DNA of 64,000 nt, taken from positions 3,202,001-3,266,000 of the forward strand of contig NZ_AP023213.1 in the NCBI RefSeq assembly GCF_014218275.1. Direction: 5' to 3'. The notes beneath the pieces were generated by a model. That model saw nothing but the letters and a program-made list of their open reading frames with translations, was not told the DNA's origin and made no database searches. The DNA comes from Citrifermentans bremense (GTDB taxonomy: Bacteria > Desulfobacterota > Desulfuromonadia > Geobacterales > Geobacteraceae). The stretch's first letter is position 1. Each line of letters starts with the position of its first letter. Shown here one piece after another: positions 1-64,000 of the stretch. Position numbers and translations under genes: made by a program.

Positions 1-490
1 GGTCCAGCTTGGACATGGTCAGCCAGTTGAGGAACCTGCCGCTGGCGAGGAAGCGGTTCACGGTGCGATTTTTTGCCGGAGCAACGGCAGGCGCCATACC
101 GACACAGAGGTAGCCGTTGTCCACCGTGTCGCACCCCGCCGGCAGCGTGCCGGCGGATGCCTTGAAGCTGCCGGAAATGAAGTCGTAGCTGTAGACAGTA
201 CCTTCCTCGAAGTATCCGGGGTAGGAGTTGGCGTTGGAGTAGGTGTCGTCGATGCAGTAGGCGCTGGGGTCCGTATATGCGAGATCGTAGAGGCTCCCGG
301 AATTGTCCAGCATGAGCAGCAGGTTGGGCTTTACCCCGGCTCCCGCCGAAGGGGGGACGCTGCACCAGGGCAGTCCCGGAAAAGCTTCGGCCGCAAGGAG
401 TTTCCCCGCGGCCGCCAGCAGGCAGAGATTCAGGATGCAGAGCCAAAAAAGGATGCGCGGCAACGCGCTGGGCACTCTACCTTTTCTCAT
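1..490 (-). CDS. PilY1-like pilus-associated protein, 5' part
   Basis: Only the first 163 codons lie in the window; the gene runs off the left edge. The ATG at 490 follows GGGAG. The product begins with a basic, hydrophobic Sec signal peptide (residues 1-34). It then has KPNLLLMLDNSGSL, whose DNSGS matches a DxSxS metal-ion-dependent adhesion (MIDAS) motif of von Willebrand A domains. This signal-plus-DNSGS start is typical of PilY1/Tfp adhesin-type proteins, large secreted proteins working with type IV pili. The C-terminal beta-propeller that would prove PilY1 is outside the window. It is divergent from the hydrogenase operon. Confidence 0.7.
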   Translation of the reverse strand, partial: MRKGRVPSALPRILFWLCILNLCLLAAAGKLLAAEAFPGLPWCSVPPSAGAGVKPNLLLMLDNSGSLYDLAYTDPSAYCIDDTYSNANSYPGYFEEGTVYSYDFISGSFKASAGTLPAGCDTVDNGYLCVGMAPAVAPAKNRTVNRFLASGRFLNWLTMSKLD

Positions 491-619
491 GACGCTCCCT
501 CTTATCAGGACGCTACCGGCCCGGCGGTTCCCATTAGGAACAGAGTCGGCCGGACCTTAAATTATAATTTTCTAAGCATAACAGCCATAATCGGAAAAAA
601 AAGTTGCAGCAACTCTAAT

Positions 620-647
620 TTGACACGCCACCTGAGCGGGTTAACAT
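620..647 (+). promoter_or_regulatory. possible sigma-70 promoter for the hydrogenase operon
   Basis: TTGACA at 620-625 is followed after 16 bases by TAACAT (642-647, four of six consensus bases). It lies about 105 bases upstream of the hydrogenase small subunit in the divergent gap 491-752. The -10 box is weak, so this is tentative. Confidence 0.3.
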
Positions 648-752
648 ACAACTAGCTGGATTATCGAGCCGGAAACCTTCTGCCTCGCGAGCCACCCCAC
701 CGCAGATCGTCTCCGTTCATAGAACCGGTCCAAGGCCGGATGGAGCTGGGAC

Positions 753-1943
753 ATGAAAGATCTTCAGCAGTGGCGCGACGGCGACAGTTTCGGAGATTTG
801 CTGAAACGGCGGGGGGTGACACGGCGAGAATTTCTCACCTTCTGCGGCAAGATGGCGGCGCTCATCGGCGTCGGCGGGGTCTTCGGGGGAAGCAAGACCG
901 CATTTGCGCAGGAGCTCGCGGGGAGGCTTGAGGCGGCACGGCGCCCGAGCGTGGTCTACCTGCAGTTGCAGGAGTGCACCGGCTGCGTCGAGAGCCTGCT
1001 CCGCTCGGCGAGCACCCCGGTCGAGGAACTGGTCCTGGAACAGATCTCGCTCGACTACAACGAGCTCCTGATGGCTCCCTCGGGAGAGGCGGCCGAACAG
1101 GCGCTCGCCTCAGCGCAGACAAAGCCGCACCTCCTCTTGGTGAACGGCTCGGTGCCGCTTAAAGACGGTGGCGTCTACTGCACCATCGGCGGCCGCTCCG
1201 CGCGCGACGTATTGGAGCGTGCCGCGGCCAACGCCACAGCGGTCGTCGCCATCGGTGCCTGCGCCGAGTACGGCTGCGTCCAGGCAGCCTCCCCCAACCC
1301 CACCGGCGCGGTGGGAGTAGCGGACGTGATCAGGGACCGCCCCGTGGTGAACATCAGCGGCTGTCCCCCCATCGCCGAGACCATCAGCGCCACCCTCACC
1401 TATTTCCTCGCCTATGGCCACACCCCTCCGCTCGACGGGCTAGGGCGCCCGCTTTTCGCATACGGCCAGCGCATCCACGACAAGTGCCCGCGGCGCGCAA
1501 GCTTCGACGCAGGGCAGTTCGCCGAGCGCTTCGACGACCAGAACGCCCGCCTGGGGCACTGCCTCTACAAGCTGGGGTGCAAGGGCCCCGCCACCTTCGC
1601 CCCCTGCGCCACCATCGAATGGAACGATGGGGTGAGTTTCCCCATCAAGGCCGGACACCCCTGCCTTGGCTGCACCGAGCGCCACTTCTACGACCGCATG
1701 ACCCCGTTCTACCGGCGCCTCCCCGGCATTACCGTCCCGGGGCTCGGCGTGGAGGCCACCGCCAACACCATCGGCGTTGCGGCCGTCGCAGCCTCGGTCG
1801 CCGCGGTCGCGGTCCACTCCGCGGCAACCGTGATAGCCAAGCACCGGGCCCGCCGGGCCGAACCCGAAAGCCTGCCGCTGGCGGTACTGGGGGACCGGGA
1901 AGAACCAGGCGTTAAGCAGAAGGAAAAGGAGAAGGATTCCTAA
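753..1943 (+). CDS. hyaA: [NiFe]-hydrogenase small subunit, Tat-exported
   Basis: The small subunit carries the FeS relay that takes electrons from the NiFe site towards the membrane. A twin-arginine signal (RRGVTRREFLTF) starts near residue 19. Cluster cysteines follow: ECTGC (proximal), GACAEYGC and GCPP, then HCLYKLGC and HPCLGC near the C-terminus. The proximal motif has Gly where oxygen-tolerant enzymes such as E. coli Hyd-1 (ECTCC) carry an extra Cys, so a standard oxygen-sensitive type is inferred. An alanine/valine-rich hydrophobic segment near residues 335-355 is the expected membrane anchor. Length 396 aa is normal. It is first in a three-gene operon; the large subunit follows after 163 bases containing a palindromic repeat. 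Confidence 0.93.
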   Translation: MKDLQQWRDGDSFGDLLKRRGVTRREFLTFCGKMAALIGVGGVFGGSKTAFAQELAGRLEAARRPSVVYLQLQECTGCVESLLRSASTPVEELVLEQISLDYNELLMAPSGEAAEQALASAQTKPHLLLVNGSVPLKDGGVYCTIGGRSARDVLERAAANATAVVAIGACAEYGCVQAASPNPTGAVGVADVIRDRPVVNISGCPPIAETISATLTYFLAYGHTPPLDGLGRPLFAYGQRIHDKCPRRASFDAGQFAERFDDQNARLGHCLYKLGCKGPATFAPCATIEWNDGVSFPIKAGHPCLGCTERHFYDRMTPFYRRLPGITVPGLGVEATANTIGVAAVAASVAAVAVHSAATVIAKHRARRAEPESLPLAVLGDREEPGVKQKEKEKDS

Positions 1944-1945
1944 GC

Positions 1946-1983
1946 AAATCCCCCCTGTCCCCCCTTCGCAAAGGGGGGACAGT
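1946..1983. repeat. dispersed intergenic palindrome, family A copy 1
   Basis: CTGTCCCCCC-TTCGCAAA-GGGGGGACAG forms a strong hairpin between the two hydrogenase subunit genes. Close relatives sit at 16521-16562 and 32697-32737, each with the same CCCCCCTTTGCG/AAGGGG core, so this is a repeated REP-like element and not a unique site. It may also modulate readthrough within the operon. Confidence 0.7.
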
Positions 1984-2106
1984 CAGGGCTGGCGCAGCGC
2001 TTCGTGTGTGTCATTCCCCGGAATTCCCGGATGAACCTCAGCAAAGCGTGGCAGGAAAGGATTTTCAGCTGGCGGCAACAACGGAACCACGGCAAGGAGA
2101 AAACCG

Positions 2107-3822
2107 ATGGCAACAGAGCGAATCGTCATTGACCCGATAACCAGGATCGAGGGGCACCTGAGGATAGAGCTTGAGGCCGCGGATGGCAGGATCAGCAACG
2201 CCTGGGCCTGCGCCACCCAGTTTCGCGGCATCGAAAAGATCCTCGAAGGGCGGGACCCGCGCGACGCCTGGGCCTTCGCGCAGCGCATCTGCGGCGTCTG
2301 CACTGGCGTCCACGCCATCGCCTCGATCAGGGCGGTCGAGGACGCCATCAAATGCCGTATTCCCGAGTCGGCCGAACTGATCCGGAACCTGGTCTCGGGG
2401 ATGGCGACCCTGCAGGACCACGTGATGCACTTCTACCACCTGCACGCGCTGGACTGGGTGGACGTGATGAGCGCCCTGTCCGCCGATCCCGCCGCAACCT
2501 CACGCCTGGCCGCAACCATCTCCCCCTGGCCCAACAACTCCGCCACCTGGTTCAAGGAGGTGCAGCAGCGGGTCGCGACTTCGGCCAAAGGCGGGCTCGG
2601 GATCTTCGCTTCCGGCTACTGGGGGCACCCGGCCTACCGGCTCCCTCCCGAGGCGAACCTGATGGCGGTCGCCCACTACCTGGAGGCGCTCAAGTGGCAG
2701 CGCGAGATCATCCAGCTCCACACAATCTTCGCGGGGAAAAATCCGCATCCCAACTACCTGGTGGGGGGGATGGCGACCTCGATAAATCTGGACAATCAGC
2801 TCACCATCAACAAGGTGCGGCTGGACCAGTTGGGGGAGCTGATCAGGGAGGCGCGCCGCTTCGTGGACGAGGTGTACTACCCTGACGTAATGGCCATCGC
2901 CGGCTTCTACCCCGAATACGCCTCCATCGGCGTTTCCTCCCCCACCATGATGGCGGTCGGGGAGAGCGCCTTTTCCTGTTCCGGCACGCCGGCGGGGAAG
3001 CCGGTCGCAGCCGGGCTCCTCATGGACGGCGATTACCGCACGCCACGCCCCTTCAATCCGAGGATGGTAGCCGAATTCGTCTCCTCAGCCTGGTACCTCT
3101 ACCCCGAGGGGGACCGGCAGGGGCTGCACCCGTGGCAGGGAAGGACGGACCCGAACTACACTGGTCCGAAGCCCCCCTACCGTCAGCTGTCCGACCAGGA
3201 GAAGTACACCTGGTGCAAGGCGCCCCGCTACGACGGACGCCCCGTGCAGGTCGGCCCCAACGCGAGGATCATGCTGGCCTATGCGCAGGGGCACCCTGAA
3301 ACCGTACAGCTGGCGAACCGCGACCTGGGTCAGCTCAAAGCCGGGGTGGAGGCGCTCAATTCCACGCTAGGGCGCACCTACTGCCGGGCGCTCGAATCGG
3401 TCATCCTCGCCAAACGGATGGAAGAGTGGTTCGCCGCCCTGAATGAGCGGGTCCGGTCGGGTGACGTCTCCACATTCAACGCGGACTTCTGGGAGCCGGA
3501 GAGCTGGCCCAAGCAGGCGCAGGGGATGGGATACCTGGAGGCCGCGCGCGGGACGCTGTCGCACTGGGTGGAGATAGAGAACGGCCGCATCTCCCGCTAC
3601 CAGTGCGTGGTGCCGAGCACCTGGAACAGCTCGGGACGCGACCCCAACGGCCTGATGGGACCTTACGAACAGGCGCTGGCCGGAGACAAGAAGCATCCGC
3701 TGGTAGACCCCAAGCGCCCGGTCGAGGTGTTGCGGACCATACACTCCTTTGACCCGTGCCTGTCCTGCGCCGTGCACATGCTGCTACCGGACGGTTCGGG
3801 GCTCGAGGTGAAAGTGCGATGA
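2107..3822 (+). CDS. hyaB: [NiFe]-hydrogenase large subunit
   Basis: This 571-aa catalytic subunit binds the NiFe(CN)2CO site. The N-terminal L1 motif RICGVCTGVHA starts near residue 60, and the C-terminal L2 motif is DPCLSCAVHM, so all four nickel-ligand cysteines are present. About 14 residues follow the terminal His. This is the extension normally removed by a maturation endopeptidase after nickel insertion; no such protease (HyaD type) is encoded nearby, so it must be elsewhere. A good AAGGAG-type site precedes the ATG. The stop overlaps the next start (ATGA), which implies translational coupling to the cytochrome b gene. Confidence 0.95.
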   Translation: MATERIVIDPITRIEGHLRIELEAADGRISNAWACATQFRGIEKILEGRDPRDAWAFAQRICGVCTGVHAIASIRAVEDAIKCRIPESAELIRNLVSGMATLQDHVMHFYHLHALDWVDVMSALSADPAATSRLAATISPWPNNSATWFKEVQQRVATSAKGGLGIFASGYWGHPAYRLPPEANLMAVAHYLEALKWQREIIQLHTIFAGKNPHPNYLVGGMATSINLDNQLTINKVRLDQLGELIREARRFVDEVYYPDVMAIAGFYPEYASIGVSSPTMMAVGESAFSCSGTPAGKPVAAGLLMDGDYRTPRPFNPRMVAEFVSSAWYLYPEGDRQGLHPWQGRTDPNYTGPKPPYRQLSDQEKYTWCKAPRYDGRPVQVGPNARIMLAYAQGHPETVQLANRDLGQLKAGVEALNSTLGRTYCRALESVILAKRMEEWFAALNERVRSGDVSTFNADFWEPESWPKQAQGMGYLEAARGTLSHWVEIENGRISRYQCVVPSTWNSSGRDPNGLMGPYEQALAGDKKHPLVDPKRPVEVLRTIHSFDPCLSCAVHMLLPDGSGLEVKVR

Positions 3823-4991
3823 AGATCTTCGACATCCCCGAGGACGAACTCCGCATCGAGCTGGCTGATCCGGCTCCCTTCGGCGGCGGCAAAAGGAGCG
3901 AGCTGATGCTTCTGGCGGCGTTAGGCGCGCCGGTCGGCACCCGGGACCCAGTGGACCTGGCTCTTCTGAGCGCCGCCTCCCGTAAGGACGACCTGCGGCA
4001 CTTCGAGCAGACCGCTTTCACGCCGCTGGAGCCGCAGCTCGCGCGAAGCATCGCGCGGGTGCGACGGGTGGGAGAGAAAGAGGAAGAGCTGATCGCCCGC
4101 GGCGAGGTCGACGCCATCCTCTATCTTTGCCGCGCCGACGAGGCGACCCGCTTCCGGGCGGAGTTGCAGGCCGAGATGAGGATGACCCGCGGCTACCGGG
4201 CGCTCGGCATCGCCAAGGCCAAGCCGGGTCCGGAGGGGGAGGAAAACTGGACCTTCATGGGGTACATTCCGATCCGGGCCACGCGGCATAAGAGTACCCG
4301 CAGCGAAGAGCCCGCGGACTTCAACTACGTCACCGTCTGGGACTGGCAGCTGCGCGTCCTGCACTGGCTTTCGGTCTTCCTGATCCTGGTGCTGTCGCTG
4401 ACCGGCCTTTTGATGGGGAGCAGCCGTTTCATCTACGGCGTATCGCAAGGGTACTCCAACTACCTGAGCTGGCTCAGGCTCACCCACTTCGTCGCGGGAT
4501 GGTTTCTTCTCTGCGCCGCCATCCTGCGCATAGCCGGGCTCTTTCTCGCCTCCAATCGCTTCCAGCGCTGGTACGCCCTCTTCCCGGTGAAAAAGCGCGA
4601 CCTGAACAACCTGGTCCAGGTAGCAAAGAACTACCTCTTCTGCCGTTTCGAGCGCCCCCCCCACTACATCGGGCACAACCCGTTGCAGCAGATCGCCTAC
4701 ACCGCCATCTTCGGCGTCGGCCTGGCCGCCCTTTTCACCGGCTTCGCCCTCTACGCCCTGTACGCACCGGACCATTGGCTTTTGCGTTACTTCGTCTGGT
4801 TCGATGACCTGATCGGAGTACAGTACCTGCGCCTTGTCCACCAGCTGATCATGTGGATATTCCTCGCCTTCATCCCGATCCACGTCTATCTCTCCATCCG
4901 CGCCGATACCGTGGAGCGCGAGGGGGCCCTTTCCTCCATCGTCAGCGGCGGCCGCTGGTGTCGGAAAGGGACCAAGTTCGAGGACGCCTAG
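3819..4991 (+). CDS. hyaC: hydrogenase b-type cytochrome with N-terminal P-type-ATPase N-domain-like extension
   Basis: The start is the ATG overlapping the hyaB stop (ATGA); an in-frame start at 3756 would lie inside hyaB and is rejected. The product is 390 aa. Residues about 170-385 are a classic HyaC cytochrome b with four membrane segments and histidines at VLHWLS, LTHFV and the paired LVHQ...IHVYL, which ligate two hemes and pass electrons to quinone. Residues about 20-160 do not belong to HyaC. They resemble, in order, landmarks of a P-type (H+-ATPase class) nucleotide-binding domain: RDPVDLALL, FTPLEP, a degenerate ARGEVDAIL where KGAPEQIL is usual, GYRALGIAKA and NWTFMGYIPI. No DKTGT phosphorylation motif exists. 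HyaC proteins are usually about 230 aa. Confidence 0.88.
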   Translation: MKIFDIPEDELRIELADPAPFGGGKRSELMLLAALGAPVGTRDPVDLALLSAASRKDDLRHFEQTAFTPLEPQLARSIARVRRVGEKEEELIARGEVDAILYLCRADEATRFRAELQAEMRMTRGYRALGIAKAKPGPEGEENWTFMGYIPIRATRHKSTRSEEPADFNYVTVWDWQLRVLHWLSVFLILVLSLTGLLMGSSRFIYGVSQGYSNYLSWLRLTHFVAGWFLLCAAILRIAGLFLASNRFQRWYALFPVKKRDLNNLVQVAKNYLFCRFERPPHYIGHNPLQQIAYTAIFGVGLAALFTGFALYALYAPDHWLLRYFVWFDDLIGVQYLRLVHQLIMWIFLAFIPIHVYLSIRADTVEREGALSSIVSGGRWCRKGTKFEDA

Positions 4992-5059
4992 CAGGGGAGC
5001 TGGCGATGGGAAGGCGGCAGGCCCCCTTCCTAGGCTTCAGTGGGAGAGAGGACAAGCGA

Positions 5060-5094
5060 AAGGCCGCATCCATGACGGAAGCGGCCTTTTTTTG
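5060..5094 (+). terminator. Rho-independent terminator of the hydrogenase operon
   Basis: AAGGCCGC (5060-5067) pairs with GCGGCCTT (5081-5088) and is followed by a T run. It lies 69 bases after the cytochrome b stop. Confidence 0.8.
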
Positions 5095-5115
5095 CCGAAG
5101 TTAAGCAGGGAAAGG

Positions 5116-5310
5116 TCAGGCGAGGACTCTTCGATAGGGTAGCGCCATGAGGCTCTCCTTCAGTTCCGAGATCGTCTTTTCCAGCTCCGAGATCTGCGAC
5201 TCCAGCTCTTCCAGCTCCATTGTCGTATTCAGCCTCTGCGCCACTTGCTGGACCTTGCCGATGTTGATCCCGATCATTTCGTTGACCCGCGAGGTTTCGA
5301 TGTGCGTCAT
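5116..5310 (-). CDS. small coiled-coil protein, unknown function
   Basis: The protein has 64 aa from the ATG at 5310, preceded by GGGGAGGT. A longer 84-aa reading starting at 5370 has no comparable ribosome site. The C-terminal half is a heptad-rich helix (LEELESQISELEKTISELKE), so a coiled coil is likely; the N-terminal part is amphipathic. I do not recognise a family. It is last in a minus-strand run with a YtxH protein and a ferredoxin. Confidence 0.7.
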   Translation of the reverse strand: MTHIETSRVNEMIGINIGKVQQVAQRLNTTMELEELESQISELEKTISELKESLMALPYRRVLA

Positions 5311-5373
5311 GGTGCTTACCTCCCCGTCTGCGGACAGCGGCAGGGACGGAGCGTCCCTGCCGTTCACCAAAGA

Positions 5374-5565
5374 TCAGCGCCAGTGGATGCAGGAGACCGG
5401 GCAGACGTCGATGGCGTCGCTTTGAATCTCCTCTTCCGAGGCGCCGGTCGGATCATAGCACTCGGCTTTGCCGTTGTCGGCGAACCTGAACACTTCCGGC
5501 ACGTTGTCCGTGCAAAGACCGCAACTGATGCAGACATCCTGATCGACCCAAGGCTCTCTTGCCAT
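5374..5565 (-). CDS. single-cluster [4Fe-4S] ferredoxin
   Basis: The start is the ATG at 5565 behind GGGAGGT, giving 63 aa. CISCGLC supplies three ligands and the distant CPVSC supplies the fourth. The position that serves a second cluster in two-cluster ferredoxins is Val (CTDNVPEVF), as in monocluster ferredoxins of the Bacillus/Thermotoga kind. It is a soluble low-potential electron carrier. It sits between the YtxH gene upstream and the coiled-coil gene downstream, probably in one operon. A dedicated partner is not evident, though the hydrogenase and AOR in this window are possible users. Confidence 0.88.
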   Translation of the reverse strand: MAREPWVDQDVCISCGLCTDNVPEVFRFADNGKAECYDPTGASEEEIQSDAIDVCPVSCIHWR

Positions 5566-5607
5566 GGTAATACCTCCCGCGTTTTGGATTGGTTTTGCTA
5601 CTTGCAC

Positions 5608-5952
5608 CTATATGCTCTTCTCGAGCTTCTTCCTCTGCTCTTCCAGTTTTTCCAGTGCCTTGTCGAGTGCGGACAGCAGCATCTTCTTGGAGTCCTTGCT
5701 GAGGTTCGCCCTCTCCTCCACGAATTCGGTGGCGCGGCTGGTCGCGGTATCGACGAAATCGGAGATGGTTTCGGCGAAATCGGAAACTGCCTCATTAGCC
5801 TTTCCGCTCACCTCTTCGGCCAACGAACAGAGGTACTTCCGAGTTTTCTTTCCCGCCTGCGGAGCCATCAGGAGCGCCAGTCCGGCCCCAATCAAGCCGC
5901 CGACCAGCAGGAAGACGGCATCCCCTCCCGTGCAGCTTTCTTTATGTCCCAT
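5608..5952 (-). CDS. YtxH-domain membrane-associated protein
   Basis: The 114-aa product has one N-terminal hydrophobic segment with the YtxH signature LLVGGLIGAGLALLMAPQAG followed by KKTRK. A long charged helical region then fills the rest, ending in a coiled-coil stretch. YtxH proteins are small envelope proteins often linked to stress; no reaction is known. GGAGG lies upstream of the ATG. It is first of a three-gene minus-strand group with the ferredoxin and coiled-coil genes. Confidence 0.8.
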   Translation of the reverse strand: MGHKESCTGGDAVFLLVGGLIGAGLALLMAPQAGKKTRKYLCSLAEEVSGKANEAVSDFAETISDFVDTATSRATEFVEERANLSKDSKKMLLSALDKALEKLEEQRKKLEKSI

Positions 5953-6303
5953 GAGTTTTCTCCTCCATCCGGGGTGGTTTTAATTACAGCGGTAATACTA
6001 CCACAAAATTAAACTCGTCAAACGTAAAGGATAATCTCAGGATCGATAGTTTTTCCCTCCCGCGTCCCCCCCTCATTTTCCCCAAAGTACCTTTGTTGTT
6101 GGTTTTTTTTGCAAGACTCTCCCCGCTCGGTTTCCTCAGATTTTGTCTTTGCCAATGTTTTCAATTCAAGCCTTCGGCTGCTTCGGTTCTCTCAGATTTT
6201 TCTCTGTGGCCAACAGTTTCACGGTTTTACCTCTTTTATGACGAGCAGCTTATGTGTAAGATATCGTTTCCCCTCTAATAAGGACACAGGAAGGAAAGCT
6301 GCC
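5953..6303. other. gene-free divergent gap with imperfect direct repeat
   Basis: This T-rich 351-base gap separates the YtxH gene (minus) from the MoxR gene (plus). It holds two imperfect copies of a 38-41 base unit (6126-6163 and 6181-6221), both running CTCGGTT...CTCAGATTTT...GCCAA...TTTCA. An open frame crosses it in phase with the MoxR gene, but its sequence looks non-coding and the real start is at 6304. Confidence 0.55.
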
Positions 6304-7365
6304 ATGAACGTCGAACAAATGAAGATCGTCGTGAAGGAGATCCTCTCCAAGACCGATCTAACCCCCTGCATCGTGGGCCACCGCGGCGTGGGCAAAAGCG
6401 CCGGGATCATCCAGAGCTGCCGCGAACTGGAGCGGCGCTACGTTTCGCTGCGCCTGGGGCAGATGGAGGTGGGCGACCTGGTGGGGATCCCCTTTCGCAG
6501 CGGCGACGTGATGCAGTGGTCGCGCCCAAGCTGGATGCCGGGGGACGACGAGCCCCCGACCGTGATCCACTGCGACGAATTGAACCGGGCCCAGCAGGAG
6601 GACACCCTGCAGGCGATATTCCAGTTCGTGGAACCCCCCGCCGAGGGGATGCTCCGCGCCATCCATACCCACAAGCTATCCCGCCGCCACAAGGTGGTGG
6701 TGAGCATAAACCCTCCCGACGGGAGCTACCAGGTGGCGACGCTCGACCGCGCCCTGGTGGACCGCATGGTGATGCTTTACGTGGAGACCGATTACCAGTG
6801 CTGGGCCCGCTATGCGCAAAGGCGCGACCTCTCCGGCGAGGTACGGCAATTCCTGGGTGGGAACCAGAACCTCCTGGCCAAGCAGGGGATGCCTATGGAC
6901 CTGCAGGTCGAGCCGAGTGAGCGGGCGTGGGAGATGGTGAGCACCCTGAAGAAAAACTGCAGTTTCCCGGCGGAACTGGAGATGGAGGTCTACGCCGGGG
7001 TCGTGGGGAGGGAGGCGGCAATAACCTTCATGCGCTGGCTCTCCGATCGCCAGGGGCGCCCCATCACCGCGCAGGAAGTCCTCAACGACTGGCCGGCCGT
7101 GGCAAAGCGGGCCGGGGCGCAGCGCGACGACGTGCAGGCTGCCACTATCAACGACCTGACCGCGACACTGCAGGTCTTCCCGGAGCTGAGCGACGAGCAG
7201 GAGGAAAACCTGGTGGCCTACATCGCGCTGCTGCCGCGGGACCTTCGCTTCGGATTCGTGAAGACGCTCCTGAAGATCCCCGAGGTCGCCCTCCGACTGG
7301 TCCACGACAAGCACGACCACGTGATCTACGACGCGATCCACGCCATAAACCAGCAGGCGGGGTGA
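6304..7365 (+). CDS. MoxR-family AAA+ ATPase
   Basis: The ATG at 6304 follows AGGAAGG, giving 353 aa; upstream in-frame starts lie in repeat-bearing leader. Walker A is GHRGVGKS and Walker B is VIHCDELNRA, whose DELNRA fits the MoxR consensus DEiNRA. An LDRALVDRM segment fits sensor/arginine-finger regions. MoxR ATPases act as chaperone-like remodelers with a partner carrying a vWA domain, and exactly such a gene follows after 4 bases. The target complex is unknown. Confidence 0.88.
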   Translation: MNVEQMKIVVKEILSKTDLTPCIVGHRGVGKSAGIIQSCRELERRYVSLRLGQMEVGDLVGIPFRSGDVMQWSRPSWMPGDDEPPTVIHCDELNRAQQEDTLQAIFQFVEPPAEGMLRAIHTHKLSRRHKVVVSINPPDGSYQVATLDRALVDRMVMLYVETDYQCWARYAQRRDLSGEVRQFLGGNQNLLAKQGMPMDLQVEPSERAWEMVSTLKKNCSFPAELEMEVYAGVVGREAAITFMRWLSDRQGRPITAQEVLNDWPAVAKRAGAQRDDVQAATINDLTATLQVFPELSDEQEENLVAYIALLPRDLRFGFVKTLLKIPEVALRLVHDKHDHVIYDAIHAINQQAG

Positions 7366-7369
7366 CAAG

Positions 7370-8542
7370 GTGTCCGCAGGGGTCCTCGAAAACGCGGTGG
7401 TGAGGCTATTGCGCGAGCGCCCTTTTTACGGGCACTTCATCCTGAACCTGCGCCGCGAGGAGCGGGAGCTTCGGGGAAAGCCCGCCGGGGTCACCATCCG
7501 TAACGGCACCCCTACCATCGCCGTCGACCCGGCCTCTTTCGCTGAATACTCGGCGATCGAGCAGCAGGCGCTTTTGGAGCACCTGGTGAAGCACCTTCTG
7601 CACCTGCACATGCTGCGCGGCAAAGGGCGCAACGCCCACGACTGGGACATCGCCTGCGACCTGGCCATCAATCCAGGAAGCGAGGGGCTCCCCGCCGATG
7701 CGCTCTACCCCTCCCAGTACAAGATGCCGGAGGGGCTTGCCGCGGAGGAGTACTACCAGCAGCTGGTCCCCCCCTTCGACATCGGCAACCTGGAAGGAAG
7801 CGGCTTCGGAGACGCGGAAAAGGAACGGCAAGGCGCGGCGGGTGCCGGGAAGGGGGACCGCTCCGCCTCGACCCTCGACGACCACGCCCTCTGGAGCGAC
7901 GCCGACAGCACGCCGCTTCCCCTGGCGCAGGAGATGCTGGCGTCGCTGACCCGGGACAGCCTGCGCGCAAGCGACGGGGAAGCCCCCGACGAGATCAGGG
8001 AGGTAGTCGAAGGGCTGCTGCGCCCCTCCCCCATCCCCTGGCGCCAGGTGCTGCGGCAGTTCGTCGCCACCGCAGGGCGGCTGGGGAGACAGGGGACCTG
8101 GATGAGGGAGCACCGCCGCTTCGCGCACGTGACCCCCGGAACCCGGAAGCGCCACCGCCTCAACCTGCTGGTCGGCATCGACGTGAGCGACTCCACCAAC
8201 GCGGTGGAGCTGCGCGAGGCGTTCGCCAGGGAGCTGGTCCAGATAGCGCGGGGACGCGACGCCTCCATCACCGTCCTTTACGCCAACAGCAAGATACAGA
8301 GGGTGGAGGCGTTCAAGGGGAGCGCCTTCGCCCCCGAACGCTACGACGGCGGCGGCTTCACAGATTTGAGGCCCGTTTTCGCCTATGCGAAGACGCTGCA
8401 CCCCGCTCCCGCGGCGGTGATCTACCTGACCGACGGCATCGGACCTGTCCCCGAGCAGATGGAACTGCCGACCCTCTGGGTGCTGACGGCGGAGGGAGAA
8501 AAACCGGCGCCCTGGGGCGTCGAATTGAGACTGGAGGTTTGA
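7370..8542 (+). CDS. DUF2201/vWA-domain protein, MoxR partner
   Basis: The start is GTG, 4 bases after the MoxR stop, and the product has 390 aa. The N-terminal 140 residues match the putative metallopeptidase layout of DUF2201, but the expected HExxH zinc motif reads HLVKH (EHLVKHLLHLH), so the catalytic Glu is missing. The C-terminal third is a VWA-like domain with a full MIDAS motif, GIDVSDSTN. This pairing with an upstream MoxR ATPase is a known bacterial arrangement. A non-peptidase, metal-binding adaptor role is inferred. The middle part (residues 160-215) is low-complexity and likely flexible. Confidence 0.82.
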   Translation: MSAGVLENAVVRLLRERPFYGHFILNLRREERELRGKPAGVTIRNGTPTIAVDPASFAEYSAIEQQALLEHLVKHLLHLHMLRGKGRNAHDWDIACDLAINPGSEGLPADALYPSQYKMPEGLAAEEYYQQLVPPFDIGNLEGSGFGDAEKERQGAAGAGKGDRSASTLDDHALWSDADSTPLPLAQEMLASLTRDSLRASDGEAPDEIREVVEGLLRPSPIPWRQVLRQFVATAGRLGRQGTWMREHRRFAHVTPGTRKRHRLNLLVGIDVSDSTNAVELREAFARELVQIARGRDASITVLYANSKIQRVEAFKGSAFAPERYDGGGFTDLRPVFAYAKTLHPAPAAVIYLTDGIGPVPEQMELPTLWVLTAEGEKPAPWGVELRLEV

Positions 8543-8545
8543 CCG

Positions 8546-8953
8546 ATGGAAGATACAGCACAGCCGATGACCGCCGAATCGGTTGGGGAACTTTTGAAGG
8601 AAGCGGGCGCCGAGGTGATGGTGAGGTCCGGCAGAAGTGACAGCTACAGCGCCCCCAGGGAATTCTCCTTCGAGGTGAAGGCGCTGTTCGAAAACGGCAT
8701 GGGGCTCCACGTGGTGGCGCGGCAGTTCAACTACCGCGACCCGTGGGAGGCGGAGGGACGGGTTAACGACCTGGTCGACGTCATGCTGCTGCGCGATGGC
8801 GCCCTGACCCCGCTCCCCAAGGGTTACCCCTACTTCCAGGGTATCGATGAGGAATGCGAACTCGACGAGGAAAAGCTGCGCGAAGTGATCGACTGCGTGA
8901 AGAAGGTGAACGTGAAGCTGTATCTCCTGCAGGAGATGACGGGGGATCTTTAG
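8546..8953 (+). CDS. hypothetical protein in MoxR/vWA operon
   Basis: The 135-aa protein starts 3 bases after the vWA gene with GGAGG upstream, so it is clearly the third cistron. It is acidic, without signal peptide or membrane segment. Its central part reads as mixed beta/alpha (FEVKALFENGMGLHVVARQF). I do not recognise the family. Context suggests a cofactor or substrate of the MoxR-vWA machine. Confidence 0.75.
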   Translation: MEDTAQPMTAESVGELLKEAGAEVMVRSGRSDSYSAPREFSFEVKALFENGMGLHVVARQFNYRDPWEAEGRVNDLVDVMLLRDGALTPLPKGYPYFQGIDEECELDEEKLREVIDCVKKVNVKLYLLQEMTGDL

Positions 8954-8974
8954 AGGATAGCTTCGTGGATGGCT

Positions 8975-9022
8975 AAAGGGGACAGCTTACTTCGATCAGA
9001 AAGTAAAGCTGTCCCCTTTTTT
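8975..9022. terminator. bidirectional terminator, family C repeat
   Basis: AAAGGGGACAGCTT pairs with AAGCTGTCCCCTTTT around a 17-base loop, with T runs on both strands. It separates the convergent MoxR operon and radical SAM gene. A degenerate relative (AAAAGGGGACAGGCAGC...) lies at about 42647-42692, so it is probably one copy of a dispersed element. Confidence 0.75.
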
Positions 9023-9032
9023 GTAACGGTGG

Positions 9033-10373
9033 TCAGTCCAGGCAGCGGAACACCCCGGAACTCCAGAGGCAGCTGCCGCACGGCTCGGAGTTCACGTAGC
9101 AGTCCTGCTCGAAGCGCTCGGCCTGAACCAGGTCGCAGGGAGAGGTGTTGCATTCGGCGCAGGAAGGGTAGTCGTGGCGCAGCACGTTTTGCCGGTAACG
9201 AATGAATTCCTCGGAATTCCAGATCTCCATCACGCCGCGTTCGGCGATGCTTCCGAAGACGCGGGGCTGCACGGCATGCTCCCAGCCGTTGGCGAAGGAG
9301 CGGCAGGGGTGCCAGAGGTGGTAGCAGGGATGCATCCCGCCGTCCCAGGAAATGAAGGCGCTCCCCTGCTCGATGAAACCGCAGCCGCGCTTCTCCCTGC
9401 GCGCTATCTCCGGAAGCCTCAAGTCGATGCCGTGCTTGCGCGCCACGAATGCCGCCTCCTCGAATATCCCCTGGCTCTGCTCGATGCGGGAAGTGTTCAT
9501 GGCGAAGAGCCTTTTCAGGTCGAGGGTGACGCCGCGCTGCTGCGCGTCCGCCTTCATGGCCGCCACGAAATCGATGATGCGCCGTTCCTCGGGCGACTTC
9601 TTGTAGTTCCAGAGGATCTCGAAGTAGCGCCCTATCTCCACCCCCTTCAGCTCCGCCTTGCTCTTCCAGCTCTGGAACAGGGTGATCGCCTCGTCGCTGC
9701 ACAGGTCGTAGCTGCAGCTTTCCAGGTGCGGTTCGTCGAAGGGGTGCAGGTGCGAAACGATGGCGAAGCTGACGCCGCGCTCGGCGGCCCAGCAGAGCGC
9801 CGCCGGAAGTTGCGCCAGGTTGTCGCGCATGACCACGAATTCCACGCCGATCTCCATCTCCGGGCGGCGGCAGGCGAGCTTGGCGGACAATAGCGCCTTG
9901 CATGCGTGCTCCAGGTCGGCGAGCTCGCTTCCGGCGCGGATGGCGCTGAAGGTCGAGGCGTCGACCCCGTCCATGGAGAGGCAGATCTTGTCGATCCCCG
10001 CGTCAAGAAGCGAAATGGCGCGCAGGTTCGAGAGAAGCAGGCCGTTGGACTGGAACCCGATCCAGCTCCCTCTGGGCATGCGGCTCCGGGCGTGGCTTAT
10101 GTACTGCTCCAGCCGGGTATTTATCAGCGGCTCCCCGACCCCGTTCAGCACCAGGGCGTCGAGGTTCGCGAACGCCGGCTCCAGCGCCTGGAATAGCTCC
10201 GGGGCGAGATCGCCGTCCCGCATGCTGCCGCCGGAATTCTGCTTCATGCACATGACGCAGTTCAGGTTGCAGCGGCTGGTCGTCTCCACGAACAACTTGG
10301 AGGGGTACTCCAGGAAGGCGGGCTCTGTGGCCTGAAATTGGGAAAGCGCGGCAGCGGCACATTGTTGCATCAT
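9033..10373 (-). CDS. radical SAM/SPASM-domain protein
   Basis: The start is the ATG at 10373 behind AGAGGAAG; a longer frame reaching 10637 runs inside the neighbouring gene and is rejected. The product has 446 aa. CNLNCVMC supplies the radical SAM [4Fe-4S] near the N-terminus. The C-terminal part is Cys-rich (GCGFIEQG, HPCYHLWHPC, CAECNTSPC, CGSC), as in SPASM auxiliary-cluster proteins that modify peptides or cofactors. It is last in the etf-linked run, 36 bases after the FeS oxidoreductase. Some SPASM proteins modify tungsten-AOR cofactors, but here the AOR is 8 kb away, so the substrate stays open. Confidence 0.85.
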   Translation of the reverse strand: MMQQCAAAALSQFQATEPAFLEYPSKLFVETTSRCNLNCVMCMKQNSGGSMRDGDLAPELFQALEPAFANLDALVLNGVGEPLINTRLEQYISHARSRMPRGSWIGFQSNGLLLSNLRAISLLDAGIDKICLSMDGVDASTFSAIRAGSELADLEHACKALLSAKLACRRPEMEIGVEFVVMRDNLAQLPAALCWAAERGVSFAIVSHLHPFDEPHLESCSYDLCSDEAITLFQSWKSKAELKGVEIGRYFEILWNYKKSPEERRIIDFVAAMKADAQQRGVTLDLKRLFAMNTSRIEQSQGIFEEAAFVARKHGIDLRLPEIARREKRGCGFIEQGSAFISWDGGMHPCYHLWHPCRSFANGWEHAVQPRVFGSIAERGVMEIWNSEEFIRYRQNVLRHDYPSCAECNTSPCDLVQAERFEQDCYVNSEPCGSCLWSSGVFRCLD

Positions 10374-10408
10374 GGTCTTCCTCTGTTTCGATCGCTTCGG
10401 AAAGACGG

Positions 10409-12385
10409 CTAAGCGGTCCCTCTCAATCCCTCTGCAACGATTTCCGCGATGTCCTTCACCTTGGTTTCGCCGCTGGCGCGGTCCTTGAGGCCGTCTTCCA
10501 TCATGGTCATGCAGTACGGGCAGGTGACGCAGATGGTGCCGGGGGATCCCGAAAGCGCCTCGTTCACCCGGTTCAGGTTGATCCTCTCCCCCAGGTGCTC
10601 TTCGAGCCACATGCGGCCGCCGCCGGCGCCGCAGCAAAAGGAGTTCTCACGGTTTCTCGGCATTTCCGCGGGAGCCGTGCCGGTCGCCTGGGCGATGACT
10701 TTGCGCGGCGCCTCGTAGATGCCGTTATGACGCCCGAGGTAGCAGGAGTCGTGGAACACGATGTTGCCACCCTTCGCCTCGTGCATATCCAGCTTCAATT
10801 TCCCTTCCCCCAGCAGCCGCTCGATCAGTTCGGCGTGCGGGATCACCTCCAGTTCCAGCCCGTACTGCCGGTAGTCGTTTTTCAGGGTGCTGAAGCAGTG
10901 CGGGCACTGGGTGATCACCTTGGTGACCTTCTTCTCCTGGAACATGGCCACATTCTCGCGCGCCATCTTGTCGAAGACATATTCGTTCCCCAGCCTGCGC
11001 ACGCTGTCGCCGCAGCACTTCTCTTCCTTGCCGAGGATCCCCCAGGAAACGCCGGCGGCATCGAGGATCCGCGCCATGGAAAGGGTGACCTGCTTGGCGC
11101 GGGAGTCGAAGGACCCGGCGCAGCCTACGTAGAAGAGGTACTCGGTCTTGCCCGCCTCGAACGGTTTTACTTCGTGGCCGCCGACCCACTTGCCGCGGTC
11201 GCCCGGTGCGATACCCCACGGGTTGGAGCGCTGCTCCATGTTCTCGAAGAGGTTCAAAAGCTCCTCGGGGAAATCTGCCTCCATCTGGACCAGGTGCCGG
11301 CGCATCTTGTTTATCTTGGGCATCTGTTCGATGAAGACCGGGCAGGCGTTGAGGCAGGCGCCGCAGGTGGTGCAGGACCAGAGGGCGTCGGCTTCCACGC
11401 TCCCCTCCCCTTCACCGATCACCGGGACCGTTGCCACGCCGCCGCGCTGCAGCTGGGCGCCATTGGCCAGGAGGTTCACCTTGATGTCGTGCATGACGCG
11501 GCGCGGGTTGAGCGGCTTGCCGGTAGCGGCCGCGGGGCAGGCGTTTTCGCAGCGCCCGCATTCGGTGCAGGAGAAGGAATCGAAGAGATCCTTCCAGGTG
11601 AAATTCTCGATGCTCCCTGCGCCGTAGACGTTTCCTTCGGCGAACTCCTCGCGCTCCTGTGTATTCGGCGTCCCCAGCCCCTTGAAATAACAGTTGGGGA
11701 TGGCGGCGAGGATGTGCATGTGCTTGCTGTATGGGAGGTAGTTGAGGAAGAAAAGGAGCACACCGGCATGGAGCCACCAGGAGACCACGCCCAAGGTGCC
11801 GAGGGTTTCCGAGCTCAAGCCGGAGAGAGCGGCGGCAAGCGCCGAGGAAAGCGGCATGGCGTGAGCCGCGGCCTCGTGCCCCATGGCAATTTCGGCCGCA
11901 TGGAAGCAGAAGTAGGCCAGCATCAGGGTACCGATCATGGAGAGGATGGCGAACGCCTCGCCGGTCCGCGCCCCCTTGTAGGGAGGTGCGACGGCTCTCC
12001 GGACCAGGGCGATGGCGACGGCCACTAGGGCGAAGAGCGAAACCAGGTCGAACGCGATTAGAAGCGGCTGGTAGAGCGCCGCCGGGAGCAGCAGGCTAAG
12101 CTTCGCCGCCGGGAAGACGCCGGAGACGAGGAATTCCGTGTTGGCCACGGCCAGGACAAGGAAGGACCAGAAGATGAACACGTGGTTGACGCCGAAGGGA
12201 CGCTTCACCACCCTTTTTTGCAGGAAGGCGTAGACGAACATCCCCTGCAGCCGTTCCATGGTGCTGGAGAAACGGTCCTCGGCAGTGCCTACGGTGACCA
12301 GGCTGAAGCGGCGGTAGCAGCTCCAAAGGAAGATGGTGCAGGCCGCAGCCAATAGCGGCGTGAAGATAACAGGATCAGGTTGCAT
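10409..12385 (-). CDS. membrane FeS oxidoreductase, likely ETF:menaquinone oxidoreductase (EMO type)
   Basis: The 658-aa protein begins with about five membrane segments in a heme-b/NarI-like domain (residues 1-240). Two [4Fe-4S] ferredoxin motifs follow, CTECGRCENACPA and CTTCGACLNACPV. Two CCG domains come next, with CCGDSVRR...CPHC and CCGAGGGRM...CPYC, as in HdrD/DsrK proteins. In Geobacter relatives this architecture beside etfAB passes electrons from acyl-CoA dehydrogenases through ETF to menaquinone. It lies 75 bases downstream of etfA, so direct transfer from that ETF is inferred. Confidence 0.88.
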   Translation of the reverse strand: MQPDPVIFTPLLAAACTIFLWSCYRRFSLVTVGTAEDRFSSTMERLQGMFVYAFLQKRVVKRPFGVNHVFIFWSFLVLAVANTEFLVSGVFPAAKLSLLLPAALYQPLLIAFDLVSLFALVAVAIALVRRAVAPPYKGARTGEAFAILSMIGTLMLAYFCFHAAEIAMGHEAAAHAMPLSSALAAALSGLSSETLGTLGVVSWWLHAGVLLFFLNYLPYSKHMHILAAIPNCYFKGLGTPNTQEREEFAEGNVYGAGSIENFTWKDLFDSFSCTECGRCENACPAAATGKPLNPRRVMHDIKVNLLANGAQLQRGGVATVPVIGEGEGSVEADALWSCTTCGACLNACPVFIEQMPKINKMRRHLVQMEADFPEELLNLFENMEQRSNPWGIAPGDRGKWVGGHEVKPFEAGKTEYLFYVGCAGSFDSRAKQVTLSMARILDAAGVSWGILGKEEKCCGDSVRRLGNEYVFDKMARENVAMFQEKKVTKVITQCPHCFSTLKNDYRQYGLELEVIPHAELIERLLGEGKLKLDMHEAKGGNIVFHDSCYLGRHNGIYEAPRKVIAQATGTAPAEMPRNRENSFCCGAGGGRMWLEEHLGERINLNRVNEALSGSPGTICVTCPYCMTMMEDGLKDRASGETKVKDIAEIVAEGLRGTA

Positions 12386-12420
12386 AGTAATATCCCTTCT
12401 CGATAGTGCTGTAACAAGGT

Positions 12421-12458
12421 TCCATCTCCCCCTGGGAGAGGGTTAGGGTGAGGGAGGG
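12421..12458. repeat. dispersed G-rich palindrome, family B copy
   Basis: CTCCCCCTGGGAGAGGGTTAGGGTGAGGGAGG fills the gap between etfA and the FeS oxidoreductase. Related copies (GGGAGAGGGTTAG, GGAGGGTCGGGG, GGGTAGGGTCAGGGAGG) occur at 23419, 29128 and 49731, always between genes. Confidence 0.6.
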
Positions 12459-12459
12459 C

Positions 12460-13818
12460 TTACGCCGCCTCTACGTCCCGATCCGCCGCCTGACCGCCCG
12501 GGTTCTTCGCGGCCTTAAGCTCGCGCAGCGTGGCGGTGATGGCGGGGACGATCTCGAACAAATCCCCCACGATGCCGTAGCTCGCCACTTCGAAGATGGG
12601 GGCTTCCTTGTCCCGGTTGATGGCGATGATCAGGTCGGAGTCCTGCATCCCCACCAGGTGCTGAATGGCGCCTGAGATGCCGCAGGCGATGTAGATCTTC
12701 GGCCGCACCGTCTTGCCGGTCTGTCCCACCTGACGGTCGCCGGGCATCCACCCCGCGTCGACCGCGCTGCGGGATGCCCCGACCACGCCCCCCAGCTCGT
12801 CGGCCAGCTCCTGCAGTATGGCGAAGTTCTCCTTGGCCATCATGCCGCGGCCGCCGGAGACGATGAACTCAGCCCCCGCTATGTCGACCTGCCCCGCCTT
12901 GCTGTCGCGGATCACCTTCAGCACCTTGGTGAAGACGTCGGACTCGCTCAAGGGGAATGAAGCGTGGACGATCTTGCCGCTGCGGCCTGCGGTCTGCGCC
13001 GGCATCGGCATCACGTGGGAGCGCACCGTAGCCATCTGCGGACGGAAACGGTCGCACATGATGGTCGCCATGATGTTGCCGCCAAAGGCCGGGCGGGTCT
13101 GCATCAGGTTGCGCTTTGCATCGATGTCGAGGCCGGTACAGTCGGCGGTGAGGCCCGTCTTTACCCGGGTCGCCACGGCGCCTGCCAGGTCGCGTCCCAT
13201 GCCGGTCGCGCCCATGAGCACGATCTCCGGCTTGTAGCGGTCGATCAGGTGGCAAAGCACGTCGAGGTACGGGTAGGTGCGGTAATACTCCAGCACGGCC
13301 TGGTCCATGAGGTAGGCCTTGTCGGCGCCGTAGCTGAACGCCTCGTGGCAGAGGTGCTCCACCTTGTGCCCCATCACCACTGCGCAAAGCTCGACGCCGA
13401 GCTTCGCGGCAAGTTCCTTCCCCTTCCCCATCAGTTCCCAGGAGACGCGGGCGGCCTCGCCTTCGGTCTGCTCGACGAAGACCCAGACGCCGCGGAATCC
13501 GGAGACGTACTCGCGCCGTGCCAGCTCCTCGGGGTCCGCCTCTTCCTCGGCGAGGTCCTGTTGGCCGGCAAGGGCCGCGAGGATCTCCAGCTCTTCCTTG
13601 CTGTAGAAGATCTCCAGGGCTGAGCCCGGGCATGCCTTCACGCACTTAAGGCAGCCGATGCATTTTGAGAGCTCTATTTGCGGCTCCCCCGCATCACTCA
13701 TCTGTATCCCGTCCACCGGGCAGCTGCTCTGGCAGCGCGCGCCGCAGGCGATGCATTTACCTTCTAAGAGCCGAACCTTCCCGCGCGGCTTTTTCAGTTT
13801 AGGTTTTGCCTCACTCAT
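12460..13818 (-). CDS. etfA: EtfA with N-terminal 2x[4Fe-4S] ferredoxin domain
   Basis: The ATG at 13818 has GGGGAG just upstream; a GTG at 13830 is less likely. The product has 452 aa. Residues 15-65 hold two cluster motifs (CIACGARCQSSCP and CIGCLKCVKACP), absent from ordinary EtfA. The remainder is EtfA, with the FAD-binding stretch SRSAVDAGWM...QVGQTGKTV and CGISGAIQHLVGM. With EtfB it forms a flavoprotein that collects electrons from dehydrogenases. The extra clusters suggest a direct relay to the adjacent membrane oxidoreductase. Confidence 0.92.
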   Translation of the reverse strand: MSEAKPKLKKPRGKVRLLEGKCIACGARCQSSCPVDGIQMSDAGEPQIELSKCIGCLKCVKACPGSALEIFYSKEELEILAALAGQQDLAEEEADPEELARREYVSGFRGVWVFVEQTEGEAARVSWELMGKGKELAAKLGVELCAVVMGHKVEHLCHEAFSYGADKAYLMDQAVLEYYRTYPYLDVLCHLIDRYKPEIVLMGATGMGRDLAGAVATRVKTGLTADCTGLDIDAKRNLMQTRPAFGGNIMATIMCDRFRPQMATVRSHVMPMPAQTAGRSGKIVHASFPLSESDVFTKVLKVIRDSKAGQVDIAGAEFIVSGGRGMMAKENFAILQELADELGGVVGASRSAVDAGWMPGDRQVGQTGKTVRPKIYIACGISGAIQHLVGMQDSDLIIAINRDKEAPIFEVASYGIVGDLFEIVPAITATLRELKAAKNPGGQAADRDVEAA

Positions 13819-13898
13819 CTTTCTCCCCACTTTCGGTCACGTCCATCACGTCCACCAAGTCCATGGCGTCCATTCAGTCCATAAGGTTTTTTTAGTGA

Positions 13899-14711
13899 CT
13901 AAACCGCCAGCATGTCCCTGGCCAGAAGCCGCTCCACCAGCAGGCGGGCCGTCCCTTTCGGGTCGTTCAGGCCGTCTCCGAGCATTTCCCCCTTGCTGCG
14001 CTCAGGAGAGAAGATCCTGCTCACCCAGGTAGGCGACCCCTTGAGCCCGATGCTGTTGGGATCGAGTTTCAACTCGCTGTTGTCCCAGACCCGTACCTCG
14101 CCCTTGGCGGCCTTGAGACGCATCGGCACCGTTGGGTAGCGGGGGCGGTTCAGCTCGCGCACCACGGTGATCATGGCTGGGAGTTTCGCCTCCACGATCT
14201 CGTAGCGTCCCTCAAGCTTGCGCCTGACCCTGATCTTCTTGGCCAGGAAATCCAAGTGCTCGATGCGGTCCACCAGGGTAAGCTGCGAAAAGCCGAGCCT
14301 GATTGCTATGCCCGGGCCGACCTGCGCGGTATCGCCGTCGATGGTCTGCTTGCCGCAGAACACGATCCCCACTTCGTCGTCCTGCGCCAGCTTGCTGATG
14401 GCGGCAGCGAGGACGTTGCTCGTGGAAAGGGTATCGGCGCCGCCGAAGGCGCGGTCGGAGAGGAGGATGGCGTCATCCACCCCTAGTGCGAGCGCCTTTC
14501 TCAGGGCCGCCTCGGCGTTGGGGGGACCCATGGAGAGGGCCGCGGCCTTGAAACCGTAGCGCGCCTTCATGCGCAGGCTCTCCTCCAGCGCGTGCGTGTC
14601 GTAGGGGTTGATGATGAAGGGGATACCGTCGCGCACCAGCGTGTTGGTCACCGGGTCGATCTGCACCTGGGTGGTGTCCGGAACCTGTTTAATGCAAGCA
14701 ACCACGTACAT
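13899..14711 (-). CDS. etfB: electron transfer flavoprotein beta subunit
   Basis: The 270-aa protein opens with the family hallmark VVACIKQVPDTTQV and contains the AMP/FAD site region FCGKQTIDGDTAQVGPGIA. It is the partner of the FeS-EtfA downstream (80-base gap). AGGGAG precedes the ATG. A second, distinct EtfB lies at 38709-39485. Confidence 0.95.
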   Translation of the reverse strand: MYVVACIKQVPDTTQVQIDPVTNTLVRDGIPFIINPYDTHALEESLRMKARYGFKAAALSMGPPNAEAALRKALALGVDDAILLSDRAFGGADTLSTSNVLAAAISKLAQDDEVGIVFCGKQTIDGDTAQVGPGIAIRLGFSQLTLVDRIEHLDFLAKKIRVRRKLEGRYEIVEAKLPAMITVVRELNRPRYPTVPMRLKAAKGEVRVWDNSELKLDPNSIGLKGSPTWVSRIFSPERSKGEMLGDGLNDPKGTARLLVERLLARDMLAV

Positions 14712-14761
14712 GGAAAGAACTCCCTATTGCAGATTTTTCAGACTTTGAGGCTTAGGCTTGG

Positions 14762-14950
14762 CTACTGCTCCAGCGGCGCTTCCATACGCTTGGAAAGCTC
14801 CCACTGCTCCTTGAACAGGGCGAAAGCCTCCCGCATGATGGAAGAAGCTTTCTTCCCCTTGCTGTCCATAAGCTGCTGAATGGCGTCCCTCTCCTCGTCG
14901 CTCATGCGGATCGAGATGATGTTGGCTTTCTTCTGGCTCCGGTCCTTCAT
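14762..14950 (-). CDS. small ribbon-helix-helix (CopG/Arc-like) protein
   Basis: The product has 62 aa. NIISIRMSDEERDAIQQLM then GKKASSIMREAF gives a beta strand plus two helices, the pattern of RHH DNA-binding proteins. GGGGGAG lies upstream of the ATG. It sits immediately 5' of etfB on the same strand, so it may regulate the etf operon. A toxin partner, as for RHH antitoxins, is not seen. Confidence 0.7.
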   Translation of the reverse strand: MKDRSQKKANIISIRMSDEERDAIQQLMDSKGKKASSIMREAFALFKEQWELSKRMEAPLEQ

Positions 14951-14996
14951 ACACTCCCCCTTGGTTGCTACGTCCTTTTTTTTTAATGCTGCCCTG

Positions 14997-15428
14997 TTAC
15001 AGCAGCTCGATCTCGTCTGAGGGCCTTACCACGCCGCCGCTCACCACCGTGGCGAACACCCCTTCCTTGGGCATGACGCAATCGCCCGCCTGGTAGAAGA
15101 TGGCGCAGCGGGTATGGCAGACCTTCCCGATCTGGGAAATCTCCAGCAGCACGGGGCCTATGGCCAGCCGGGAGCCTATGGGGAGGTTGACCAGGTCAAC
15201 CCCGCGGGTGGTGATGTTCTCGGCGAAGTCGCCGGGCCCCACGGAGAGCCCCAGCGAAACCATCTTGTCGATGCTCTCCTGGGCCAGAAGGCTTACCTGA
15301 CGGTGCCAGTCGCCGGCATGGGCGTCGCCGATGATGCCGAAGTTTTCCCTGAGATGCACCGACTCCACCGGCGTCTTCTTCTCCCCTTTACTCTTGCTCA
15401 TGCTTACCGCGACTATTGAACCCGACAT
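14997..15428 (-). CDS. MOSC-domain protein
   Basis: The 143-aa single-domain protein has GDAHAGDWHRQVSLLAQES and VCHTRCAIF, with the conserved Cys of MOSC domains. These are sulfur-carrier modules related to molybdenum cofactor sulfurase C-termini. GGAGG precedes the ATG. It lies 91 bases downstream of moaA on the same strand, so a role in pterin cofactor sulfuration or handling is inferred. Confidence 0.88.
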   Translation of the reverse strand: MSGSIVAVSMSKSKGEKKTPVESVHLRENFGIIGDAHAGDWHRQVSLLAQESIDKMVSLGLSVGPGDFAENITTRGVDLVNLPIGSRLAIGPVLLEISQIGKVCHTRCAIFYQAGDCVMPKEGVFATVVSGGVVRPSDEIELL

Positions 15429-15489
15429 ATCTCTTTCCTCCCTGCTCCCGATGCTGGTCCCAGTTCCGATCCTTCTGGTGCTGTTGCCA

Positions 15490-15521
15490 GCCCCCAGTCC
15501 CCAGCCCCTAGCCCCTGCTTC
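15490..15521. repeat. CTAGCCCC-type low-complexity repeat
   Basis: CCCCCAGTCCCCAGCCCCTAGCCCCTGCTT abuts the moaA stop codon. The same AGCCCCTAGCCCC motif and the TAGCCCCTGCTT end recur at 24909-25045, again touching a gene's 3' end. Confidence 0.5.
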
Positions 15522-16500
15522 ACCCGCCGATGCGGGACATGTTGACCGTTATCTTCTCCGCCTCGGGCTCGGCTATGTGATGCCGTCCCGGCTTGTGGGT
15601 CACGATGCGCCGGATCTCTTCCTGGAGCCGGTATGGGTCGAGGCTCTGCAAAAGCGGTTTCAAGTCCACCCCCTGGTCGGAGAAGAGGCAGCCGCGCATC
15701 CTGCCGGCGGCGGTGACCCTGATCCTGTTGCAGCTCTCGCAGAAGTGGCCGGAAACCGGGGTGATGATGCCGATGGCTCCGGCCGCCCCCTCAATCTTGA
15801 AGTTGCGGGCCGGGCCCGCCATCTCCGCGCCGACCATGGGGAGCAGCGGGTAGCGCTCCGCGATCCGCGCGAGGATCTCGCTCCCGGGCATGCTCTGCGC
15901 GTTCCATCCCTCGTCCAGCAGGGTCGGCATGTACTCTATGAAGCGCACCGTGTACGGCTTGGTGACGCTGAGGGCGGCGAAGTCCAGGATCTCGGCGTCG
16001 TTCACCCCGCGCATCACCACCATGTTTATCTTCAGGTTGCTGAAACCCGTCCGCTCCGCTGCCTCGATACCCGAGAGCACCCGCTTCAGGTCGGCGCCGC
16101 GGGTGATGCGGGCGAAGACTTCGGGCTTGAGCGAATCGAGGCTGATGTTGAGCCGCGCCACCCCGGCGCGCTTGAGCGGCAGCGCCATCTCCTCCAGTTG
16201 CAGCCCGTTGGTGGTCAGCACCAGCTCCTTCAAGCCGGGCACCCGCGCCAGGCGCTCCAGGAAGGGCACGATCCCCTTTCTCACCAGCGGCTCCCCGCCG
16301 GTCACCCTGATCTTCTCTATGCCCTGCGCTATGCAGGCGCCCGCCACGCGATAGAGCTCCTCGTAGCTCAGCATCTCTTTATGCTCAAGCTTCTCCACGC
16401 CCTGCGCCGGCATGCAGTAGCTGCAGCGCATGTTGCAGCGGTCCGTGACCGAGAGTCTCAAGTAGTTTATGCGCCTGCCATAGGTATCGATCAGTGCCAT
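15520..16500 (-). CDS. moaA: GTP 3',8-cyclase MoaA
   Basis: The 326-aa radical SAM enzyme carries CNMRCSYC near residue 22 and a second C-terminal cluster motif (CESCNRIRVTAAGRMRGCLF), the two-cluster layout unique to MoaA. It converts GTP to the first pterin intermediate of Mo/W cofactor. The usual C-terminal Gly-Gly is present (RIGG). It is divergent from the sigma-54-driven alcohol dehydrogenase, and MoaC lies about 6 kb away in the same island. Confidence 0.95.
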   Translation of the reverse strand: MALIDTYGRRINYLRLSVTDRCNMRCSYCMPAQGVEKLEHKEMLSYEELYRVAGACIAQGIEKIRVTGGEPLVRKGIVPFLERLARVPGLKELVLTTNGLQLEEMALPLKRAGVARLNISLDSLKPEVFARITRGADLKRVLSGIEAAERTGFSNLKINMVVMRGVNDAEILDFAALSVTKPYTVRFIEYMPTLLDEGWNAQSMPGSEILARIAERYPLLPMVGAEMAGPARNFKIEGAAGAIGIITPVSGHFCESCNRIRVTAAGRMRGCLFSDQGVDLKPLLQSLDPYRLQEEIRRIVTHKPGRHHIAEPEAEKITVNMSRIGG

Positions 16501-16520
16501 GCCGCCACTCCCATTTCTTA

Positions 16521-16562
16521 ATCTCCCCCCTTTGCGAAGGGAGGTTGGGGGGGATTTTTTTT
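16521..16562. repeat. dispersed palindrome, family A copy 2
   Basis: ATCTCCCCCCTTTGCGAAGGGAGG is followed by TTGGGGGGGATTTTTTTT. It resembles the copies at 1946 and 32697 and ends in a T run that could end a plus-strand transcript. Confidence 0.6.
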
Positions 16563-16779
16563 GAATAAAGGGATCCGCCTCGTGAACTGCCTGTTTGTAT
16601 ACAAAGGCAATATCGGTACCAACTGCTGCAAAACGTCACACAAAAAAGCGAAAGGAAGGAGAGAGGGGGGACTAACATAGTGAATACATGAGGAACAAGC
16701 ATTTTTGAAGCTGCTGCGGGGGAGCTTTCGAGGCGGTGATGAGATGATGTATCACTGACCAAAACAACCGTGCCACAAC

Positions 16780-16801
16780 GGAGCAATCGCTCCATAATGG
16801 A
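16780..16801. promoter_or_regulatory. overlapping inverted repeats, possible activator site
   Basis: GGAGC-AATC-GCTCC (16780-16793) overlaps TCCAT-A-ATGGA (16791-16801). They lie about 140-155 bases upstream of the sigma-54 -24 box, the usual distance for an enhancer-binding activator. No activator gene is adjacent. Confidence 0.4.
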
Positions 16802-16935
16802 ACACGACATCTGTTACTTTTCAGAGCGAGCCGGAAAACCGGGGGTAGAAGTGGTGTAAACATGGTGCGGGTTAAGTATACGGTATCTGGCAAAAAAATA
16901 ACAGATGCCGAAAAAAATGCGGCTCTGGCAAATTC

Positions 16936-16950
16936 TGGTATGGGGTTTGC
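16936..16950 (+). promoter_or_regulatory. sigma-54 promoter of the adh-aor operon
   Basis: TGGTAT-N5-TTGC matches the consensus TGGCAC-N5-TTGC, with the invariant GG (16937-16938) and GC (16949-16950) exactly 10 bases apart. It gives a leader of roughly 90 bases for the alcohol dehydrogenase gene. Confidence 0.72.
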
Positions 16951-17054
16951 GATAACCTAGAAAACCGTTTTAGGACAGTGTATGCAACATGGACCTACTC
17001 AATGGTTAAACAACCGGGCTTGAAATCCGGACACAACAACAGGGGGAAAGACAA

Positions 17055-18218
17055 ATGGCATTAGGAGAGCAGACGTACGGTTTCTACATTCCGACAGTAT
17101 CACTGATGGGTATTGGTTCCGCTAAAGAGACCGGTGGCCAGATCAAGGCGCTGGGCGCATCCAAGGCGCTGATCGTTACCGACAAGGGCCTCTCGGCCAT
17201 GGGCGTTGCCGACAAGATCAAGTCCCAGGTTGAAGAAGCTGGTGTTTCCGCAGTCATCTTCGACGGCGCAGAGCCCAACCCGACCGACCTCAACGTGCAT
17301 GACGGCGTCAAGGTGTACCAGGACAACGGCTGCGACGCGATCATCTCCCTGGGCGGCGGTTCCTCCCACGACTGCGCCAAGGGCATCGGCATGGTCATCG
17401 GCAACGGCGGCCACATCCGCGACCTCGAAGGCGTGAACAAAACCACCAAGCCCATGCCGGCATTCGTGGCAATCAACACCACCGCAGGCACCGCGTCCGA
17501 AATGACCCGTTTCTGCATCATCACCAACACCGACACCCACGTTAAGATGGCGATCGTCGACTGGCGCTGCACCCCGAACGTCGCGATCAACGACCCGCTG
17601 CTCATGGTCGGCAAGCCGGCAGCACTGACCGCGGCAACCGGCATGGACGCACTGACCCACGCCGTCGAGGCGTACGTGTCCACCATCGCCACCCCGATCA
17701 CCGACGCTTGCGCCATCAAGGCAATCGAGCTGATCGCTGAGTACCTCTCCAAGGCAGTCGCCAACGGCGAAGACCTCGAGGCGCGCGACAAGATGGCTTA
17801 CGCCGAGTACCTGGCAGGCATGGCGTTCAACAACGCATCGCTTGGCTACGTTCACTCCATGGCTCACCAGCTGGGCGGCTTCTACAACCTGCCGCACGGC
17901 GTCTGCAACGCGATCCTGCTCCCGGCCGTCAGCCAGTACAACCTGATCGCCTGCCCGAAGCGTTTCGCTGACATCGCGAAGGCACTCGGCGAGAACGTCG
18001 ACGGCCTCTCCGTGACCGAAGCAGGCCAGAAGGCAATCGACAGGATCCGCACCCTCTCCGCTTCCATCGGCATCCCAACCGGCCTCAAGGCCCTCAACGT
18101 CAAGGAAGAGGACCTGACCATCATGGCTGAGAACGCGAAGAAAGACGCCTGCCAGTTCACCAACCCGCGCAAGGCAACCCTCGAGCAGGTTGTCCAGATC
18201 TTCAAGGACGCAATGTAA
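17055..18218 (+). CDS. iron-containing (type III) alcohol dehydrogenase
   Basis: The 387-aa protein has the NAD-binding GGGSSHDCAKG and the metal-site region GMDALTHAVEAY with later histidines in VHSMAHQLGG and NLPHG, as in Fe-dependent ADHs. It interconverts alcohols and aldehydes with NAD(H). GGGGGA precedes the ATG. The strongly biased C-ending codons suggest high expression. A sigma-54 promoter lies upstream and an aldehyde:ferredoxin oxidoreductase 188 bases downstream, so the two likely interconvert acid, aldehyde and alcohol. Confidence 0.93.
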   Translation: MALGEQTYGFYIPTVSLMGIGSAKETGGQIKALGASKALIVTDKGLSAMGVADKIKSQVEEAGVSAVIFDGAEPNPTDLNVHDGVKVYQDNGCDAIISLGGGSSHDCAKGIGMVIGNGGHIRDLEGVNKTTKPMPAFVAINTTAGTASEMTRFCIITNTDTHVKMAIVDWRCTPNVAINDPLLMVGKPAALTAATGMDALTHAVEAYVSTIATPITDACAIKAIELIAEYLSKAVANGEDLEARDKMAYAEYLAGMAFNNASLGYVHSMAHQLGGFYNLPHGVCNAILLPAVSQYNLIACPKRFADIAKALGENVDGLSVTEAGQKAIDRIRTLSASIGIPTGLKALNVKEEDLTIMAENAKKDACQFTNPRKATLEQVVQIFKDAM

Positions 18219-18240
18219 GAGACAGCAGCATCGCAGCAAA

Positions 18241-18268
18241 CCTCCCCTCCCCTTCACCGGGGAGGGGT
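18241..18268. repeat. intercistronic hairpin adh/aor
   Basis: CCCCTCCCC (18244-18252) pairs with GGGGAGGGG (18259-18267) over a 6-base loop. It has no long T run, so it more likely moderates readthrough or stabilises the adh message than terminates it. Confidence 0.5.
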
Positions 18269-18415
18269 CATTATCCTCCGAGCCATGCGCAGCCTAAAAG
18301 GGATCACCCTCACGGAGCCAGGCCAACGGGTTTCGCTGGAAACGGCGGAGCCTCCCTCTTGGAAAGGAGCGCCGGCACCGATGCCGGAAACTAATTAATA
18401 GGGAGCTTGAAAAGC

Positions 18416-20146
18416 ATGGATAAGATATTTCGCGTCAACATGACCGACCTCACCACCAAGATCGAAGAAGTTCCGGCAGCCTGGGCAGGCCTTGGCGGCC
18501 GCGCGCTTACCTCCACCATCGTGGCCGCTGAAGTGCCGCCGACCTGCCATGCGCTTTCCGCGCAGAACGTTCTTTGCTTCGCGCCGGGCCTTCTGACCGG
18601 CACCGCTGCAGCTAACTCCGGCCGCCTCTCCGCAGGCGCCAAGAGCCCCCTTACCGGCGGCATCAAGGAGTCCAACGCCGGCGGCACCGCGGCACAGATG
18701 TTGGCTAAACTCGGCATCAAGGCCCTCATCATCGAAGGCGCGCCGAAATCCGGCACCTGGTACAACCTCGCCGTGGGGATCAACGGCGTCACCATCAACG
18801 AGGAGAAAGAACTTCTCGGCGCCGGCAACTTCGCCGTCATCGATGCAGTTGAGCAGCGCCTGGGCAAGAAGACCGGCGTCCTCACCATCGGCATCGCCGG
18901 CGAGCTTAAGATGACCGCGGCTAACATCTCCGTGAAGGACCCGGACAGCAAGATCCGCAGCCACGGCCGTGGCGGCCTGGGCGCAGTCATGGGCTCCAAG
19001 CAGATCAAATTCATCTCCATCGACGGTGAGGGCGCGAAACCCGTGACCATCGCCGATCCGGAGAAATTCAAGACCGCGGCAAGGGCCTTCTCCAAGGCGC
19101 TTCTCGACCACCCGGTTTCCGGCGAAGGCCTGCCGACCTACGGCACCAACGTCCTCGTCAACATCCTGAACGAAGCAGGCGGCCTGCCGACCAGGAACTT
19201 CACCGTCGGCCAGTTCGAAGGGCACGACAAGATTTCCGGCGAGACCATGCACGACACCATCGCGGCACGCGGCGGTAAGGTGAAGCACGGCTGCCACGCA
19301 GGGTGCATCATCCAGTGCTCCCAGGTCTACAACGACAAGGACGGCAAGTACGTCACCTCCGGTTTCGAGTACGAGACCATCTGGGGCCTTGGTGCCGACT
19401 GCTGCATCGACAACCTGGACGACATCGCCCGTGCCGACAACCTGATGGACGACATCGGGATCGACTCCATCGAGACCGCCGTCATGTTCGGCGTCGCCAT
19501 GGAAGCCGGCATCCTCAACTGGGGCGACTCCAAGGAAATGCTGCGCCTTCTGACCGAAGAGATCGGCAAAGGGACCGCCCTGGGCCGCATCCTGGGTGGC
19601 GGCGCCGGCTCCGTCGGCCGCACCTACGGCGTCACCCGCGTACCGGTCGTGAAGAACCAGGGAATCCCGGCCTACGACCCGCGCTCCGTCAAGGGTATCG
19701 GCGTCACCTACGCGACCAGCACCATGGGCGCCGACCACACCTCCGGCTACACCATCGCCACCAACATCCTGAACGTCGGCGGCTACGTCGATCCGCTCAA
19801 GAAGGACGGCCAGGTCGAGCTTTCCCGCAACCTGCAGATCGCGACCGCTGCGGTCGACTCCACCGGCATGTGCATCTTCGTGGCCTTCCCGGCCCTGGAC
19901 ATCCCGGAGTGCCTCCCGGCCCTGATCGACATGATCAACGCCCGCTTCGACATCGCCCTTACCGGCGACGACGTCACCAACCTGGGCAAGCATGTCCTGA
20001 AGCTCGAGCGCAAGTTCAACCAGGAAGCGGGGCTCACCAACGTGCACGACCGCCTGCCGGACTTCTTCAAAACCGAGCCGGTGGCGCCGCACAACGCGGT
20101 ATGGGACTTCACCGACGCGGAACTCGACGAGTTCTGGAACTTCTAA
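18416..20146 (+). CDS. aldehyde:ferredoxin oxidoreductase (tungsten, AOR family)
   Basis: The start is the ATG at 18416 behind GGGAG; the TTG at 18407 is less likely. The product has 576 aa. The family shape is clear: N-terminal beta domain with a tandem GGR segment, then HGCHAGCIIQC near residues 290-300 plus a distant Cys near 485 as [4Fe-4S] ligands, and the pterin-binding GGGAGSVGRTYG region. The enzyme oxidises aldehydes with ferredoxin, or reduces acids in reverse. Its genes for bis-pterin cofactor follow directly. Confidence 0.92.
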   Translation: MDKIFRVNMTDLTTKIEEVPAAWAGLGGRALTSTIVAAEVPPTCHALSAQNVLCFAPGLLTGTAAANSGRLSAGAKSPLTGGIKESNAGGTAAQMLAKLGIKALIIEGAPKSGTWYNLAVGINGVTINEEKELLGAGNFAVIDAVEQRLGKKTGVLTIGIAGELKMTAANISVKDPDSKIRSHGRGGLGAVMGSKQIKFISIDGEGAKPVTIADPEKFKTAARAFSKALLDHPVSGEGLPTYGTNVLVNILNEAGGLPTRNFTVGQFEGHDKISGETMHDTIAARGGKVKHGCHAGCIIQCSQVYNDKDGKYVTSGFEYETIWGLGADCCIDNLDDIARADNLMDDIGIDSIETAVMFGVAMEAGILNWGDSKEMLRLLTEEIGKGTALGRILGGGAGSVGRTYGVTRVPVVKNQGIPAYDPRSVKGIGVTYATSTMGADHTSGYTIATNILNVGGYVDPLKKDGQVELSRNLQIATAAVDSTGMCIFVAFPALDIPECLPALIDMINARFDIALTGDDVTNLGKHVLKLERKFNQEAGLTNVHDRLPDFFKTEPVAPHNAVWDFTDAELDEFWNF

Positions 20147-20160
20147 AAAACGCGCCACTC

Positions 20161-20192
20161 CCCGGCGTGACGCAAGTCACGCCGGGCTTTTT
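20161..20192 (+). terminator. Rho-independent terminator after AOR
   Basis: CCCGGCGTGAC-GCAA-GTCACGCCGGG is a perfect 11-bp stem followed by CTTTTTCG. The MoaD-like gene begins 31 bases further on, so downstream expression needs readthrough or its own promoter. Confidence 0.85.
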
Positions 20193-20222
20193 CGTTTCTA
20201 CCCACGAATTCGCAGGTGCCAC

Positions 20223-20447
20223 ATGAGAATCACGCTCAAGCTTTTCGCGACATTTAGAAACGGCAGGTTCAAGGTGGCCGAGCAGGAACTCCCGGATGGG
20301 ACCGAGGTGCGGGCCGTGGTGCTGAGCCTTGGGCTTACCGAAGAGGAGATCGGTATCGTCATGCTGAACGGCAGGCACGGGGAACTCGACTCCAAGCTCG
20401 CCGACCAGGACACCCTGTCCCTGTTCCCGCTGGTAGGAGGAGGCTGA
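20223..20447 (+). CDS. MoaD/ThiS-family sulfur carrier protein
   Basis: The 74-aa ubiquitin-fold protein ends in GGG, so its C-terminal Gly can be adenylated and thiocarboxylated. It begins MRITLKLFATFRNG, typical of the MoaD-like group. It is followed after 1 base by an E1-like activating gene. As MoaE is absent nearby, it is either the small subunit of molybdopterin synthase or a carrier dedicated to the tungsten cofactor of AOR. Confidence 0.88.
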   Translation: MRITLKLFATFRNGRFKVAEQELPDGTEVRAVVLSLGLTEEEIGIVMLNGRHGELDSKLADQDTLSLFPLVGGG

Positions 20448-20448
20448 A

Positions 20449-21303
20449 ATGCTGAAAGCACTTACCTTTCTCAAGGATTCCGCCCAAGCGGGTATGCTCT
20501 CCTGGAACGCGCAGAGCCAAGCCGCGGCCCAGTTCGGGTTGAGGTACCACGAAGTCGAAGCACTGGCCCTGGAAAACGGGATCTTCCCCGCGCGCTACCA
20601 GCGCAACCGGAACATGATCTCGATCGAGGAGCAGTTGAAGCTGTTCCGCAGCCGCGTGGCAGTGATCGGCTGCGGGGGGCTCGGCGGGTACGTCATCGAG
20701 GAGCTGGCGCGCATAGGCGTCGGCCACATCGTTGCCATAGACCCCGACGTCTTCGAGGAGCACAACCTGAACCGCCAGATCCTCTCCACGCCGGCGACGC
20801 TTGGCAAGGCCAAGGTCGATGCCGCCGTAGACCGTGTGGCGGAGATCAACCCCGCCGTCACCGTTACCCCCGTTCAAGATTATTTCTGCCTCGCCAACGG
20901 GTTCGAACAGCTCGCCGGCTCGCTGGTGGCGATCGACGCCCTGGACAGCATATCGTACCGGCTGGAGCTGGCCGAGTTTTGCACCTTGGCGGGGATACCG
21001 ATGGTCCACGGCGCCATCGGCGGCTGGTATGGCCACGTGGCAACGCAGCTCCCCGGCGACACCACCGTGCAGAGCATCTACCGCCACTGGGTGGCGGGAA
21101 AAGGGATCGAGCAGCAACTGGGAAACCCCGCATTCACCCCGGCCGTAGTGGCAAGCCTGGAGGTGGCTGAGGCATGCAAGATCCTCCTCGGCAAGGGAGA
21201 GCTTTTGCGCGACCGCAAGCTGAGCATCGACCTTCTCGAGATGGAGTTCCACGAGATCTCATACCCCAAGGTGCCTTCCGTCGAATTGGTCGTCGCTGCA
21301 TAA
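20449..21303 (+). CDS. E1-like adenylyltransferase, MoeB/ThiF family
   Basis: The 284-aa protein has the nucleotide-binding GCGGLGGYVIEELARIG, the IDPDVFEEHNLNRQI segment and later acidic residues of MoeB/ThiF enzymes. These adenylate the C-terminal Gly of a MoaD/ThiS partner, here encoded just upstream. It carries an N-terminal extension of about 60 residues. The two CxxC zinc motifs of standard MoeB are not visible. Such AOR-linked variants occur beside tungsten enzymes. Confidence 0.88.
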   Translation: MLKALTFLKDSAQAGMLSWNAQSQAAAQFGLRYHEVEALALENGIFPARYQRNRNMISIEEQLKLFRSRVAVIGCGGLGGYVIEELARIGVGHIVAIDPDVFEEHNLNRQILSTPATLGKAKVDAAVDRVAEINPAVTVTPVQDYFCLANGFEQLAGSLVAIDALDSISYRLELAEFCTLAGIPMVHGAIGGWYGHVATQLPGDTTVQSIYRHWVAGKGIEQQLGNPAFTPAVVASLEVAEACKILLGKGELLRDRKLSIDLLEMEFHEISYPKVPSVELVVAA

Positions 21304-21380
21304 TGGTGTACTGCGTAGGGCGGGCGTTCTAGCCGCGGTTGCAAGGCGCCGAGTCCATCGTAGAAACTGCGAGGTGTAAC

Positions 21381-22604
21381 ATGCCAAGCTTTGAAGAAGC
21401 ACGCGATATCATACTGGCCAACGTGCACCAGTTGGGAGAGGAGATGGTTCCCCTCCTGGAGGCCGTGGGCCGGGTGGTGAGACGGGACGTAATCGCCCCC
21501 TGGGACCTGCCCCAGTTCGACAACTCTGCCATGGACGGCTTCGCCGTGCGCGCGGCCGATTGCAGCCAGGTTCCAGCGGAGCTTTGCGTCACCGGTTTCC
21601 TGCCGGCAGGCGCTGACGGGCCGGCCGCTGCGGAGCCTGGGTGCGCAGTGCGGATCATGACCGGCGCCCCCATTCCCCCGGGATGCAACGCCGTCGTCCC
21701 TATCGAGGAAACCGAAGAAAACGGCGACCAGGTGGTGATCCGGCAGAAAGTGCAGCCGCGGCAGCATGTCCGGCACCAAGGCTCTGACGTCGCGGCTGGA
21801 GCACCCATCATCGAGGCAGGAACCACGGTGCGCCCGGCAGAGATCGGCATGCTGGCGGCCATGGGACAGGCTCTGGTCCCGGTGTACCGCAAGGCCCGCG
21901 TGGCGATCCTTTCCACCGGCGACGAGCTTGTTGAACTAGGCGAGCCCCCTGCCCCCGGGCGGGTGATCAACACCAACGCCCTCTCGCTTGCCGCTGCCGT
22001 GCGCGAGGCGGGAGCCGAGCCGGTGCTTCTCGGCATCGCCAAAGACGACATCGAAAGCCATCGGGAGAAGATAGAGCAGGGATTTTTGTGCGACGCCCTG
22101 ATCACCTCCGCCGGGGTATCGGCTGGAGACCGTGACCTGGTACGGGAAGTTCTGGCGGAGCTGGGGGCGCAGGAGCAGTTCTGGAAGGTCGCCATGAAGC
22201 CGGGCGGCCCGACCGCGTTCGCCCTGAAGGACGGAAGGCCCGTCTTCTCGCTCCCGGGCAACCCCGTCTCCACCATGGTCACCTTCGAGCTCCTGGTAAA
22301 ACCGGCGCTCTTGAAGATGATGGGGTACCGGAAAGTGGTGCGCCCCTTCGTGAAGGGGATCCTCGCGGAGGATGCACACAAGAAGCAAGGGAAGACCCAC
22401 TTTATCCGGGTCACCGTCAAGAAAAGGCATGGGCGCTACGTCGCCTACTGCGCCGGGGACCAGCACACCGCGATACTGAGCACCATGACCAGGTGCGACG
22501 CGCTCGCCGCCCTCCCCTCCGGGGCCACCTTCGTCGCGGCGGGAAGCGAGGTCGACCTGGTCCTCCTGAGGGACGTGGAACTGGTGCCGGAAACGACTTC
22601 TTAG
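21381..22604 (+). CDS. moeA: molybdopterin molybdenumtransferase MoeA
   Basis: The ATG at 21381 with GAGGTG is preferred over a TTG at 21339. The product has 407 aa. FDNSAMDGFAVRA, STGDELVELG, SAGVSAGDRD and SLPGNPVS are MoeA landmarks. The enzyme inserts molybdate, or tungstate in paralogues, into the pterin dithiolene. Its place after the AOR and MoaD/E1 genes suggests tungsten use. Confidence 0.93.
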   Translation: MPSFEEARDIILANVHQLGEEMVPLLEAVGRVVRRDVIAPWDLPQFDNSAMDGFAVRAADCSQVPAELCVTGFLPAGADGPAAAEPGCAVRIMTGAPIPPGCNAVVPIEETEENGDQVVIRQKVQPRQHVRHQGSDVAAGAPIIEAGTTVRPAEIGMLAAMGQALVPVYRKARVAILSTGDELVELGEPPAPGRVINTNALSLAAAVREAGAEPVLLGIAKDDIESHREKIEQGFLCDALITSAGVSAGDRDLVREVLAELGAQEQFWKVAMKPGGPTAFALKDGRPVFSLPGNPVSTMVTFELLVKPALLKMMGYRKVVRPFVKGILAEDAHKKQGKTHFIRVTVKKRHGRYVAYCAGDQHTAILSTMTRCDALAALPSGATFVAAGSEVDLVLLRDVELVPETTS

Positions 22605-22627
22605 CCGCAGGCATAAAAGGAGAAACC

Positions 22628-23104
22628 ATGTTCAACCACTTCGACGAGCAGGGGCAGGCCATCATGGTAGACGTGAGCGGAAAGCAGTGCACGCTGAGGA
22701 CCGCGACCGCCCAGGCCCGGGTACTGCTGAAACCGGCGACCTTGGCCGCCATCCTGGAAGGATCGGTCGCCAAGGGGGACGTCCTGGGCGTGGCCCGGCT
22801 GGCCGGCATCGCCGCCGCCAAGAAGACCCCCGACCTGATTCCCCTCTCCCACCCCTTGGCAATCCACCACGCCGCCGTTGAGTTCCGGCCCGACCCGGTC
22901 ACCGGCGAGCTGATGATAGAGGCGACGGTGCGGGCGTTCGAGCGGACCGGCGTCGAGATGGAAGCGATGACCGCCGCCTCGGTCGCGGCGCTCACCGTGT
23001 ACGACATGTGCAAGGGGAGCGACAAGTCGATAGCGATAGCAGAGGTGGTGCTGATGTTCAAGGAAGGGGGCAAAAGCGGTACCTACCGCCGCGGCGAGCC
23101 GTAA
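22628..23104 (+). CDS. moaC: cyclic pyranopterin monophosphate synthase MoaC
   Basis: The 158-aa product has KKTPDLIPLSHPL and AMTAASVAALTVYDMCK, the two signature stretches of MoaC. It turns the MoaA product into cyclic pyranopterin monophosphate. AAGGAGA lies upstream, and the gene is 23 bases after moeA in the same operon. Confidence 0.94.
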   Translation: MFNHFDEQGQAIMVDVSGKQCTLRTATAQARVLLKPATLAAILEGSVAKGDVLGVARLAGIAAAKKTPDLIPLSHPLAIHHAAVEFRPDPVTGELMIEATVRAFERTGVEMEAMTAASVAALTVYDMCKGSDKSIAIAEVVLMFKEGGKSGTYRRGEP

Positions 23105-23188
23105 CCGGCGTGGATTCATGTCTCATTTGCTATATACCTTTTACTGAATATGCGATATAGTGCCTGCATCTCAGGAGGTGAACCCGAC

Positions 23189-23278
23189 ATGAACGAACTA
23201 TTGATGCTGGTCGGCTTCTTTATTTTCTGGGTAGTGCTGCAGCGCTACATCCTCCCCAAGCTTGGGGTCCAGACTTGA
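23189..23278 (+). CDS. 29-residue single-membrane-segment protein
   Basis: An ATG with a perfect AGGAGGTG site opens a 29-codon frame. The product starts MNELLMLVGFFIFWVV, has one hydrophobic helix followed by a basic/aromatic end (LQRYILPKLG), and stops before a clear terminator. The strong ribosome site, dedicated terminator and membrane design argue for a real small protein. Function is unknown; topology is probably N-out/C-in given the positive C-terminal flank. Confidence 0.6.
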   Translation: MNELLMLVGFFIFWVVLQRYILPKLGVQT

Positions 23279-23343
23279 ATGTCGCCATCGTGCGCCCCCG
23301 GGGACCGGGGGGAGAAAGAGAAGAAAGAGCAGTAAAAAAATGA

Positions 23344-23382
23344 GAAAGGGCGCCGGTTGAAACCAGGCGCCCTTTCCTTTTT
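23344..23382. terminator. Rho-independent terminator
   Basis: GAAAGGGCGCC (23344-23354) pairs with GGCGCCCTTTC (23366-23376), followed by CTTTTTTC. It serves the tiny gene at 23189 and, on the other strand, could serve ahcY. Confidence 0.8.
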
Positions 23383-23418
23383 CGTGATGATGCTTGATCT
23401 GCTGCTACATACGGCCAC

Positions 23419-23459
23419 AATCCCCTCTCCTCCAGGGAGAGGGTTAGTGTGAGGGGACC
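23419..23459. repeat. dispersed G-rich palindrome, family B copy
   Basis: AATCCCCTCTCCTCCAGGGAGAGGGTTAGTGTGAGGGG lies between the terminator and the 3' end of ahcY. It is close to the copy at 12421. Confidence 0.6.
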
Positions 23460-23471
23460 TGTCGCCGCTTC

Positions 23472-24869
<1,398 letters not shown>

Positions 24870-24908
24870 CGATGCTTCTCCTTTTGGTGGTGTAAAAAAT
24901 CTAAAAGC

Positions 24909-25045
24909 GGGGCTAGGGGCTAGGGGCTGGGGGCTAAAAGGCATTGGCTGCTCCACCTTCCTCTTAGCCTGCTCCCTAGTCTCTGATTCCTATCCCCTAG
25001 CCGCTGATTAGCCTTGATTGCTAGTCCCTAGTCTCTAGCCCCTGC
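24909..25045. repeat. CTAGGGG / CCCCTAG low-complexity repeat cluster
   Basis: A run of CTAGGGG-like heptads (24909-24937) and, after a spacer, CCCTAGTCTCTGATT, CCCCTAGCC and CTAGTCCCTAGTCTCTAGCCCC (24974-25045) fills the sahR-ahcY gap. The repeat even supplies the last codons and stop of sahR. A smaller relative borders moaA at 15490. Confidence 0.6.
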
Positions 25046-25963
25046 TTTTACCGCCTTTATCAGCAGGACGGCCTCTTGCCCAACCCCGGCGCCTACCCGC
25101 TCTATCTCTACCGTGCCGAAACCGGCTCCCGCGATCCAACCCTTCAGTTCATCCTCGTCGAACCCCAGCCACTGGTCCGCCAACTGCTCGCGGGCCCATT
25201 CCCGCTCATGGCGCGCCAGGTCTGCCAGCACCAGTGCCCCCCCGGGCTTAAGCACCCGGTGGATCTCGCCCAATACGGTAAGCGGGTCGGCGGCGTGATG
25301 CAGCACCATGTTGGCGATCACACATCCCGCCCCGCCGTCGGCCAAGGGAAGATGCGTCATCTCGCCCAACCGCAACTCGGTGTTATGGTTCCCGTCGCTG
25401 CTGATGCGCCGGCGCGCCTCTTCAAGCATGGCCGGCGAATGATCCACGCCGATCACCTTCGCTGCCCGCAGGCATAGTTCGGGCAAGAGGGCGCCGGTGC
25501 CAACGCCGATCTCGAGCAGCGTATCCACGGGCGGTATCAGCCCCAGCAGGCGGTCCAGGTAGTGCGGAACCGGCAGCAGCGTGCGGGACAGGACATCCCA
25601 CTGCGCGGCATGCCGATCGAAAAATTCAAGGCTGCGCCTGCGCCTTGCCTCCAGGGCGAGCGCCACCGCAGCAAGATCGTCGTTTCGCTCCGGGAGCTTT
25701 TCCAGCTCCCGCTCGAATTCCGGACGGATGGCGCAGAAGAAGGCGTTTTCCTCCCCCGCCCGGTAGTAGCTCCAGGTCCCCTGGCGCTTGACCGACAGGA
25801 CTCCCGCTTCGGTGAGGATCTTAAGGTGCCGCGAGATGCGCGACTGACCCATGCCGAGGATTTGTGTCAACTCCTGCACCGTGAGTTCGGCGCGCAGAAG
25901 CACCCCCACCAGGCGTAGGCGACAAGGGTCAGCCAGTGCTTTTAGTAGATCGATCATATCCAT
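25028..25963 (-). CDS. sahR: SahR-type ArsR regulator fused to SAM methyltransferase domain
   Basis: The start is the ATG at 25963 behind GAAGG, giving 311 aa. Residues 1-90 are an ArsR winged helix (LADPCRLRLVGVLL, MGQSRISRHLKILTEAG). Residues about 120-310 are a class I methyltransferase fold with LLEIGVGTGALLPEL. In Deltaproteobacteria this fusion next to ahcY is SahR, which senses S-adenosylhomocysteine and represses SAM-cycle genes. Its operator candidate, a perfect palindrome, lies 22 bases upstream. The methyltransferase domain probably serves as ligand sensor. Confidence 0.85.
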   Translation of the reverse strand: MDMIDLLKALADPCRLRLVGVLLRAELTVQELTQILGMGQSRISRHLKILTEAGVLSVKRQGTWSYYRAGEENAFFCAIRPEFERELEKLPERNDDLAAVALALEARRRRSLEFFDRHAAQWDVLSRTLLPVPHYLDRLLGLIPPVDTLLEIGVGTGALLPELCLRAAKVIGVDHSPAMLEEARRRISSDGNHNTELRLGEMTHLPLADGGAGCVIANMVLHHAADPLTVLGEIHRVLKPGGALVLADLARHEREWAREQLADQWLGFDEDELKGWIAGAGFGTVEIERVGAGVGQEAVLLIKAVKAGARD

Positions 25964-25984
25964 CAACCTTCGCGGTTCTATTAA

Positions 25985-26000
25985 ATCAAGTTTTCTTGAT
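25985..26000. promoter_or_regulatory. palindromic operator upstream of sahR-ahcY
   Basis: ATCAAG-TTTT-CTTGAT is a perfect 16-base inverted repeat just 5' of the sahR start. Position and symmetry fit an ArsR-family dimer site controlling sahR-ahcY. Confidence 0.65.
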
Positions 26001-26095
26001 ATATCACGAGCGACAGCCGGTAGCAAGGCAAAAGCTGAATTATTTAACTCCAACCTTCGCACCTTAACCCGGGGCGGCGGGAGGGATGTTAACGA

Positions 26096-26134
26096 CAAAA
26101 AATCCCCCTGCTGCTCTTTGGCGACAGGGGGATC
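26096..26134 (-). terminator. Rho-independent terminator (minus strand)
   Basis: On the minus strand ATCCCCCTG...CAGGGGGAT is followed by TTTTTT. It lies about 55 bases after the stop of the flavoprotein gene. Confidence 0.75.
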
Positions 26135-26187
26135 TTGGCAGTAACGTCTGTTATCGCGGCAGAAATGCCGCTGCTACTCGGTGCGTG

Positions 26188-27279
26188 TTAGGCGGCTTCC
26201 TCGTGGGAGACCACAGCCGTTTCGGCGAAAAGCTCATCGAAAATCTCCTGCACGGTCTCGATTCGATTCGCTTTGTAGGCGTTGGTACCGCAGAAAATCA
26301 GGCCGCTGTCGACCTCGCCGCGCTGCGCACGGTCAAGGGACCTAACAATGCAGAAACGCTCGCCGCTTTCCTTGTAGGAACACTTCTTCAGGCAGCCGTG
26401 GCTGCAGGAGGAGGCGCGGTCCCGATCGTAGTCGATGATCCCCTGCTGGTTGGTCAGAATGGCGCGCCCGGGAAGGCCCGCCGGGCTCATGATGAGACCG
26501 ATGTCCTCCTTCTTGCAGTCCAGGTAGGCCTGCTTGAAGGCGTCGTCGGCGTCGCACTCCACGGTGGTGACGAAGCGGCTCGCCATCTGCACCCCGTCCG
26601 CCCCTTCGGCCAGGGCATGCAGCACGTCGGCGCGGTCCCAGATCCCGCCGGCGGCGATAATCGGGATGTCGAGGTTGTACTCGGTGCGGAAGAACTCCTT
26701 GACGCCGCGCACGGTTTCGTACTGGTCATAATCACCGTTACCGATGTTTTCTATCTTTTCGCCCAGGTGACCGCCGGCGGTGTCGGGGTCCTCAACGACC
26801 ACGGCGTCCGGGAGGCGGTTGTAGGCCTTGTCCCATTTCTTGGCGATCAGTTGCGCGGCGCGCACCGAGGAGACGATCGGGATCAGCGCCACGTCGGGAG
26901 CGTGAGCGGTAAGTCCCGGCAGGGTCAGAGGGAGTCCGGCGCCGCATACCAGCACCTTGGCGCCACCCTCGACGGCTGCGACGACCAGTTCCTCGAAATC
27001 GGTGAGGGCGACCATCACGTTGACGCCGATGATGCCGTCGGGTGCGATCTCGTAGGCCTTGCGCAGCTCCTCCTTGAGAGCGAGGGAACTGTTCTTGAGG
27101 TAGTTCGAACCGTTGAAAAACTCGCTGTTCAGGACGATGCCGGGTGAAGCGACCAGGCCAACCCCTCCGCACTTGGCTACGTGCCCCGCGAGAGATCCTG
27201 CCGAAATGCGCACTCCCATGCCGCCCTGGATGAGCGGGTAGCGTGCCTCGTGTTTTCCTATGCGTAACGGTTTAAACAT
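26188..27279 (-). CDS. NPD-family flavin oxidoreductase (nitronate monooxygenase / FabK-like)
   Basis: The ATG at 27279 has CAGGAGG upstream, giving 363 aa. The TIM-barrel FMN protein begins with IQGGMGVRISAGSLAGHVA and has IIAAGGIWDRADVLHALAEGADGVQMASRF, the phosphate-binding part of the family. A Cys-rich segment (SSCSHGCLKKCSYKESGERFC) near residue 300 is not part of standard nitronate monooxygenases and could bind metal. Members include nitronate monooxygenases, FabK enoyl-ACP reductases and PfaD; the exact substrate cannot be fixed. Confidence 0.83.
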   Translation of the reverse strand: MFKPLRIGKHEARYPLIQGGMGVRISAGSLAGHVAKCGGVGLVASPGIVLNSEFFNGSNYLKNSSLALKEELRKAYEIAPDGIIGVNVMVALTDFEELVVAAVEGGAKVLVCGAGLPLTLPGLTAHAPDVALIPIVSSVRAAQLIAKKWDKAYNRLPDAVVVEDPDTAGGHLGEKIENIGNGDYDQYETVRGVKEFFRTEYNLDIPIIAAGGIWDRADVLHALAEGADGVQMASRFVTTVECDADDAFKQAYLDCKKEDIGLIMSPAGLPGRAILTNQQGIIDYDRDRASSCSHGCLKKCSYKESGERFCIVRSLDRAQRGEVDSGLIFCGTNAYKANRIETVQEIFDELFAETAVVSHEEAA

Positions 27280-27423
27280 GTCTTCCCTCCTGATCTGGAC
27301 CAGCACGTTTACACATTACCAGAGAACGGTGTTTGCTTTTGTAATAGTAATGTAAAACGAAGCCCCTCACCGCCAATGAGATACCCCTTGCAAAAACGGA
27401 CCTGCGATGCTACAGGTGGGTGC

Positions 27424-28380
27424 ATGAAATCTCAAAGAAAACTCTCCAACCCGTTGATTGCACTGATAGGAATCCAGTTGATCTGGGTGGTCATGGTGAT
27501 CTCCTGGGTCTACTGGTTCGTGGGCCGCAACAAGGAGTTCCGGCAGCTGGCGTTGCGCTACAAGCCCGAGCTCGTGGCCCAAGGGGTGGAGTGGCTGGTA
27601 CTGGTCGAAGGACTCTTGATGCTGGTCGCCGTTCTCGTCGGCGTCTACGTCATCTTCCTGTACTGGCGACGCCAGGCGAAGCTCTACCTGCAGCAGCGCA
27701 ATTACATCTCGCAGCTCACCCACGAGCTCAAGTCGCCGCTCGCCTCGATCCAGCTGCACCTGGAGACGGTGAAACTGAGGGACCTCCCCAAGGAGAAGCT
27801 GGACGGCTTCATCGACACCATGCTCTCGGACACGGACCGACTCAACGTGCTCATCAGCAACCTGCTGATGGCGACCAGGATCGAGTTTCGCCAGCTGGGA
27901 GAAAAGGCCCAAAAGACTGATTTTTCAGCGTTCGTCACCGAATACCTGGAGGGTAAGCGGGCGGAACTGCCGGAAGGAGGACGCCTCACCCTGGAGGTGG
28001 AACCGGGGATCTCGGCGGTCATCGACGTCGAGGGGATGGAGATGGCGCTTCGAAACCTGTTGGAAAATGCCCTGCTCTACTCGCCGGTATCCCCCGAGAT
28101 ACGTGTTTCGCTGCGGCGCAGCGGGAAGCAGTGCCTGCTCGACTTCCAGGACAACGGCAAGGGGCTCAAAAAGAGCGAGCTGAACAAGATCTTCGAGATG
28201 TTCTACCGGGTGCGCACCCCCGGGGAAAACATACGCGGGACGGGTCTTGGCCTCTACATCGTGAAGTCGGTGGTGAACGCCCACGGCGGCAAGATCGCCG
28301 TCAGCAGCGAGGGACTCGGCAAGGGGTGCACCTTCCACATCGCGCTGCCGCTTTCCGGCGGTCAGCAGCAACGAGGTTAG
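27424..28380 (+). CDS. sensor histidine kinase
   Basis: The 318-aa protein has two membrane segments (residues about 10-32 and 58-80) around a short periplasmic part. The H-box LTHELKSPLASIQ, N-box LLENALLYS, G1 DNGKGL and G2 GTGLGLYIVK are all intact. Start at 27424 follows AGGTGG; an upstream in-frame start at 27376 is less likely. The response regulator begins 4 bases after its stop. The signal is not predictable, as the sensor loop is only about 25 residues. Confidence 0.92.
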   Translation: MKSQRKLSNPLIALIGIQLIWVVMVISWVYWFVGRNKEFRQLALRYKPELVAQGVEWLVLVEGLLMLVAVLVGVYVIFLYWRRQAKLYLQQRNYISQLTHELKSPLASIQLHLETVKLRDLPKEKLDGFIDTMLSDTDRLNVLISNLLMATRIEFRQLGEKAQKTDFSAFVTEYLEGKRAELPEGGRLTLEVEPGISAVIDVEGMEMALRNLLENALLYSPVSPEIRVSLRRSGKQCLLDFQDNGKGLKKSELNKIFEMFYRVRTPGENIRGTGLGLYIVKSVVNAHGGKIAVSSEGLGKGCTFHIALPLSGGQQQRG

Positions 28381-28384
28381 CGGC

Positions 28385-29089
28385 ATGGCGGGAGAGAAGC
28401 CACAAATACTCCTGGTCGAGGACGAGATGCACCTGGCGCGGGGCATCACCTTCAACCTGGAGCAGGAAGGTTACCTGGTAAGCCACGTGGAAAGCGGCGA
28501 AGAGGCGCTGGAGAAAGTGAAGGTCGAGAAATTCGACCTCATTATCCTGGACGTCATGCTCCCGGGGATCGGCGGGTTTGAGGTATGCGAGAAAATACGG
28601 GCGCTGGACTCCAGGGTGCCGGTGCTGATGCTGACCGCGCGTTCCGCCGAAAGCGACCGCATCTACGGCCTGGCGGCCGGCGCCGACGACTACCTCATCA
28701 AGCCCTTCAACCTGAAGGAGTTCCTGCTGAGAGTATCGGGGATGCTGAGGCGCTCGGCCTGGTATCGCCCGGAGCCGGTGGAGGAAGGTTACCGCTTCGG
28801 CGACAACGAGGTCTTCCTCCTCTCCTACCGGGCGCGGACCCGGCAGGGGGAGATCGACCTGACCGACCTGGAGGTGCGCATGCTCTCCCTGTTCTTTCAC
28901 CGGGAGGGGGAGGCGATCCCGCGCGGGGTGATCCTGGAGAACGTCTGGGGCTACTCGACCGACGCCGAGACCAGGACGCTCGACAACTTCATCGTGAGGC
29001 TGCGGAAGTATTTCGAGCCTGAGCCATCCCGCCCCATCTTCTTCCAGACCGTGCGCGGGGTAGGCTACCGGTTCAGCAGGAACCCTTAG
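28385..29089 (+). CDS. OmpR-family response regulator
   Basis: The 234-aa protein has a receiver domain with phospho-acceptor Asp in LIILDVMLPG, the Lys in KPFNLKEF, and a C-terminal winged helix ending VRGVGYRFSRNP. It pairs with the kinase just upstream. Target genes are not evident in the window. Confidence 0.93.
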   Translation: MAGEKPQILLVEDEMHLARGITFNLEQEGYLVSHVESGEEALEKVKVEKFDLIILDVMLPGIGGFEVCEKIRALDSRVPVLMLTARSAESDRIYGLAAGADDYLIKPFNLKEFLLRVSGMLRRSAWYRPEPVEEGYRFGDNEVFLLSYRARTRQGEIDLTDLEVRMLSLFFHREGEAIPRGVILENVWGYSTDAETRTLDNFIVRLRKYFEPEPSRPIFFQTVRGVGYRFSRNP

Positions 29090-29127
29090 CGCCAGCAATC
29101 CCCACCAAAGGGGGAGCGTCGCCAGCA

Positions 29128-29166
29128 ATCTCCCTCCCCAGGAGGGGGAGGGTCGGGGTGGGGGAA
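29128..29166. repeat. dispersed G-rich palindrome, family B copy
   Basis: ATCTCCCTCCCCAGGAGGGGGAGGGTCGGGGTGGGG follows a shorter degenerate unit (CCAGCAATCCCCACCAAAGGGGGAGCG, 29092-29118). Both lie between the response regulator and metK. Confidence 0.6.
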
Positions 29167-29200
29167 AGACAAAGGAAAGCCGCCGTTATGAGGAAAACGC

Positions 29201-29235
29201 AAAAGGGCCCTCCGGAAAACCGGAGGGCCCTTTTT
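29201..29235. terminator. bidirectional Rho-independent terminator
   Basis: AAAAGGGCCCTCCGG-AAAA-CCGGAGGGCCCTTTTT is a 15-bp perfect stem with A and T runs on either side. It separates the convergent two-component operon and metK. Confidence 0.92.
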
Positions 29236-29255
29236 GGTTATAGCCGCCGCAGCTG

Positions 29256-30425
29256 TTACAGTCCGGCTTTTTCCCTGATGATGGCAGCCTTGTCGGTGCG
29301 CTCCCAGGTGAACTCGGGGAGTTCGCGGCCGAAATGGCCGTAGGCTGCGGTCTTCCTGTAGATCGGGCGCAGCAGGTCGAGCTGCTCGATGATGGCGCGC
29401 GGACGCATGTCGAACACCTCGCGCACGATCTCGGAGATGCGCTTGGACGGGATCTTCCCGGTGCCGTTGCAATCGACCATGACGGAGACCGGGTCGGCGA
29501 CGCCGATGGCGTAGGCAACCTGGACCTCGCACCTTTCGCAGACGCCCGATGCCACCAGGTTCTTCGCGACGTAACGCCCCATGTACGCGGCGGAACGGTC
29601 CACCTTGCTGGGGTCCTTGCCGGAGAACGCGCCGCCGCCGTGAGCGCCGTGCCCGCCGTAGCTGTCCACGATGATCTTGCGGCCGGTGAGGCCGCAGTCG
29701 CCCATCGGGCCGCCAATGACGAAACGGCCGGTCGGGTTGATCAGGAACTTGGTGTTGGCGTCCATCAGGTTGGCCGGGATGATCTTCTTCACGACTTCCT
29801 CGATGATCCCTTCCTTGATCATCTCGTAGGAGACCTCAGGGGAGTGCTGCGAGGAGATGACCACCGTGTCGACGTGCACCGGCTTGTCGTCGATGTACTG
29901 GATGGAAACCTGGGACTTGGAGTCGGGACGCAGGAAATCGAGGACGCCGGTCTTGCGGACGTCGGCAAGACGCGCCACCAGCTTGTGGGCCAAAAGGATC
30001 GACATCGGCATCAGCTCGGGAGTCTCGTTGCAGGCGAAACCGAACATGAGGCCCTGGTCCCCTGCTCCTTGCTCCTTGAACATCCCCTCGCCCTCGGTGA
30101 CACCCTGTGCGATGTCCGGGGACTGCTTATCGATAGAAGTGAGAACGGCACAGGTTTCCCAATCGAAGCCCATTGCCGAGTCGTTGTAGCCTATCTCGCG
30201 GATGGTCTCGCGGACGATCTTGGGGTAGTCAATTATGGCGTTGGTAGTGATCTCGCCGGCAATGACCGCCATGCCTGTCGTTACCATCGTTTCGCAGGCT
30301 ACCCGTGACTTGGGGTCCTGTGTGAGGATGGCATCCAGAATGGCGTCGGATACCTGGTCCGCGACCTTATCCGGATGACCTTCAGAGACAGACTCGGAGG
30401 TAAAAATAAAATCCTTCATTTCCAT
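29256..30425 (-). CDS. metK: S-adenosylmethionine synthase MetK
   Basis: The 389-aa product has [27 protein letters not shown] and [19 protein letters not shown], the three MetK signatures. It makes SAM from methionine and ATP. It belongs to the same SAM cycle as ahcY and sahR 4-6 kb away. A strong promoter with a 17-base spacer lies upstream. Confidence 0.97.
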
Positions 30426-30477
30426 GCAGTAAAAACCCCCCTTACGATATGTGCAGCAGGTAGCCTAAAACTGGGGA

Positions 30478-30506
30478 ATTGTATAGTTGTCAATTCTCTT
30501 TGTCAA
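30478..30506 (-). promoter_or_regulatory. sigma-70 promoter of metK
   Basis: On the minus strand TTGACA (30501-30506), a 17-base spacer and TACAAT (30478-30483) give a near-consensus promoter, with the transcript start about 45 bases before the metK ATG. The TTGACAA core is repeated in tandem (AATTGACAAAGAGAATTGACAA). Confidence 0.75.
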
Positions 30507-30562
30507 TAATTAAATAGGGCAAATTTCAACCCTTTGGAGCCGAAAGGCAGAGGGAAAAAGTT

Positions 30563-30587
30563 TATTAATTGATTCAAAGAATTAATA
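30563..30587. promoter_or_regulatory. AT-rich inverted repeat between metK and lipoprotein gene
   Basis: TATTAATT-GATTCAAAG-AATTAATA is a perfect 8-bp inverted repeat. It overlaps the -35 box of the plus-strand promoter at 30569, so it could be an operator. Confidence 0.4.
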
Positions 30588-30596
30588 GGATACAAT
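30569..30596 (+). promoter_or_regulatory. sigma-70 promoter of the lipoprotein gene
   Basis: TTGATT (30569-30574), a 16-base spacer and TACAAT (30591-30596) precede the lipoprotein gene with a leader of about 115 bases. Confidence 0.55.
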
Positions 30597-30719
30597 CTGC
30601 CGTTATCTAGTCCCTTACCGCATACAGGGCGATTTCAACTGACGCAAATCGACACTACGTGCTCCTGCTGCCAGACTCCTCTTAAAGTTTTGACAGCGGG
30701 AGACCAAGGGAGAGGGGGA

Positions 30720-31229
30720 ATGATGAGAGTATTGGTTTTGCTGCTTCTTTGCGCACTCATCGCCGGCTGCGGTTCCTCAGGCTCAACGGGAGGAAACGGC
30801 ACAGATGGAAACGTCCTTGTGCCACAGCCAACACCCGCCCCGGTCCAGGTTGTGATCAGCACCAGCGGTCCCGCCCCCGACACGGTGCTCTATGCGGCGC
30901 AGTTCACGCTGGCCCTTCCCAGGGTGTTGACAGTCCCCGGCACAGCCGGCGAGCTGCTGTCGCCCGGCGTGCTGCAACCGGCGCTTGGCGGCAGTTTCGC
31001 CGGAGCAGGCTTGGTAGACGCAGGCGCGCAACCGGGACAAGTGCTGCTGGTCAATATCTCCCGCCACGGCGGATTCACCGTCGGCCCCCTGGCCACGCTG
31101 AACTGTACCCTTGCTCCCGGCGCCGGGGTCGCCTCCTCGGAAATCGTCCTCTCCGGCTTTTCCGCGCGGGACTCAAACGGCGCTCCCATCGCCGGCATCG
31201 TCCCCCACCTCGCCCTTAAAACGCAATGA
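30720..31229 (+). CDS. secreted lipoprotein, possible cohesin-like beta domain
   Basis: ATGATG at 30720/30723 follows a GGGAGAGGGGG stretch. The 169-aa product has a lipoprotein signal with lipobox LIAGC at residues 17-21, then a Gly/Ser/Asn linker. A single domain of about 120 residues alternates hydrophobic and polar residues and ends with a GLATLNCTL-like stretch. The strand pattern resembles cohesin/Ig-like folds of surface proteins; this is a loose resemblance. The gene stands alone with its own promoter. Confidence 0.7.
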   Translation: MMRVLVLLLLCALIAGCGSSGSTGGNGTDGNVLVPQPTPAPVQVVISTSGPAPDTVLYAAQFTLALPRVLTVPGTAGELLSPGVLQPALGGSFAGAGLVDAGAQPGQVLLVNISRHGGFTVGPLATLNCTLAPGAGVASSEIVLSGFSARDSNGAPIAGIVPHLALKTQ

Positions 31230-31263
31230 GCGGCTGACGGAAAAACCGCCAGCCGCTCACGTT
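31227..31263. terminator. hairpin terminator between lipoprotein and ppiB
   Basis: TGAGCGGCTG pairs with CAGCCGCTCA between convergent genes; T runs are short on both sides, so efficiency is uncertain. Confidence 0.5.
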
Positions 31264-31292
31264 TGCCGCTGCAAGAGAGCCTGCCGCCCTCG

Positions 31293-31811
31293 CTACTCTT
31301 CGATAAGCCTGATGGAGTTGATGAACACCGGCTCGACCGGCACATCCTGGTGCCCCGCCTTATTGCCGGTCTTGACCTCACGAATGGCGTCGACCACGTC
31401 CATCCCTTCGATCACCTGGGCGAAAACCGCGTAGCCGAAACGGTCCGGGGTCTTGCCGGCGTGGTCGAGGAACGCGTTGTCCACTACGTTGATGAAGAAC
31501 TGCGAGGTAGCGCTGTCCACAACCGAGGTCCTGGCCATGGCGAGGGTGCCGCGGACGTTCTTGAGACCGTTGGTGGCTTCGTTCTTGATGGCGAACTTGG
31601 TCTTCTTCGGCTGCATGCTCTCGTCCAGACCGCCCCCCTGCACCATGAAGTTCTTGATCACGCGGTGGAAGATGGTGCCGTCGTAGTAGGAGTCCTTGAC
31701 GTAGGAGAGGAAGTTGCGAACAGAAATGGGTGCCTTGTCCTTGAAGAGTTCGATCTTGACGTTGCCCATCGAGGTCTCCATGAGGACCACGGGATTCTTT
31801 TCTTCAGTCAT
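31293..31811 (-). CDS. ppiB: cyclophilin-type peptidyl-prolyl isomerase
   Basis: The 172-aa protein has FHRVIKNFMVQGG, the active-site FxxxxxFxxQGG of cyclophilins, and TSQFFINVVDN. It lacks a signal peptide, so it acts in the cytoplasm on proline bonds during protein folding. A GGAG site precedes the ATG. Confidence 0.93.
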   Translation of the reverse strand: MTEEKNPVVLMETSMGNVKIELFKDKAPISVRNFLSYVKDSYYDGTIFHRVIKNFMVQGGGLDESMQPKKTKFAIKNEATNGLKNVRGTLAMARTSVVDSATSQFFINVVDNAFLDHAGKTPDRFGYAVFAQVIEGMDVVDAIREVKTGNKAGHQDVPVEPVFINSIRLIEE

Positions 31812-31908
31812 TGCTATTACTCCTTTTTATTTTGATTTATGACCAGTCATTGCAGTTGCAGTCTTCAATACCATACAACCACGGCCGGTGGAAACTTTTT
31901 CCTCAAAG

Positions 31909-31936
31909 TTGACGCGCTGAAGCTTGACGGTAATAT
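31909..31936 (+). promoter_or_regulatory. sigma-70 promoter of the peroxiredoxin gene
   Basis: TTGACG (31909-31914), a 16-base spacer and TAATAT (31931-31936) lie 70 bases before the start codon. Confidence 0.55.
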
Positions 31937-32005
31937 GTAGCGACCACGAGTGTAACAGACCGAAACGAAACGGCAGCAGTCAGCCCATTTTAACAGGAGA
32001 AATTG

Positions 32006-32638
32006 ATGCGATTAACCAGTTTCATGTTGTTGGCGGCACTAGCTATCTCAATCGTCACGACCCCTTTCCCTTCGGCTGCGGCGGAGCTGCAGACGCAACA
32101 GGTGGCCAAGGTGGGAGAACCCGCTCCCGATTTCACGCTGGAAGCCTGGGTAGGGACCGCCCCGGACAAGGAATTCAAGCAGATCAGCCTGAAGGAACTG
32201 CGTGGCAAGTGGGTCGTGCTCTTCTTCTATCCCATGGACTTCACCTTCGTTTGCCCCACCGAGATCAAGGGATTCAACGACGCCCTGGCACAGTTCGAGA
32301 AGCTGGACGCCGTGGTCTTGGGCGCCTCTACCGACAGCAAGTTCTCGCACCTCGCCTGGGTGAAGCGCGGCGACCTGGGGGCCCTTGGGTATCCGTTGCT
32401 CTCGGACATCAAGAAGGAGACCGCACGGAAGTACGGCTGCCTCGATGAAAAGGACGGGGTCGCGCTGCGCGCGCTCTACATCATCGACCCGCAGGGGGTG
32501 CTGCAGTACCAGGTGGTGCACAACCTGGATGTCGGGAGGAGCGTGGATGAGACGCTGCGCGTGCTGGAAGCGCTGCAGACCGGCTCGCTCTGCCCGCTGG
32601 GGTGGAAACCCGGTCAGAAAACCCTGGGAAAACCTTAA
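32006..32638 (+). CDS. exported typical 2-Cys peroxiredoxin (AhpC/Prx1)
   Basis: The ATG at 32006 follows AGGAGA, giving 210 aa. A Sec signal peptide (hydrophobic residues 5-22, PSAAA cleavage region) precedes the peroxiredoxin domain. The peroxidatic Cys83 sits in DFTFVCPTEI and the resolving Cys196 in LCPLGWKPG, so this is a typical 2-Cys AhpC-like enzyme. Most members are cytoplasmic; this one appears periplasmic, where an exported reductant would be needed. No reductase gene adjoins it. Confidence 0.88.
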   Translation: MRLTSFMLLAALAISIVTTPFPSAAAELQTQQVAKVGEPAPDFTLEAWVGTAPDKEFKQISLKELRGKWVVLFFYPMDFTFVCPTEIKGFNDALAQFEKLDAVVLGASTDSKFSHLAWVKRGDLGALGYPLLSDIKKETARKYGCLDEKDGVALRALYIIDPQGVLQYQVVHNLDVGRSVDETLRVLEALQTGSLCPLGWKPGQKTLGKP

Positions 32639-32696
32639 AACCAAAACCGTGGGCAAGGAGACGTAATTGCCCGCGAAGCGCTGCGCCAGGCCTGAC

Positions 32697-32737
32697 GTTC
32701 CCCCCTTTGCGGAGGGGGGACAGGGGGGATTTTGCCT
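32697..32737. repeat. dispersed palindrome, family A copy 3
   Basis: TTCCCCCCTTTGCGGAGGGGGGACAGGGGGGATTTTG lies between the peroxiredoxin and helicase genes. It shares the CCCCCCTTTGCG core and GACAGGGGGGATTT tail with the other copies. Confidence 0.65.
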
Positions 32738-32753
32738 CTGAGGGCGTCCGCCC

Positions 32754-34790
32754 TCACCCCATCATCGCCTTCATCTTGGCGAAGAAATCTTCCGCGCTCT
32801 TCTCGGCCTCCTCGGGGGTTACTTCCTTCACCACGCCGCTTTGCTGCACGTTCAAGACTCCACCCGGTATCTCTTCGAGAAAGCGCGACGGCACGCGCTC
32901 CTCGAGCTTGCCGTACTTCTTCCTGAACAGCGTCCGGGTCATCACGAGCTGCTGCCGCGCCCGCGTGATCCCCACGTAACAAAGGCGCCGCTCCTCGTCG
33001 ATGCTGTCGTCCTCGTAGATCGCCCGCTTGTGCGGCAGGATCTCGTCCTCCATGCCGACCAGGAACACGAAGGGGAACTCCAGCCCCTTGCTGGAATGCA
33101 GCGACATGAGCGTGACCGCGTCCTTGCCGTGCTCCTTCTTGTCTTTTCCGGAGAAGCGGTCCTCGTCCATCAGCGACACCTTCTCGATGAACCCACCCAG
33201 GGTCGCCTCGGGCACCCGTTCCTCGTAGGCCGCCATGGAGTTGATGATCTGCTCCACGTTCTCCACCTTGCGACGGGCGGCCTTCGCGTCGTCTATGGTG
33301 CGGAAGATCTCCTCTTCTATCTTCAGCTTCTCGAAAAGGGCCTTCCCCTTCTCGGCAAGCCCCCCCTCCGCCCTGAACGCTTCGGCGGCGTCCAATAGCG
33401 TGTGGTGGAAGGCGCGCACCTTATCCTTGATCACGTCGGAAATCCCCTCGACCTCCCCCACCCTGCTGAAGGCCTCGAATAGAGGGATCTCCTTTTCCAG
33501 CGACCACTGGTTGATGCGGATCACGGTGCTGTCGCCGATGCCGCGCTTGGGGAAGTTGACGATGCGCAAAAGCGCGACCTCGTCCAGCGGGTTCGCGATC
33601 ACCTTCAGGTAGGAGAGCGAATCCTTCACCTCCTTGCGCTCGAAGAACTGGGTCCCCCCCACCAGGACGTACGGGATGTCCTCGAAGCGGAGCTGCTCCT
33701 CAAAGGCGCGGCTCTGGGCGTTGGTGCGATAAAGGATGGCGAACTGGCTGTATGGGACGTCCTTTTTGTAGCGCTCCAGCTGGATCCGCTCCACGACGCT
33801 CGTCGCCTCCTCCTCGTCGTCCTGCACGATGCAGAGATCGATGAGGGGCCCTTCCCCAGATGCGGTCCAAAGCCTCTTCACCTTGCGCACCTTGTTGTTG
33901 CCGATCACGCTGTTGGCGGCTTCCAGGATATTGCCGGTGGAGCGGTAGTTCTGCTCCAGCTTGATGGTCCGGCACCCCTTGAAGTCCTTCTCGAAGTCGA
34001 GGATGTTGCCGACGTCCGCGCCGCGCCAGCCGTAGATGGACTGGTCATCGTCGCCGACGACGCAGAGGTTGCCGCACCCGGCGGCCAGAAGGTTCACCAG
34101 GAGGTATTGGGAGGAGTTGGTGTCCTGGTACTCGTCCACCATGATGTAGCGGAAACGCTCCTGCCAGTGCTTGAGGACCGGTGGATGCCGCTCCAGAAGC
34201 TCCGCCGTCAGCATGATGATGTCGTCGAAGTCGATGGCGTTGAACGCCTTCAGGGCGGACTGGTAGCGCGGGTAGACGAGCCCCGCCATCATGTCGATGT
34301 CGTCGGTCGGGTTGGGGGTGAACCTGTCCGGCGGGATCAGCTTGTTCTTCGCGCCGGAGATACGCCAGATGATGCTTTCGGCGTCGTACTTCTTGCTGTC
34401 GGTATTGACCTCGCGAACGATCTGGCGCACGAGCCCCACCTGGTCCGCGGTGGAATAGATGGAGAAGTTCTTTTTGTAGCCAAGACGCTCTATGTCCCGT
34501 TTCAGCACCCGCACGCCGAGCGAATGGAAGGTGGATAGAACGATCCCCTTGGACTGCTTGCGCCCCACGAGTTGCTCCACCCGCTCCTTCATCTCTTTCG
34601 CGGCCTTGTTGGTGAAGGTGACGGCGAGGATCTGGTCGGGGGGCACTTTCTTGTCCAGGATGAGGTGCGCGATCCGGTAGGTGATGACCCCGGTCTTGCC
34701 GGAGCCGGCGCCTGCGAGGACCAGCAGGGGCCCCTCCGTGTGCTTTACGGCGGCCAGCTGTTCGGGGTTCAATCGTGACAGGTCGAGCAT
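32754..34790 (-). CDS. UvrD/PcrA/Rep-type DNA helicase
   Basis: The ATG at 34790 (678 aa) follows GAGG; a longer upstream frame has no support. LNPEQLAAVKHTEGPLLVLA leads into Walker A GAGSGKT, with VDEYQDTN, GDDDQSIYGWRGAD, QNYRST, TLMSLHSSKGLEFPFVF and the final VGITRARQQL, all SF1A motifs in order. It unwinds DNA 3' to 5' in repair and replication restart. The C-terminal tail is shorter than in E. coli UvrD. Confidence 0.94.
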   Translation of the reverse strand: MLDLSRLNPEQLAAVKHTEGPLLVLAGAGSGKTGVITYRIAHLILDKKVPPDQILAVTFTNKAAKEMKERVEQLVGRKQSKGIVLSTFHSLGVRVLKRDIERLGYKKNFSIYSTADQVGLVRQIVREVNTDSKKYDAESIIWRISGAKNKLIPPDRFTPNPTDDIDMMAGLVYPRYQSALKAFNAIDFDDIIMLTAELLERHPPVLKHWQERFRYIMVDEYQDTNSSQYLLVNLLAAGCGNLCVVGDDDQSIYGWRGADVGNILDFEKDFKGCRTIKLEQNYRSTGNILEAANSVIGNNKVRKVKRLWTASGEGPLIDLCIVQDDEEEATSVVERIQLERYKKDVPYSQFAILYRTNAQSRAFEEQLRFEDIPYVLVGGTQFFERKEVKDSLSYLKVIANPLDEVALLRIVNFPKRGIGDSTVIRINQWSLEKEIPLFEAFSRVGEVEGISDVIKDKVRAFHHTLLDAAEAFRAEGGLAEKGKALFEKLKIEEEIFRTIDDAKAARRKVENVEQIINSMAAYEERVPEATLGGFIEKVSLMDEDRFSGKDKKEHGKDAVTLMSLHSSKGLEFPFVFLVGMEDEILPHKRAIYEDDSIDEERRLCYVGITRARQQLVMTRTLFRKKYGKLEERVPSRFLEEIPGGVLNVQQSGVVKEVTPEEAEKSAEDFFAKMKAMMG

Positions 34791-34854
34791 TGAATCCTCT
34801 TCAAAAGCGAGTACTTCCGCAGGCAAGGCGGCTGGTGCTCCCGCGGAGCGGACG

Positions 34855-34885
34855 AAAAAAGAGCCGCGACCAGGAAGGCGCGGCC
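34855..34885 (-). terminator. terminator-like hairpin in the helicase leader
   Basis: On the minus strand GCCGCG-N10-CGCGGC is followed by TCTTTTTTC, only about 65 bases before the helicase ATG. It may end an upstream transcript or attenuate the helicase message. Confidence 0.5.
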
Positions 34886-35011
34886 CAACATAGTTACCAG
34901 AACGGCAGGCCCAATGCAAGCCGCTATATCCGTCCCGGTTTCAATCGCCGCCGCGCTGTGCTATAAAGCTTCCTTCAGCGCAGGAACTCCCCTCCCCGCC
35001 CCCTCGAATAA

Positions 35012-37078
<2,067 letters not shown>

Positions 37079-37082
37079 CGTG

Positions 37083-37750
37083 TCAGCGGTGTTCTTTGCG
37101 GTAGCGGTAGAGCCTCTCGGTGAAGCCCCCCTTTTCGGCGAAGTCGCTCGCCAGCCGGTCCATCTGGTGCTTGAGCAGATAGCTTGCCTGGTGCGTCAAG
37201 CAGAGCATGATATTGGCGCTCATTTCGGCGCTGGCGGTTTGCAGCACATGCAGCGCAGACAGCAGCGGTTCGTCGAAAAACTCTGACCTGTCTGACCTGT
37301 CTGACCTGTCTGACCTGTCTGACCTGTCTGACCTGTCTGACCTGTCTGACCTGTCTGACCTGTCTGAGTGGTCTGACTGGTCAGACAACCCTGCTCCCCT
37401 TTTCAGCTTCCCTGCCAGCCTGGCCCGCATGGCGCGCACGCGCGCCGAATCCTTGTCCCAAATCTCAAGCCGGTTCTGCCGCAGGTAGTCTTCGTAGTCC
37501 CGGATCAGCTCGCCCAGGCTGGCCCGGGCTACGCCGGTCAGCTTCAGCTCAGTCTTCTTCGAAGTCCCCGAGGCCAGCGAACCTTCGGCTATGTTCTGGA
37601 CCCCGCTGCGGGCGGCCTGCACCATCTGGTCGTGGGTGCGCGAGCGCTTCTGCACAAACCGGTCGCAAAAAAGCACGGTCCCGTCATAGGCCGCCAACGC
37701 TACCGCGAAACTGCGCAGCTTCCGGAAGCCTCCATGAGGCAGTATGAGCT
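37083..37750 (-). CDS. four-helix-bundle (S23-family-like) protein with (Ser-Asp-Arg)n insert
   Basis: Candidate starts are TTG/ATG codons between 37766 and 37750; the exact start is uncertain, giving 222-227 aa. The first 125 residues resemble the 23S-rRNA-intervening-sequence/S23 four-helix family (SGVQNIAEGSLASGTSKK). Then a tandem SDQ-SDH-(SDR)9 insert follows, and a second helical part with LSALHVLQTASAEM. The insert is encoded by a 9-base minisatellite. It is convergent with ligA. Function unknown; no rRNA is near. Confidence 0.75.
37282..37380. repeat. 9-base in-frame minisatellite
   Basis: Nine perfect TCTGACCTG units (37282-37362) are followed by TCTGAGTGG and TCTGACTGG. On the minus strand each unit encodes Ser-Asp-Arg, so changes in copy number keep the reading frame. 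Confidence 0.95.
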
Positions 37751-37787
37751 CGCAAGCCTGGTCCATATCGGCTCCCCGTAGTTTCCC

Positions 37788-38699
37788 TCACTTGGCGAGC
37801 TTCGCCGTCAACGCCGGGACGAACTGCATCACATCGGCCACTACCAGCACGTCGGCCACCTCACCGATCGGGGCCTCTTTGTCCTTGTTGACGGCTACGA
37901 TGAAACCTGACTTCTTCATCCCCGCCAGGTGCTGTATCGCTCCGCTGATCCCGCAGGCGACGTAGAGCTTGGGGCTCACAGTCTGCCCGGTGGTGCCTAC
38001 CTGGTGCCCGGCTTCGATCCAGCCGCTGTCGACCACGGGGCGGCTCGCGCCGACCTCGCCTCCCAAGGCGCGCGCAAGCGCGGCGATGGCCTCGATGTTC
38101 TCCTTCTTGCCGATACCGCGCCCGGCGCTCACGATCACCTCGGCCCTACCCAGATCTACACCTTTGGGAGGGGGGGGCTCATAGCCGAGGAATTCCAGCT
38201 TCCCCTCCCCTTCCGCATCGATCCGTTGCAGCGCCGGCACACCTCCCGGCTTGACCGCGGGGAACGCTCCCAACTGCAGGGTGAGCACCACGGGAGAGCC
38301 GACCGGCTTCGCCTTGCGCCGCATCTTCTGGCTGCAGCAGGGGAGCTCGAAACCGTCATCGGCGACGGAGACGACCTCCGAGAGCTGCGCCACCTTCAGC
38401 CCAGCCGCCACCCGCGGCGCGAGGTCCCATCCGTAGGAGCTGTGCATCAACACCACGTAGTCGGGCCTTTCCCGCTCGACGGCGGCGAGTACGAGCCGCT
38501 TGTGAAGATCCGGGTTCTGTTCTCCGTACCTGCCGGCGTCGGCGAGATACACGGTCCCGCCGCATTCAGGAAGCTCTCCCTCTTTCCCCACCAGCAGCAT
38601 GGTGGTGTCCGCTCCAAGCTGCGCCGCGAACCCAAAGAGCTCATAGCTGTAATCGAGAAACTTTCCGTCCCTGCACTCGGCTATCAGCAACGCTTTCAT
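37788..38699 (-). CDS. etfA: electron transfer flavoprotein alpha subunit (second copy)
   Basis: The 303-aa standard-length EtfA has SRPVVDSGWIEAGHQVGTTGQTV and CGISGAIQHLAGM for FAD. It lacks the ferredoxin domain of the copy at 12460. It lies 9 bases after EtfB copy 2, forming a simple two-gene etf operon whose dehydrogenase partner is not in the window. Confidence 0.94.
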   Translation of the reverse strand: MKALLIAECRDGKFLDYSYELFGFAAQLGADTTMLLVGKEGELPECGGTVYLADAGRYGEQNPDLHKRLVLAAVERERPDYVVLMHSSYGWDLAPRVAAGLKVAQLSEVVSVADDGFELPCCSQKMRRKAKPVGSPVVLTLQLGAFPAVKPGGVPALQRIDAEGEGKLEFLGYEPPPPKGVDLGRAEVIVSAGRGIGKKENIEAIAALARALGGEVGASRPVVDSGWIEAGHQVGTTGQTVSPKLYVACGISGAIQHLAGMKKSGFIVAVNKDKEAPIGEVADVLVVADVMQFVPALTAKLAK

Positions 38700-38708
38700 A
38701 TCTCCCCC

Positions 38709-39485
38709 CTAGCGCAAGAGCCCCGTCTTGTCCTTCAGTATCCCGATCAACTTGTCTACCTGATCTGGGACGTCCCCTTCCAGCACGATGCCGCTCCCCT
38801 TCTTGGGAGGGGAATAGAACCCCGCCATCACCGTTCGCGGTTCCTCGTGCAACATTTCGGAGACCGGAACGGCCCGGATCTCCTTTTTCTTAGCCTTCAT
38901 GATGTTGGGAAGGGTCGGGTAGCGAGGCTGGTTCAGGCCCAGCTGGCAGGTGACCAGTGCCGGGGTCTTAAGCCTAACCACTGCTCGCAATCCCCCTTCC
39001 AGCTCCCGCTTGACAGTGACCGTGCCTTGCCCGCATTCGAACCCGATCGCGGTTGTGGCGCAGGGGTAATCCAGCAGTTCGGCCAGCATGACTCCCACCT
39101 GGGCTGAGCCGCGGTCCTGGGACTGCAACCCGGTGAAGATGAGGTCGTAATTTTCCCCTCTGGCGCAGGCCGCTATCGCCGAAGCGACCTGCCAGGGGTC
39201 CTTAAGATGGGAGGAGCTGTCCTGCACATGTATCCCCCGGTCGCACCCCATGGCCAACGCCTTCTTGATCCCCTCCACAACCCGGTCGGGCCCCAACGAC
39301 AGCACGGTCAATTCAGGCTCTCCGCCCAGTTTTTCCTTCAGTCTGACCGCCTCTTCGATGGCAAATTCGTCATACTCGTTGACGCGGAAAGCCATGTCTA
39401 TCTCCGAGTACCAGACGCCGGAAGCATCGGGCCGGAACCTGGATTCCATGTCGGGGACCTGCTTGATGCACACCAGGATTTTCAT
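38709..39485 (-). CDS. etfB: electron transfer flavoprotein beta subunit (second copy)
   Basis: The ATG at 39485 has GGAGGAGG upstream, giving 258 aa. ILVCIKQVPDMESRF and FTGLQSQDRGSAQVGVMLAEL match EtfB. It is distinctly diverged from the copy at 13899. Confidence 0.94.
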   Translation of the reverse strand: MKILVCIKQVPDMESRFRPDASGVWYSEIDMAFRVNEYDEFAIEEAVRLKEKLGGEPELTVLSLGPDRVVEGIKKALAMGCDRGIHVQDSSSHLKDPWQVASAIAACARGENYDLIFTGLQSQDRGSAQVGVMLAELLDYPCATTAIGFECGQGTVTVKRELEGGLRAVVRLKTPALVTCQLGLNQPRYPTLPNIMKAKKKEIRAVPVSEMLHEEPRTVMAGFYSPPKKGSGIVLEGDVPDQVDKLIGILKDKTGLLR

Positions 39486-39739
39486 GATTACCTCCTCCAA
39501 ACCATTTGCTGCCGCTGCGGGACTAAAGCCACAAGGTCCGCGAACGCAACACAGGAGAGGATATAGGACGAAGTACCGCTGTCAAATAGCCTCATGAAAG
39601 ACTAAGGGATCATCAACCCTGGGGTCCGCAGAAAAAACGCAGGATTTCAAAAGCGCGCTTCGGGGGGATGGCAATGGGAAAGGGTGGTGGGAAGGGGGCC
39701 GCAGGCCGGAACCGGCAGCGGCCGTAATCGATGAGATAC

Positions 39740-39946
39740 CTAGCTCGTGTAGTTGAAGTTAGCTTCCTCGCAGTAAAGCTCGTCGGATACAGGGGAGGTA
39801 TCGCTGCCGTTCAGCCGGCGTTCGAGGTCGGCAAGTAGCTGGGTCAACTGGCGGAAAAGGAGGTTCTTCTCGCCGATATCGTCTGTCCTATCCAAAAGCG
39901 CCAGGAACTTCAGATACCTGGCGTACGCTTCATCGAAACTGTCCAT
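39740..39946 (-). CDS. small hypothetical protein
   Basis: The 68-aa acidic helical product (DSFDEAYARYLKFLALLD...LLFRQLTQLLADLERRL) has no signal peptide. GGAGGA lies upstream of the ATG. I do not recognise a family. The 254-base gap upstream of etfB2 contains only a GC-rich inverted repeat at 39697-39723. Confidence 0.65.
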   Translation of the reverse strand: MDSFDEAYARYLKFLALLDRTDDIGEKNLLFRQLTQLLADLERRLNGSDTSPVSDELYCEEANFNYTS

Positions 39947-40058
39947 GGGTGCACATCCTCCGGGTCGGTATAGGCGCTCTGTCGCGCACCCGGATATGTG
40001 TACCTTTAAATTAAAACAAACTCAAGATAATTTTATTAGCGTTATCCAACCCACAAAG

Positions 40059-40979
40059 TCAGACATTCATGCGCTCAACCCGGTTGCGCCCGGCTTGCTT
40101 CGCCCGGTACAACGCCTCGTCGGCCTGGCGGAAAAGGGAGTCGATGTTTTCCACAAGGGGAGAGGGATAGGCCGCCACGCCGGCGCTGATGGTGAGGGTC
40201 AGATCTTCCATCGGGTGAGGGAAAGCGAATTCCAGCACCGACTGTCTCAGTCGCTCGGCGACCATCTCCCCACCTTGCAGCGGGGTCCCCGGCAGTATCA
40301 GGACAAACTCTTCGCCGCCATAGCGGGCGGCGCTGTCGTAGGCACGCAACATCTGCTGTGCGAGCCCGGCCACGGAAGCAAGAACCACGTCGCCGTTTTG
40401 ATGGCCGTAGGTGTCGTTCACGTTCTTGAAATAGTCGATGTCGATGATGACCATCGAGAGGTTCTCCCGGTTGCGCCGGGCGCGGAAGAACTCCGACTCG
40501 AGAATCTCGGAGAGGTAGCGCCGGTTGAAGAGGTTGGTCAGGTGGTCGATGTTGGTCAGTCTCTTTAACTGCTCGTTTGCCTTTTTCAGCTCGTCCTGCA
40601 GCGACTTAATCTTCAGCTGCACCTTGACCCGCGCCACGAGTTCGCCCGCGTCGAAGGGCTTGGTGAGATAGTCGCTCGCCCCCTGTTCGAGCCCCTTGAT
40701 CTTGGAGTTGAAGTCCATCATGCCGGTCAGCATGATGATGGGAAGCCCCAGCAGCTCAGGCCTCGAGGCGACGAGCTGCAGGAACTTGTAGCCGTCCATG
40801 CGCGGCATGTCGACATCGCAGATCACCAGGTCGGGCCTCGACTCGATCAGGGTCTTGAACCCTTCAAGCCCATCCCTGGCCTCCAGGTATTCCTCGAAAA
40901 GTCCTACATCCTTGAGCGTCCGCACAACCTGCTCCCGAATGGCAGCAGAGTCATCGATGACGAGCACACAGCTGGACAT
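40059..40979 (-). CDS. GGDEF response regulator (diguanylate cyclase, PleD-like)
   Basis: The ATG at 40979 gives 306 aa; a start at 41069 is unlikely. The receiver domain has Asp in LVICDVDMPRMDG and Lys in LTKPFDAGE. A GGDEF domain with an intact YGGEEF active site follows. The product-inhibition I-site RAYD lies five residues upstream of it. It makes c-di-GMP when phosphorylated; its kinase is not adjacent. Confidence 0.94.
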   Translation of the reverse strand: MSSCVLVIDDSAAIREQVVRTLKDVGLFEEYLEARDGLEGFKTLIESRPDLVICDVDMPRMDGYKFLQLVASRPELLGLPIIMLTGMMDFNSKIKGLEQGASDYLTKPFDAGELVARVKVQLKIKSLQDELKKANEQLKRLTNIDHLTNLFNRRYLSEILESEFFRARRNRENLSMVIIDIDYFKNVNDTYGHQNGDVVLASVAGLAQQMLRAYDSAARYGGEEFVLILPGTPLQGGEMVAERLRQSVLEFAFPHPMEDLTLTISAGVAAYPSPLVENIDSLFRQADEALYRAKQAGRNRVERMNV

Positions 40980-41107
40980 GAAATCTCCCAAAATGGCTTC
41001 AGCTAACTTTGACTGATCAACGACAGGTGCAGCTCCGCATCTTGATGCCGGCTTGCTGCGAGAATCCATCTAGTACACGGACTGGGATTGCGACGAAGTA
41101 CATATCG

Positions 41108-41266
41108 TCATGGTCTGCGGAAAGGTTTAATAAAGACATAGATTATCAGCAGGAAGGGAAAAGAAGAAAAAGCCGCTACGAGATTGCCGGCATAGAGCTG
41201 CCAGGTGCCAAATCCAATGACGGCCAGGGTGAACATGATGATGAAAAGTGCAGCAGCTTTAGTCAT
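41108..41266 (-). CDS. 52-residue two-segment membrane protein
   Basis: An ATG frame at 41266 encodes 52 aa with two hydrophobic stretches (ALFIIMFTLAVIGFG and FSSFPFLLIIYVFI) split by a short polar turn, ending KPFRRP. The coding pattern is good, but the ribosome site is weak and no family is recognised. Confidence 0.5.
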   Translation of the reverse strand: MTKAAALFIIMFTLAVIGFGTWQLYAGNLVAAFSSFPFLLIIYVFIKPFRRP

Positions 41267-41348
41267 GGCGGGGATACTAACCAATATGCCTCGGACTTGT
41301 CCAGTGTTTAATCTGTTGGGGTCGACGCGGCAGTGAAGGCTGCCTCTT

Positions 41349-41624
41349 TTAAGGAGTATTCCAGTCCCAGCAGAACTTCAGTTCATCCTCGGTGACGAAC
41401 AACTCGCAGCAGGTTTTCTTGAAGTCGGCCTTGTCGGCTGCACCGTCTACCTCCTCCTGCACCGCTTTCTCGATCTCGGAATCGGAAAGATCGAGCGGCT
41501 TCTCGAAGGAGCCCTCTATGAGCCCTTCCCTCCACCCGGCGTCTTTCAAATGCTTCTTGAACAGCCCCACGTGAATCGCGTTGTTGACGCCGTAATCGAC
41601 CAGCAAAAGCACGTTCCTGCGCAT
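41349..41624 (-). CDS. hypothetical protein, DUF-like
   Basis: The ATG at 41624 follows GGAGGT, giving 91 aa; a GTG two codons upstream overlaps that site. RRNVLLLVDYGVNNAIHVGLFKKHL suggests an alpha/beta start, and two Cys (TCCELF) are present. Not recognised. Confidence 0.65.
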   Translation of the reverse strand: MRRNVLLLVDYGVNNAIHVGLFKKHLKDAGWREGLIEGSFEKPLDLSDSEIEKAVQEEVDGAADKADFKKTCCELFVTEDELKFCWDWNTP

Positions 41625-41677
41625 CGCCACCTCCGGTAACCGCTGTTATACCGCCCCCCCTTCGGGCCAGATTTAGA

Positions 41678-42559
41678 TTACCACAAAAGCCTGCGTCGGG
41701 TTTCAAACTCCATGAGCCTCCCTGTGACCGGGTCCCTAAAGCGCACCCGCCTTGCGAGCAGTTGCAACGGCCGCTCGAAATCGTCGGGTCTCATGGCTTG
41801 AAGCTCCGGGTAAAGGCGGTCGTGCAGGATCGGCATCCCGAGCCCGCTCATGTGGACCCGAAGTTGGTGGGTCTTGCCGGTCTCGGGGGTGAGTTCGAAG
41901 CGCGCCAGCCCATCTTTTTGCTCCACCAGCCGGATAAGGGACCGGGCGTTGGGGGCGCCTTCCTCCGTGCGCATGGTGAACCAGGGCTCCCCATGCACCA
42001 GCCTGTTTTCCACCAGCCACTCGCCCCGCCCCGGCTCCGCGGGAGCTGCCGACAGCGCCTCGTAGCTCTTTTCGATGCTCCCTTCCCGGAACACTCCGCC
42101 GTAGCGGCCGCGAGTCTTGGGGTTGACTGAGAAAAGCACGATCCCGGCCGTTTCCCGGTCGATCCGGTGCAGCGGGACCAAGTCGTGGATTCCGGTCGAG
42201 TTTCTCAGCCGGTGCAAAAGGCTTTGGTCCAGGTAGGCGCCTCCCGGCGTCACCGGCAGGAAATGGGGTTTGCACGCCACGAGGAGCTCGTCGTTTTGGA
42301 ACAGGATCTCCTCTGCGAAAGGGATCACCTTCTCGTCATCGAGCTCCCTGAAGTAGAAGATCCTTTTTTGCGGCGCATAACTGGTCGTGCTGGTGATGGG
42401 GGTACCATCCTCACCCAGAACCTTTCCCTGGGCTATGCGCCGCTCCCAGCAACTGCGCCCCACCCGCGGGAAACGCCCGACCAGAAAGTCGAGTACCGAC
42501 GGGTAGGGCTTTTCCATAAGTGGCATGGTGACCTTGGCGCGATACGGGGAGATCCCCAT
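41678..42559 (-). CDS. RluA-family pseudouridine synthase
   Basis: The 293-aa protein has the catalytic loop LVPLHRIDRETAGIVLFS (HRIDR with the catalytic Asp) and the C-terminal GKTHQLRVHMSGLG. It isomerises uridine in rRNA or tRNA. GGAGAGG lies upstream. The particular RNA site cannot be told from sequence. Confidence 0.9.
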   Translation of the reverse strand: MGISPYRAKVTMPLMEKPYPSVLDFLVGRFPRVGRSCWERRIAQGKVLGEDGTPITSTTSYAPQKRIFYFRELDDEKVIPFAEEILFQNDELLVACKPHFLPVTPGGAYLDQSLLHRLRNSTGIHDLVPLHRIDRETAGIVLFSVNPKTRGRYGGVFREGSIEKSYEALSAAPAEPGRGEWLVENRLVHGEPWFTMRTEEGAPNARSLIRLVEQKDGLARFELTPETGKTHQLRVHMSGLGMPILHDRLYPELQAMRPDDFERPLQLLARRVRFRDPVTGRLMEFETRRRLLW

Positions 42560-42698
42560 GCTGCCTCTCCTTTCGTGGCGGTGCCGTGCCGGAATCGCTG
42601 CCGGCAGTTAGAAGAACGGGCGCAGCATAGCACGTACGGAAGGAAAAGGGGACAGGCAGCTTTTTTTTTCGATTAAAGTGTCATGTCCTTTTTCGGGC

Positions 42699-42727
42699 AA
42701 AAAAAGGGGCAACCCGTCGATTGCCCC
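42699..42727 (-). terminator. orphan Rho-independent terminator (minus strand)
   Basis: GGGGCAA-TCGACGGG-TTGCCCC read on the minus strand is followed by TTTTTTT. No protein gene ends nearby on this strand. Confidence 0.75.
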
Positions 42728-42850
42728 AGTACTGGACGGCCCGGCAGAAAGGACCGATCACAAACCTGAATTGTCAGCATGGCTCACTCCACGGATCCGG
42801 AAAATCTCCAGGTAAAACCCCGGGACGGCGCAAGAATGAGCAAATGTTTT
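42728..42850 (-). ncRNA. candidate small RNA upstream of the orphan terminator
   Basis: The minus strand folds locally: GCTCATTC pairs with GAGTGAGC (42789-42842 region) enclosing CCGGGG and CCGGATCC elements, and CTGA-CAAT-TCAG makes a second hairpin. No match to a known RNA family was recognised; its 5' end is not defined. Confidence 0.3.
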
Positions 42851-43109
42851 ATTTTATCGATATCAGCCTAAACCAAATCACACTATCCGGCGTCACGGTG
42901 CAGGTTGTAAAATCCCAAAATTCAACGACCTTCTATAGCCTTATTCTATTTGAATACACTAAAAACAATGTTTTGTAAATGCCAGTTTTTCACCGCCAGC
43001 GGATGTTCTGCTTCAATTCGCCGCAAGAAGAGTCGGAGCTCACCGCGCCTGGCGGTCGACCTTGGAGTAAAGAAGCGCCGTATACCTTGCAGCAGCGGGC
43101 CGAAAGAAA

Positions 43110-43138
43110 TTGACAGTCGGGGCGCCATGCACTAGATT
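43110..43138 (+). promoter_or_regulatory. promoter of the MerR-family gene
   Basis: TTGACA (43110-43115), a 17-base spacer and TAGATT (43133-43138) precede the MerR start by 30 bases. The 17-base spacing differs from the 19-20 bases of MerR-activated promoters. Confidence 0.65.
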
Positions 43139-43168
43139 ATCTTCAACTTTTTCCCCAAGAGGACTCCA

Positions 43169-43597
43169 ATGGACGACATCAAGGATGGCGAAGAAATAAC
43201 CCCGATCGGGGATCTTGCCATATCGCTCGGGCTCACCACCAGGACCATCCGGTACTGGGAGGAAGTCGGCATCATCGAAAGCGTGCAAAGAAGCGACGGC
43301 GCCACGCGCGGCTTCACCCCCTACTACGTGCGCCGCATCAAGTTCATCATCAAGCTCAAGGAACTGGGCCTCACCATCAAGGAGATGCAGGATCTTTACG
43401 TGGCCTACGGCGAGGCGAAGCAGACCGAGCGCATGGTTCCGCGGCTGGTGGAGATACTGGACGAGCACATCGAGAAGATAGACGAGAAGATGGCGAAGCT
43501 GGCGTCCCTTAGAAAGGACATCGTCTCTTACCGCCAGAAGATCGCCACCAAGTTCGGCGCCAGCCGCGACGGCGACGGCAACAAAAGTGACGCGTAA
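43169..43597 (+). CDS. MerR-family transcriptional regulator
   Basis: The 142-aa protein has an N-terminal winged helix (TPIGDLAISLGLTTRTIRYWEEVGII) and a long dimerisation helix rich in Lys/Glu. The metal-sensing Cys residues of MerR/ZntR are absent, so it senses something else. AGAGGA lies upstream. It is followed by a strong terminator and stands alone. Confidence 0.9.
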   Translation: MDDIKDGEEITPIGDLAISLGLTTRTIRYWEEVGIIESVQRSDGATRGFTPYYVRRIKFIIKLKELGLTIKEMQDLYVAYGEAKQTERMVPRLVEILDEHIEKIDEKMAKLASLRKDIVSYRQKIATKFGASRDGDGNKSDA

Positions 43598-43613
43598 CGC
43601 CCGCTGTTTCCCC

Positions 43614-43647
43614 GGGGCATCGCCCGGCGGCGATGCCCCTCTCTTTT
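43614..43647 (+). terminator. Rho-independent terminator after the MerR gene
   Basis: GGGGCATCGCC-CGGC-GGCGATGCCCC is a perfect 11-bp stem with a tetraloop followed by TCTCTTTTC. Confidence 0.85.
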
Positions 43648-43721
43648 CCGCCCCCCCCCGCTCCCCCCTCGTTCCATCTAGCACCCGCACCGCCTGCTCC
43701 AAGCCTTACCGAGGAACTGCC

Positions 43722-44951
43722 GTGACATTCATAGCCGACCTGCACATCCATTCCCGCTTTTCCATCGCTACCAGCCGCGACCTCGACTTGGCCTCCCTCT
43801 GGCGCTGGGGACAGCTCAAGGGTATCAGCGTCGTCGGCACCGGAGACTGCACCCATCCGGCGTGGCTCGCCGAGCTGGAAAGGGACCTGGTGCAGACGGA
43901 GTCGGGTCTGTTCCGGTTGTGCCACGCCCCGGCGCAGCAACTGGTCCCCCCCAGTTGCCGCGCCGAGGTACTGTTCATGCCTACGGCTGAGATCAGCTGC
44001 ATTTACCGCAAGGGGGGGCGCACCAGGAAGGTGCACTGCCTGGTCCTGCTCCCGGACCTGCAGGCCGCGCACCGGCTGAACCTGCAGCTTTGCCGCATCG
44101 GCAACCTGGGCTCGGACGGCAGGCCGATCCTGAAACTCGACGCCAAGGAACTGCTGCAGATGGTGCTTCAAGCGGCTCCCGATGCGCTGCTGATCCCGGC
44201 GCACGCCTGGACGCCGCATTTCTCGGTCTTCGGCTCGGGCTCCGGTTTCGACTCGCTTGCCGAATGCTTCGAGGAGCTCACCCCTCACGTGCACGCCATC
44301 GAGACCGGACTTTCCTCCGACCCTGCCATGAACTGGCGCATCTCAGCCCTGGACGGCATCACGCTTGTCTCGAACTCGGACGCACACTCGGGGGCGAAGC
44401 TCGGGCGGGAGGCGACGGTGTTCCAGACGGAATTCTCCTACCGTGGGATCCAGCGGGGGATAGTTGAGGGAAACGGGGTGGCCTCGACCATCGAGTTTTT
44501 CCCCGAGCAGGGGAAATACCACGCCGACGGCCACCGCTGTTGCGGGGTGCGCCTCACCCCCGAAGAGACGATACGAAACGGCTACCGCTGCCCGGCTTGC
44601 GGCGCGAAGGTGACGGTCGGGGTGCTGCACAGGCTGGAGCGGCTGGCGGACCGGCCGGAAGGGGCGAGACGCAAAAACGCCCCCCCCTTCCAGTCGCTGA
44701 TACCGCTTCTGGATCTGATCGGGGGGGCTCTCAAGGTGGGGACGGGGACGAAAAAGGCGCAGGGACTTTACTTCCACATGCTGGAGCGGATCGGCAACGA
44801 GTTCCACATCCTCAGGGAGGCGCCGGTCGAGTTGATAGAGGAGGTTTCCGGCGCCGCGCTGGCGCGCGGCATCGGCAAGATGCGACTCGGGGAGGTGGAG
44901 ATCGATCCCGGCTACGACGGCAAGTTCGGCACCGTCTCCATCTCCCCTTAG
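43722..44951 (+). CDS. Endonuclease Q-like PHP-domain DNA repair nuclease
   Basis: The start is GTG at 43722 after GAGG, giving 409 aa; a 454-aa reading from 43587 runs through the terminator. ADLHIHSRFSIATSRDLD at the N-terminus and LVSNSDAHSGAKLGRE later are PHP metal-binding motifs. A zinc-finger-like pair (HRCCG...CPACG) lies near residue 280, followed by a helical C-terminal domain. This matches EndoQ, which nicks DNA 5' of deaminated bases (uracil, hypoxanthine, xanthine). It is known from Thermococcales and some bacteria. Confidence 0.85.
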   Translation: MTFIADLHIHSRFSIATSRDLDLASLWRWGQLKGISVVGTGDCTHPAWLAELERDLVQTESGLFRLCHAPAQQLVPPSCRAEVLFMPTAEISCIYRKGGRTRKVHCLVLLPDLQAAHRLNLQLCRIGNLGSDGRPILKLDAKELLQMVLQAAPDALLIPAHAWTPHFSVFGSGSGFDSLAECFEELTPHVHAIETGLSSDPAMNWRISALDGITLVSNSDAHSGAKLGREATVFQTEFSYRGIQRGIVEGNGVASTIEFFPEQGKYHADGHRCCGVRLTPEETIRNGYRCPACGAKVTVGVLHRLERLADRPEGARRKNAPPFQSLIPLLDLIGGALKVGTGTKKAQGLYFHMLERIGNEFHILREAPVELIEEVSGAALARGIGKMRLGEVEIDPGYDGKFGTVSISP

Positions 44952-44953
44952 GT

Positions 44954-45682
44954 CTATTTCAAAAGCTCATCCAGCTTCTTCGTGTCGGCGCCGATCACCT
45001 GCTCGCCTTTCACGAAGAAGGTCGGAGTCCCCTGGATCCCCACCTTCCTCGCCAGCGCCAGGTGCTCCTGGGCCAGCTTCTTCACCTCTTCGCTCGCCGG
45101 CTTCGCGAGAGGGGGGATCTCCTCGCCCATCATCATGGCGTCGTAGGCCTCGGCCTTATTCTCGGCGGAAAGGATGTACTCGATCTTCTTGATGGCCGCC
45201 GGGTGTGCCAGCGGCGCGAAGAAGACGTACCTGGTCACGTCGCTTCTCTTGGTGAAGTATTCGGAGGCCTTCCTGCAGTAAGGGCAGTCGGGGTCGGTGA
45301 ACTCGATCACCTTCTTCTTGCCGTCCCCCACCTTGACCGCCTTGTCGAGCGGCAGGTCCTTGACCGCCTCCGCCGCCTTGGCAGCCATCTGGGAGCTGAG
45401 CACCTGCCTGCGCTCCGCCGTCCGGCTCTTCAAGTCCTTCCCCACTATCTCGCCGGTGATGATTAGGTCCTTCTCCGGGTAGTAGTAGAAGATGTTGGGC
45501 CCGGAGATGACCTCGTAGACCCCATTTATCTCGCTGGGGGAGATGTTGTCGAAGGGAACCTGGGGGAACGCGCTGCGAAAGGCGTTTTCAGGGGAGACCG
45601 GGGCGGCGAAAGACACGCCTGCCAGAAGAAGCAGCACCGCTGTGGAGAAAAATACTGCCAGGAATCTCCTAGTGAACCACAT
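44954..45682 (-). CDS. DsbC/DsbG-like periplasmic thiol:disulfide protein
   Basis: The ATG at 45682 follows GGAGG, giving 242 aa. A signal peptide with hydrophobic core AVFFSTAVLLLLAG and an AAP cleavage region leads to a DsbC-type N-terminal domain (IYEVISGPNIFYYYPEKD-like). The thioredoxin domain has active site CPYC at Cys133/Cys136. The cis-Pro is GTPTFF. It probably isomerises disulfides, or handles heme-protein thiols, in the periplasm. It ends 3 bases from the EndoQ stop. Confidence 0.88.
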   Translation of the reverse strand: MWFTRRFLAVFFSTAVLLLLAGVSFAAPVSPENAFRSAFPQVPFDNISPSEINGVYEVISGPNIFYYYPEKDLIITGEIVGKDLKSRTAERRQVLSSQMAAKAAEAVKDLPLDKAVKVGDGKKKVIEFTDPDCPYCRKASEYFTKRSDVTRYVFFAPLAHPAAIKKIEYILSAENKAEAYDAMMMGEEIPPLAKPASEEVKKLAQEHLALARKVGIQGTPTFFVKGEQVIGADTKKLDELLK

Positions 45683-45747
45683 AAAGCGCCTCCATTTAAT
45701 GAAATAAAAATCGCTTAGCCGAGCCAGCGGCAACTATAGCATATGTT

Positions 45748-46668
45748 TCAGGAAAGGTGAGAGCGCGAGGAGTTTTTTTCGGCATCGAAAGCGGCTTGCG
45801 CGGCGCCAAGGACTCCAGCGTCCGGGCCTAAGGCGCCTTTCACCACGCAGGCGGCCGCACCGGGAAGCGCCAGGGTGCGGGAGCGTATCTCCCGGCGCAT
45901 CGCCGGGGCCAGGAGCTCGAAACTCTCGGACACCCCACCTCCCAGGATCACCGCCTCCAGGTTCAAAAGGTTTAGCACCCCGGCCGCTGCGATCCCCAGG
46001 TAGCGTCCGGCCTCCTCGAAGCGGGCGACAGCCGCGGCATCCCCGCTCGCCGCGCGCCGGGCGACGGCGGCGGCGCTGTCGTTTCCCGAAGAGATGGCGG
46101 TGGCGAAGGTGTACTGCTCCAGGCACCCCCGGTTGCCGCAGCCGCAGGGGCGGCCGTCCGGTTCCACCGTCAGGTGCCCCAGCTCGCCGGCCAGCCCGTT
46201 GGCCCCGGTCCAAAGCCGCCCGTCCAGAATCAGCCCCGCTCCCACCCCGGTGCCGATGGTGAGCATGAGCCAGGAGCGGTACCTCCTGCCGGCGCCGAAG
46301 CGCTGCTCGCCGAGGGCGCAGGCGTTGGCGTCGTTTAGGACCAGTACCGGCACCCCCAGGGCGCGCGCAAGCTCCGAGCCCAGGTCCACCCCCTTGAGCG
46401 CCGGGAGGTTGACGCTGGATAGCACCACCCCCTCAGCCGAGACGAGGCCGGGGACGCCGATCCCGACCCCTGCGACCCTCACCCCCCCGGCGACGGCCTC
46501 CCCTTGCAGCCGCCGCAGCGCCCCCTGCAGCCGGGCCACAAACGGCGCCGACGCCACAACCTTCTCCGTCGGCTCGCTCTCCCTGCAAAGCACCGCTCCG
46601 CTTTTGTCCACCAGGGCGAAACGGAGGTTGGTCCCCCCTACGTCCACCCCGATACAGACCCCTTCCAT
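45748..46668 (-). CDS. ROK-family sugar kinase (glucokinase type)
   Basis: The 306-aa product begins VCIGVDVGGTNLRFALVD (ATP phosphate site). It has the ROK zinc motif CGCGNRGCLEQY and GTGVGAGLILDG. It phosphorylates glucose or a related hexose. The start ATG overlaps the HIT gene's stop (TGATG), so translation is coupled. Confidence 0.9.
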   Translation of the reverse strand: MEGVCIGVDVGGTNLRFALVDKSGAVLCRESEPTEKVVASAPFVARLQGALRRLQGEAVAGGVRVAGVGIGVPGLVSAEGVVLSSVNLPALKGVDLGSELARALGVPVLVLNDANACALGEQRFGAGRRYRSWLMLTIGTGVGAGLILDGRLWTGANGLAGELGHLTVEPDGRPCGCGNRGCLEQYTFATAISSGNDSAAAVARRAASGDAAAVARFEEAGRYLGIAAAGVLNLLNLEAVILGGGVSESFELLAPAMRREIRSRTLALPGAAACVVKGALGPDAGVLGAAQAAFDAEKNSSRSHLS

Positions 46669-47150
46669 CACAGCTCCCCCGCCGCGCTGAAGAACGGGAG
46701 CAGCCGGTCGTAGGTCGCCAAAAGCGCCTCCGGAATCACCCTTACGTCCGCCACTACGGTCATGAAGTTGCTGTCCCCAAACCAGCGCGGCACCACGTGC
46801 AGGTGCAGGTGGTCCTCGATGCCGGCGCCCGCGGCCTTGCCCAGGTTGATGCCGATGTTGAAGCCGTGGGCCCCGCTGGAGCGGGCCAGGATGTCCCGGC
46901 AAAGCGCCACCTCGCGCATCAGCTCCAGCAGTTCGTCCCCGGTAAGTTCCCCCAGGTCGGCGCTGTGGCGCCTGAGCGAGATCATGAGATGGCCGTTGGA
47001 GTAGGGATAGCGGTTCAGCATCACGCGCGAAAGCCTCGTGCGCCGCAGGATCAGGAGTTCCCGGTCGTCTCCCTCCGCACAGAAGATGCATTCCGTGTCC
47101 GCCGGTTGTGTCAGATACTCTACCCGCCATGGTGCCCAAAGATTGTCCAT
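46668..47150 (-). CDS. HIT-family nucleotide hydrolase/phosphorylase
   Basis: The ATG at 47150 follows GGAGGGG, giving 160 aa. The zinc pair ECIFC lies at residues 21-24. The histidine triad is HLHLHVVPRW. This subgroup includes AP4A phosphorylases and Fhit-like enzymes. It is translationally coupled to the ROK kinase downstream. Confidence 0.92.
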   Translation of the reverse strand: MDNLWAPWRVEYLTQPADTECIFCAEGDDRELLILRRTRLSRVMLNRYPYSNGHLMISLRRHSADLGELTGDELLELMREVALCRDILARSSGAHGFNIGINLGKAAGAGIEDHLHLHVVPRWFGDSNFMTVVADVRVIPEALLATYDRLLPFFSAAGEL

Positions 47151-47470
47151 TGCACCCCTCCGCTGCCCGCTGTCTGAGGGCCTGATAGAAGAGCGGCAGT
47201 CAACGCCGCGACAGAACCAATGTACAACGACCGCCTGCCATTGACAAGAAAGCGCGCTCATTCCCGGCGGCTTGAAGCTCGTTTAGTGCCCGAAACACTC
47301 AAAATGCGGCAAGCAGGCCGACATTGTAGCACCCCTGCACCGTGCTATAATTTTGCCTTTCGGCCCTGCGCCTCATCCTTCAGCAATCCGGACCGGAACA
47401 ATGACAGACAGTAGTTGTTTGGTCAACGAGCTGATAGCTCTGACGGGTAGTTCATCTTGAGGAGGTAGCA
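47151..47470. other. divergent promoter gap hit / maeB
   Basis: The 320-base gap carries no gene. It holds the maeB promoter at 47324-47351 on the plus strand; the minus-strand HIT promoter was not located. Confidence 0.55.
47324..47351 (+). promoter_or_regulatory. promoter of the malic enzyme gene
   Basis: TTGTAG (47324-47329), a 16-base spacer and a perfect TATAAT with an upstream TGC (47346-47351) give a leader of about 113 bases. Confidence 0.65.
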
Positions 47471-49720
<2,250 letters not shown>

Positions 49721-49730
49721 CCGGCGGCTG

Positions 49731-49768
49731 TTCCCGCCCCCGGAGGGGTAGGGTCAGGGAGGGGGAAG
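49731..49768. repeat. dispersed G-rich palindrome, family B copy
   Basis: TTCCCGCCCCCGGAGGGGTAGGGTCAGGGAGGGGGAAG lies directly after maeB. A weak hairpin with T run (AAAGGGGACCCG...GGATCCCCTTTCTT, 49777-49807) follows and may be the terminator. Confidence 0.6.
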
Positions 49769-49908
49769 TAATAGGAAAGGGGACCCGTTATTCGGATCCC
49801 CTTTCTTCGTGGGCGTAACTCTTGTTTTCATTGCCATGCTCGCCGCTTATTTGATATAGATAAACGCTGTGTCAGCAGGTAACCAGGCGAGAAGGATGGG
49901 CCGTACCC

Positions 49909-50646
49909 ATGGATGAAGTATTAGCGCCGCTTGACGAAGCGGACCAGCCGATAAAGCCGAACCGGCAGTTTATCACCGGCCTCGCGGTCTCTCTGGCACT
50001 GCACCTTGTCTGTGCCGTCATCCTCGTGGGCCTTCCCGGAGGGGGGGAACAACCCCGTCCGCAGGTCACCTACGTCGACCTGAACTCCATTGCGACACCG
50101 CGCCCGGCTGCTCCCGCGGCAAAGCCGGCTGCCGCCGAACCGGAACTCCCCGAACCCGATCCCGCCAAGGCCGAGCCGATACCGGTCCCCGAGACGCCCC
50201 CCGCACCGCCGCAGCAGGTCGAGGAAAAGCAGCCGGAGGCCCAGCCTGCCCCCCCGCAACCGGCCCCCGCCGAAGAGAGGTCCGCGACCACTTTCGGGAT
50301 GGGACTCACCAAGGGGTACTTCAAGAGCTTAAGCGACGGCGATTCGCTGCGCCCCGATGTTAAGGCGTACTACCAGGAGGTTTTGCAGGGAGTCAACAAC
50401 AAGTGGTGGCTGGAGCAGAAGGATCAGAAGGTGCGGACCATCGTGGTCAACATAAGCGTGGCGAGAAACGGCGAAATCGTGGGGAGCTTCATCCTGCAGA
50501 GTTCGGGGAACATGGTCTACGACCGGATGGTGCAGAAAACCCTGGAGGCCTCGGGTCCCCTGCCGCCGCTTCCCGCAACCTTCCATGGCGAGGTATTCAA
50601 CGCCCCCATCCGCCTGGTCCCACCGCTGAACCTGTTGGCCTGGTAG
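49909..50646 (+). CDS. TonB-family energy transducer
   Basis: The 245-aa protein has one N-terminal membrane segment (residues 24-42). A Pro/Glu/Ala-rich linker (residues 60-130) spans the periplasm, and a C-terminal domain with YDRMVQKTLEASGPLPPLP matches TonB. It couples the proton motive force to outer membrane receptors. ExbB and ExbD genes are not adjacent. Confidence 0.88.
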   Translation: MDEVLAPLDEADQPIKPNRQFITGLAVSLALHLVCAVILVGLPGGGEQPRPQVTYVDLNSIATPRPAAPAAKPAAAEPELPEPDPAKAEPIPVPETPPAPPQQVEEKQPEAQPAPPQPAPAEERSATTFGMGLTKGYFKSLSDGDSLRPDVKAYYQEVLQGVNNKWWLEQKDQKVRTIVVNISVARNGEIVGSFILQSSGNMVYDRMVQKTLEASGPLPPLPATFHGEVFNAPIRLVPPLNLLAW

Positions 50647-50652
50647 ACGCCG

Positions 50653-52476
50653 CTACCCCTCTTCCATTTCCAGTTCGATGATGTCCAGGTGCTCTTCGCC
50701 GGAAAGGGCGGAGAGCCTCCGGGAGGCGTCGTGATACCCGGGGTCAGCGCCGATTACCTCCCGGTACAACTCTATCGCCTCGTCCGTCGCGCCCGAATGC
50801 TCCAGCAGTACGGCCAGCTCGTAGGAGATGCAGAGCCGCTCGGGCTGGGAGATCACCTCCAGGGCCAGGCCGCGGCGCAAAAGGTCCTCGGCCCGGTCGG
50901 GCTCCCCCTTCTCGCGATAGCAGATGGCCTGAAGCGTAAGGCAGTCCAGCCGCCGTTGGGGGTTGCGCGCGGCGATATCGAACTCCTTGATGGCTCCGCC
51001 GTACATCCCCATCTCTTTGTAGCCGATCCCCAGATCGTAGTGCGACTCAAGCTCCTGGATGTCCAGCTCAGCCTCCGGGACATCCTCGCTCTCCGGATAG
51101 ATCTCCTCCCATCCGCGCTGCCGCTGCGAGAGGACGGGCACCTCATCCTGCACCGCCTCCAGCGGGGCGTCCCAATCCTGCGTCTCCGAAAGCCACGGCT
51201 CTGCCGCCGGGGGCAGGTTGTCCGGTTCAGGGAGGTCTTCCAACTCGGGCAGCTCCTCCGATTCGGCAAGCGCGTCCGACTCCGGCAGTTCCTCCCAGGG
51301 GAGAGCCACGCCCAGCTCCTGCGGCAGGGCGAGTTCAGGCACCGCCTCGGCATCCAGCTCGACCACCGGGGCAGCTTCCTGCTCCAGCGGCTCCTCCTCC
51401 AGCGACTGCACCACCTCGTCGAAATCGAGTTCCAGGGAAAAATCGAGCTGCAGGTCGACGCCCTCCGGCGCCTCAGGCTGCACCAGTTCAGGGGCGGAGG
51501 TTATCGCCGGAGACGCGGCCTCAAGGTCCGGGGAACTCGCCTCCGGGGCGGGCGCCAGCGGGAGATCGTCGTCCAGGTCGAGCTCGATCTCCTCTTCCCA
51601 GGAGGCGAGCGCGGGAGCTTCCTCGGCAGGTGCGGCGGCGAGATCCGGCTCCGGCTCCCAGGAGCCTACCGGGGGGGACTGCTCCAGTTCGGCTGCCGGC
51701 AGGGGCTGATTGAAAGGATCCGGGAGTTCTTCGATCGCTTCCGGCTCGCCCTCGCTCTCCCAGGGGGCGGGGGCATCCGCATCCGTGCCGGGGATGTCGT
51801 GGGATTCCAACGACTCGATGGCGCCCGGAGCTGTGTCGTCGCGATGTTCATGTCCGGTGGAGGTGACTTCCCTTCCCCTGTCCGGGAAAAGCTGCTGCAG
51901 GCGGAACCCCACCACCTCGGCATCCGCTGCGTGACCGCGTGCGCGCAGCGAGGCGGCGAGCTGCTCCAGGGACTGGCAGGACTCTTCCTTGGCGCCGGTA
52001 GCGAAGAGGAGCTCGGCGTGTTTGAGGCGGGTGGCGCAGTGCTCGGCATCCACGTCCAGCATCTTTTCCACCACCTGGAGCGCCTCTTTGAGGGCGCCTT
52101 CCTTTTCGTATTGCGCCGCGACCTGGCCGTATTCGGCGAGCGCATTCCCCACCAGCCCCTGTTGGTGGTTCAAGGAGGCTATTGTGAGCGTCACCGCGGT
52201 GTCGCCGGGAGAGAGACGCTGGATCTGCTTGTAGATGGCAATGGCTTTAAGGAAATAGGAATTATCGGCGTAGTGCTTGCCGATAACCTCATACTGTTGG
52301 ATCGCCTCTTCCTTGCGGCGATCCCGCACCAGGAGCTCGGCCAGCCGTTGGCGGTAACGGACATCGGAGGGATCCAGGGCCACCACTTGCTGGTAATCCT
52401 TAATCGCCTTGTCGATTTGTCCTTTAAGAACGAAGCGCTGGGCGCTTTCGAGGATTTTTTCTTTTTTCGTAGCCAC
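50653..52476 (-). CDS. tetratricopeptide-repeat protein with acidic linker
   Basis: A GTG start gives 607 aa. Residues 1-190 form several TPR units (AIKDYQQVVALDPSDVRYRQRLAE and repeats). A very acidic Glu/Asp/Pro/Ala-rich region spans about residues 200-460, and a further TPR block (YDLGIGYKEMGMYGGAIKEF) ends the protein. It has no signal peptide, so it is a cytoplasmic scaffold. Convergent with the TonB gene. Partners are unknown. Confidence 0.85.
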   Translation of the reverse strand: MATKKEKILESAQRFVLKGQIDKAIKDYQQVVALDPSDVRYRQRLAELLVRDRRKEEAIQQYEVIGKHYADNSYFLKAIAIYKQIQRLSPGDTAVTLTIASLNHQQGLVGNALAEYGQVAAQYEKEGALKEALQVVEKMLDVDAEHCATRLKHAELLFATGAKEESCQSLEQLAASLRARGHAADAEVVGFRLQQLFPDRGREVTSTGHEHRDDTAPGAIESLESHDIPGTDADAPAPWESEGEPEAIEELPDPFNQPLPAAELEQSPPVGSWEPEPDLAAAPAEEAPALASWEEEIELDLDDDLPLAPAPEASSPDLEAASPAITSAPELVQPEAPEGVDLQLDFSLELDFDEVVQSLEEEPLEQEAAPVVELDAEAVPELALPQELGVALPWEELPESDALAESEELPELEDLPEPDNLPPAAEPWLSETQDWDAPLEAVQDEVPVLSQRQRGWEEIYPESEDVPEAELDIQELESHYDLGIGYKEMGMYGGAIKEFDIAARNPQRRLDCLTLQAICYREKGEPDRAEDLLRRGLALEVISQPERLCISYELAVLLEHSGATDEAIELYREVIGADPGYHDASRRLSALSGEEHLDIIELEMEEG

Positions 52477-52537
52477 TTAAAGCCTCATGAAGCCGAAAGA
52501 TGCGAGCTTCTAAAATTAGAACAAACTACGTCCGGTG

Positions 52538-54436
52538 TCAAGGATCATGCTGACGCAGTTCCCGCACGATTTCCTTCAACCGTGCGAGCTCTTCCCTGCG
52601 CAGCGGGCGGTCGCGGTAGACGGCGGCGCCATAGATGGCTGTGAACTCCCGGATCCTGGGATCGCCCAGCCGCGCCGACAGCTCGAAGAGCCCCTCCTCC
52701 CCGCTCACCTCCCCGGGGTAGCGCTTCCGCGCGGCCCTCAGCATGCTCCTCAGCACCCTCTCCTCACGGCTTGCCGGCCGTTTCCTGAGCCAGTAACCGA
52801 TCCCCGCGGCCGGCAGCGCCAGGAACAGCAGGGCCATCGCCCCGCGCACGAAGCCGTCGGGAAGCCGCAGGTCGCGTGCCTTGTTCCCCGCCCGCCTGAC
52901 CAGCGCGATCTGCTTGTCGAGGTCGTAGCTTACCACCGCCTTGTCCCAGTAGAAGCTCACCGCGTCGACGTACATCGACAGCCCCCTGGCAGCGGCGCCG
53001 CGCCTTGCAGCACCTACCGCCCAGGCGCTGGGATCGACCGTCTGCCACCCTGCCCCGTCGAGGTAAGCCTCGACCCAGACGTGCGCCATGTCCTCGGTGA
53101 CCAGGTAGTACCCCCCCATGTCGTTGTAGCTGCCGCCTCGATACCCCCCCACCAGCCGCGACGGGATGCCTGCAAGTCTCAGCAGCGTGGCGTAGGAGGA
53201 GGCGAAGTATTCACAGTTGCCCCGCCTTTTATCGAAGAGGAAGGAGTCCAGCGGCTGGGGCCCGACCGGGAGGTCCGTGTTCGCATAGGTGATCCTCTGG
53301 TTGCGGAAGAACCCCTCCAAAAGCCTCATCCGCTCCCGGGGGTCGAGCCCGGCGCGGGCAAGCTCCCGCCCTTTGGCGAGCATGCGCTCTGGGAGCGTCG
53401 CCGGAAGCTGCAGGTAGAAGTCGCGGTCGATCCCTCTCTTCACCTCCAGGGCGCCCCCCAAAACCGAGGCCGCGACGTACTTCACCTTCCGGTCCAGAGG
53501 TCGGCGGGAGATGAAGACGGCGTCGTTGGCCTCGTCGTGGCGCACCCCGGTGATGCTGCGGGGGGTGTTCAGGGCGAGGAGGTAGGAGTTTTGCGAACGT
53601 TCCGGGTAGATCTCCTGCACCACCGCGCTCCCGCGCTGGACCGGGGGTAGCTCCTCGGGGACCGGTAGCCTCACCCAGGAGTTGCCGCGAAAACCGTTCA
53701 GCACGATGCCGCGCCAGTAGAGCTTCTCCTCCGGAAGTTTCCCGGTGACCGCCCTCAGCACTGCTCCTTTCACTTCGGTCACGCTCGCCGTCTCCCCCGG
53801 TTGTACGCTGTCGGAGAGACCGGTCTTCTTCCCTGCCGCGCCGTTCAGGAAGTGCCAAAGGGGGTACTGGGTCCTCGGCAAGAGCACGAAGAGCACGAGC
53901 AGGATGGGAAGCGACGCCACGGGGATAAAGAGCGATACGGAAAGCACCCTTTTCCCCTGCTCGGGGGTAAGGGAGATGGCGGGGTCCTGGGCGTGGAAGG
54001 TGAGGAGCACGAGCGACACGGCCAAAAGGAGCAGCAGAAGCAGCAGGTACAGCAAGAAGATGGCGGAAATCTCGTAGAGCGACGAGGCGGCCAGGCAAAA
54101 GAGCGACAGCGCGAAGGCCTGCAGGTAATGCCTGCCGCTTCTCTCCCCCAAAAGCCTGACGGCGAGAAAGAGCACCAGGAGGTCCCCGGTCACCGGGACC
54201 AGGCGGTCCATGCTGAATCCGACGGCGTAGTAGAGAAAGAGCGCGATGGAGAGCGGGGTGAGCAGGCGCGCCGGCAGCGCTCGGCCGCTTCGCTGCAGGT
54301 AAAAGGCGATCATGAGCGATGCCGGGAAGAAGTAGCTCGGCAGCGGGTCAAGGTACGGCTGCAGCGGCAGGTACCCCAGAAGCGCGATGCAGCCGGCAAG
54401 GAGGTTCAGCAGCTTTTCAATCTTCAGCTTGGCCAT
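52538..54436 (-). CDS. TgpA-type membrane transglutaminase-like protein
   Basis: The ATG at 54436 overlaps the DUF58 stop, giving 632 aa. About six membrane segments fill residues 1-190, as in DUF3488. A periplasmic transglutaminase domain has Cys in GNCEYFASSYATLLRLAGIP, His in MAHVWVEAYLDG and Asp in TVDPS. A further helix near residue 540 and a cytoplasmic tail follow. It is the third gene of a MoxR-DUF58-TgpA operon, a common set whose substrate is unknown. Confidence 0.9.
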   Translation of the reverse strand: MAKLKIEKLLNLLAGCIALLGYLPLQPYLDPLPSYFFPASLMIAFYLQRSGRALPARLLTPLSIALFLYYAVGFSMDRLVPVTGDLLVLFLAVRLLGERSGRHYLQAFALSLFCLAASSLYEISAIFLLYLLLLLLLLAVSLVLLTFHAQDPAISLTPEQGKRVLSVSLFIPVASLPILLVLFVLLPRTQYPLWHFLNGAAGKKTGLSDSVQPGETASVTEVKGAVLRAVTGKLPEEKLYWRGIVLNGFRGNSWVRLPVPEELPPVQRGSAVVQEIYPERSQNSYLLALNTPRSITGVRHDEANDAVFISRRPLDRKVKYVAASVLGGALEVKRGIDRDFYLQLPATLPERMLAKGRELARAGLDPRERMRLLEGFFRNQRITYANTDLPVGPQPLDSFLFDKRRGNCEYFASSYATLLRLAGIPSRLVGGYRGGSYNDMGGYYLVTEDMAHVWVEAYLDGAGWQTVDPSAWAVGAARRGAAARGLSMYVDAVSFYWDKAVVSYDLDKQIALVRRAGNKARDLRLPDGFVRGAMALLFLALPAAGIGYWLRKRPASREERVLRSMLRAARKRYPGEVSGEEGLFELSARLGDPRIREFTAIYGAAVYRDRPLRREELARLKEIVRELRQHDP

Positions 54437-55331
54437 AAAGGGCAAGTTCTCCCAGGAGTTTGAGCCGGTGCGCGCGGGTAGGGGCAGCCGGCGCGATCAC
54501 CTTCTCCCCCAGCCTGAGCCCTACCTGGCGCCCCCCCTTCACCAGGCGGTTCACCAGGTAGGAGCAGGCGCTGAGGCGCTGCTCCAGGTCGCGGCCGGGA
54601 ACGCGCTCCAAGTCCAGTGTGAGCGGCTCCCCCGCCGTCGCCGAAAGCTCCTTCACCTTGAACACCTCGTGCTTGGCGGAGAGGCGCCAGTGGATCAGTT
54701 TGAGCGGTTCCCCTCCCCGGTAGTCCGAGATCTTGGCGAGATCCCCCTCGTAGCCGGGGGCAGCAGCGGCGACCGCCTCCCCCGTGTCCGGCTTCCCACC
54801 CTGCAAGAAAAGCCCGAGAGGTCGCGGCGCAGGGAAGACGGTGAAGGTCGCGGGAAGGTCGAGTCGGGTGTAGCGGATGAAGAAATTGACCGGGAAACGG
54901 GAGCTGATCGTGGCACAGGGGAGGCTTCTTTTGCCGCGGGAGGAAAAGGTGAGAAAAAGCGACTCCGACTCTGGACGGCGCGGCGGGAGCATGAGAAACC
55001 AGACCGAGCCGGACGAGAGCGCGACGTCTATGAGGAAGGAGGGAAGGATTTTCTTGCGGTTCTCCAGGCGCACCGAGACGGCGGTGGTGGTGCCGGCGTA
55101 GACCTCGTCGGGAAGCTGGACCTGCGCGGAGAGCCCCCGGAGGTTCAGCCACCCCAGGACACCGGTCACCGCCATGAAGCCGAGCATGGCGGCCACGATG
55201 AGAAAGAGCAGGTTGTTTCCGGTGTTGACTGCGGAGACCCCCAGAAGCAGCGTGGCGGCGATGTACAGCCCTCCCCCCTTGGTGAGCTTTATGTGAGGGG
55301 GAGCGGTATCTCTTTCAGGATGGCGTTTAAT
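54417..55331 (-). CDS. DUF58 protein with apparent ATT start
   Basis: The product is 304 aa if it starts at ATT (55331), which has AAGGAG 5 bases upstream inside the end of the MoxR gene. No ATG, GTG or TTG exists in this frame between the upstream stop and the GTG at 55196. Starting at that GTG would delete the first membrane helix (GLYIAATLLLGVSAVNTGNNLLFLI), which DUF58 proteins normally have. The C-terminal part contains YRGGEPLKLIHWRLSAKH, the DUF58 signature. It works with the MoxR ATPase upstream and the transglutaminase downstream. Confidence 0.82.
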   Translation of the reverse strand: MKRHPERDTAPPHIKLTKGGGLYIAATLLLGVSAVNTGNNLLFLIVAAMLGFMAVTGVLGWLNLRGLSAQVQLPDEVYAGTTTAVSVRLENRKKILPSFLIDVALSSGSVWFLMLPPRRPESESLFLTFSSRGKRSLPCATISSRFPVNFFIRYTRLDLPATFTVFPAPRPLGLFLQGGKPDTGEAVAAAAPGYEGDLAKISDYRGGEPLKLIHWRLSAKHEVFKVKELSATAGEPLTLDLERVPGRDLEQRLSACSYLVNRLVKGGRQVGLRLGEKVIAPAAPTRAHRLKLLGELALYGQAED

Positions 55332-56233
55332 ATCTGCTCCTTGTCCACCCCTTCATGCTCGGGGCGGAAAATGAGGCGGTGCGGGCATACCGCGTGCGCC
55401 ACGTCCCGTACATCCTCCGGCGCCACGAAGTCCCGGCCGTTAAGGTAGGCCGCTGCCTTGGCTGCGTCGACCATCCCGATGCCGCCGCGGGTGGAGAGGC
55501 CGGCCTGGATCAGGGGATGATTGCGGGTCGCCTTGATGATGGCGTAGACGTAGTCGGTCACCTTCTCACCTACGTAGACGCGCTCTTTGACCGCGCGTAT
55601 AGCCTCGACCAGTTCCTCGTGCGTCACCAGGGAGGGGATATGGAGGATATCGTCCCTGATGCTCCCCTGCCTCAGGATCCCCTTCTCGATCTCCTCGGGG
55701 GGGTAGCCGATGCCGGTCTTGATCAGGAAGCGGTCCATCTGCGATTCGGGAAGGGGGTAGGTGCCGACCTGCTCCACCGGATTCTGGGTGGCGAGGACCA
55801 GGAACGGTTCGGGGAGCTGGTAGGTCACCCCTTCCACCGTCACCCGGCGCTCCTCCATCGCCTCCAGAAGCGCGCTCTGCGTCTTGGGCATGGCACGGTT
55901 GATCTCGTCCACCAGCACGATGTTGTTGAAGACGGGGCCCTTGATGAAGTTGAAACGCCCGCTCTCCCTGTCGAAGACCGAGAGCCCTGTGATGTCCGAG
56001 GGAAGCAGGTCGCTGGTGCACTGAACCCGGCCAAAGGAAAGGCCGAGTGACCCGGCGAAGGCGAGCGCCATGGTGGTCTTCCCGAGCCCAGGGATGTCCT
56101 CCAAAAGGATGTGACCGCCAGTCAGAAGCGCCATCAGGCTCAGCCTCAGCGCCCTGACCTTCCCCTTCAGGTGCTGGCTGGAAAGCTCCTCCAGCACCCT
56201 GTTCATTTCGTCTACCCTTGGAAGTCCGTTCAA
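55289..56233 (-). CDS. MoxR-family AAA+ ATPase (second)
   Basis: A TTG start at 56233 with GGAGG 7 bases upstream gives 314 aa. Walker A GLGKTT, Walker B VLVDEINRAMPKTQSALLEAM and the sensor region ATQNPVEQVGTYPLPESQMDRF are typical MoxR. It heads the MoxR-DUF58-TgpA operon and overlaps the DUF58 gene by 43 bases. Confidence 0.93.
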   Translation of the reverse strand: MNGLPRVDEMNRVLEELSSQHLKGKVRALRLSLMALLTGGHILLEDIPGLGKTTMALAFAGSLGLSFGRVQCTSDLLPSDITGLSVFDRESGRFNFIKGPVFNNIVLVDEINRAMPKTQSALLEAMEERRVTVEGVTYQLPEPFLVLATQNPVEQVGTYPLPESQMDRFLIKTGIGYPPEEIEKGILRQGSIRDDILHIPSLVTHEELVEAIRAVKERVYVGEKVTDYVYAIIKATRNHPLIQAGLSTRGGIGMVDAAKAAAYLNGRDFVAPEDVRDVAHAVCPHRLIFRPEHEGVDKEQILNAILKEIPLPLT

Positions 56234-56357
56234 CCCTTTACCTCCCCGGCCAGATGCCAGCCACTCATTATACCGGCAGCCCCGGAAAATGAAACAGGGG
56301 GCCCGCCTACGCCCCCTTGACCCTACCCCAGCCCTTTCTCCAGCCTGGATCCCCGAT

Positions 56358-57113
56358 CTACAGCTGCCCCATGAACTTGTGCGTCTGGGGAATGACCCGG
56401 ACCTCGTTCAGCCCCGAGCAGAGTTCCTGAAGCTCCAGCATCCTCAGCGCGGGGAGCGCGACGGTGCCGTTTCCCAGCGTCATCGGCTGCAGGATGAGGG
56501 GAATGGCGGGGTTCACGTCCAGGATCATCCGGCAGGAGCGTTCGATCTCCCAATCCTCGGTGCTCTGGTCGACGACGATCTTCACGAAGACGCTGGTCTC
56601 GGCCGCCGTCTCCAGGAAGGTGCGGTGCGCGTCCCAGAGATCGGCGCAGCCGGAGGTGGACGGCAGCTTGAAGTCCATCCCGATGTAGTCGAGGTACGGC
56701 ATGAGCGGAGCGAGCGCGTCGGGAAGGGACCCGTTGGTCTCAAGATAAACCGGAAGCAGGCCTCTCAGCACCGGGAGCCACTCCTTGAGTTCTGCGGCGT
56801 AAAGCAGCGGCTCCCCGCCGGTGACGCTGATGGAGTGGTGGATGCCAGGCCACCCCGCGGTCCAGCTCTCCAGGAGCGTCGCAACCCGCTCAAGGCCTAC
56901 CGGGTTCGGCACCTTGAAGAAGTCGCGTCGCCCCGGGGTGAGCTCCAGCAGGCACTCGTCGGGCGTTTCGCTCATGCCGGGGGTATCGCAAAAGGAGCAG
57001 TTCAGGTTGCAGCCGGCAAGCCTCAAGAATACCTGGCGCAGGCCGACCAGGACCCCCTCCCCCTGGATCGAGGAAAAGCACTCCACCAGGGGGGCGCAAA
57101 GAGCCTTACTCAT
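56358..57113 (-). CDS. queE: 7-carboxy-7-deazaguanine synthase QueE
   Basis: The ATG at 57113 gives 251 aa. FSSIQGEGVLVG and CNLNCSFCDTPG (radical SAM) identify QueE, which makes 7-carboxy-7-deazaguanine for queuosine. It overlaps the queD stop by 8 bases, so the two are coupled. Confidence 0.92.
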   Translation of the reverse strand: MSKALCAPLVECFSSIQGEGVLVGLRQVFLRLAGCNLNCSFCDTPGMSETPDECLLELTPGRRDFFKVPNPVGLERVATLLESWTAGWPGIHHSISVTGGEPLLYAAELKEWLPVLRGLLPVYLETNGSLPDALAPLMPYLDYIGMDFKLPSTSGCADLWDAHRTFLETAAETSVFVKIVVDQSTEDWEIERSCRMILDVNPAIPLILQPMTLGNGTVALPALRMLELQELCSGLNEVRVIPQTHKFMGQL

Positions 57114-57474
57114 AGTAGCTCGCGGCGGCGAAATCCGACTCCCACACGGTGACCATCTCCACCTTGACCTTGTCGCTGCCAAGGATCTTGATCAGCTCAT
57201 GATAAAGGTAGCGCGCGATGTTCTCGGAAGAGGGAGATACCTCCGAGAATGGGGGAAGCTCGTTCAGGTACTTGTGGTCCAGGGTCTTCAAGAGGGCGTT
57301 GGTCTCCCGCTTGAGGATCTTGAAGTCGATGCCGAGGCCGGCCTTGTCCAGCTCGTTGGTCGTTACCGAGACTTCGACCTTCCAGTTGTGGCCATGCAGG
57401 TTCTCGCAGTCCCCCTGGTAGTTGATCAGGTTGTGGGCTGCAGCGAAGGCAGTGTGAATGGTGAGACGAAACAT
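57106..57474 (-). CDS. queD: 6-carboxytetrahydropterin synthase QueD
   Basis: The 122-aa protein has AFAAAHNL and CENLHGHNW, the zinc and catalytic Cys motif of QueD. It makes 6-carboxytetrahydropterin, substrate of QueE encoded next. QueC and QueF are not in the window. Confidence 0.93.
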   Translation of the reverse strand: MFRLTIHTAFAAAHNLINYQGDCENLHGHNWKVEVSVTTNELDKAGLGIDFKILKRETNALLKTLDHKYLNELPPFSEVSPSSENIARYLYHELIKILGSDKVKVEMVTVWESDFAAASYYE

Positions 57475-57530
57475 GCCACCCTCCGGGTTCTCATTATTAA
57501 CAACCGGCCCAATATATCATAAAAGGGAGG

Positions 57531-57552
57531 CTAAGGTTAAGGTTAAGGTTGA
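57531..57552. repeat. short TAAGGT hexamer array
   Basis: CTAAGGTTAAGGTTAAGGTTGAGG has three perfect hexamers in the gap upstream of queD. Confidence 0.8.
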
Positions 57553-57612
57553 GGGGGAGCGGATTTAATTGGAGGCGGGGATGACGCGTGTGGCGGGGCC
57601 TGGGAACTTGTC

Positions 57613-57966
57613 TCAGATGTTTATGCTCTCACCCGGTGCGAGCCTCGATGGCGGCGGGTTGGTGAACGAGGTGTAGGTGAGGACTAAGAAGAGGAAAATC
57701 AGGGAAAAAAGAAGCAGGATGCTCGATGAAAGACGTGCCTTCGGGTGGGGTGTCTCGCTCTGCAGGAGCCCGATGGCGGCAACCAGGACCCCGAACCCTC
57801 CCAGCACGCCGGCCAGGAAAAAGCCGAAGAACACCAGCCGAGCCTCTCCGTCCAGCCCGAGCAGGAAGAACTCGGCGAGGCTGCCATGGAAGAAGGTGGC
57901 AACCATGAGGGAGATGATGGCGGCGGAGATGGCGCGGATCCCGCTGCGGACGGTTCTTTTACGCAT
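57613..57966 (-). CDS. hypothetical membrane protein
   Basis: The 117-aa protein has three hydrophobic segments (residues about 12-37, 44-66 and 83-102) and a basic N-terminus. GAGGTC precedes the ATG. The C-terminal tail is Pro/Ser rich. No family recognised; it lies downstream of the YrdC-type gene. Confidence 0.65.
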   Translation of the reverse strand: MRKRTVRSGIRAISAAIISLMVATFFHGSLAEFFLLGLDGEARLVFFGFFLAGVLGGFGVLVAAIGLLQSETPHPKARLSSSILLLFSLIFLFLVLTYTSFTNPPPSRLAPGESINI

Positions 57967-57996
57967 GGAGTGCTGACCTCGTTACCGACGGGCGCA

Positions 57997-58605
57997 TCAT
58001 TCGCACCAGCTCACGTCCCCTACCCCCTTCCGGAGGATTTCGGGGGAGTCGCCTATGAGGCTCACCACGGAGCTCACGTCGGCGGAGAGGTCGCCGCCGT
58101 CGACCACGAGATCCAGGAGTTTGCCCAGCTCGTGTTCGACCTGCCAGGGATTGCCGATGGGGTCCTCGCCGGAGAGGTTGGCGCTGGTGGTGACGATGGG
58201 GTGGCCCAGCTCCTTCACGATGGCGAGACAGATGTTGTTGTCGGGCATGCGGATGCCAACCGTCCTCTGCTTGGTCGTTACCAGGTCCGGCACCACGCTG
58301 TTCGCCTCCAGGACGAAGGTGTACGGGCCGGGAAGCAGCCGGCGCAGCTGCTTGAAGGCGTAGTTGGAGACCCTGGCGTAGCGCGAGATCTCGGATATGT
58401 CCGAGCAGATGAAGGAGAAGGGCTTCTTGCGGTCGCGCTGCTTGACCTGGTAGATGCGCTCGATTCCCTTCTTGCTGAAGATGCTGCAGCCGATGCCGTA
58501 GGTGGTGTCGGTCGGGTAGGCGACCACCCCTCCGTTTTTCAGTATCTCCACCACCTTGGCTACCAGCCGCGGCTGCGGGTTGTCGGGATTTATTTCCAGG
58601 AGCAT
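57997..58605 (-). CDS. YrdC/Sua5-family protein (threonylcarbamoyl-AMP synthase type)
   Basis: The 202-aa protein has GGVVAYPTDTTYGIGCS, the KQRDRKKP segment and TTSANLSGEDPI, the nucleotide/threonine site of YrdC. Such enzymes make threonylcarbamoyl-AMP for tRNA t6A37. The long Sua5 C-terminal domain is absent, so it is of TsaC/YciO size. Confidence 0.9.
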   Translation of the reverse strand: MLLEINPDNPQPRLVAKVVEILKNGGVVAYPTDTTYGIGCSIFSKKGIERIYQVKQRDRKKPFSFICSDISEISRYARVSNYAFKQLRRLLPGPYTFVLEANSVVPDLVTTKQRTVGIRMPDNNICLAIVKELGHPIVTTSANLSGEDPIGNPWQVEHELGKLLDLVVDGGDLSADVSSVVSLIGDSPEILRKGVGDVSWCE

Positions 58606-58882
58606 GTCTAGTCACCGGGTTGATTTCCAGAGACGCTCGAAGTGAGGAGGACGCCTTCTGGATCAGGATGTCGCCGGCCGTGGCTCGCCTCGGCGCACCA
58701 CAGTCTCAGAGCGGAGTTATTTATAATATATAAATGTGGCCCCGTCCACCATTGATCGCAGCTGAGCAGCGACCTCGATCACCTCTGCACCGTTTCCGCC
58801 CTCCCTGTTCCTGTCATGCTTCGCTGTCTGCAGCAGGGAAGAACCTCTCCCCCTCCTGCCTGCTGCAGAGAGCCACAACTTC
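58606..58882. other. gene-free gap with inverted repeat
   Basis: This 277-base gap contains an AT-rich core (58713-58735, TTATTTATAATATATAAAT), possibly promoter DNA for the minus-strand YrdC-type gene. It also has a long inverted repeat CTGCAGCAGG...CCTGCTGCAG (58829-58866). I see no gene. Confidence 0.5.
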
Positions 58883-59314
58883 CTAAAGATGGTAATCCCC
58901 GGCCGCTTCAGGCTGGTAGAGGATCTTCTTCACCTTCAGGTTCTTCATCCCTCCGGGGACAGGCCAGGTGATGCGGTCGCCGGTCCTGAAGCCTATCATG
59001 GCGGTGCCGACCGGCGCCAGGATCGAGATCCTGCCGCTGGCCAGGTCAGCCTCGTTGGGAAAGACCAGCGTGTAAATCAACTCTTCCTTGGAATCGAGAT
59101 CCTGCAGGCAAACCCTCGAATTCATGGTGATCACATCCGGTGGGATGCCCGCCGGATCGACCACCTCGGCCCGAACCAGTTCCTCTCCCAGCTCTTGCAG
59201 GTTCTTGCTGTCTCGCGTCTGGGTGGAGCGCACTTTGTCGATCAAGGCCTCCAAACGCTCCAGGTCAAAGTCGGTGATGACTACGTGGCGTTGCGCGTTG
59301 CGCGTGTTTTTCAT
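58883..59314 (-). CDS. rnk: Rnk/GreA-GreB C-terminal family RNA polymerase-binding protein
   Basis: The 143-aa protein has a short N-terminal coiled coil (residues 15-50) and a C-terminal FKBP-like GreA/B domain (ILAPVGTAMIGFRTGDRITWPVPGG). This size and layout match Rnk, regulator of nucleoside diphosphate kinase, which binds RNA polymerase in the secondary channel. GGAGG precedes the ATG. Confidence 0.85.
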   Translation of the reverse strand: MKNTRNAQRHVVITDFDLERLEALIDKVRSTQTRDSKNLQELGEELVRAEVVDPAGIPPDVITMNSRVCLQDLDSKEELIYTLVFPNEADLASGRISILAPVGTAMIGFRTGDRITWPVPGGMKNLKVKKILYQPEAAGDYHL

Positions 59315-59359
59315 GGTGAAACCTCCAGGTTATAGTGTCGCTGCTTTAGCAGCATAGAA

Positions 59360-60220
59360 TCAGTCCCAACGGTTCAGCATCAGCATGACCGGCAGTATCG
59401 CCCGAGCCCCCTCGACTACGGAGTGTCGCGGGTTGTCGGCGACAGAGATGCTGATGCCGATCCGCTCTTCGAGAAAGCGCCGTACCCCGGGTATGAGAGC
59501 GCCGCCCCCGGTTAGGCAGATCCCCGAGTCGATGACATCGCATCCCATCTCGGCGGGTAGATCGCGCACGAAAGAAGAGAGCTTGCAGGCGATCTCTTCC
59601 AGCACCAGTTCTATCGAGGCCGCGACAGTGATGCTCCCGATCTCTTCCGGGGAACGGTCCAGGCCGCAGCGGCGCATCAGGTGGTCGGCAAATTCGTCGC
59701 CGTACCCGCTGCAGCCCAGGTCTTTCACGATGGCCGAGCGCATACGGGCGCACCCGGTCCTGACCGCGCAGCAAGCACGGATTTCGCTGGAACTGATGAT
59801 CGCGCAATCGGTCACGCCTTCACCTATATCCACCACCATCCTGGCGTAGGGTGACGATACGTCGATCCCCGCGCCGATCGCGGCAGCCAGCGGCTCAGGA
59901 ATCACCTCGGCCGATGCCGCCCCGGACCTCATGATCGCGTCGACCAGCGACTGTCGCTCTTCATATCGAGCATCGCTTGGAGCACAGGCCAGTACACAGG
60001 GTTTGACGATGCCGCAGACCTTGGCACTGTCCAGTAGCGGCTTCAGGATATGCGATGCTGCCTCAGCGTCTACCACCACCCCCCCGCGCAGAGCCCTTTT
60101 CCCATCGATCATCGACGGTTGCTCCATCAACCGGCTACCTGCAGCGATGCGCGTGGTTGCGGTGCCGACATCCAAGGCGACATGCGGCCTCCAGTATGTG
60201 GGCTTTAACAAGGGAATCAT
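59360..60220 (-). CDS. compact MreB-like actin-family protein
   Basis: The ATG at 60220 follows GGAG, giving 286 aa versus about 340 for MreB. Actin-fold landmarks are present: VALDVGTATTRIA (phosphate 1), PEPLAAAIGAGIDV, VVDIGEGVTDCAIIS (phosphate 2) and CLTGGGALIPG (adenosine). The segment between phosphate 1 and the GVV..D motif is about 35 residues short, lacking the GRTPGNIxAIRPLKDG-like stretch. It is thus a paralogue rather than the cell-shape MreB, and no mreC/mreD follow. It is transcribed from upstream of a terminator hairpin. Confidence 0.78.
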   Translation of the reverse strand: MIPLLKPTYWRPHVALDVGTATTRIAAGSRLMEQPSMIDGKRALRGGVVVDAEAASHILKPLLDSAKVCGIVKPCVLACAPSDARYEERQSLVDAIMRSGAASAEVIPEPLAAAIGAGIDVSSPYARMVVDIGEGVTDCAIISSSEIRACCAVRTGCARMRSAIVKDLGCSGYGDEFADHLMRRCGLDRSPEEIGSITVAASIELVLEEIACKLSSFVRDLPAEMGCDVIDSGICLTGGGALIPGVRRFLEERIGISISVADNPRHSVVEGARAILPVMLMLNRWD

Positions 60221-60233
60221 GACGAAAGCTCCA

Positions 60234-60276
60234 AATAAAAAGCCCCCCACTGACCTGTGTCGGTGGGGGGCTTTGG
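60234..60276 (-). terminator. terminator hairpin before the MreB-like gene
   Basis: On the minus strand AAAGCCCCCCAC...GTGGGGGGCTTT (12-bp stem) is followed by TTATTT, 13 bases before the GGAG of the MreB-like gene. It ends the tiny transcript below or attenuates the gene. Confidence 0.8.
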
Positions 60277-60295
60277 AAAAACATGCTGCTTAAGC

Positions 60296-60400
60296 CTATA
60301 CTATCCCCTCCGTCACAGTGACAGCTTGCGCGTCACGACGTACCGGAACGATTTCCAGAAGAGAGAATATTTGCTTGAACTGTGCATGAATGGGTGCCAT
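60296..60400 (-). CDS. 34-residue peptide between promoter and terminator
   Basis: The ATG at 60400 has ACGGAG 6 bases upstream. The 34-aa product (MAPIHAQFKQIFSLLEIVP start) has an amphipathic helix and an RRD turn. It is framed by a near-consensus promoter (60432-60460) and a terminator (60234-60276), making a self-contained unit. An earlier in-frame ATG at 60415 has no ribosome site. Function unknown. Confidence 0.5.
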   Translation of the reverse strand: MAPIHAQFKQIFSLLEIVPVRRDAQAVTVTEGIV

Positions 60401-60431
60401 CTGTTTCTCCGTCATTTCTTATCCAGCCTCG

Positions 60432-60460
60432 AATCTATCAGAAGAAGCGAACTGAGTCAA
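60432..60460 (-). promoter_or_regulatory. promoter of the tiny transcript
   Basis: On the minus strand TTGACT (60455-60460), a 17-base spacer and TAGATT (60432-60437) put the transcript start near 60425, just before the peptide's ribosome site. Confidence 0.65.
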
Positions 60461-60522
60461 TCCGCTGCAGCTTTTGTCTTCCGCGGGCGACCAATGCCAA
60501 AAGGTCGTCTTTCTACTCCCTG

Positions 60523-61626
60523 CTAAACCTCCGGGTTGAGACCGAGCAGGGGCTCGTGGACGAAGAGTCCGTCCTTCTGGATCAGGATATCGTCGAACCA
60601 CAGTTCGCCGTCGCCCGCCAGTATCTTGACCATGTCCCAATGGACCGCGGAGCGGTTGCCGTTGTCGCACTCGTCGTAGGCCTGCCCCGGGGTGAAGTGG
60701 ATGGAGCCGAAAATCTTCTCGTCGAAGAGGATGTTGCGCATCGGCACCGTGATCTTCGGGTTGACTCCGATGGCGAATTCCCCCACGTAGCGCGCTCCGT
60801 CGTCGGTATCGAGGATGCGGTTCAGCTCCTCGTCCATCCCCGGCGAGTTGGCGCGCACGATGCGGCCGTTCTCGAATTCGAGGCGGATGTTGTTGAATTC
60901 CTTCCCCTGGTAGACGGTGGGGCAGTTGTAGGTGATGTACCCCTGCACCGAGTTACGCACCGGCGCGGTGAAGACCTCACCGTCGGGGATGTTGAGGCGC
61001 CCGTCGCACTTGATGCCGGGGAGCCCCTTGATGCTGAAGGAGAGATCGGTGTCCGATGCCTTGATGCGCACCCGGTCCGCCGCGTCGACGCACGCCTTCA
61101 GCGCGTCCTGCTTCCGCGATTCCTCCTCCCAGTCCATGCAGCAGGCCGCGAAGAGGTAATCCTCGTACTCGTCCAGGCTCATGCGCGCTTCCTGGGCCGC
61201 CGACTGGGTCGGATAGCGGGTGATCACCCAGCGGGTGTGCTTTACGCGCTGGTCGATGATGGGTCGCACCACCTTGGACCAGGCGATCATGCTGGACTGC
61301 TTCGCCTTGGCCATCACCATCGAGTTGTCCGCCGCGGTGAGCCCGATGTAGACGTCGGCCTGCTTCATGAAATCGAGCTTGTGCTGCGGGAAGTAGGAGA
61401 GCTGCTCGGCGCTGGCGAGGTTGTAGAAGTAGCGGTTGATGTCGGGGATGGTGAACTCGTATTCGACGTACTTTGCGCCCCGCTCCAGGCAGAGCGCGTA
61501 GAGTTCCTTGACCAAGGGCGCGCCTTCGGTGCCGGCGCAGGAGATGAGCACCACGTCCCCCTTCTGGACGCGAGCGGAGTAGTCGACCAGGACTTCAGCG
61601 AATTGTCTTAAGCGTGGATCTTTCAT
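60523..61626 (-). CDS. M29-family aminopeptidase
   Basis: The ATG at 61626 gives 367 aa; a start at 61887 would translate the hexamer repeat. QKGDVVLISCAGTEGAPLVKEL at the N-terminus, and EFAIGVNPKI, HFTPGQAYDECDNGN and HWDMV later, are the metal-ligand motifs of thermophilic metalloaminopeptidases (AmpS/AmpT). It removes N-terminal residues from peptides. Cytosolic. Confidence 0.9.
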   Translation of the reverse strand: MKDPRLRQFAEVLVDYSARVQKGDVVLISCAGTEGAPLVKELYALCLERGAKYVEYEFTIPDINRYFYNLASAEQLSYFPQHKLDFMKQADVYIGLTAADNSMVMAKAKQSSMIAWSKVVRPIIDQRVKHTRWVITRYPTQSAAQEARMSLDEYEDYLFAACCMDWEEESRKQDALKACVDAADRVRIKASDTDLSFSIKGLPGIKCDGRLNIPDGEVFTAPVRNSVQGYITYNCPTVYQGKEFNNIRLEFENGRIVRANSPGMDEELNRILDTDDGARYVGEFAIGVNPKITVPMRNILFDEKIFGSIHFTPGQAYDECDNGNRSAVHWDMVKILAGDGELWFDDILIQKDGLFVHEPLLGLNPEV

Positions 61627-61723
61627 ATGCCTGCCCCCGATGGTTGGTTGAAGAATGGGTGACGCGGCTGCGCGGCGGGAAAACCGCGCGGCAGGTTGTT
61701 GTTCCAGTACTTCTTCTGAGAGC

Positions 61724-61771
61724 CTCAGCCTCAGTCTCAGTCTCAGTCTCAGTCTTAATCTTAATCTTAAT
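61724..61771. repeat. compound hexamer array between dut and the M29 gene
   Basis: CTCAGC, then four CTCAGT and three CTTAAT units stand in tandem. All differ by one or two bases, so they likely arose by repeat slippage. Confidence 0.9.
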
Positions 61772-61780
61772 CTGTTTTCT

Positions 61781-62221
61781 CTATCTTCCCGTGTGCCCGA
61801 AGCCGCCGGCGCCGCGCGCGGTGTCGCCCAGCTCCTCGACCTCGATGAACTCGGCGCGCTCGCAGCGGGCGAACACCATCTGGGCAATGCGCTCGCCGTC
61901 GCTTACCGTGAAAGGCTCGCTCCCCAGGTTGATCAGGATCACGCCGATCTCGCCGCGGTAGTCTGCATCGATAGTCCCAGGCGAGTTCACCAGCGCGATG
62001 CCGTGGCGTAGAGCGAGGCCGCTTCTGGGCCTGACCTGCGCCTCGAATCCCGGCGGGAGCTCGATGGCAAGCCCGGTCGGGACCAGCGCCCTCTCTCCCG
62101 GTGCCAGCACGAAATCGGCGGCAAGCGACGCGCAGAGGTCGACGCCGGCCGCGTGCTCCGTCATGTAGCAGGGAAGCGGGGTCGCCCTCAACCTCTTTAT
62201 CCGGACAGGCAGGCTACCCAT
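61781..62221 (-). CDS. dut: dUTP diphosphatase
   Basis: The 146-aa protein has [44 protein letters not shown] and C-terminal [12 protein letters not shown], all five motifs of trimeric dUTPase. It prevents uracil entering DNA, complementing EndoQ in principle. Confidence 0.96.
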
Positions 62222-62222
62222 C

Positions 62223-63479
62223 TCAGACGTTTATGTCGTCAGCTTTGAAGGAAGGTGTGCCGATCCGCCCCAGCATGACCAGGGTGAGCGCGGAATTGTC
62301 GAGGATGTCTACAGCGAGGGTCTGGATGCTCTCAGCGGTGACCCGGTCGAACCCCTCCATGATCTCGGAGAGCGGCAGCGGGGTGCCGAAGTAGATCTCG
62401 TTCTTGGCAAGGCGCGACATGCGGTTGTCGCTGGACTCCAGGGAGAGAAGGAGGTTTCCCTTGAGCTGCTCGCGGGCACCCTCCAGCTGCTCGGCCGGGA
62501 CCGGTTCTTTTTTGAAGCGCCCGATCTCGCGCAGCATGATCTCCAGGAGTTCGGCCTGGTTCTCGGGGCTTGCCCCGGCGTAGACCACCAGCGAACCGGC
62601 GTCTGCGTGGGAGGCGATGTAGGAATAGACGGAATAGGCAAGGCCGCTTTTCTCACGCACTTCCTGGAAGAGACGCGAACTCATCGAGCCCCCCAGGATG
62701 GCGTTCATGATGAAGGCATCGTAGCGCTGGGGGTGGCTCTGCTGCACCCCTTTGAGGCCGAGGCAGACGTGGATCTGCTCCAGTTCCTTCTCGATCAGCT
62801 CGATCCTCCGCTCGTAGACGGGAGGCGCCGATTCGGTCCTGCCGTTGCCGGAGGGGACGGAGTGCAGGTACTCCTCCAAAAGGGCGGTCAGCTTGTCGTG
62901 AGTCAGGTTCCCTGCAGCGGTGACGATGACGTCGTCGGAGCGGTACATCCGATCCTTGTAGGCGATGATGGCGTCGCGGGAGAGGCCGGTGACGCTCTCG
63001 GCGTCCCCCAGGATGGACATCCCCAGCGGGTGCCCCTTCCAGAAGTGCTGGTGGAACAGGTCGTGGATCAGGTCGTCGGGGGTGTCCTCCATCATGTTGA
63101 TCTCTTGGAGCACCACGCGGCGCTCCTTTTCGATCTCACCGGGGTCGAAGGTGGAATGGAGGAAGATGTCGGTAAGCAGGTCGACGGCCTTGGGGAGGAA
63201 CTTGTCCAGGACCTTGGCGTAGTAGCAGACGTACTCGCGGCTGGTGAAGGCGTTCAAAACGCCCCCTACCGAGTCGATCTCGCGGGCTATGTCGAGGGAG
63301 GAGCGCCTCTCGGTCCCCTTGAAGAGCAGGTGCTCGATGAAATGGGCGACGCCGTTGGACTCCCGCCTTTCATGGCGGGAGCCGTTGGCGACCCAGATGC
63401 CGATGGAAACCGAGCTGGCGTACGGGATACGCTCAGTGATGACGCGTATCCCGTTATTTAGGGTGGTCTTTTTAATCAT
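62223..63479 (-). CDS. M16-family zinc peptidase
   Basis: The 418-aa protein begins with [22 protein letters not shown] and has the inverted zinc motif HFIEH in [13 protein letters not shown], with the Glu of the E76-like ligand in the following helix. It is cytosolic (no signal peptide). Its location just downstream of pnp is a common bacterial arrangement. It ends 1 base before dut. Confidence 0.93.
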
Positions 63480-63532
63480 GGCTTGAACTATACCCGGATT
63501 GCCATAAATTGCCAGCTCTCAAATGAGAACGA

Positions 63533-64000
63533 TTATTCGGTGAAAGTCTGACCCAGAGCCTCTTTGCGGGAGAGCTTGATCTTGCCCTGCTTGTCGATGC
63601 CGATGCACTTGACCAGGACCTTGTCCCCTTCTTTGAGGATGTCGCTCACGTTCTTGACGCGCTCGGTGTCGAGCTCGGAGACGTGGACCAGACCGTCGGT
63701 TCCCGGGAAGATCTCGACGAAGGCGCCGAATTCCATGATCTTCTTGACGGTGCCCATGTAGAGCTTCCCTTCTTCGGCCTCGGCGGTGAGGTTCCTGATC
63801 ATCTTGATGGCGAGGTCGCAGGCTTCCTTGTTGGTGGAAGCGATATTGATCTTGCCGGTGTCGTCGATGTCGATGGAAACCCCGGTCGCCTCGGTGACGC
63901 TCCGGATGTTCTTGCCGCCGGAACCAATAACGTCGCGGATCTTGTCGACCTTGACCCAGATGGTGGTGATGCGCGGCGCGAAGGCGGAGAGGTCGCCGCG
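63533..64000 (-). CDS. pnp: polynucleotide phosphorylase, C-terminal part
   Basis: The last 155 codons are visible; the gene continues past the right edge. A KH domain ([17 protein letters not shown]) is followed by an S1 domain ([29 protein letters not shown]), the standard C-terminus of PNPase, which degrades RNA with phosphate and trims 3' ends. The tail ends soon after the S1 domain. Confidence 0.95.

Follow-up and report, generated by a model that had tools for sequence, protein, structure and literature searches.

Why should the cytochrome b subunit of a [NiFe] hydrogenase carry a domain resembling the nucleotide-binding (N) domain of a P-type ATPase, and could that domain still respond to a nucleotide? 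The question is raised by the hyaC gene of the window, the whole stretch of 64,000 nucleotides analyzed here. The initial annotation had read the product of this gene as an unusually long HyaC, in which an N-domain deprived of the phosphorylation motif DKTGT is fused to an intact cytochrome b, and had linked it to ATP binding.

The hyaABC operon and the two domains of HyaC

The hyaC gene is the third of a compact hyaA-hyaB-hyaC operon, and its ATG at 3819 overlaps the stop codon of hyaB at 3820-3822 (Table 1). HyaA and HyaB are ordinary [NiFe] hydrogenase subunits. The top solved match of HyaA was the small chain of Hydrogenase-1 (6g94_S), and the second-ranked PDB matches of HyaB were also Hydrogenase-1 chains (large chain 3uqy_L, E 2e-174). 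By eye, HyaA presents a twin-arginine (Tat) signal and a C-terminal anchor. The HyaAB subunits of such hydrogenases are exported by the Tat route, and the HyaC cytochrome b passes electrons from periplasmic HyaAB to the quinone pool. No HyaD-type maturation protease was seen by eye among the listed frames adjoining 753-4991. When aligned with E. coli Hyd-1, HyaA has Gly in place of Cys19 (ECTGC) and keeps Cys at the position of Cys120, one half of the pair of additional cysteines associated with oxygen tolerance.

Table 1. Coordinates of the hyaABC genes and of the domains and pocket motifs of HyaC in the window.
Feature	Position	Strand	Description	Evidence
hyaA	753..1943	+	NiFe hydrogenase small subunit, 396 aa	TIGR00391 E 2e-123; Hydrogenase-1 small chain 6g94_S E 5.7e-98
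hyaB	2107..3822	+	NiFe hydrogenase large subunit, 571 aa	PDB 3myr_B E 1.3e-205
hyaC	3819..4991	+	390 aa; P-type ATPase N-domain and cytochrome b fusion	
N-domain	3852..4283	+	Residues 12-155, bounded by the outermost strands of the predicted model	TIGR01647 E 3.1e-13 and predicted fold
D43-P-V-D46	3945..3956	+	Putative counterpart of AHA2 Asp372/Asp375	
F67-T-P-L70-E-P	4017..4034	+	P3A FxPFDP motif; adenine-stacking Phe lost at residue 70	
R94-G95	4098..4103	+	Replaces Lys-Gly of KGAP	
R127	4197..4199	+	Counterpart of SERCA Arg560	
Linker	4284..4334	+	Residues 156-172	Low model confidence; pLDDT <50 at residues 158-174
Cytochrome b domain	4335..4961	+	Residues 173-381, four membrane helices	PF01292 E 1.3e-25; 4gd3_A HyaC E 3.9e-22

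The unusual length of HyaC was borne out, as unfused HyaC frames in relatives are mostly of 220-290 aa and the Hydrogenase-1 HyaC chain in the PDB has 235 aa. In the cytochrome b part, PF01292 (Ni_hydr_CYTB) covers residues 173-377 with 90.7 bits against a curated cut-off of 30.1, while DUF4405 scored under its cut-off and TIGR02125 reached 115.9 bits, its equivalog cut-off being 121.5. H182 is present in all 15 fused sequences, and H223, H286, H341 and H355 in each of the 14 rows extending that far; this set presumably includes the heme ligands. The C-terminal tail (4944-4973) reads SGGRWCR[KR]GT, with a conserved Cys, in every one of the 14 rows long enough to include it.

Homology of the front domain to the P3A N-domain is practically certain. 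Residues 22-153 matched TIGR01647 (P3A H+-ATPase) with 48.8 bits, the match being confined to positions 311-440 of the 755 of the model, and all 15 fused homologues scanned matched the same model. A complete P3A pump of the same genome, an 870-aa frame with DKTGT, aligned with residues 12-162 of the fusion at 32% identity (E 1.9e-14). In a phmmer search of PDB sequences, AHA2 (5ksd) ranked first (E 0.0043) and Plasma Membrane ATPase (1mhs) second (E 0.057), both matches being weak alone; the Pfam scan of residues 1-167 gave no match. The predicted fold of the front domain is the N-domain fold, closest to that of P3A pumps. In the full-length model (pTM 0.41), the way in which the two domains meet was left undefined.

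The motifs quoted in the initial annotation as N-domain landmarks were all found in the stated order: RDPVDLALL (residues 42-50), FTPLEP (67-72), ARGEVDAIL (93-101), GYRALGIAKA (125-134) and NWTFMGYIPI (143-152). The absence of DKTGT was confirmed in the 390-aa sequence, which likewise has none of the phosphorylation (P), actuator (A) and pump membrane (M) domains. In an alignment that included 19 complete P3A pumps, the likeness starts at LTLGDP, about ten residues past the Asp of DKTGT, and stops at the DPPR hinge, which precedes the remaining half of the phosphorylation domain; the D-P-P columns of the hinge are A-T-R in the fused proteins. All P3A counts refer to 19 of 20 pumps, the second P-type match of G000 (P_L003) being excluded as it resembles another P-type class. 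The front domain is therefore the whole N-domain insert of a P3A pump, with the surrounding phosphorylation domain left behind. In AHA2, both the Asp of DKTGT and the ligands of the gamma-phosphate lie in the P domain (PMC5387105). Since the phosphorylation domain is missing, HyaC can carry out neither P-type ATP hydrolysis nor pumping.

The side of the membrane on which the N-domain lies was approached by counting Lys and Arg in 14 sequences, with helix ends set by hand from a low-confidence model and the partial L042 excluded. The means were 4.6 before helix 1, 6.5 in the loop between helices 2 and 3 and 5.8 in the C-terminal tail, compared with only 0.9 and 0.8 in the loops 1-2 and 3-4. By the positive-inside rule, this asymmetry indicates that both termini are cytoplasmic, and the N-domain would therefore be located where ATP and ADP are.

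The putative nucleotide pocket and a proposed role of the N-domain

Asp372 and Asp375 of AHA2 hold the adenine, Asp372 also binds Mg and Ser457 is at the ribose (PMC5387105); in SERCA, the nucleotide is anchored by Phe487 and Arg560 (PMC3203174), and a conserved Lys belongs to the P-type site, although it is missing in P1B and P6 (PMC10654040). The AHA2 Asp pair was placed on D43 and D46 through the phmmer alignment, adding 11 to the chain number by our own reckoning. Both residues are present in all 15 fused sequences, and in 19/19 and 18/19 of the P3A pumps, respectively. Position 127 is Arg in every P3A pump, and Arg (14/15) or Lys (1/15) in the fused proteins.

Other parts of the pocket have changed. 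The Phe of FxPFDP, taken as the counterpart of SERCA Phe487 from a by-eye alignment, is found in 19/19 P3A pumps, and the equivalent residue 70 of the fused proteins is Leu (10/15), Pro (4/15) or His (1/15). The Lys of KGAP, also in 19/19 pumps, is replaced by Arg in the 15 fused sequences; G95 is kept in all of them, and the loop is rewritten as RG[EDNG][VL]. A second Lys (residue 75) is lost in 12 of the 15, with Arg in three of these 12. The interpretation in the initial annotation was partly borne out. The front domain conforms to a P3A-type N-domain in homology, predicted fold and the Asp pair; the KGAP Lys and the adenine-stacking Phe are replaced.

Taken jointly, nine pocket positions, which were listed from the papers and the P3A motifs only after the alignment columns were known, are no more conserved than random residue sets (fraction as low, 0.207). 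The five polar positions alone gave 0.0037, for a subset picked because it is conserved. Even in five outer loci, where N-domain identity to the window drops to 44-51%, the Asp pair, Arg127 and the basic character of residue 94 persist. Taken as a whole, the fused pocket is remodelled: it is not simply an ATP site, nor has it simply decayed.

Several residues are invariant in the fused N-domain (3819-4283) and rare or absent in the 19 P3A pumps: H61, R80, R82, E89, A93, Y102 and E142. Position 82 is Arg in only 3/19 pumps, position 80 is usually Thr or Glu there, and both arginines sit in the strand 76-83 of the model. These invariant residues may belong to a newly formed contact surface, facing either the cytochrome or a partner.

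The reading favoured here is a weak nucleotide sensor. HyaC is a two-domain protein formed by a membrane cytochrome b and, ahead of it, a presumably cytoplasmic N-domain excised from a P3A proton pump, which would act as a non-catalytic ligand-binding module. An adenine nucleotide would be bound weakly through the Asp pair D43/D46, Arg94 and Arg127, and its occupancy would alter how the N-domain is positioned relative to the cytochrome surface on the cytoplasmic side. This shift would raise or lower H2-driven quinone reduction according to the ATP/ADP state of the cell, so that the energy state could adjust the flow of electrons from H2. The fusion, its homology, predicted fold, conservation and operon and a partial pocket are established, whereas we infer the cytoplasmic location, the nucleotide binding and the control of electron flow. 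When isolated, pump N-domains have only a weak affinity for ATP, around millimolar, in the range of cellular ATP, and a weak nucleotide sensor is therefore preferred over a ligand-free scaffold or a sensor of another ligand. It is held tentatively, at slightly less than an even chance. The homology and predicted fold, the excision of the domain as a whole, its conservation in three families, the purifying selection, the retained pocket residues and the probable cytoplasmic side favour it. The loss of the stacking Phe and of Lys75, the rewritten KGAP loop and the pocket score of the nine positions count against it. The stronger version, in which the N-domain has become an energy-charge sensor and cytoplasmic ATP or ADP directly gates quinone reduction by the H2-oxidizing complex, is possible but rather more doubtful.

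The N-domain could also have kept its fold and lost nucleotide binding, serving as a cytoplasmic scaffold that holds HyaC dimers or docks a partner protein. We consider this quite possible, although short of an even chance. The losses at residues 70 and 75 and the ordinary conservation of the whole pocket agree with a scaffold, and H61, R80, E89 and Y102, seldom or never found in the P3A pumps, resemble a new interface. However, the retention of the Asp pair, Arg127 and the basic residue 94 in the outer loci counts against it, and the neighbourhood offers no partner. The hyaABC flanks are common within the genus of the window and, by sequence look, we take them to be a PilY1-like protein upstream and a small YtxH-like protein, an AAA+ ATPase and a VWA-like protein downstream. 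Between families, only hyaA, hyaB and hyaC are common (blastp E <= 1e-15; groups of at least three loci), and no partner gene for the N-domain was found in this comparison, in which several of the stretches are short.

Less probably, the pocket has been adapted to a new ligand, such as a different nucleotide or a phosphate-bearing cofactor, which would be sensed instead of ATP. The replacements are fixed rather than drifting (Lys to Arg in all fused sequences, the KGAP loop turned into RG[EDNG][VL], the invariant Arg80 and Arg82), in agreement with such a change. Against it, the neighbourhood points to no candidate, and a basic pocket suits ATP too; we regard this alternative as unlikely.

Distribution, descent and selection

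The fusion was detected in 20 of the 277 genomes of the class (E <= 1e-18): 12 of the 19 examined in the genus of the window, and two and six in a further two families within the order. The frame is open over at least 394 aa in 19 of the 20, and over 273 aa in the remaining one (G217). A scan of named genomes with two narrow peptide patterns, which sampled other phyla only thinly, gave 48 stretches and 14 relatives, namely Citrifermentans bremense, five Geomonas and eight metagenome-assembled bins labelled Geobacter (five), Desulfovibrio, Desulfuromonadaceae and Deltaproteobacteria; these 14 loci overlap with the 20 class genomes.

Identity to the window over HyaC ranges from 55 to 95% among the 14 relatives (one partial), the closest named one being the Citrifermentans bremense locus at 95%. 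The fusion is a single open frame in a set of 13 relatives and also in 13 of the 14 loci, the 14th (L042) being cut by the end of its contig. The hyaB gene lies directly 5' of the fused hyaC in 14/14 loci, and hyaA is present in 13/14 (L042 partial; the contig of L047 starts within hyaB). In the alignments of the fused proteins, the start and the joint are in register.

In a tree built from 15 fused and 14 unfused cytochrome domains, a long branch with 100/100 support sets the fused ones apart, and a single origin is therefore enough for these rows. L042, the unfused L021 and L025 (each with a stop inside its match) and unfused matches without a locus were left out, so that 14 of the 16 unfused loci were used. 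An unfused HyaC-like match also occurs in 11 of 14 genomes with the fusion, the exceptions being G000, G006 and G014. In G000, the Pfam scan gave one further cytochrome of the HyaC family above the cut-off, at 806463-807020. G040 encodes both a fused HyaC (L017, G040:C1:2442962-2444107) and an ordinary one (G040:C1:1271489-1272166), each right after its own hyaB.

For 13 non-independent pairs of the genus, dN/dS (Nei-Gojobori count with Jukes-Cantor correction) was 0.08-0.23 for the N-domain, the ratio being uncertain in three pairs with N-domain dS >0.7, and 0.02-0.13 for the cytochrome. The N-domain is under purifying selection and clearly constrained. Its evolution outpaced that of the cytochrome in 12 of the 13 pairs, which was also counted against a nucleotide sensor, as was the undefined contact between the domains in the model. 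Finally, a pump-gene fragment that ran into hyaC by accident and is carried without a role would fit the restriction of the fusion to part of one order in the class sample, but it is highly improbable because it is contradicted by the open frame in three families and by dN/dS far below 1, and the identities among relatives and the aligned start and joint also speak against it.

The fusion was also searched for elsewhere. In viral contigs, 28 stretches fitted the pattern and none was a relative; among 72,556 plasmid records, five matched, all annotated as plasma-membrane proton-efflux P-type ATPases, with no fusion. A search for N-domains outside complete pumps, covering 395 genomes of the phylum, gave matches in 24 (E <= 1e-15). 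G000 and G040 carry the fusion; the other 22 have open frames of at least 654 aa, with DKTGT in all 18 that were made into loci. No stand-alone N-domain appeared at E <= 1e-15 in these 395 genomes, with at most nine candidates scored per genome, so that weaker ones may be missed. In the open-licence literature, no report of a HyaC and P3A N-domain fusion was found by title or opening of the abstract, although one may exist in subscription papers, preprints or supplements; the main text of PMC2825233 contains neither 'hya' nor 'P-type'.

Comparison with known systems

The fusion is best classed as a variant of the HyaABC hydrogenase and, so far as sequence can tell, is neither a pump nor a P-type ATPase in function. 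To our knowledge, the N-domain is known only as a module of a complete P-type pump; here, it has been transferred by itself to the hydrogenase subunit that carries electrons and has been retained in three bacterial families. If adenine nucleotides bind, respiration would be subject to an intrinsic feedback by the energy state, exerted where electrons are handed to the quinone pool. If they do not, the fusion would illustrate what an N-domain can become once free of catalysis.

Compared with the P3A N-domains of AHA2, Pma1 and the bacterial TIGR01647 pumps, the fused domain is alike in sequence family, predicted fold and motif order, and shares the adenine/Mg Asp pair and the Arg of the GxRxLGVA motif. 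In contrast to these pumps, it is without DKTGT and the phosphorylation, actuator and pump membrane domains, lacks the stacking Phe, has Arg for the KGAP Lys and sits on a cytochrome. With the HyaC of [NiFe] hydrogenase 1 (PDB 4gd3, 6g94), it has in common the four-helix cytochrome b with its conserved His residues and the gene position right after hyaA and hyaB. It differs from that of 4gd3 by about 160 extra residues at the front, residue 13 of 4gd3_A aligning with residue 173 of the fusion. The solved separate N-domains of MgtA (3gwi) and HMA8 (5lbk) were excised from complete pumps in the laboratory, whereas the HyaC fusion presents a natural pump-free N-domain.
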